A DNA stretch of 32,405 nt from Pseudomonadota bacterium (GTDB lineage: Bacteria > Pseudomonadota > Gammaproteobacteria > Burkholderiales > Sulfuriferulaceae). Position numbers and translations under genes: made by a program. Position 1 is the stretch's first letter. The number at the start of each line of letters is the position of its first letter. Below are positions 1 to 32,405 of this stretch, one piece after another. The notes below the pieces were generated by a model, which was not told the origin of the DNA, made no database searches, and saw only the letters and a program-made list of their open reading frames with translations. The DNA lies in assembly GCA_021790515.1 (NCBI GenBank), contig JAJYHV010000055.1, forward strand, positions 1 through 32,405. Direction: 5' to 3'.

Positions 1-77
<77 letters not shown>

Positions 78-86
78 AATCTTTCA

Positions 87-115
87 ATTATAGCAATTCC
101 GACTTTTTCTGTCAG
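87..115 (-). promoter_or_regulatory. sigma-70 promoter of the tRNA-Pro gene
   Basis: On the minus strand CTGACA (110-115) and TATAAT (87-92) are separated by exactly 17 nt. The -10 box ends about 10 nt before the tRNA 5' end at 77, the spacing expected for a stable-RNA promoter. Confidence 0.85.
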
Positions 116-136
116 CATCCTGCCATCACTTTCCAA

Positions 137-172
137 GATAAAAACGGCGGGAGATCTCCCGCCGTTTTTATC
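137..172. terminator. Bidirectional rho-independent terminator after pilQ
   Basis: This is a perfect 36-nt palindrome. The GC core CGGCGGGAGA/TCTCCCGCCG is flanked by A-run and T-run arms (gataaaaa / tttttatc), so it would terminate on both strands. It lies 23 nt past the pilQ stop and upstream of the tRNA promoter, closing the pil operon. Confidence 0.9.
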
Positions 173-195
173 TTGCTCGCTTTTTGCTCACTTTG

Positions 196-2436
196 TTACT
201 GTAACGTCATGTCATCCTTGACAATATGCGGCGTGATGAACACCATCAACTCTTCCTTGACATCCGACTGGGCATTGTCATGAAACAACACACCAAGCCA
301 GGGGAGATCTGCCAAACCTGGCACTTTGTTAATGGTTTGCGTTTTGGTCTGCGTATAAATACCACCCAACACAACGGTTTGCCCATTCTTGACACGCACT
401 TGCGTTTTAACCCGCTTGGTGTTGATAGGAATGGCTTGCACTCCGCCACTATTAAATGGCGTACCTTCGTTGTCGTCCTGCAACTCAATGGTCAGAATCA
501 CCGAATCATTGTTCAGAATCTGCGGATTAACCAACAAGCACAAGAAAGCATTCACAAAAGTGACGGTTGGCGGCGCGTTGGCGGTTCCAGGCGTGACTTC
601 CGGAATTTGTTGGCCTTCCAGAATCACCGCCGGTTTCTGATTGGATGTGATCACCCGTGGGCTGGATATGATCTTGCCGACACCATCAATTTCCATCGCC
701 GACAACTCAAGATTGAGCAACGCACTACTGCCAACGTTATACAACGACAAACCCATCGTCGCGGCATTGGTGGCAGCTGATGGCAGATCCACCATGAACG
801 GATTGGTAGCGCGAGCCGTTGCGCCCAACGCACCAGACACTGCCGTGTTACCGGCGGCCATGGTATTGACTGCATCATTGGCGCTGCTGGAAATACCACC
901 CAATGTCCCGCCATTACCTGTGCTAAACGGTGCAGATGCGCCGAACTTCACCCCAAGCTCTTTCTGAAAGCTGGAGTCAGCAATGACCACACGCGCTTCT
1001 ATCATCACCTGCCGAGCGGGCGTATCAATCAGTTTCAGCAACTGCGCCACTTGCTCCTGCTTGGTAAGCGTATCGCTGACAATCAGTGTATTGGTCTGCA
1101 TTTCGGAGGTCGCCGTGCCGCGCGCTGACAAAATCCGGTTCGGGTTGGACGCTCCGCCCGCCGCCGTCGGCGCCATCCCGCCGGCACCTGCCGTTTGCGC
1201 CTTGATACCTTGCGCCTGTGCATCACAAGTCACGTCTTGACCGGTATCACCAGGCAACGGTGGCATGCCGAGCAGTTCACGCGATGCCGCATCGGCTTTT
1301 TTATAATTCAGTTGATACTGACGCACAACCAGAGGTTCCAGCGCTTCGATACTCTGTCGCGATTCAAGCTCGCTCTTTTCCTTGGATAGCAACTCATCTT
1401 TGGGCGCGACCCAGATAACGTTGCCGTTCTCGCGTTTATCCAACCCTTTGCTTTGCAGGATGATATCCAGCGCCTGATCCCATGGCACGTCCTTGAGCAG
1501 CAACGTGAGGTTCCCTGTTACCGTGTCACTGGTAATGATGTTTTTACCCGTGAAGTCCGCGATGACCTGCAATACGGCACGCACATCAGTATTCTGGAAA
1601 TTCAGTGACAGTTTTTCGCCGGTATAACGTGGTTTTTCACCATTCAACTGCGCCTGCTCCGCTTTCTTGCGGACTTCAACAATAAACTGGTTATCGGTTT
1701 GGTAAGCCGAATATTCGTAGTCACCTTTGGGTGTAATGCGCATATCCACATCCTGACCATCTTTCACGCTGGTAATCGTAGCCACCGGCGTACCAAAGTC
1801 AGTCACATCCAGACGACGCTGCAACTGACGGGGCAGATCGGTATTGATAAAATGCACCAGCAAATGATCACCATCTTTATGAATATCGATACCGGTGGTG
1901 CTATCCGAGAGGTTGGTAATCACACGCCCCTCCCCGGAAGAACCACGACGAAAATCAATATCCCGAATCGTGTGCTGGCTGGTTGATGGCCCAGCCACAG
2001 AAAACTGTGTGGCCGCGTTGGCCATCGTGGCATTTTCACTCAAGGTTATCATGAGATTGCCGTTGTCTACACGCGCTTCATATTGCGCCGGATGCAAGAG
2101 ATTCAGCACAATGCGCGTTCGATTACCCGCCTGTACGACATTCATGCTGTGCAGCACGCCCTGATTGACCGGAATGGTGTTTTTTCCAAGCCCATTGCTC
2201 ATGTTGAAAAAATCCATCGCCACCCGAGGAGGGGCGTTCACCGTGAAACTGACCGGGGTTGACAGCAATTTTTGAGTTGTACTGACTTTTATCAACACTT
2301 TGCCATCGGCAAGCGTTGAAAATTCAATATTTGAAATAGCATTCGTATCCGCCATCACCGGCCGCCATGCCAAGGTTCCCAGCATCACGAACACTGCCAA
2401 TACCTGAATCCCCAACACCCTGATCATTGATTTCAT
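196..2436 (-). CDS. pilQ: Type IV pilus outer-membrane secretin PilQ
   Basis: PilQ forms the multimeric outer-membrane channel through which the type IV pilus leaves the cell. The 746-residue product has a signal peptide (about residues 1-29). Two AMIN-type beta domains that would bind peptidoglycan follow (about 33-132 and 155-258). A secretin/TonB short N-terminal domain is at about 275-350, and then come the N1-type domain and the C-terminal secretin barrel. The barrel ends with VVLGGIYTQ, VPGLADLPWLGVLF and ELMVFITPHIV, typical of PilQ. A Gly/Ala-rich stretch near residues 410-435 and another inside the barrel are low-complexity insertions. ATG with AGGA 4 nt upstream fixes the start. It is the last gene of pilMNOPQ, 13 nt after pilP. 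Confidence 0.96.
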   Translation of the reverse strand: MKSMIRVLGIQVLAVFVMLGTLAWRPVMADTNAISNIEFSTLADGKVLIKVSTTQKLLSTPVSFTVNAPPRVAMDFFNMSNGLGKNTIPVNQGVLHSMNVVQAGNRTRIVLNLLHPAQYEARVDNGNLMITLSENATMANAATQFSVAGPSTSQHTIRDIDFRRGSSGEGRVITNLSDSTTGIDIHKDGDHLLVHFINTDLPRQLQRRLDVTDFGTPVATITSVKDGQDVDMRITPKGDYEYSAYQTDNQFIVEVRKKAEQAQLNGEKPRYTGEKLSLNFQNTDVRAVLQVIADFTGKNIITSDTVTGNLTLLLKDVPWDQALDIILQSKGLDKRENGNVIWVAPKDELLSKEKSELESRQSIEALEPLVVRQYQLNYKKADAASRELLGMPPLPGDTGQDVTCDAQAQGIKAQTAGAGGMAPTAAGGASNPNRILSARGTATSEMQTNTLIVSDTLTKQEQVAQLLKLIDTPARQVMIEARVVIADSSFQKELGVKFGASAPFSTGNGGTLGGISSSANDAVNTMAAGNTAVSGALGATARATNPFMVDLPSAATNAATMGLSLYNVGSSALLNLELSAMEIDGVGKIISSPRVITSNQKPAVILEGQQIPEVTPGTANAPPTVTFVNAFLCLLVNPQILNNDSVILTIELQDDNEGTPFNSGGVQAIPINTKRVKTQVRVKNGQTVVLGGIYTQTKTQTINKVPGLADLPWLGVLFHDNAQSDVKEELMVFITPHIVKDDMTLQ

Positions 2437-2449
2437 GTTTTCCTGCTCC

Positions 2450-2959
2450 TCATTGTTCCTGCAAGGTCAGCGTACTGTCACGTTCTGACCAGTCACCCAC
2501 AGCATCCTGCACCATTTCCTTCAATTTTATTTCTTTGTTGGAAATAGCCACAATCTTTCCAAAATTCTGTCCGAGGTAATTGCCGACCTGAACGGTATAA
2601 TAAGTATTCACAGGCGTTTTAATCACCGCAAAAACCTGTCCTTTGCGCTGAATCACCCCAACCATTTTCAGCGTTTCCAGCGAGAACGATTCCAGCAACT
2701 CGCGCGGCCGGTTCAAATCTGGCTGCATCCCATTGTCCGACGCATTGAATTTCAGTTTACGCGGCTTGAAAGGGTCTGGTAAATCAAAGTCGTTGTATAC
2801 AAAAGGCTGATAAGGCTTGACTTCTGGCAACGGCGGAATTTTTCCATGTATGTTGTTACCCGCATCCTGCACGAACTGTTTCAAGTCATCATTATGACCA
2901 AACCCACAGCCAGCAAGCGCCAGCACTAGCAGAGGGGTGAAAAATATGCGCTGATTCAT
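2450..2959 (-). CDS. pilP: Type IV pilus assembly lipoprotein PilP
   Basis: PilP is an inner-membrane lipoprotein that links the PilMNO alignment complex to the N0/N1 domains of PilQ across the periplasm. The 169-residue product begins with a lipoprotein signal peptide ending in LAGC (lipobox, Cys about 18). A proline-rich flexible segment follows, then a beta-rich domain containing GVIQRKGQVFAVIKTP and YYTVQVGNYLGQNFGKI, the PilP homology core. Its ATG overlaps the pilO stop by 4 nt (ATGA), indicating translational coupling. Confidence 0.95.
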   Translation of the reverse strand: MNQRIFFTPLLVLALAGCGFGHNDDLKQFVQDAGNNIHGKIPPLPEVKPYQPFVYNDFDLPDPFKPRKLKFNASDNGMQPDLNRPRELLESFSLETLKMVGVIQRKGQVFAVIKTPVNTYYTVQVGNYLGQNFGKIVAISNKEIKLKEMVQDAVGDWSERDSTLTLQEQ

Positions 2960-3606
2960 TTCCCCTCCTTCTTCGGTTTTTTGGCTTTCTGTTGAGCCAT
3001 CAATTCATCCGGATCCAGATAACGATAGGTTTCAACCACTGCATTCATGGTCAACTCGCCATCTTTGCCGTCCTTGGCATCTTTATTGGCAGAAATATTG
3101 ATATCGTGTAGTGTCGCGATCCGGGACAATTGAGCGACATCACTGGCGAATGCACCAAAATCATGGTACGAGCCGGACACCCTGATATCAATCGGCAGTT
3201 CGGCATAAAAATCATGCAGTTTTTCTGCTTGCGGCTTGAACAGATCGAAGTGCAACCCTCTGCCAAGCCCCGCCTGATTGATATCGCTCAACAGAGCGTC
3301 CATTTCCGATTTGTTCGGCAACTGCCGCAGCAGCGCGCCAAACGACCGGTTGATCTCGACCAGTTGCTGCTTGTAAGCCGGCAAATTGATGGCTTGCCGC
3401 TTCTTGTCAATAAAACTGTCACGCAAGGTCATTTCCTGATTTTTCGCGGCATCAAAGGCAACAATCTGCCCTCGCCAGACAAGCCAGTAACCCACCGCCA
3501 ATACCAATACAAACACCACGCCCAATACGCCGAACCGTACCGACGCGGACGCACTGGCCAATGTTTTCAGGTCGATATTGTTGATATCGTTCAATGCAAA
3601 CGCCAT
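2956..3606 (-). CDS. pilO: Type IV pilus inner-membrane alignment protein PilO
   Basis: PilO is a bitopic inner-membrane protein that pairs with PilN and binds PilP. In this 216-residue protein a short cytoplasmic N-terminus is followed by one membrane segment (about residues 25-46). A coiled-coil region (about 55-100, containing LLRQLPNKSEMDALLSDI) comes next, then a ferredoxin-like periplasmic domain. ELPIDIRVSGSYHDFGAFASD is characteristic of PilO. The C-terminus is lysine-rich (KAKKPKKEGK). The gene starts 3 nt after pilN and overlaps pilP. Confidence 0.95.
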   Translation of the reverse strand: MAFALNDINNIDLKTLASASASVRFGVLGVVFVLVLAVGYWLVWRGQIVAFDAAKNQEMTLRDSFIDKKRQAINLPAYKQQLVEINRSFGALLRQLPNKSEMDALLSDINQAGLGRGLHFDLFKPQAEKLHDFYAELPIDIRVSGSYHDFGAFASDVAQLSRIATLHDINISANKDAKDGKDGELTMNAVVETYRYLDPDELMAQQKAKKPKKEGK

Positions 3607-3609
3607 CGT

Positions 3610-4200
3610 CTAATCCGCCTTTCCGTTTTTGCCTGGTTCCTTGCTGCCGGAGGTGGCCACCAGATTATTCATATGCACATCCATGCTGAACTCATTTGCC
3701 TGAATGCCTTGAATCGTGGCAGCCTTCACTTCAATCAGCGTCGCATTTGACAGCCAGGGCGAACTGTCCAGATTACGCATCAGAGAAGACACCCGTGCAC
3801 TGGATTGCGCGTACCCCTGCAAATGCACAACGTCGCCATGCTGATCGATTGACTTGAGAAAAACGCCCTCCGGCATCAATCGCACCAATTGATCCAGCAA
3901 ATGAACGGCGTCTGAACGATTCGTCTGCAAAGATTCGACCACCTGTTTGCGAGCCAGCAATTCCTGTGTCTCTTTTTTCAGCTCATGGATGGCACTGATC
4001 TGCTTGTCCAGTTTGGCAATTTCGGTTTTCAGATATTCGTTGCGTGCATTTTGCATCTGCAACCGGGCGTCAAATACGGTGAAGCCGAGCAACACCACAA
4101 GAACCCCGATAACCGCCACCCCACCCAACAAAACAGCAAACTGTCGCAATCGGGCGACACGACGTGTTTCACGGTATGGTAATAAATTCAGACGTATCAT
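3610..4200 (-). CDS. pilN: Type IV pilus inner-membrane protein PilN
   Basis: PilN is the partner of PilO; its cytoplasmic N-terminus binds PilM. The 196-residue protein begins MIRLNLLPYRE, the conserved PilM-docking motif (INLLPWR-like). One membrane segment (about residues 22-44), a coiled coil (about 50-90), and a periplasmic domain containing VHLQGYAQSSARVSSLMRNL follow. Its ATG overlaps the pilM stop by 4 nt (ATGA). Confidence 0.96.
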   Translation of the reverse strand: MIRLNLLPYRETRRVARLRQFAVLLGGVAVIGVLVVLLGFTVFDARLQMQNARNEYLKTEIAKLDKQISAIHELKKETQELLARKQVVESLQTNRSDAVHLLDQLVRLMPEGVFLKSIDQHGDVVHLQGYAQSSARVSSLMRNLDSSPWLSNATLIEVKAATIQGIQANEFSMDVHMNNLVATSGSKEPGKNGKAD

Positions 4201-5279
4201 GGCGTATCAAACCTCCTCATGGCCAAGCCACAAGCTACCAACAAGGCAGGAGCATCCGCAACCAGTTTCGCTGAGGCGATATTGCCAGACAAGACCATAC
4301 CGGCAAATGGATTGGCAACCAGTGTACTGGCCTCAGTACGACTGGCCACCGCATCGTCCAGACCGGGCAAAATGGCTGTTCCGCCGGCCAGAACAATGTA
4401 ATCGACCCGTGAGAATGACGTTGCTGCCACAAACATCTGCAAGGCGCGCCCAATCTCGAGCGCCAGTGTTTCCGTAAAGGGCTGCAAAATTTCCACCCCG
4501 TACTTGTCCGGCGTGTCACCCTTGCGCTTCAATTTCTCCGCTTCTTCAAACGACATACCATAACGACGTTGAATTTCCTGCGTTAACTGGTTGCCGCCAA
4601 AAGACTGTTCGCGGGAATACACCATGACTTTATCAACAAACACCAAAATGTGCATGGTGGTTGCCCCGATATCAATCAACGCGACCGTCTGACCACGCGC
4701 ACTGTCGGGCAGAATATGCATCATGCCTTCATAAGCAGTCTGACTGGCATTGGACTCGACGTCCATCACCGACACCTTCAGTCCTGCCGCCTCGGCAACA
4801 GCCACCCTGTCTTCGATTTTCTCTTTACGACTGGCGGCCAACAGCACATCCACATCGGTACTGGAATTGGTCGCAGGACCCAGCACCTGAAAATCAAGAT
4901 TGACTTCATCCAGCGAAAAAGGAACGACTTGATTTGCCTCGGCCTGCACCTGAATTTCCATATCGTCTTCAGACAGGTCGGCCGGCAATATCAGTTTCTT
5001 GGAAATGACCGCCGATGACGGCAACGCCATCGCCACATGGCGAATTCGCGTTCCCATCTGTCCCCACGCCTGTTTCAAGGCATCCACCACTTCGTCTACC
5101 TTGGCGATGTTACCATCCACCACGGCATCCCTTGACAAAGGTTCGATGATATAACGCTCGACACTGTACTTACCACGGCCGGCATCCGCCAGTTCGACCA
5201 ACTTGACGGCAGCCGAGCTGATATCAACGCCAACCAACGGCGGCGTTTTCACTTCAAACAAGTTGAATTGCAAGCGCAT
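4197..5279 (-). CDS. pilM: Type IV pilus actin-like ATPase PilM
   Basis: PilM is a cytoplasmic FtsA/actin-fold protein that binds the PilN tail and connects the alignment complex to the pilus motor. Nucleotide-binding motifs are visible: phosphate-1 GVDISSAAVKLVEL near the N-terminus, phosphate-2 ALIDIGATTMHILV mid-protein, and the adenosine motif VLAGGTAILPGL near the C-terminus. The length of about 360 residues is normal for the family. The ATG at 5279 is used here. A TTG at 5285 lies at better distance from AAGGGA and may be the true start. This is the first gene of pilMNOPQ. Confidence 0.95.
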   Translation of the reverse strand: MRLQFNLFEVKTPPLVGVDISSAAVKLVELADAGRGKYSVERYIIEPLSRDAVVDGNIAKVDEVVDALKQAWGQMGTRIRHVAMALPSSAVISKKLILPADLSEDDMEIQVQAEANQVVPFSLDEVNLDFQVLGPATNSSTDVDVLLAASRKEKIEDRVAVAEAAGLKVSVMDVESNASQTAYEGMMHILPDSARGQTVALIDIGATTMHILVFVDKVMVYSREQSFGGNQLTQEIQRRYGMSFEEAEKLKRKGDTPDKYGVEILQPFTETLALEIGRALQMFVAATSFSRVDYIVLAGGTAILPGLDDAVASRTEASTLVANPFAGMVLSGNIASAKLVADAPALLVACGLAMRRFDTP

Positions 5280-5285
5280 TCCCAA

Positions 5286-5623
5286 GTGTATTCCCTTTTT
5301 TAATTTGATAGTTAGGAAATAAAGCGATAATTCACATTAAAGACTATCAGCAACTTTTCAAGATGTAAACATTTTTTTGGGAGTAATGAAATTTCTTACC
5401 CAATAATTGTTGCCATCTATTGCTTTCAGAGAGGCGCTGACTCAGATTTATTGTCATATCACCGAAACAGTAAACTAATCAGCGCCTTCCAAAGTCCGCC
5501 TGTGACTCCTCCCGTGGTGCATCATAAAACAAATTCTGCCTTGTGGTCACGCACAAAACACAAAAATCCGCGATAATGACAGCATTTTATTCCCCATCAT
5601 CCTATTGAATCTCCTTATCGGAT
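5286..5623. other. Divergent control region between pilM and mrcA
   Basis: This 338-nt AT-rich stretch without a gene separates the pil operon from mrcA. It holds the pilM promoter (5341-5369) and an inverted repeat with 8-bp arms, GGCGCTGA at 5433-5440 and TCAGCGCC at 5479-5486. It also carries the weakly ribosome-binding leader of mrcA. I could not find a convincing sigma-70 promoter on the mrcA side. Confidence 0.6.
5341..5369 (-). promoter_or_regulatory. Predicted promoter of pilMNOPQ
   Basis: On the minus strand TTTACA (5364-5369) and TAGTCT (5341-5346) are 17 nt apart. TG one base upstream of the -10 makes it an extended -10 promoter. It would give a 5' leader of about 55 nt before pilM. 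Confidence 0.55.
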
Positions 5624-8002
5624 ATGCAAATCTCGCGCTGGATCACCATTACTCTCGCTCTGCTTACCAGTTTTATTATCGTGGTCGCAGCCACCATCGG
5701 ACTGGCTGTTGCCCTTATTTACCCCAACCTGCCCGATATGCATACGCTGACCGACTACCAGCCAAAAATGCCTATGCGGGTATATACCAGTGATGGCGCG
5801 CTCATCGCCGAATTCGGCGAGCAGCATCGTGCATTCATCACGCTGCAACAAACCCCGAAAATTTTACAGGAAGCCATCCTCGCTGCCGAAGACGACCGTT
5901 TTTACGAACACGGCGGCATCGACATAACCGGTGTCATCCGCGCCGCCCTCAGCAACCTGATTTCTGGCGGTGCAAAAGAGGGCGCATCGACCATCACCAT
6001 GCAGGTAGCGCGCAACTTCTTTCTGTCCAGCGAAAAAACGTTTACCCGCAAACTTAATGAAGCACTGCTATCCATCAAAATCGAACGCAATCTGAGCAAA
6101 GACCAGATTCTCACTCTATACATCAATCAGATTTACCTCGGACAGCGCGCCTATGGCTTTGCCTCTGCCGCCGAAACCTATTTCGGCAAACCCGTCAGCA
6201 AGCTGAGTGTTGCCGAAGCCGCCATGCTGGCCGGCCTTCCCAAAGCACCATCCAAATACAATCCGATTGTCAACTTGCCGCGCGCACTGACAAGACAACA
6301 CTATGTATTGCACCGCATGCTGGAATTGCACGATATTGATGCAGCGCAATATCAGGCTGCCATCAACCAGACGTTGAACGTGCGCAAATCCTCCTCGCAA
6401 CAATACACGGTGCACGCCAGTTATGTCGCAGAAATGATCCGTCAGGCCATGTATGAACAATATCATGACGCCATCTACACCGACGGGCTCAAGGTCTATA
6501 CCACGTTACGCAAATCTGACCAGATCGCAGCAGACAATGCGCTCTGGTCAGGCGTAGAAAGTTACGACCGCCGGCACGGCTACCGGGGAGCAGAAGCCTG
6601 GTTACCGGCATCTTTCGATCCAGACCAAACAGACGCACTGGACGCGGCGCTGCAGAATACACCATCCATCCACAATCTTGTCCCCGCCATTGTCTTGTCA
6701 GCCAACCCGAAACGCGTCACTGTCTGGATTAAACACCTGGGTCAAACCGATATCTCCGGCGCAGGACTGGCCTTTGCCCAACGCGCATTAAGCCGAACCA
6801 ACCAATACAGACATCCGGACTTACTGCGCCCAGGCGCTATCATTCGCGTGATACACTCATCGGACAATGGCTGGGAAATCAGCCAGTTACCCCAGGTTCA
6901 GGCAGCACTGGTGACGCTTGACCCGGAAACAGGTGCCATTCGCGCACTGGTCGGCGGTTTTGATTACGATCTGGACAAATTCAACCACGCCATACAGGCA
7001 TGGCGTCAGCCAGGCTCCAGCTTCAAACCTTTCATTTACTCTGCCGCACTGGAAAAAGGTTTTACACCAGCCACCTTGCTGGAAGATTCCCCCATCAATA
7101 TCCCTCCCGAACAAACCGGAGGCGTGCTCTGGCAACCCAAGGATTACGAAAGCACTTGGAATGGTACGCTGGTCAGCATGCAGGATGCGCTGGTGCACTC
7201 GCTCAATCTGCCTACCATTCGCATCATGCAAAGCATCACCCCTGCCTACGCACTAAATTATGTGCAACGTTTCGGCTTTGACACACAACACATCCCACCC
7301 TATTTGACCATGGCGCTGGGTGCAGGTACCGTCACCCCACTGCAAATGGCGGCCGCTTATGCCGTTTTTGCCAATGGCGGTGCCCGAATCACGCCTTACA
7401 TCATTGACCACATCACCGATCAGAATGGCCACCTTCTGATGAGAAGCACCCCTCAGCCACGCACACAGGTTATCGACCCCCGCAACGCCTTCATCATTAC
7501 CAGTATGATGCAAGATGTCATCAGACGCGGCACCGGAGCTGCCGCCAGCAAGCTTGGCCGACAAGATCTGGCGGGAAAAACCGGCACCACCAATGATCAG
7601 CGTGATGCCTGGTTCGCAGGCTTCCAACCCCATCTGGTCGCCGTGGCGTGGATAGGCTACGACCAGCCAAAATCTCTGGGCAGTGGTGAAACCGGCGCCC
7701 AGGCAGCACTGCCCATCTGGATGAAATACATGGCGGAAGCGCTCAAAAACACACCTCAGGCCAGCATCAACCCGCCTGACGGCGTCGTCAGCCTCACCAT
7801 TAATCCGTTGACTGGATTGCCCGCTTCACCAGGTGAGGCGGGAACGCAAGAATATTTTCTGAAAGAAAATGTCCCGACATCACAAACAGGAAATCCGCCC
7901 GCGACGACCCCATCAACGGCGCCTGCTGGCGCGTCTTCAGGCAACGGTACGTCAACCACGCCGGCAGTACCCCAACTCATTTTCACTACTCCGCGACCAT
8001 GA
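5624..8002 (+). CDS. mrcA: Penicillin-binding protein 1A (class A, bifunctional)
   Basis: This class A PBP polymerises glycan strands and cross-links peptides in the periplasm. A single N-terminal membrane anchor (about residues 8-33) is followed by the GT51 glycosyltransferase domain, with EDDRFYEHGGID holding the catalytic Glu and KEGASTITMQVARNFFL. The transpeptidase domain has all three motifs: SSFK in PGSSFKPFIYS, SLN in VHSLNLPTIR, and KTGTT in LAGKTGTTNDQRDAWF. The 792-residue length is usual. The C-terminal tail is Pro/Ser/Thr/Gly-rich. It is divergent from pilMNOPQ, a conserved proteobacterial arrangement. The ribosome-binding site is poor. Its TGA overlaps the next ATG (ATGA at 7999-8002). 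Confidence 0.96.
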   Translation: MQISRWITITLALLTSFIIVVAATIGLAVALIYPNLPDMHTLTDYQPKMPMRVYTSDGALIAEFGEQHRAFITLQQTPKILQEAILAAEDDRFYEHGGIDITGVIRAALSNLISGGAKEGASTITMQVARNFFLSSEKTFTRKLNEALLSIKIERNLSKDQILTLYINQIYLGQRAYGFASAAETYFGKPVSKLSVAEAAMLAGLPKAPSKYNPIVNLPRALTRQHYVLHRMLELHDIDAAQYQAAINQTLNVRKSSSQQYTVHASYVAEMIRQAMYEQYHDAIYTDGLKVYTTLRKSDQIAADNALWSGVESYDRRHGYRGAEAWLPASFDPDQTDALDAALQNTPSIHNLVPAIVLSANPKRVTVWIKHLGQTDISGAGLAFAQRALSRTNQYRHPDLLRPGAIIRVIHSSDNGWEISQLPQVQAALVTLDPETGAIRALVGGFDYDLDKFNHAIQAWRQPGSSFKPFIYSAALEKGFTPATLLEDSPINIPPEQTGGVLWQPKDYESTWNGTLVSMQDALVHSLNLPTIRIMQSITPAYALNYVQRFGFDTQHIPPYLTMALGAGTVTPLQMAAAYAVFANGGARITPYIIDHITDQNGHLLMRSTPQPRTQVIDPRNAFIITSMMQDVIRRGTGAAASKLGRQDLAGKTGTTNDQRDAWFAGFQPHLVAVAWIGYDQPKSLGSGETGAQAALPIWMKYMAEALKNTPQASINPPDGVVSLTINPLTGLPASPGEAGTQEYFLKENVPTSQTGNPPATTPSTAPAGASSGNGTSTTPAVPQLIFTTPRP

Positions 8003-8580
8003 AACTGAATTCGACCCGTCAACTGGTTGCCCAACTCGCCGCACAACTCATGTATGAACACGGCATTCATGACTATGCGCAGGCACGACGCAAGGCAGCC
8101 AAACAACTTTGTATTGTTGATGCCCATCACTTGCCGGACAACAGTGAAATTGAAGCCGCCATCCGCGAACGACAAACTGTCTTCTTTGCCGACGATCATG
8201 CCGACACGACCCAACGATTACGCTTACTGGCGCTGGATGTCATGCGTGAACTCGACCAATTCAACCCACATCTGACCGGAGACGTATTACAGGGGGTAGC
8301 AGGGCAATACGCCAACATTTCAATCGAACTGTATGCCGACAGCGAAAAAGAAGTCGAAATGCACCTGCTTAACCACAACATCCCTTTTCAGCAATCGCAA
8401 ACCACCGCTACGCGTCACAACAAGGCAACGCCGCGCTTTGTGCTGCAACACGACAACAATGACATCTGGTTGACCATCCGGCCTCGCAACAGTCGGCACA
8501 ATACGCCCCGCCCCAACGACAACACCACGCTGCGACGCGCCTCACTTGTCCAGCTCTCCGAACTGTTGGAGGACCACTGA
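7999..8580 (+). CDS. Conserved hypothetical protein coupled to mrcA
   Basis: I recognise this only as a conserved protein of unknown function. Its 193 residues have no signal peptide or membrane segment, so it is probably cytoplasmic. The N-terminal half is helical (HDYAQARRKAAKQL). The middle contains FNPHLTGDVLQGVAGQYANISIELYADSEKEVEMHLL. The pattern hLtGxVLxGxA resembles the opening of a nucleotidyltransferase fold, but I see no clear pair of catalytic aspartates. The C-terminus ends in a helix (LRRASLVQLSELLED). ATGA overlap with mrcA implies translational coupling, so a role linked to cell-wall growth is possible but is inference. Confidence 0.8.
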   Translation: MKLNSTRQLVAQLAAQLMYEHGIHDYAQARRKAAKQLCIVDAHHLPDNSEIEAAIRERQTVFFADDHADTTQRLRLLALDVMRELDQFNPHLTGDVLQGVAGQYANISIELYADSEKEVEMHLLNHNIPFQQSQTTATRHNKATPRFVLQHDNNDIWLTIRPRNSRHNTPRPNDNTTLRRASLVQLSELLEDH

Positions 8581-8718
8581 ATTCACTCCTCCGCGAATTG
8601 CGTTACGGGTCAAGTCGAAAAAATCGCGACACGTGCGGTGCAGTCTCCCAGGACTACGACCTTCGTCGTTCGACTCGCGATCATCGCGATTTGGTCTGCT
8701 TTGCTCCTCGTGGAGGAG

Positions 8719-8743
8719 GGAGGCGTCCATCCCATCTTCCTTA
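8719..8743 (-). repeat. Short repeat shared with 23027-23051
   Basis: The minus-strand copy of the 25-bp repeat (22 of 25 positions equal to 23027-23051), inside the structured element at 8581-8770. Confidence 0.5.
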
Positions 8744-8748
8744 GGTCA

Positions 8749-8770
8749 CCGGCCTTTAGGCCGGGGTTTT
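8749..8770 (+). terminator. Likely terminator of the mrcA operon
   Basis: Perfect 6-bp GC stem CCGGCC/GGCCGG with a TTTA loop (8749-8764), followed by GGTTTT. The U-tract is short (4), so strength is uncertain. On the minus strand there is no T-run, so it would not serve the transporter gene. Confidence 0.5.
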
Positions 8771-8827
8771 CAACCAGCAAGGAATAGGATAAATACAGAG
8801 ACATGGTTCGCCGTCAACCGGACAACA

Positions 8828-11255
<2,428 letters not shown>

Positions 11256-11430
11256 TCATCCTGTCTCTGTCTGCCGGCACAACATCAGGGAAGCGGTTTG
11301 GCAAGACCGCATGACTTCAAACCAGCAACTTTACCGCCAACTACTGCTGCAGCCTGACAAACAGCAATTTTCTCACGATACCTGACACGGCAATACACTG
11401 GCAAGATTTTTTCAAACAAAAAAATCGCAA

Positions 11431-11458
11431 GGAACTTTTGTTTCATACCCCCCTCAAA
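11431..11458 (+). promoter_or_regulatory. Sigma-E (RpoE)-type promoter
   Basis: GGAACTT at 11431-11437 and TCAAA at 11454-11458 are separated by 16 nt. Both boxes match the known extracytoplasmic sigma-E consensus exactly. Transcription would begin about 6 nt after the -10 box, at about 11465, which is the first base of a chain of stem-loops. No protein gene lies downstream on this strand before 12325. Confidence 0.7.
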
Positions 11459-11464
11459 GCCTGC

Positions 11465-11571
11465 AGATGGTTGTGTACCATCTCCCGCTTCTCCTCCCTG
11501 AGCGGGCGCCCTGGCATCTGGTCAGGGCATTTTGGCCTCGGTTATTCTTCCCCTTTTAACCGAGGTTTTTT
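11465..11571 (+). ncRNA. Predicted sigma-E-dependent small RNA with anti-SD loops
   Basis: This is a candidate small RNA of about 107 nt made of four adjacent hairpins. SL1 is AGATGGT/ACCATCT (11465-11483, loop TGTGT). SL2 is CCCGCT/AGCGGG (11484-11506, loop TCTCCTCCCTG). SL3 is GCCCTG/CAGGGC (11508-11528). SL4 is CCTCGGTTA/TAACCGAGG (11536-11565), followed by six T. SL2 and SL4 loops are pyrimidine-rich and complementary to Shine-Dalgarno sequence, as in known regulatory RNAs such as Rhodobacter CcsR. The exact sigma-E promoter just upstream and the U-tract on the same strand support transcription from the plus strand. No family assignment is made. Targets such as outer-membrane protein mRNAs are inference. 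Confidence 0.65.
11536..11571 (+). terminator. Rho-independent terminator of the small RNA
   Basis: A 9-bp perfect stem CCTCGGTTA/TAACCGAGG with a 12-nt pyrimidine-rich loop is followed immediately by TTTTTT (11566-11571). The right arm and U-tract lie opposite the last codons and stop of engB (stop at 11556-11558). On the minus strand the hairpin lacks a T-run, so it terminates only plus-strand transcripts. Confidence 0.82.
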
Positions 11572-12227
11572 GTGTCTGCAAGATTCGTACATGCCACATT
11601 ATCAATCACATCAACAGGTATGTCAGCAGGCGTTTCCGGATCCAGCCATGCCGTCAGAACAGCCTCGGCCTCGGCCGCCCCGCTTTTTTTCAAACTGGAG
11701 AATAATTGCACACTAAAGTGCGGGGACATCTGCCTGAGTGCCGCCCGAACCTGCCGCAAAGCGATCGCTGCCGCGCTGCGACTCAGCTTGTCACTTTTGG
11801 TCAACAAACAATGCACCGGCTTGCCAGTGGGCAAAAACCAGTTCAGCATCACCCGATCCAGTTCGGTCAATGGTCGACGGATATCCATGATCAGCACCAC
11901 CCCTCGCAAGGGAACCCGCGTTTGCAGATAATCCCCCAGTAAACCACGCCAATGGTCTTTGATGGCACCTGGCACCTTGGCGTATCCATACCCCGGTAAA
12001 TCGACCAGATAACGGCCATCCCTGAGCACGAAATAATTGATGTGCTGCGTGCGCCCTGGTGTCTTGCTGACAAAAGCCAGCCTGGTCTGGTTGGCAAGCG
12101 TGTTAATGGCGCTGGACTTACCCGCGTTGGAACGTCCGGCAAAAGCGATTTCTCCCGAACTGTCTGCCGGCAGGTCATTTAAGTGATTTACTGTGACAAA
12201 AAATCGGGCGGATTGAGCAAAATTCAT
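11556..12227 (-). CDS. engB: Ribosome biogenesis GTP-binding protein EngB/YsxC
   Basis: EngB is an essential TRAFAC GTPase needed for 50S subunit assembly. All G motifs are present: G1 GRSNAGKS, G2 TPGRTQ, G3 DLPGYGYA, G4 TKSD, G5 SSLKKSG. The start is placed at the ATG encoding [10 protein letters not shown], with AGGA upstream, giving 223 residues. The frame extends upstream to a GTG at 12257, but those residues do not fit the family. The C-terminus has an extra tail after the GTPase core, and its last codons are opposite the terminator of the predicted small RNA. Confidence 0.95.
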
Positions 12228-12324
12228 GAAAAATATATCCTGATGTCGTTTCATCACTGGCGTGAAAAATAAAATGCAGCTAGAATATTGGCTTTGGGCA
12301 TATCTAAAGCAGAGGAGCTAACAA

Positions 12325-12969
12325 TTGAAGAATACCGTATTGAAAAATACCGTGGTGTTTGCAGCACTCGCAACTTTAACCGCATTCTCGCATGCATTTG
12401 CAGAGGATAGCATAGCCAAAGGCGATCCTGCCAAGGCTCAGCAACTGGTTACGACCGTTTGTGCTGCCTGTCATGGTGCGGATGGCAACAGCACCGCCTC
12501 CGACAAGCCGAAACTTGCCGGACAAGGCCAAGCATATCTTTACAAACAGCTTTCCGACTTCAAGTCCGGTAAACGTCAAAATGCCATTATGCAGGGAATC
12601 GTGGCCAGCAGCAACCTCACCCCTGACGATATGCAAAACCTCGCCGCTTATTTCGCTTCCCAGACTGCAAAACCTGGTGTCGCCAAAGACAAAGCACTGG
12701 CCGAAGCAGGTCAAAAAGTATTCAAAGGCGGAGACTCGGGCAGCGGCGTACCCGCTTGCGCAAGCTGCCACGGCCCGACCGGCGCTGGCATTCCTGCCGA
12801 ATTCCCGCGTCTGGCTGGCCAGCATGCTCTGTATGTCTACACGCAATTGAACAACTTCCGCCTGGGTCTGCGCACCAATGACGGCGGAAAAATGATGGAA
12901 ACCATCGCTACCCGCATGACCGATCAAGAAATGAAAGAAGTTGCCGCCTACGTTTCCGGCCTGCAGTAA
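12325..12969 (+). CDS. Diheme cytochrome c4
   Basis: This is a periplasmic electron carrier, usually feeding terminal oxidases. The 214-residue protein has a signal peptide (about residues 1-26, cleaved after SHAFA). Two cytochrome c domains follow, with heme-binding motifs CAACH (46-50) and CASCH (145-149). Candidate axial methionines lie in NAIMQGI and GGKMMETIA. Tandem class I domains of this size define cytochrome c4. The start is a TTG, chosen because AGGAG lies 7 nt upstream and the signal peptide begins there. It is followed by its own terminator and then by genes that attach heme to such proteins. Confidence 0.95.
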   Translation: MKNTVLKNTVVFAALATLTAFSHAFAEDSIAKGDPAKAQQLVTTVCAACHGADGNSTASDKPKLAGQGQAYLYKQLSDFKSGKRQNAIMQGIVASSNLTPDDMQNLAAYFASQTAKPGVAKDKALAEAGQKVFKGGDSGSGVPACASCHGPTGAGIPAEFPRLAGQHALYVYTQLNNFRLGLRTNDGGKMMETIATRMTDQEMKEVAAYVSGLQ

Positions 12970-13020
12970 TCGCCCGACTGTCGCTTTCGGTACTCCCGTC
13001 AGCGATACCTACATCATGAC

Positions 13021-13055
13021 CAACCGGCCAGAAAATGGCCGGTTGTGTTTTTTTT
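13021..13055 (+). terminator. Rho-independent terminator after cytochrome c4
   Basis: A perfect 10-bp stem CAACCGGCCA/TGGCCGGTTG (13021-13030 and 13036-13045) with a GAAAA loop is followed by TG and eight T. It lies about 50 nt past the cytochrome c4 stop, before resB. Confidence 0.93.
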
Positions 13056-13113
13056 CGGTACAATGCCTGAATTCTGTCTCAACCCCATCTCCATATCCCG
13101 AGATTTTTGCAGC

Positions 13114-15099
13114 ATGACTCCAAGCACACCGACAAAATCATTGTATGAGCTGTTCAGCTCGATGCGATTCGCCATCAGCCTGTTCACATTATTGGCGATT
13201 GCTTCCGTCATTGGGACAGTACTGAAACAAAATCAGCCCTATACCGATTACATCATCAAATTTGGCCAATTCTGGTTCACCACTTTTCGCTGGATGGGAT
13301 TATTCGACGTTTACCATACGGTGTGGTTCGTCAGCATCCTGTTCTTTCTGGTGCTCTCCACGGGCACCTGCATATATCGCAATTTACCCGGCATCCTGCG
13401 AGACATGCGCAGTTTCCGCGCGGAAGCCAGCGAACAGTCGCTACGCCACTTTCACCACCAGGCTGAATTTTTTGGCACCATACCCTCCACACACGCGCTG
13501 GAACAATACCTGACGCAAAATGGTTACGCCTTTCGTGAGCGCTCACTCAACGGTGGCACCCTGCTGGCTGCCAAACGTGGCAATCTGAATCGACTGGGTT
13601 ATCTGTTTGCCCACAGTGCCATCGTTTTCATCTGTATTGGTGGTCTCATCGACGGCAACCTTCCCTTGCAAGCCGAGCAGGCCATGGGGTTAAAACACAT
13701 TGAAACCCGTGACATCCCGGAAAGCGAAGTCCCCGCTATCAGTCGCCTGTCCAGCAGCAACCTGTCCTTTCGCGGCAATGTCACGTTACCGGAAAATGAT
13801 AGCGCTGATGTGGTATTTCTGAATGTCGCTGACGGATATCTGGTGCAGGAACTTCCCTTTCGCATCGCCCTGAAAAAATTTCACATCGAACATTACTCTA
13901 CCGGGCAGCCCAAAACCTTTGCCAGTGACGTCGTCCTGCTGGACAAAAAAACCGGCCAACCTATCTTGTCCCGCACCATCAAAGTCAACCATCCACTCAT
14001 TTATGATGGCATTGCCATTTATCAATCCAGTTTCGGTGATGGTGGCACGCATCTGGCGCTGAGCGTCTGGAATCTCAACGGCCCGCAAGCCACTGCCATT
14101 CCACTGACCGGCAATATCCACGACGACACCAGCATTCAGGTCAATCAACAGACGTTACGACTGGAATTCAAAGATTTTCATCCTTTCAATATCGAGAGCA
14201 TCGGCGCGGACACGACACCCGCCAACCTGGGTGGCAATGCCGTTGCCGACCATAAAAACCTGCGTAATGCAGGCCCCAGCTTCGAATACAAAATCCGTTT
14301 TGCCGACGGGCAAGCGCTTGAATATGACAACTACATGCTTCCTGTCCAGATCGATAACCGCTGGTTCATGGTGACCGGCATGCGTGACATGCCCAACAAG
14401 CCCTACCACTACCTGCGCCTGCCACTGGATCCGCAATCCAGCCTGGATGGCTTCATGCGCCTGCGTGCAGCGCTCATGAACCCGGATGTATACCCGCAGA
14501 TCGCACAAAATTTTGCCCGTAGTGTCTTGCCGGACAGTCAGCCTGACGAGCAAAAAAAACTGGAAATCAGCATCATCAAAGAACTCACCATGTTTGCCCA
14601 CGGTGGTTACCCTGCCATCTCCGACTTTATCGAACACAATATTCCGGCCAATCAGCGTGATCAAGCGGCGCAGTCCTACCTGAAAATTCTTGAGCTCTCC
14701 GCCTGGCAGGCTTATGTCATGGTAGAAGCGCAGGCACACCAACCCGCACCAGCTCAAAATGACGCGACAGGCTGGTTTCTGCGTGACAGCCTGAATGCCC
14801 TCAATGACATCCAGTTTTATGGTGCCCCCATTTACCTGCAACTTGACCATTTTAATCAGGTACAATCATCTGGTCTGCAATTGACGCGCTCACCCGGTAA
14901 AAACCTGGTCTATTTTGGCTCGATGCTTCTGGTGCTAGGTGTCTTTACCATGTTTTTTATTCAGGAACGCCGTCTATGGTTGCTGGTCAAACCGGGCGAA
15001 GTTCTCTTTACCATGTCCAGTAATCGCCAAACCTTCGATTTCGAGAATGAATTTTCACGCCATCGGCAAGCCATTGCCAAACTAATACAGGAAAGTTGA
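13114..15099 (+). CDS. resB: Cytochrome c biogenesis protein ResB/Ccs1
   Basis: ResB is one half of the System II heme transporter and synthetase that delivers heme to the periplasm and attaches it to CXXCH motifs. About 661 residues. Three membrane segments lie in the N-terminal part (FAISLFTLLAIASVIG, WFVSILFFLVLSTGTCIY, LFAHSAIVFICIGGLI). A large periplasmic domain follows, and a last membrane segment near the C-terminus (FGSMLLVLGVFTMFFIQERRLW) is diagnostic of ResB. The frame is open from 13045, but that start lies within the terminator. ATG 13114 (MTPSTPTKSLYELFSSMRF) fits the family. The stop is 1 nt before ccsA. Confidence 0.95.
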   Translation: MTPSTPTKSLYELFSSMRFAISLFTLLAIASVIGTVLKQNQPYTDYIIKFGQFWFTTFRWMGLFDVYHTVWFVSILFFLVLSTGTCIYRNLPGILRDMRSFRAEASEQSLRHFHHQAEFFGTIPSTHALEQYLTQNGYAFRERSLNGGTLLAAKRGNLNRLGYLFAHSAIVFICIGGLIDGNLPLQAEQAMGLKHIETRDIPESEVPAISRLSSSNLSFRGNVTLPENDSADVVFLNVADGYLVQELPFRIALKKFHIEHYSTGQPKTFASDVVLLDKKTGQPILSRTIKVNHPLIYDGIAIYQSSFGDGGTHLALSVWNLNGPQATAIPLTGNIHDDTSIQVNQQTLRLEFKDFHPFNIESIGADTTPANLGGNAVADHKNLRNAGPSFEYKIRFADGQALEYDNYMLPVQIDNRWFMVTGMRDMPNKPYHYLRLPLDPQSSLDGFMRLRAALMNPDVYPQIAQNFARSVLPDSQPDEQKKLEISIIKELTMFAHGGYPAISDFIEHNIPANQRDQAAQSYLKILELSAWQAYVMVEAQAHQPAPAQNDATGWFLRDSLNALNDIQFYGAPIYLQLDHFNQVQSSGLQLTRSPGKNLVYFGSMLLVLGVFTMFFIQERRLWLLVKPGEVLFTMSSNRQTFDFENEFSRHRQAIAKLIQES

Positions 15100-15100
15100 C

Positions 15101-16243
15101 ATGACCACAGCACATGCATTGTCCCGTCAGAATTTTTTGTCCAGCCTGAGTGTTTTCGATTGGTTATACGCCGCACTGTTATGGACCGGCGCGTTTTATG
15201 CCTTCACCAAATATGGGCATTACATGGATGTCTATGAAAAAGGGTTTTTATTCGGCGCAGCGACTATCTTCTCTGTGCTGGGCTGGTTATGGAAACCCAT
15301 CCGTGTCCTGCTGTTGACTGTTGCCGGAGTGAGTCTGTTCGGCATCGTTGACTATCAAGGCGACCTCACGCGTGCCAATCACGCCTTCTTCCTCAAATAT
15401 CTGCTAGCCAGCCAGTCCGCCATCATGTGGATGAGCACCCTGTTCATCCTTGCTACCTTGACCTATTGGCTGGCGCTGGCCATACGCTCGCCATTTGCAG
15501 AAAAGGTTGGCAGCGCGCTGACCTGGAGCGCCGTTGCCATGGGACTCATCGGCCTGATGGTGCGCTGGTATGAATCCTACCTCATCAGTCCGGATGTCGG
15601 CCATATCCCCATTTCCAATCTGTATGAAGTTTTCATTCTGTTTTCCATCATCACCTCTTTGTTGTATCTGTACTATGAAACCCGTTACAACAACCGCAGT
15701 CTCGGTGCGTTTGTGCTACCGCTCATCTCGGCAGCCGTGGGTTTTCTGCTCTGGTATGCCATCGATCGTCACGCACAAGATATCCAGCCGCTGGTTCCAG
15801 CCCTGCAATCCTACTGGATGAAACTGCATGTACCCGCCAATTTCATCGGCTATGGTTCCTTCTCGCTCTCCGCCATGGTGGCCGTTGCCTGGCTGCTCGC
15901 TGACCGCGGCATCCTTGCCTCACGCCTGCCCTCGCTGGATATCCTGGACGACCTGATGTACAAATCCATCGCTGTCGGTTTTGGCTTTTTCACCATCGCA
16001 ACCATTCTGGGTGCGATGTGGGCGGCAGAAGCCTGGGGCGGCTATTGGTCGTGGGATCCGAAAGAAACCTGGGCGCTTATCGTCTGGCTCAATTATGCTG
16101 CCTGGCTGCATATCCGTCTGGTCAAGGGACTGCGCGGCGCGTTTCTTGCCTGGTGGGCAGTAATCGGCTTGTTTGTCACCGTATTTGCCTTCCTGGGCGT
16201 CAACATGTTCCTGTCTGGTCTGCATTCCTACGGCACGCTTTAA
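15101..16243 (+). CDS. ccsA: Cytochrome c biogenesis protein CcsA (ResC/CcsB-type, System II)
   Basis: This is the heme-handling partner of ResB in System II cytochrome c maturation. The 380-residue inner-membrane protein has about eight membrane segments. The tryptophan-rich WWD heme-binding motif is visible as WGGYWSWDPKETWALIVW. Conserved histidines occur around WLHIRLVKGLRG and SGLHSYGTL. The C-terminal half is the cytochrome C assembly domain. It follows resB by 1 nt, so the two are translated together. System II usage is consistent with many beta- and epsilonproteobacteria. Naming varies between CcsA and CcsB. Confidence 0.95.
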   Translation: MTTAHALSRQNFLSSLSVFDWLYAALLWTGAFYAFTKYGHYMDVYEKGFLFGAATIFSVLGWLWKPIRVLLLTVAGVSLFGIVDYQGDLTRANHAFFLKYLLASQSAIMWMSTLFILATLTYWLALAIRSPFAEKVGSALTWSAVAMGLIGLMVRWYESYLISPDVGHIPISNLYEVFILFSIITSLLYLYYETRYNNRSLGAFVLPLISAAVGFLLWYAIDRHAQDIQPLVPALQSYWMKLHVPANFIGYGSFSLSAMVAVAWLLADRGILASRLPSLDILDDLMYKSIAVGFGFFTIATILGAMWAAEAWGGYWSWDPKETWALIVWLNYAAWLHIRLVKGLRGAFLAWWAVIGLFVTVFAFLGVNMFLSGLHSYGTL

Positions 16244-16276
16244 AAAAGCACTGCTTATCCCGCCATGCAACACCAT

Positions 16277-16304
16277 CCGGCAAAGTGACCACCACCTTTG
16301 CCGG
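16277..16304 (+). terminator. Hairpin after ccsA, possible terminator
   Basis: A perfect 9-bp stem CCGGCAAAG/CTTTGCCGG with a 10-nt loop lies 33 nt past the ccsA stop. The nearest T-run (GTTTTTTG near 16321) is about 17 nt downstream, so it is not a canonical intrinsic terminator. Confidence 0.35.
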
Positions 16305-16350
16305 ACGCGTCAACCCGCCAGTTTTTTGTCAAGACAGCTTGTCACACTGA

Positions 16351-18918
16351 TTGGCAAGGTGCATAATTGTTCAAATAAAAACAACGCCGTTCGTTGCCAT
16401 GTGCGCCATCCGACATCACCTTGCCACAACCGTCGATCCTGCCCGTCAGCAGCGTGTTGACCAAGCTGTTGACCAAGCATTGGAGGAGAGCGAAACACGT
16501 TACCGGCAATTTTTTGAAGCCAATGTTGCTGTCAAACTGATCATCGATCCGGCAAACGGGTTCATCGTCGATGCCAATCGTGCCGCCGTTGCATTTTATG
16601 GCTATACCCGCGAACAACTGCTCACGATGCATATTGAAGACATCAATGTCCTATCAAAAGCAGAAATACAACATGAGATAGCGTTGGCCGAAGCCGAACA
16701 ACGCAAGTTTTTTAATTTTCGCCATCGACTGGCCTCTGGCGAGATTCGGGATGTCGAAGTCTATTCCGGCCCGATGACCGTGCAGCACAAAGAACTGCTG
16801 TATTCCACCATACACGACATCAGTGCGCGCAAACGTACTGAAGCGCAATTACAACTCGCCGCCAAAGTATTTGAAAACAGCCAGGAAGGTATTCTTATCA
16901 CATCGGCAGACAACCTGATTGTCGATACCAATCCGGCCTTTAGCCGCATTACCGGATATACACGTGAAGAAACGCTGGGGAAAAACCCGCGCCTGCTCTC
17001 GTCAGGTCACCAGGATGCTGCCTTTTATGCACAAATGTGGCATAACCTGCACACCCAAGGCGGTTGGCGCGGAGAAATCTGGAATCGCCGCAAAAACGGC
17101 GAGGTTTACGCCGAAATTTTGTCCTTGTCTGCCATTCGCGATGCAAATGGCACAATCCAGAATTATGTGGCGGTCTTTTCCGATGTCAGTGCATACAAAA
17201 AACTGGAAGCCGAATTACAGCGCATCGCTTACTATGACACGCTGACCGATATTCCTAACCGCCGTTTACTGGCTGACCGTCTGAAACAGGCCATCGCACG
17301 CAGTCAACGCACGCAACGCCCGATCGGCATCTGTTATCTGGATCTGGATGGCTTCAAACAAATCAACGACCAGATGGGGCACAATGCCGGCGATGTGTTG
17401 CTGGTCAAACTGACAACACGACTCAAAGAACTGTTGCGCGGTCACGACACCATCGCCCGCATGGGTGGAGATGAGTTCGTCATCCTGCTCACCGAACTCA
17501 ATCACGCGAAAGAATTACACCCCATCGTTACGCGAATTCTGGAAGCCACCACGCAATCCTTATACATCAACGAAACTCCCGTCCAGATCTCCGCCAGTAT
17601 CGGCGTCACCCTGAGTCCTCCCGACATCCCCGAAAGTGATACGTTACTGCATCATGCTGATCAAGCCATGTACCGTGCCAAAGAAAACGGCAAAAATGGT
17701 TACTGGTTATTCAATCCTGATGATGATCAGCAATTGCGTCACCACAATGACCGTTTGGAGCGCATTGAGCAAGCACTGCAACAGCATGAATTCGTCCTGT
17801 ATTATCAACCCAAAATCGACATCGTCAACCACGAGTTCATCGGCGTAGAAGCGTTGATTCGCTGGCGGCATCCACAGTCAGGACTACTCGCCCCCAGCGC
17901 TTTCCTGCCCGATCTGCTGAATCACCCGCTTGATAAAACCTTGGGGGAATGGGTGATTCGTGAGGCACTGACGCAAATGCGTGTCTGGCAACAAGCTGGC
18001 TTTAACATTCCGGTCAGTATCAACATCAGCGCTTTCCATCTGCTGCATCCGGATTTTGCCAATTATCTCGCCGCACTATTGAAAGAGTTTTCCGATATCC
18101 CCCCTTCCCATCTCGAACTGGAAATCCTGGAAACCGTTATCCTTACCGATTTGGGCGAAGCCAGCCAGATTCTGCGCCACTGCCACGACCTTGGCACTCG
18201 GATTTCACTGGATGATTTTGGTACCGGTTATTCTTCGCTGGCTCATTTTCACAACCTGCCCGTTAACACCATCAAGATAAACCGTGGTTTCGTCGCCAAC
18301 ATGCTCAATGGCAACAATGATCTCAACCTGGTGGAAAGCATCGTCAAACTGGGACATTCTTTCAACCGTCGAGTCATCGCCGAAGGCATGGAAACACCGG
18401 AGCATGGCGCTCTACTGGTACTTACCGGTTGCCGCCTGTGTCAGGGTTACGGCATCGCCTACCCGATGCCCGCCAGCGCCCTGCCAGTCTGGATAAGCAG
18501 CCTGCGTGCCGACAAAAATCAGGGTTTCCCCCATCATGATCTGCCGATGATACTTGCCGCGCAAAGTCACCGGCGCTGGTTCAACCGAATCATCGAAAAA
18601 ATCAACAATCCAGACCCGACTGACCAGCCAGAATCAGATACCCGACATTGCCTGCTGGGGCGCTGGCATGACTGTCAAGGCAAGTCGCGCTATGGTGCGT
18701 GGCCGGAATTTCAGGCCATTGCGCCCCTACACAAACAAATGCATCAACTTGCCAATGAATTGATTCATCTGGTAAAACAACATCGTCACGTCGAAGTGCG
18801 CGACCAATTGCCCATATTACAAAACCTGCACATCAAACTGCTCAGCCAATTTGCTGCCCTCATCAAACGCATTGCGCACCAGCCAGACACCAACACACCG
18901 CCTGCCGCACCGGTTTAA
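16351..18918 (+). CDS. PAS-PAS-GGDEF-EAL protein with C-terminal CZB zinc domain
   Basis: A cytoplasmic c-di-GMP enzyme (no membrane segments). Residues are counted from the TTG at 16351. Two PAS domains (about 46-160 and 165-285) precede a GGDEF domain with intact MGGDEF (371-376) and inhibitory I-site RGHD (363-366), so diguanylate cyclase activity is expected. The EAL domain has E500-A-L, N558, E591 and DDFGTGYSS (621-629), but the usual KID is KIN (642-644). The C-terminal 115 residues look like a CZB zinc-binding domain: H740, CLLGRW with C767, and HKQMH with H794/H798. The spacing resembles that of the zinc-sensing cyclase DgcZ. The start is uncertain. ATG 16399 is the alternative; neither has a clear ribosome-binding site. 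Confidence 0.92.
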   Translation: MARCIIVQIKTTPFVAMCAIRHHLATTVDPARQQRVDQAVDQALEESETRYRQFFEANVAVKLIIDPANGFIVDANRAAVAFYGYTREQLLTMHIEDINVLSKAEIQHEIALAEAEQRKFFNFRHRLASGEIRDVEVYSGPMTVQHKELLYSTIHDISARKRTEAQLQLAAKVFENSQEGILITSADNLIVDTNPAFSRITGYTREETLGKNPRLLSSGHQDAAFYAQMWHNLHTQGGWRGEIWNRRKNGEVYAEILSLSAIRDANGTIQNYVAVFSDVSAYKKLEAELQRIAYYDTLTDIPNRRLLADRLKQAIARSQRTQRPIGICYLDLDGFKQINDQMGHNAGDVLLVKLTTRLKELLRGHDTIARMGGDEFVILLTELNHAKELHPIVTRILEATTQSLYINETPVQISASIGVTLSPPDIPESDTLLHHADQAMYRAKENGKNGYWLFNPDDDQQLRHHNDRLERIEQALQQHEFVLYYQPKIDIVNHEFIGVEALIRWRHPQSGLLAPSAFLPDLLNHPLDKTLGEWVIREALTQMRVWQQAGFNIPVSINISAFHLLHPDFANYLAALLKEFSDIPPSHLELEILETVILTDLGEASQILRHCHDLGTRISLDDFGTGYSSLAHFHNLPVNTIKINRGFVANMLNGNNDLNLVESIVKLGHSFNRRVIAEGMETPEHGALLVLTGCRLCQGYGIAYPMPASALPVWISSLRADKNQGFPHHDLPMILAAQSHRRWFNRIIEKINNPDPTDQPESDTRHCLLGRWHDCQGKSRYGAWPEFQAIAPLHKQMHQLANELIHLVKQHRHVEVRDQLPILQNLHIKLLSQFAALIKRIAHQPDTNTPPAAPV

Positions 18919-19544
18919 CGATTGCGACTGACGGTCGTCGGTTGATATGACCAGTGATTCTTCCATGCAGCCACCACGGCCAACGGATAGGCAGCCTGTC
19001 CCAGCGAACCATTGTAACGCCCAAGCGCGCGAAACAAATCACCATGCTCCTGATCCAGATAAAAACGCAAAATCGTGCACCCATAACGCAAGTTGGTGCG
19101 CAAATGAAACAGATCCTGACCCGGCGTACCGATGAGGCTCACCCAAAAAGGCATCACCTGCATATATCCCCGCGCATCCGCGTTGGACAGCGCATATTTA
19201 TGGAACCCGGATTCCACCTCAATCAAACCCATCACCAATGATGGATCCAGTCCGGCACGCACCGATTCATAATACACCGTAGATAAAAAATCCATGCGTT
19301 GCTCGCTGTCCGGCATGCGATGAAGCAATCTATCCGACATAAGCAATAACCACGCCTGACTGTCTGCTGAAGCCAGTACCGGTGCATCGGTGACCGGGCT
19401 GTCTGATATCGCAGCGCCCAGACTGGCGCGCACACTGTCACTCAAAGGTTGATACAATTGGTGTCCGGCCATGGCCGGTTGTGCCAGCCACGACAGCACC
19501 AACAATACGATCCCGCTCAAAATGCCACGTGTTCCACCAGCCAT
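18915..19544 (-). CDS. Secreted lytic transglycosylase (SLT domain)
   Basis: This enzyme would cleave peptidoglycan glycan strands in the periplasm, forming anhydro-muramyl ends. A signal peptide (about residues 1-27, ending QPAMAG) is followed by a linker and an SLT domain. The domain holds [19 protein letters not shown] with the catalytic Glu in [24 protein letters not shown] and ALGRYNGS are the further conserved SLT motifs. ATG 19544 has GGAG 8 nt upstream. The frame also allows a GTG at 19553. It overlaps the proS end by 28 nt and its stop overlaps the end of the convergent GGDEF-EAL gene by 4 nt. It is smaller than MltC/MltE-type enzymes with extra domains. Confidence 0.92.
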
Positions 19545-21229
19545 GCTTCGCACTCCGCGACAGAAATCCGCCGTGCCTGTTCGTCAGTACGGCGCTGATA
19601 CTCAATTTCACCATTCGCCAACCCGCGCTCACCAATCACCACCCGATGGGCCACCCCAATCAATTCCATATCAGCAAACATGACTCCCGCCCGTTCATCG
19701 CGATCATCCAGCAATACGGCTATCCCGCGTTGGGTCAATGCATCATGTAACCGATCCGCCAGTTCGCGTACTGCCGCACTCTTATGATAAGCCATCGGCA
19801 CAATGGCTAGTGTATAAGGTGCCATGCTCGGTGGCAAACAAATACCCCGTTCATCATAATGCTGTTCAATGGCAGCGGCCACAATACGCGACACGCCAAT
19901 GCCGTAACACCCCATTTCCATATCGCGGGTTTTACCCTCGTCATCCAGAAACTGGCAAGCCATGTCCGATGAATATTTGCGACGCAACTGGAAAATATGA
20001 CCTACTTCGATACCCCGGCATAACTCCAGTTTTCCGGCGCCATCCGGGCTCGCATCACCAGCCACTACGTTGCGGATATCGGCGATTTCCGGTTCCGGTA
20101 AATCGCGGCCAAAGTTAACGCCGGTCAAATGATAACCATCCTCATTGGCTCCACACACAAAATCGCTCATCACGGCAACACTGCGGTCAGCAATCACCCG
20201 TACCGACGAGCCGGCAGGCAATCCGACCGGGCCAACCGACCCCGGTGCGCATCCGGTCACCGCGCGCAGCACCGCGTCATCCGCCAATCTGAATTCCTGC
20301 CCCAACACCTTACCCGCCTTGACTTCGTTCAGTTGATGATCCCCACGCAACAACAAAGCCGCCACTGTATCCCCGGCTTGCACGATTAACGTCTTGACCA
20401 ATTGTGTGGCCGACAGCGCCAGCACTTGCGCCACGTCATCAATCGAATGGCTGCCAGGCGTGGCGATTCTCTGCATGTCTGCCTGCGGAGCAGGTCGTCC
20501 GCCCATCGGCACCAGCGCCTCTGCCAATTCAACATTTGCCGCATAATCCGAATCGGGGCAAAACGCAATTGCATCTTCGCCAGAATCTGCCAACACATGA
20601 AATTCATGTGAACCAGAGCCGCCAATCGCACCAGTATCTGCTGCCACAGCCCTGAATCGCAATCCAAGGCGGGTAAAAATACGGTTGTAAGCATCATGCA
20701 TGCGCTGATAGGTCTGCTCCAGACTGGCGACATCAGCATGAAAAGAGTAGGCATCTTTCATGATAAATTCACGTGCGCGCATCACACCAAAGCGGGGACG
20801 TATTTCGTCGCGAAATTTGGTTTGAATCTGATACAAGGTAAGTGGCAGCTGACGATAACTTTTTACTTCACGGCGCACAACATCCGTCACCACCTCTTCA
20901 TGCGTCGGGCCAAAACAGAACTCCCGACCATGTCGATCATGAATTTTCAGCATCTGTGGACCAAATTGCGCCCAACGTCCGGTTTCCTGCCACAATTCGG
21001 CCGGTTGCACCGCAGGCATAAGAACTTCCAGTGCGCCAACAGCCTGCATTTCTTCACGCACGATGGCTTCTACCCGACGCAAAACCCGTAATCCCAATGG
21101 CATCCAGGTATACAAACCGGAACCCAGTCGTTTAATATAACCTGCTCGCAACATCAAACGATGACTGACCAGTTCGGCCTCGGCGGGAGCTTCCTTGAGC
21201 GTGGATAAAAAACTGTGTGACGTGCGCAT
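19517..21229 (-). CDS. proS: Prolyl-tRNA synthetase
   Basis: ProS charges tRNA-Pro. The 570-residue length and the presence of an inserted editing domain mark the bacterial ProS type. Class II synthetase motif 1 ([24 protein letters not shown]), motif 2 ([26 protein letters not shown]) and motif 3 ([13 protein letters not shown]) are seen. The YbaK-like INS domain that hydrolyses mis-charged Ala-tRNA-Pro lies between motifs 2 and 3 (about residues 225-390, including [19 protein letters not shown]). The C-terminal anticodon-binding domain contains [21 protein letters not shown]. It is followed without a gap by the lytic transglycosylase gene. Confidence 0.97.
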
Positions 21230-21302
21230 ATCTTATTCCGCAAACTGAGCAAGGACGTTATTCTATCGCAGTTTCATCACAACACCGCATAGAAAGGACA
21301 AC

Positions 21303-22052
21303 ATGCGTTTTTTTTCGCGCCGGATTCACAAGGTACTCTCCAAACGGGACACGGTGGAAATCAGCGAACGCAACGGCATTCGATATTTGCATCTGGGCAA
21401 CGACACCGTTCAGTCCGCCATGCGCATCAAGACGCCCAACGACCTGGAATTGACCTATACGCAGGCCATGCTGGGCTTTCTACCCTGGCTGGAGACCCCG
21501 GCAAAAAACGCTCTGATCATCGGTCTGGGCGGCGGGTCGCTGGCGAAATTTCTGTACCATCAGTTTCCAGACATGAATCTTTGCGCCGTGGATATCCACG
21601 CAGAAGTCATCCGCGTCGCCTATTCCCATTTCATGTTGCCACGCGATGAGCGTCTGTGCGTCGTGGAAGCCGATGCCGCCGAATACATCCAGCGCCAGCG
21701 TAATCGCGATATCATCCTCCTCGACGGCTTTGATTCCGGGTGTCAAGTAGCGGAACTCGCCAGCGAAACATTCTATCTGCGCTGTGCTGAAGCCCTCTCG
21801 CCGCGCGGTGTATTATCCGTCAACCTATGGCGCAGCGACCCGCTGTTTTCGGAATACTGCAAACGCCTGTCGCGCGCTTTCGACCAACCCATCATGATGC
21901 TGCCCGCCGAACACAAGGGCAATACCATTGCCTTCGCCTTTCGGGAAGCGCCGCGCTTCAACGACAGACAACTCAAGCAGAACGCCATCACGCTCGAAAT
22001 CCGTCATCGGCTACCCTTTACCCGTTTTATTGCCAACATCAACAAAGAGTAA
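21303..22052 (+). CDS. Spermidine synthase-like protein (SpeE superfamily)
   Basis: A 249-residue Rossmann-fold protein of the polyamine aminopropyltransferase/methyltransferase superfamily. The nucleotide-binding glycine motif IIGLGGGSLAKF, the acidic residue in LCAVDIHAEVI, and VVEADAAEYI plus ILLDGFDSG follow the SpeE pattern. The substrate-defining GGGDG of true spermidine synthases reads GGGSL here. The N-terminal beta domain is short, so aminopropyl transfer activity is doubtful. AAGGA 5 nt before the ATG supports the start. It is divergent from proS and convergent with prkB. Confidence 0.85.
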   Translation: MRFFSRRIHKVLSKRDTVEISERNGIRYLHLGNDTVQSAMRIKTPNDLELTYTQAMLGFLPWLETPAKNALIIGLGGGSLAKFLYHQFPDMNLCAVDIHAEVIRVAYSHFMLPRDERLCVVEADAAEYIQRQRNRDIILLDGFDSGCQVAELASETFYLRCAEALSPRGVLSVNLWRSDPLFSEYCKRLSRAFDQPIMMLPAEHKGNTIAFAFREAPRFNDRQLKQNAITLEIRHRLPFTRFIANINKE

Positions 22053-22080
22053 TAAAAGCAAAACAGATGCTTATTTTTTC
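22051..22080. terminator. Weak shared terminator between convergent genes
   Basis: AAGCA (22056-22060) and TGCTT (22068-22072) form a short stem followed on the plus strand by ATTTTTT. The hairpin spans the 18-nt gap between the two convergent stop codons. The stem is short, so this is tentative. Confidence 0.35.
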
Positions 22081-22964
22081 TTGCGTTTAGCCTCAATCAT
22101 GCGTTCAATCATCGGCCCCAGAATCAATTCCATCGCGTAGCCCATTTTACCGCCGGGGACGACCAATGTATTCGAGCGCGACATGAACGAATTGGGAATC
22201 ATGTTGATGAGGTAAGGAAAATCCACTTCAGCCGGTTTGCTGAAATGAACAATGACAAAACTCTCGTCCGGTGTCGGAATGTCACGACTGATGAACGGGT
22301 TGGACGTATCGACCGTCGGTACACGCTGAAAATTGACGTCCGTGCGTGAAAATTGTGGCGTAATATGATTTACGTAATCCGGCATGCGACGCAGAATGGT
22401 ATCCACAATCACATCGGCGGAATAGCCACGCTCAGCGCCATCACGGTGAATCTTCTGGATCCACTCCAGATTGACGACCGGTACGACACCCACGCCCAGA
22501 TCGACGTAACGCGCCACATCCACATCACCGTCAACGGCCAGGCCGTGCAAACCTTCGTAAAACAGCAGGTCGGTATCTGCCGGCACTGGTTCCCATGGCG
22601 TAAACTCGCCCGCCACCAATTGTGTGCCTAAACGTTTGTTATGATACGCAGCTTCTTCATCACTATGAATATAATAGCGTTTTTCTCCACCGCCAGTCTC
22701 GCCATAGGTTTTAAACAAGGCTTCCAGCCGATCGAAGTGGTTGGCATAAGGACCAAAATGGCTAAAATGTTTGTTGCCGGCTGCTTCCGCCGCTTTGACC
22801 TGCTCACGAAACTGTACGCGTGTCAGACTATGAAAACTGTCACCCTCAATCACCGCCGCCTGAATTTTTTCGCGACGAAAAATGTGCTCAAACGCACGTT
22901 TGACAGTTGTCGTACCCGCACCGGAAGAACCGGTCACGGCAATCACAGGGTGTTTTTTGGACAT
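22071..22964 (-). CDS. prkB: Phosphoribulokinase (class I)
   Basis: Phosphoribulokinase makes ribulose-1,5-bisphosphate from ribulose-5-phosphate, the substrate of RuBisCO. The 297-residue protein is the short proteobacterial class I type. Motifs: P-loop TGSSGAGTTT, EGDSFH with the catalytic Asp, YIHSDEEAAYHNKR, LLFYEGLHG, and the C-terminal VPGGKMGYAMELILGPMI. The start is the ATG preceded by GGAGCG; the frame extends 16 codons further but without a good start. Its presence implies carbon fixation by the Calvin cycle. No RuBisCO or other cycle gene is in the window, so it sits apart from any cbb operon. Confidence 0.96.
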   Translation of the reverse strand: MSKKHPVIAVTGSSGAGTTTVKRAFEHIFRREKIQAAVIEGDSFHSLTRVQFREQVKAAEAAGNKHFSHFGPYANHFDRLEALFKTYGETGGGEKRYYIHSDEEAAYHNKRLGTQLVAGEFTPWEPVPADTDLLFYEGLHGLAVDGDVDVARYVDLGVGVVPVVNLEWIQKIHRDGAERGYSADVIVDTILRRMPDYVNHITPQFSRTDVNFQRVPTVDTSNPFISRDIPTPDESFVIVHFSKPAEVDFPYLINMIPNSFMSRSNTLVVPGGKMGYAMELILGPMIERMIEAKRKKK

Positions 22965-22994
22965 GAACGCTCCACTTGGCAAAAATTTTAATAA

Positions 22995-25763
<2,769 letters not shown>

Positions 25764-25766
25764 ATC

Positions 25767-26267
25767 ATGCCCTATCGCACCCGCCGTACCCGCCTGACAA
25801 TCTGGATAACCGCCCTGGGTTTTTTGCTCACCAGTTGCGGATTTCATCTGCGCAGCCAAGTAGAGATTCCCTATCGCTCCCTGTATGTGGACGGCACCGC
25901 CCCCATTGCAACTGTCTTGCGACAACTGATTCCGTGGGGCGGACATCCGGAAAAACTGGCCACCTCCTCGGCCACGGCAGAGCGCACCATCCAGATTCTG
26001 GAAGAAAACAAACAAATGATCATTTTGGCCATCAACGGCGCTGGATTAGTCAGTGAGTACCAACTACAGGACGAAATCAAATACTGTCTGCTCGACCAAC
26101 AGCAAAAACAGGTCCTGGCCCCGCTCAAACTCACCTTGACCCGTGACATGGCATACAACCCGAACGAACCCTATGCTTACGGCAGCGAAGAAGATTTTCT
26201 GTACCGCGACATGGAAACCGACGCTGCTCGCCAGATACTCTACCGCATTGCCATGTTGGACAAATAA
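25767..26267 (+). CDS. lptE: LPS assembly lipoprotein LptE
   Basis: LptE is an outer-membrane lipoprotein that plugs and assembles the LptD barrel, which inserts lipopolysaccharide into the outer leaflet. The 166-residue product has a signal peptide ending in the lipobox LTSC (Cys about 24), directly followed by GFHLR, the conserved LptE opening. A two-helix, four-strand domain follows, including VSEYQLQDEIKYCLLDQQQ and the usual late EEDFLYRDMETDAARQILYRI. Location between leuS and holA is the conserved proteobacterial order. Confidence 0.95.
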   Translation: MPYRTRRTRLTIWITALGFLLTSCGFHLRSQVEIPYRSLYVDGTAPIATVLRQLIPWGGHPEKLATSSATAERTIQILEENKQMIILAINGAGLVSEYQLQDEIKYCLLDQQQKQVLAPLKLTLTRDMAYNPNEPYAYGSEEDFLYRDMETDAARQILYRIAMLDK

Positions 26268-26272
26268 ACGTC

Positions 26273-27283
26273 ATGCAACTGCGCGTTGAGCAACTACACG
26301 CCCACTTGACACAAACATTAGCGCCCTTGTATTGCGTTCAAGGCAATGAAATCCTGCTCGTACAAGAGGCCGCCGACGCCATCCGCCAAGCCGCAAAAGA
26401 ACGTGGATACAGGCAACGTGACTTGCACCTCATCGATAACCATTTCAACTGGCGTACCCTGACGGACAGCAGCCTGAACAGTTCGTTATTTGCCGAACAG
26501 CGCCTGATAGAACTGCGCATCCCCTCCGGCAAACCCGGCACGGAAGGAGCAAGTACATTGCAAGAATGGTGCAAACAGCCGCCACCAGACACTGTCACGC
26601 TCATCCTGCTGCCCAAGCCGGAACGTGCCACCCGCAACGCCAAATGGTTTACTGCCCTGACCAATGCAGCAGTGACGCTGGAAATCGCCTCCATGACACG
26701 CGAACATCTGCCCCGCTGGATTGCCGAACGACTGACGCGACAACAGCAACAGGCTGACCGCGCAGCATTGCAATGGATGACCGACAAAACCGAAGGCAAC
26801 CTGCTCGCTACGCAACAGGAAATTCTCAAACTTGGGTTGCTCTACCCGACAGGAAAACTGACACTGGAACAGATACAGGCAGCACTGCTCAACGTAGCCC
26901 GCTATGATCTGTTTCAACTGACCGATGCACTGCTGGAAAAACAATTGACGCGCGCCATACACATCCTGCGTAGCCTGCGTGAAGAAGGAGAAGCCAGCAC
27001 ACTGATTTTATGGGGAATCACCCGCGAACTGCGTCAACTGCACCAACTGGCCGACATCCCGACCGCACAACGCCGACAAGCCATGTTTGCACTCGGCATA
27101 CGCGACAAACGGCAAACTGTCGTCGAGCACGCCCTGCGTCGGCTTCGGACGGCACAATTGACCACCGCATTGCATCTGGCAGCACGCATCGACCGGTGCA
27201 TCAAGGGGCTGGAAAATGACGACCCGTGGCTGATGATGGAACAACTCATCATCACACTGTGCGCTGACCCGACAACGCCTTGA
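26273..27283 (+). CDS. holA: DNA polymerase III subunit delta
   Basis: HolA is the clamp-loader subunit that opens the beta sliding clamp. The 336-residue protein starts MQLRVEQLHAHL, with APLYCVQGNEILLVQEAADAIRQAA as the conserved N-terminal segment (the YxVxGxExxLxxE type). FAEQRLIELRIPSGKPG and LILLPKPERATRNAKWFTALT follow in domain I/II. The C-terminal helical collar contains AIHILRSLREEGEASTLILWGITRELRQL. It starts 5 nt after lptE. No terminator is evident in the 60 nt before the convergent rplS. Confidence 0.95.
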   Translation: MQLRVEQLHAHLTQTLAPLYCVQGNEILLVQEAADAIRQAAKERGYRQRDLHLIDNHFNWRTLTDSSLNSSLFAEQRLIELRIPSGKPGTEGASTLQEWCKQPPPDTVTLILLPKPERATRNAKWFTALTNAAVTLEIASMTREHLPRWIAERLTRQQQQADRAALQWMTDKTEGNLLATQQEILKLGLLYPTGKLTLEQIQAALLNVARYDLFQLTDALLEKQLTRAIHILRSLREEGEASTLILWGITRELRQLHQLADIPTAQRRQAMFALGIRDKRQTVVEHALRRLRTAQLTTALHLAARIDRCIKGLENDDPWLMMEQLIITLCADPTTP

Positions 27284-27343
27284 TATGGAATCACCAAAAT
27301 TCTCTGGTAATGTCAGGCCAGCCAAAACGCGATACAGTATGAA

Positions 27344-27772
27344 TCAGGCTTCGCTGGCAGGTACTGCTGCCGTTCCAGCTACGGCAACGTCAGCCGCAGC
27401 CGCCACAGCCACTTTGCGGGCAGGCAGCTTTTCACGAATACGCGCTGACTTGCCGGAGCGGTCACGCAGATAGTACAGTTTTGCGCGACGCACATCGCCA
27501 CGCCGCTTGACTTCAATGCTGTCAAGCAAAGGAGAATAAGTCTGGAACGTCCGTTCCACCCCTTCGCCAGCAGAAATTTTACGTACCGTAAAAGCGGAGT
27601 TCAGGCCGCGATTGCGCTTGGCAATCACCACACCCTCATAAGCCTGCACACGCTCGCGTGTGCCTTCCTTCACCTTGACGCTAACCACCACCGTATCGCC
27701 AGGGCCGAAACCCGGGATGGTTTTACCCAAACGGGCAATTTCTTCCTGCTCCAATTGTTGAATAATATTCAT
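27344..27772 (-). CDS. rplS: 50S ribosomal protein L19
   Basis: L19 lies at the 30S-50S interface. Residues 1-118 are standard ([99 protein letters not shown]). A further tail of about 25 residues, rich in Ala and Val ([19 protein letters not shown]), extends beyond the usual end. It is last in rpsP-rimM-trmD-rplS, separated from trmD by 93 nt without an obvious terminator. Confidence 0.97.
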
Positions 27773-27865
27773 TGCGTTACTCCTGAAAACAGATACGAAC
27801 AGAGCAGGCCGCCGCCTGATATCCGTGTTTTTTTATCGTCGGCCAAAAATCACGACCAACCCATT

Positions 27866-28606
27866 TTATTGCCCCGCTTGCGCGAGCAATTGTTGCTCTG
27901 TTGCATCCAGACTGCGCGTCGCCAGTAAATCCGGCCGCAATCGAGCTGTCCGCCACAAAGCCTGTTGCTGCCGCCAACGCGCAATGCGCGCATGGTCACC
28001 ACTCAACAACACCTCTGGTACTGCCACCCCGCGGTAAACTTCCGGCCGCGTGTAATGCGGGTAATCCAGCAAACCATTCACGAACGAATCCTGGTCGGCC
28101 GACTGGGCATCGCCCAACACACCCGGCAATTGCCGCAATACAGCATCCATCAACACCATGGCGGGCAACTCCCCACCAGACAGCACATAATCCCCGATGG
28201 ACACGCACTGATCCACTTCGGTATCCAGCAAACGTTGATCAACGCCTTCATAACGCCCGGCCAGCAAAATAAAACCCGGCTGACCGGCCAATTCCATCAC
28301 CAGAGCATGGTCGAGTATCCGACCGTGCGGTGCCAAATAAATAACGGGCGGATTTTCAATACCCGCCTCGCGCTGCGCCTGCCGCGCGGCCGTGATTGCC
28401 GCCTCCAGAGGTGGTGCCAGCATCACCATGCCAGGGCCGCCACCATATGGCCGGTCGTCAATCGTCCGGTAATTATCGTGTGTAAAATCACGCGGATTCC
28501 ACAATGCCAGACAGGCCAACTCACGCCCAAACGCTCGCCCACTCACCCCAAACTGGCGAATGGCGGCAAACATCTCGGGAAACAGGGTAACAACGTCAAA
28601 TCGCAC
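27866..28606 (-). CDS. trmD: tRNA (guanine-N1)-methyltransferase TrmD
   Basis: TrmD methylates G37 of tRNAs with anticodons reading CNN/GNN, including tRNA-Pro(GGG), which prevents frameshifting. It is a SPOUT-class trefoil-knot enzyme of 246 residues from the GTG at 28606 ([13 protein letters not shown]). Knot motifs are [22 protein letters not shown] and [19 protein letters not shown] codons at 28612 and 28615 also stay in frame. The start lies in the last copy of a 13-bp tandem repeat, and no ribosome-binding site is seen there, so translation may depend on coupling. Confidence 0.95.
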
Positions 28607-28661
28607 AGTCAACAAATCGCACAGTCAAATCGCACAGTCAAATTGCACAGTCAAATTGCAC
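28595..28661 (-). repeat. Five 13-bp tandem repeats spanning the trmD start
   Basis: On the minus strand the unit GTGCRATTTGACT occurs at 28661, 28648, 28635, 28622 (with a 3-nt insertion, TTG) and 28606. The last copy supplies the GTG start and first four codons of trmD. The first two copies have CAA where the others have CGA. The array fills the whole rimM-trmD gap apart from 12 nt after the rimM stop. Confidence 0.9.
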
Positions 28662-28673
28662 AACGAACTTTCG

Positions 28674-29177
28674 TCAATAATCCGGTTGCCAGTCCACCAG
28701 CACACGGCGCGCGACCAAGTCAACATCAAGAACAATTTGTCCCACAAACGGCAACAAACGCTCGCGTTCACCACGCACCACCAGCACATCGTGCGCACCA
28801 GCTTCCAGTAATTGTGCCACTTCACCCAACACGATGCCTTGTTGATTCACCACCGTCAAACCGATCAGGTCCGACCAGTAGTACTGATTTTCAGGCGCTG
28901 GCGGCAGCCAGTCACGCGGAACAGCAATCTCGCGCCCCCTGAGCGCCAACGCAGCATCGCGATCTTCCACGCCTTCAAACAAGGCCACCAGGCCATTCCC
29001 ATGCAACCTGACATCGAGCACGGCATACGACTGCCAAACCCCATCGCGACCGAGATACCACGAATCATAAGCATCCAGCGTTTCAATCTCTTCACTAAAA
29101 CTCTGGATTCTGGCCCAACCCTTGACGCCAAAGGGAACGGCTACCCGTCCCATGACCACCAGATTATCCGGTGACAT
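28674..29177 (-). CDS. rimM: Ribosome maturation factor RimM
   Basis: RimM binds S19 and assists 30S head assembly and 16S processing. The 167-residue protein has the N-terminal RimM barrel (VVMGRVAVPFGVKGWARIQSFSE) and the C-terminal PRC-barrel (NQYYWSDLIGLTVVNQQGIVLGEV, with LEAGAHDVLVVRG and LLPFVGQIVLDVDL). Its ATG shares one base with the rpsP stop (TAATG), showing tight coupling. Confidence 0.97.
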   Translation of the reverse strand: MSPDNLVVMGRVAVPFGVKGWARIQSFSEEIETLDAYDSWYLGRDGVWQSYAVLDVRLHGNGLVALFEGVEDRDAALALRGREIAVPRDWLPPAPENQYYWSDLIGLTVVNQQGIVLGEVAQLLEAGAHDVLVVRGERERLLPFVGQIVLDVDLVARRVLVDWQPDY

Positions 29178-29431
29178 TACCCGGCAATACGTTCGCTTTC
29201 GGTCTTGACCAATTTGGCCACGGCATCGCTCACTTTAGCGCCTTGCGACACCCAATGATTCACGCGATCCAGACTCAAGCGCAACGCTTCTGTGTTTTCC
29301 TTGGCAACCGGGTTGTAAAAACCCACCCGTTCAATAAACCGACCATCACGACGGCAGCGTGAATCAGCAACGACCACATTAAAAAACGGGCGATTCCGGG
29401 CGCCGCCGCGAGCAAGACGAATGACAACCAT
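29177..29431 (-). CDS. rpsP: 30S ribosomal protein S16
   Basis: S16 is a primary 30S assembly protein. The ATG at 29431 gives 84 residues beginning [20 protein letters not shown], with [15 protein letters not shown] and [21 protein letters not shown], all standard for the family. AGGTG lies 7 nt before the start. The open frame upstream to 29563 runs through the promoter and terminator and is not coding. Confidence 0.97.
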
Positions 29432-29464
29432 ACGAAACACCTGACCACAAAATAAAAGAGCGCA

Positions 29465-29493
29465 ATTATAAGCGATTTTTAACAGCCTGGCAA
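29465..29493 (-). promoter_or_regulatory. Strong promoter of rpsP-rimM-trmD-rplS
   Basis: On the minus strand TTGCCA (29488-29493) and a perfect TATAAT (29465-29470) are 17 nt apart, about 33 nt before the rpsP start. It begins directly after the terminator of the upstream DsrE-like gene. Confidence 0.88.
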
Positions 29494-29500
29494 ACCAATT

Positions 29501-29532
29501 AAAAAAGCCCCACTCCAAGCCGGAATGGGGCT
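29501..29532 (-). terminator. Rho-independent terminator of the DsrE-like gene
   Basis: On the minus strand an 11-bp stem (AGCCCCATTCC/GGAGTGGGGCT, one G-T wobble) with a GGCTT loop is followed by TTTTTT. A second perfect 10-bp hairpin GTGCCTGTCC/GGACAGGCAC (29541-29563) precedes it. Confidence 0.92.
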
Positions 29533-29540
29533 CTACTGTG

Positions 29541-29563
29541 GTGCCTGTCCATCGGACAGGCAC
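29541..29563. repeat. Perfect 10-bp hairpin after the DsrE-like gene
   Basis: GTGCCTGTCC and GGACAGGCAC with a 3-nt loop, between the DsrE-like stop codon and the main terminator. It could protect the 3' end of the mRNA. It has no T-run of its own. Confidence 0.6.
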
Positions 29564-29579
29564 TCAACTGAGCGACAAA

Positions 29580-30101
29580 TTACATGGCCGGATCAACCAC
29601 ATAATGCTTGCGCGCTTGCAGGAAAGCCACTTCAGCAAAACCTGACGGCACGATATCCGCATCTTTTACGCCATACAGGGTGTGAAAATCAATACCTTGT
29701 TCGATCAGCGAGTTGTTGCACACGACAAACTGCACACCATGCGCACGCAACGCATCAATGGTAGCCTTCTCTTTGTCGTCCGGATGTGCCAACCATGCCA
29801 CTCCCTTGGCGTACATCACGATTTTGACATCCATCTTGCCACCCCAAACTTCGGTCGCCTTGATAGCATTGGCAACATTGCGCAATTTCATGCCACGCAC
29901 TGCGGGCATATCACTGACCAGCGGCACGACAACCTTGAGCGTCCCGTATTTCTCGTGGGTAATATGCGGTTTGACATAGGCAGATACGTGAGCCGAACCT
30001 GCCGGTGCTGCCGGTGCTGCCGCACCATCCGCAAATGCCGGTGCTGCCACACACAATGCTGCTGCCACCATAGACCATAAAGCATGCCGTTGTAATTTCA
30101 T
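29580..30101 (-). CDS. Secreted DsrE/DsrF-like family protein
   Basis: A 173-residue periplasmic protein with a signal peptide (about residues 1-24, cleaved after APAFA) and an Ala/Pro-rich linker. A DsrE-type alpha/beta domain follows: LKVVVPLVSDM, GMKLRNVANAIKATEVWGGKMDVKIVMYAKGVAWL, and IDALRAHGVQFVVCNNSLIEQGI with the family cysteine. Cytoplasmic DsrE proteins carry sulfur as persulfides. An exported version with one conserved Cys may handle sulfur or metal compounds in the periplasm, but its function is not known. ATG 30101 has GGAGAG upstream; another ATG lies at 30113. It is divergent from the solute-binding protein. Confidence 0.88.
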   Translation of the reverse strand: MKLQRHALWSMVAAALCVAAPAFADGAAAPAAPAGSAHVSAYVKPHITHEKYGTLKVVVPLVSDMPAVRGMKLRNVANAIKATEVWGGKMDVKIVMYAKGVAWLAHPDDKEKATIDALRAHGVQFVVCNNSLIEQGIDFHTLYGVKDADIVPSGFAEVAFLQARKHYVVDPAM

Positions 30102-30123
30102 CAGTCTCTCCATTTAATCTAGC

Positions 30124-30138
30124 CGTAAAATATTTACG
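30124..30138. promoter_or_regulatory. Palindrome at the predicted DsrE-like transcription start
   Basis: CGTAAA and TTTACG flank a 3-nt centre. The site covers the expected start point of the minus-strand promoter at 30145-30173, an operator-like position. Confidence 0.4.
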
Positions 30139-30144
30139 TTCAAC

Positions 30145-30173
30145 AATCTAACCTGCACCGGAACAAAACGCAA
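30145..30173 (-). promoter_or_regulatory. Predicted promoter of the DsrE-like gene
   Basis: On the minus strand TTGCGT (30168-30173) and TAGATT (30145-30150) are exactly 17 nt apart, about 44 nt before the start codon. Confidence 0.65.
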
Positions 30174-30198
30174 GCGCCTCACTTCCGCGCCCCCGCAG

Positions 30199-30227
30199 TT
30201 TACAACGAACCCGGCTAGCTTTACAAT
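30199..30227 (+). promoter_or_regulatory. Predicted promoter of the solute-binding protein gene
   Basis: TTTACA (30199-30204) and TACAAT (30222-30227) are exactly 17 nt apart. This implies a leader of about 140 nt before the start at 30375. Confidence 0.7.
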
Positions 30228-30374
30228 CATGGAATCGGTATACAGTGAATGTCCTGACCACCACCCTCGCCTGCGCACCGAGCATTGTCGACCGCATGCC
30301 GAGTGGTCTATTTCTGCACTGACTACCTGATGCTGCACCATCAATTCATATCAACGGTTCTGGAGACCTTACTC

Positions 30375-31361
30375 ATGACAATTCGCCGCACCCGTCTTGC
30401 ACGCGCTATGGCCAGCGCATTGTGCGTACCCGCTCTTTTGCTTGCCTCGCTGACCCATGCCGCCGACGCGGTCAAAGAACAATTCTTTCCGCCCTGGAGC
30501 CACGGTGCCAATGACCCCATCACCGAACATGGACTGGATTTCACCGTTCCAGAAATCGACAACCTGCCCGATTTCCACGGCGACCCCTGCCAGGCAAAAC
30601 TGACCGTGTTCGTCGGTGGCAACTACTTTTTCGCCATGGCGCCACTGGTGGCTGAATTCGTCAAGGAACACCCGGAATTCAAAGGCAAGATTTATTACGA
30701 AACCATCCCGCCCGGCCTGCTGGTTGACCAGATCAAACACAACGGCACCATCACCGTCGGCAACATGACCTGGACCGCACATGCTGACGTCTACGCAGGC
30801 GGCATGAAACGCGTCACGGGCGTCATCAAGGATGGCTACGCCACTGGCCCTGCCGTGCCATACGCCACCAACACCCTGACCATCATGGTACCCAAGGGCA
30901 ACCCTGCGCACATCACCGGTCTTGCCGATCTGGGCAAACCCGGCGTGCGTCTGGTCATGCCAAACCCCAAATTTGAAGGCATTGGCCGCCAGATTAAAGC
31001 CAGCCTCGCCAAGGCCGGCGGCGAAGCACTGGTCAATACTGTCTACACCGACAAAGTGAAAAATGGTGAAACGCTGATGACACATATCCACCATCGCCAG
31101 TCACCACTGTTCCTGATGCTCGGACGCGCCGACGCCGGCGTGACCTGGCAGTCGGAAGCCATCTTCGAAGAAGATGTAGGCAACCCCATCAGCCATGTCG
31201 CCATCCCGGACAGCCAGAACACCACCGCAATTTACGCGGCTGTCGCACTGAAAGCTGCGCCACACAAAAAAGCCGCCCGCATGTGGGTCAACTATCTGCG
31301 CTCGCCACAAGCACTGGCGATTTTTGAGCGTTATGGTTTCAAACCTTATCAAGGCAAATAA
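30375..31361 (+). CDS. Periplasmic solute-binding protein (ABC type)
   Basis: A 328-residue exported binding protein. The signal peptide (about residues 1-30) begins MTIRRTRLARAM and ends at THAADA. The mature part has the two-lobe binding fold: LTVFVGGNYFFAMAPLVAEFVKEHPEFKGKIYYETIPPG at the first lobe, NTLTIMVPKGNPAHITGLADLGKPGVRLVMPNPKFEGIG as the crossover, and DAGVTWQSEAIF at the return. This resembles the molybdate/iron-type extracellular binding superfamily, but the ligand is unknown. No permease or ATPase is next to it. ATG 30375 has GGAG 9 nt upstream; the frame also opens at 30285. It is paired divergently with the DsrE-like gene. Confidence 0.9.
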   Translation: MTIRRTRLARAMASALCVPALLLASLTHAADAVKEQFFPPWSHGANDPITEHGLDFTVPEIDNLPDFHGDPCQAKLTVFVGGNYFFAMAPLVAEFVKEHPEFKGKIYYETIPPGLLVDQIKHNGTITVGNMTWTAHADVYAGGMKRVTGVIKDGYATGPAVPYATNTLTIMVPKGNPAHITGLADLGKPGVRLVMPNPKFEGIGRQIKASLAKAGGEALVNTVYTDKVKNGETLMTHIHHRQSPLFLMLGRADAGVTWQSEAIFEEDVGNPISHVAIPDSQNTTAIYAAVALKAAPHKKAARMWVNYLRSPQALAIFERYGFKPYQGK

Positions 31362-31397
31362 ATCCTAATCATACAATCCTGTGCCCAATGGGCAGAT

Positions 31398-31431
31398 AAA
31401 AAAACAGGCAGCGTAAGCTGCCTGTTTTTTT
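31398..31431. terminator. Bidirectional rho-independent terminator
   Basis: A7 + CAGGCAGC, loop GTAA, GCTGCCTG + T7: a perfect symmetrical hairpin 36 nt past the solute-binding protein stop. It works on both strands and isolates the toxin-antitoxin-like genes that follow. Confidence 0.93.
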
Positions 31432-31488
31432 CACCACCTTTTTCTCCGCCAAAACATCCGGTTAGCCCTATCGAATCACTAAAGCACA

Positions 31489-31517
31489 TTGCACTTCTGA
31501 CTGCAAAAGCGTAAAGT
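31489..31517 (+). promoter_or_regulatory. Predicted promoter of the toxin-antitoxin-like operon
   Basis: TTGCAC (31489-31494) and TAAAGT (31512-31517) are separated by 17 nt, with the start codon 44 nt beyond the -10 box. Confidence 0.6.
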
Positions 31518-31560
31518 TTGTCCATTGGAAATCATCACCCCAGGTTGAAAAAGACGCTTC

Positions 31561-31857
31561 ATGATTCAGGTCAATCAAGAGTGGTTGAAACCGCTTGCCA
31601 GCAAGTACATTTGGTGGAAAACGCCGGAAGAAGCCGTGCTCATGCCCGAGCGAGTGATTGCCCAAGTGATGAACATCGGCGACTACGCCGACGTTCAGGT
31701 GCTTGCCGCACAAGTCGGCGATGAAGTGCTTCGCGAAGTCTTGACGCACGCAGAGGCGGGCCAGTTCAATGAACGCTCCTGGGCGTACTGGCATTACCGT
31801 CTTGAACTGGCGAGCGTGGATCATGTTCCACCCCTACCCGTGCGAAGGTTTGCGTGA
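31561..31857 (+). CDS. Small protein upstream of an AbiEii-like toxin (putative antitoxin)
   Basis: A 98-residue cytoplasmic protein without recognised catalytic motifs. The N-terminus is Trp-rich (WLKPLASKYIWWKTPEEA), followed by helices (MPERVIAQVMNIGDYADVQVLAAQVGDEVLREVLTHAE) and SWAYWHYRLEL. The overall pattern resembles small proteins commonly found in front of AbiEii-type nucleotidyltransferases, so it is taken as the antitoxin; this is inference from position and shape. Its stop overlaps the GTG of the next gene (GTGA). Confidence 0.75.
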   Translation: MIQVNQEWLKPLASKYIWWKTPEEAVLMPERVIAQVMNIGDYADVQVLAAQVGDEVLREVLTHAEAGQFNERSWAYWHYRLELASVDHVPPLPVRRFA

Positions 31858-32405
31858 CTCACTCGTTCAAACCCTGCATGGACATATTACCCCCGGCGCA
31901 GCGACATCTCTGGCCGGAACTTCGCAACGCCGCCAATCTGGGGTTTACACTGTACGGCGGCACTGCCGTTGGGCTACGGTTGGGACATCGTGATTCGGTA
32001 GATTTCGATTTCTTTTCTGAAAAGCCGCTTAACCGAGTAGCCATCAGGGCGGCTTTTCCGTTCATGGATCAATCCACGACACTTCAAGACCGAGACAACA
32101 CTTGGGTAGTGCTCGTCCCCTATGGAAACTCGGAAAGGGAGTACGTCAAAGTTTCATTCTTCGGCTTGATTACATTCGGACGCGTTGGAGAACCTGCTTT
32201 TACCGATGACGGTATTTTGCAAGTAGCTTCCTTTGACGACCTGATGGCGACCAAGGTCAAAGTCGTCCTCCAGCGTGCCGAGGCCAAAGATTACCGCGAT
32301 GTCGCTGCGATGATCAATGCCGGGGTGAGTTTGTCACACGGACTCGCATCCGCTCGCCTGCTTTACGGCCCGAACTTCCAACCGAGCGAGAGCCTGAAAG
32401 CACTC
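31854..32405 (+). CDS. Nucleotidyltransferase AbiEii/AbiGii toxin family protein (partial)
   Basis: The gene runs off the window; 184 codons are visible. It carries the nucleotidyltransferase signature GGTAVGLRLGHRDSVDFDFF, with the G-G-T turn and the D-x-D metal-binding aspartates. A downstream FDDLMATKVKVVLQRAEAKDYRDV, typical of AbiEii, follows. AbiEii-type toxins transfer nucleotides to tRNA or other acceptors and act in phage abortive infection or growth arrest. The GTG at 31854 is preferred: GAAGG precedes it and it overlaps the upstream stop by 4 nt. ATG 31878 is the alternative. It does not contain a frameshift in the visible part. Confidence 0.85.
   Translation, partial: MTHSFKPCMDILPPAQRHLWPELRNAANLGFTLYGGTAVGLRLGHRDSVDFDFFSEKPLNRVAIRAAFPFMDQSTTLQDRDNTWVVLVPYGNSEREYVKVSFFGLITFGRVGEPAFTDDGILQVASFDDLMATKVKVVLQRAEAKDYRDVAAMINAGVSLSHGLASARLLYGPNFQPSESLKAL

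Follow-up and report, generated by a model that had tools for sequence, protein, structure and literature searches.

The window (the whole stretch of 32,405 nucleotides that was analysed) carries on its plus strand, at about 11464-11573, a small RNA which, on its match to the family model, is a member of the catalogued family RF02837 (anti-hemB), known as ncS04 in Burkholderia cenocepacia, and which stands behind a conserved promoter of the sigma-E type. We consider it likely that this is a sigma-E-induced, Hfq-dependent, trans-acting small RNA that occludes ribosome-binding sites with two C-rich loops.

The promoter, GGAACTTTTGTTTCATACCCCCCTCAAA, is found at 11431-11458 (+) and consists of GGAACTT (-35), a 16-nt spacer and TCAAA (-10), exactly as claimed in the initial annotation of this DNA. 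The pattern GGAACTTN15-17TCNAA has a single match in the whole window, where 0.03 would be expected, and was found in 3 of 100 shuffles. Judging from the position of the -10 box, transcription would start at about 11464-11466, and the 5' end given above for the RNA is placed in the same way, with the remainder defined by cmscan and the fold. The fold of the plus strand downstream of the promoter consists of four hairpins, ending in the terminator (-49.5 kcal/mol, z = -6.1, equalled by 0 of 200 shuffles), while the complementary strand gives a weaker fold (z -4.8) and has no U-run behind its stems. On the plus strand these hairpins are SL1 (11465-11483), a 5' hairpin of variable sequence lying mostly beyond the Rfam model; SL2 (11484-11506), with the anti-Shine-Dalgarno loop CUUCUCCUCCCUGAG, contained in TTCTCCTCCCTGAG; SL3 (11508-11528); and the terminator hairpin SL4 (11534-11571), whose C-rich loop UUCUUCCCCUUU is contained in ATTCTTCCCCTTTT and which is followed by six U. 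The hairpins had been described as contiguous and perfect, with a 9-bp terminator stem and six T; the fold, the stem and the T-run were all recovered, but SL3 has one G-U pair among its pairs and is hence imperfect. The terminator stem comprises 9 Watson-Crick pairs and two G-U pairs that use the first two of the six T, and with its loop of 12 nt it is missed by a simple terminator scan with a limit of 8. A consensus scan found no sigma-70-like site on the plus strand within 11235-11700.

On the minus strand, the small RNA is flanked by hemB (porphobilinogen synthase; ORF at 10224-11234; NF006762, 503.7 bits; PF00490, 458 bits), which diverges from it, and by engB/ysxC (ribosome-biogenesis GTPase; ORF at 11556-12257; TIGR03598, 226.5 bits), which converges on it. 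A weak sigma-70-like site directed toward hemB, seen by consensus scan alone, lies at 11375-11404 (-), just upstream of the small-RNA promoter on the opposite strand. The initial annotation had the plus strand free of protein genes here; the small RNA does occupy it, but the terminator overlaps engB by 16 nt (11556-11571), where the RNA is antisense to the 3' end of that minus-strand gene.

The RNA had also been called unannotated, which is true of the window and not of the family. Using cmscan, RF02837 anti-hemB ('Burkholderia RNA 7') was matched at 11481-11573 with 70.7 bits against a gathering threshold of 49.5, over model positions 1-81 of 81; the second Rfam family above threshold in the window is a tRNA located elsewhere. 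Of 61 genomes, made up of the window's own and 60 relatives, 48 have an anti-hemB match above cut-off, as do 190 of 300 genomes of the order; at E 1e-6 the RNA is found in 97 of the order's 134 genera. A phylum-wide sample of 398 genomes gave 21 above cut-off, all of them within the same order. The family is therefore spread over the betaproteobacteria, beyond Burkholderia. One genome of the same genus as the window (G005) has no anti-hemB RNA above cut-off. The 281 loci collected were reduced to 232 rows by leaving out 11 that were sub-threshold, 23 without SL2 by pattern (some of these, such as L017, being above-cut-off members with variant loops) and 20 duplicates; 230 rows had sufficient upstream sequence. 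In 195 of 232 rows hemB lies upstream, and in 189 engB lies downstream, each on the strand opposite to the RNA, while 18 rows have engB upstream and on the strand of the RNA itself. Another 10 rows have none of the three marker genes near the RNA, flanks being short at some loci.

The window's own genome has one anti-hemB copy above cut-off. Two sub-threshold matches were rejected as paralogues and left uncounted: the one on contig C44 is a terminator just past an ORF, and the one on C45 (L003:1499-1557) is an RNA resembling RF02278 (Betaproteobacteria toxic sRNA; 43.5 bits, cut-off 50), which carries anti-Shine-Dalgarno stretches and has a TTAGAAAATTCTAA palindrome in its upstream region. Five genomes (G286, G636, G050, G478 and G663) have three to six anti-hemB matches each, some under cut-off, and in G050 (L011) about 180 bases separate two copies, with a stress-type promoter before each. 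A metagenome bin titled Klebsiella pneumoniae (L117) has a betaproteobacterial hemB/RNA/engB locus that clusters with betaproteobacteria in the tree described below, and the record is probably mislabelled or contaminated. At a sub-threshold anti-hemB match outside the order (L077:1506-1583), a suhB/mmgR RNA fits better (62.3 bits); it too has a CCUCCCU stretch.

Conservation of the promoter in related genomes, proposed as a check in the initial annotation, was found at most homologous loci. Each row was scored for the best GGAACTT-N15-18-TCWNA within 75 nt before SL2, with a maximum of 11 and a threshold of 9. Among the 155 rows without a Burkholderia-type -10 box, a sigma-E-type site scoring at least 9 is present in 131 and missing in 24, while the controls give 11 for the preceding 75 nt, 3 for the reverse strand and 0 for the downstream sequence; at a score of at least 10 the numbers in the same rows are 108 versus 1, 0 and 0. 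Over all 230 rows, 174 have the promoter versus 13 and 3 in the upstream and reverse-strand controls and 110 of 2300 shuffles, and within the window's genus it is found in 17 of 17. The distance from the -10 box to SL2 is 23-32 nt in 129 of the 131 promoter rows and follows the length of SL1, and the aligned RNAs, when trimmed at a constant spacing from the -10 box, start a few bases ahead of SL1. The spacer sequence is unconserved. Per-column frequencies are circular at the AAC core, the class having been defined by GAAC; the scorings of 131/155 and 174/230 are non-circular. This is strong evidence, drawn from sequence comparison, that an ECF promoter is under selection before the anti-hemB RNA. 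The strict bare motif shows no genome-wide enrichment over its reversed pattern (5 matches versus 7 in the own genome, 57 versus 202 in 17 relatives), and because its frequency does not exceed that control, the meaning of the motif rests on conservation and position. In the window, as expected of a sigma-E-dependent small RNA, the conserved sigma-E-type promoter is positioned at the predicted start.

The structure of the RNA is conserved together with its promoter. For the covariation analysis we aligned 45 diverse sequences that have both the promoter and the second loop, out of 48 selected (one too short, one truncated and one loopless sequence were dropped). The RNAalifold consensus contains 28 pairs, and 21 of these have changed on both sides, so that the compensatory changes anticipated in the initial annotation are indeed seen. 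In total there were 148 double-change cells against 35.5 expected from shuffles, a number reached in 0 of 500 shuffles and falling to 7-34 when the partner was slid. Covariation is seen in SL1, where 6 of 6 consensus pairs have changed on both sides, in SL3 and in the stem of the terminator; the sequence of SL2 hardly varies. In the terminator loop a CCCC core is kept while the stem changes, in an alignment set selected for having that loop, and conservation of a loop over a changing stem is as would be expected for a binding site. Loop classes were assigned by folding, which placed a C-rich terminator loop in 115 of the 131 promoter-bearing homologues; after the other 16 were read by eye the count became 121. 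The six rows wrongly scored as loop-negative, the window's own among them, visibly have a C-rich loop, and the tree of HemB and EngB discussed below therefore shows some false loop changes.

The likely reader of the promoter would be RpoE. In the window's own genome, rseA (PF03872) and rseB (PF03888) come after the end of rpoE on contig C80. It could be argued that the RNA is real but that its conserved promoter answers to a different stress through an ECF sigma factor that is not RpoE, since an AAC -35 core is common to ECF groups and the own genome has three further, weaker sigma matches to the RpoE model, below cut-off. We regard this as quite unlikely, as rpoE was present in 15 of 15 genomes tested and the same full motif precedes rpoH: in the own genome GGAACTT-N16-TCTCA (L288, C19:15394-15421, minus strand) is placed 41 nt ahead of the start of rpoH, and at the loci fetched four relatives likewise have this motif type before rpoH. 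In E. coli, rpoH is a classic sigma-E target and has a sigma-E promoter, and the sites found here suggest a conserved link from sigma-E to sigma-32. The 300 nt before rpoE contain a site scoring 9-10 of 11 in 11 of 15 genomes versus 1 of 15 in the 300 nt beyond; five of these 11 look like one shared site at 260-290 nt, perhaps coding, and the upstream sites would be mildly supportive of rpoE autoregulation, on which our reading does not lean.

A possible mechanism begins with envelope stress, which would induce transcription of the anti-hemB RNA from the sigma-E-type promoter, presumably by sigma-E itself. The SL2 loop CUCCUCCC and the SL4 loop CUUCCCCUU may then pair with the Shine-Dalgarno regions of many mRNAs and so block their translation, while SL1, SL3 and the terminator stem would form a scaffold for stability and for Hfq binding, the latter being presumed in this organism. 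That both loops are complementary to ribosome-binding sites had been claimed from the window alone, and it is borne out by their sequence and by the pairing energies with leaders. Against control leaders bearing a Shine-Dalgarno sequence the loops reach a mean of -10.8 kcal/mol (n=77), versus -5.4 for random windows (n=20, own genome only), a contrast that is partly trivial because these leaders had been selected for a Shine-Dalgarno sequence. Across 11 genomes of the genus, exact loop-complementary sites before ATG are about as frequent as chance would give (10 versus 7; 5 versus 8), and one of the two such matches in the own genome is the RNA's own antisense.

The initial annotation went further and proposed that outer-membrane protein mRNAs in particular are repressed, in the manner of MicA and RybB. 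The conserved envelope-stress-type promoter would fit such a role, and a review lists hemB as the predicted target and RybB as the similar RNA of Burkholderia Bc7 (PMC6321483), which, going by the Rfam name, is probably the same RNA as anti-hemB. From 28 porin loci we retained 26 (one had no start codon and one was mis-started), 24 of them with a cognate RNA. For this one porin family, the 24 leaders pair with SL2 no better than the 77 controls (means of -10.4 versus -10.8 kcal/mol, p = 0.45), nor do they pair better with SL4 (p = 0.58, the SL4 segment being mis-cut in at least one genome, G031); the test is a strict one, the controls having been selected for a Shine-Dalgarno sequence. A specific repressor of outer-membrane protein mRNAs is thus unlikely, and the negative porin test favours a broad translational repressor under envelope stress.

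The name of the family implies instead a cis-antisense regulator of the engB-hemB region. The placement between these genes is conserved in the proportions given above and the terminator does overlap the engB end by 16 nt, but this overlap is minimal and the hemB gene is missed entirely; read along the minus strand, a promoter-like site for hemB comes downstream of the RNA, several copies exist in some genomes (G286 among them), and conservation falls on the loops and stems, all of which makes cis-antisense control very improbable. Few hemB leaders were usable for a pairing analysis (15 ECF rows and 3 others). It could also be imagined that the anti-Shine-Dalgarno loops make the RNA a sponge or a ribosome-directed RNA that titrates other regulators and not mRNAs. 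The loops are generic and neither the loop-complement nor the leader-pairing tests found a specific conserved target, but the C-rich-loop RNAs described in PMC3771888 and PMC11722255 act on mRNAs, and we give this idea hardly any credence.

Not all members of the family have the form found in the window. In 75 rows with a Burkholderia-type promoter the region reads GGTATATCATA or GGTATATGATA, which includes a sigma-70-like -10 box; 72 of these rows belong to Burkholderia, Paraburkholderia, Caballeronia, Trinickia and Pararobbsia, and none of the 75 has the C-rich terminator loop. At the B. cenocepacia locus L134 (a different strain from that with the published length), counting the published 105 nt back from the end of the U-run, taken as the 3' end, puts the start 6 nt past TATGAT, as for a sigma-70 promoter. 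In a tree of HemB and EngB from 115 rows, the 16 sampled Burkholderia-type rows form one clade (support 100) among stress-promoter rows; its neighbours include one row from the Oxalobacteraceae that has both promoter and loop, and two that have just the promoter, in these at an unusual distance. This nesting argues that the stress-promoter form is probably the older one and the Burkholderia form derived, although the tree is a quick, midpoint-rooted one whose deep branches are weakly supported, and it is no proof of the direction of change. The simplest account would be that in the Burkholderia clade a sigma-70-like promoter replaced the stress promoter and the second loop was lost. A GAAACTT-like -35 box remains in 35 of 41 Paraburkholderia rows versus 2 of 18 Burkholderia rows, and in many Paraburkholderia one stretch fits the pattern GAAACTT-N17-TCATA and can equally be read as a sigma-70-like -10 box, possibly an intermediate form. 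Eight rows of another family (f45) have neither promoter nor second loop. We give even weight for and against the wider proposal that anti-hemB served ancestrally, and throughout the order, as the RNA arm of the betaproteobacterial sigma-E response, acting as a two-loop global repressor, with the Burkholderia form as its rewired remnant. Anti-hemB may also be an instance of a small RNA that switched sigma factor during evolution.

While the family is known, its sigma-E-controlled form has probably not been described so far. We found no report of sigma-E control or of a second loop for anti-hemB, ncS04 or RF02837 in the open-licence literature, nor, judging by titles and the beginnings of abstracts among the papers listed from that literature, of a betaproteobacterial sigma-E small RNA comparable to the enterobacterial ones. 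In enterobacteria, sigma-E small RNAs lower protein synthesis during envelope stress; the anti-hemB RNA with a stress promoter is a good candidate for the missing RNA arm of this response in betaproteobacteria. A conserved sigma-E-type promoter before a catalogued but functionally unexplained RNA also makes a direct and cheap test possible.

Among known systems, the Rhodobacter CcsR RNAs are tandem RNAs with CUCCUCC loops under RpoH control, whereas the window's RNA has one above-cut-off copy and a sigma-E-type promoter. The analogy to CcsR drawn in the initial annotation holds as a resemblance and goes no further, other small-RNA families being far under their thresholds at this RNA. The promoters of the enterobacterial MicA and RybB are of the same sigma-E type as that in the window, but the window RNA has no Rfam match to either and no preference for porin leaders in the one porin family compared. 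In Bordetella, the MicA-like CT_532 is reported to be unaffected by loss of RseA (PMC12235514). ErsA of Pseudomonas (RF01719) is described as sharing both the control by an envelope-stress sigma factor and the repression at ribosome sites that we propose here (PMC6321483), and its family model has a C-rich stretch, as does the window RNA; the score of 17.8 bits, against a cut-off of 50, makes this a likeness only. Similarly, sX13 of Xanthomonas (RF02232) has three stems whose C-rich loops act on G-rich sites near start codons (PMC3771888), but the window RNA scores 16.7 bits against a cut-off of 50 and sX13 is reported as Hfq-independent (PMC3771888). Its score for ar14 (RF02344) is likewise below the family's cut-off (21.8 bits versus 58.8).

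Closer in lineage are S17 of Bordetella, an anti-Shine-Dalgarno sRNA reported to repress via ribosome sites (PMC11722255), and CT_433 and CT_521, with targets at ribosome sites (PMC12235514). S17/CT_433 and RF02278 are, like the window RNA, betaproteobacterial and have anti-Shine-Dalgarno sites, with many targets reported for them (PMC11722255, PMC12235514); S17 differs in its locus, between BP3151 and coq7, and in its sigma-A promoter, and has been likened to RF02278 (PMC11722255). The closest relatives are the Burkholderia members of RF02837 itself, which share with the window RNA the full-length model match, the SL2 loop and the hemB/engB locus. Anti-hemB of B. pseudomallei is listed as a trans-acting RNA (PMC3521395), and ncS04 of B. 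cenocepacia is given as 105 nt long, with a confirmed 3' end and with Hfq binding cited (PMC5688073). The experimental data that we found on the family all come from the Burkholderia clade. The Burkholderia RNAs have a sigma-70-like promoter and no C-rich terminator loop, while the RNA in the window has a sigma-E-type promoter and two C-rich loops. ncS04 was unchanged across the seven conditions of one qPCR table (PMC5688073), and we suggest that the B. cenocepacia homologue stayed flat there because its promoter differs in this way from that of the window.
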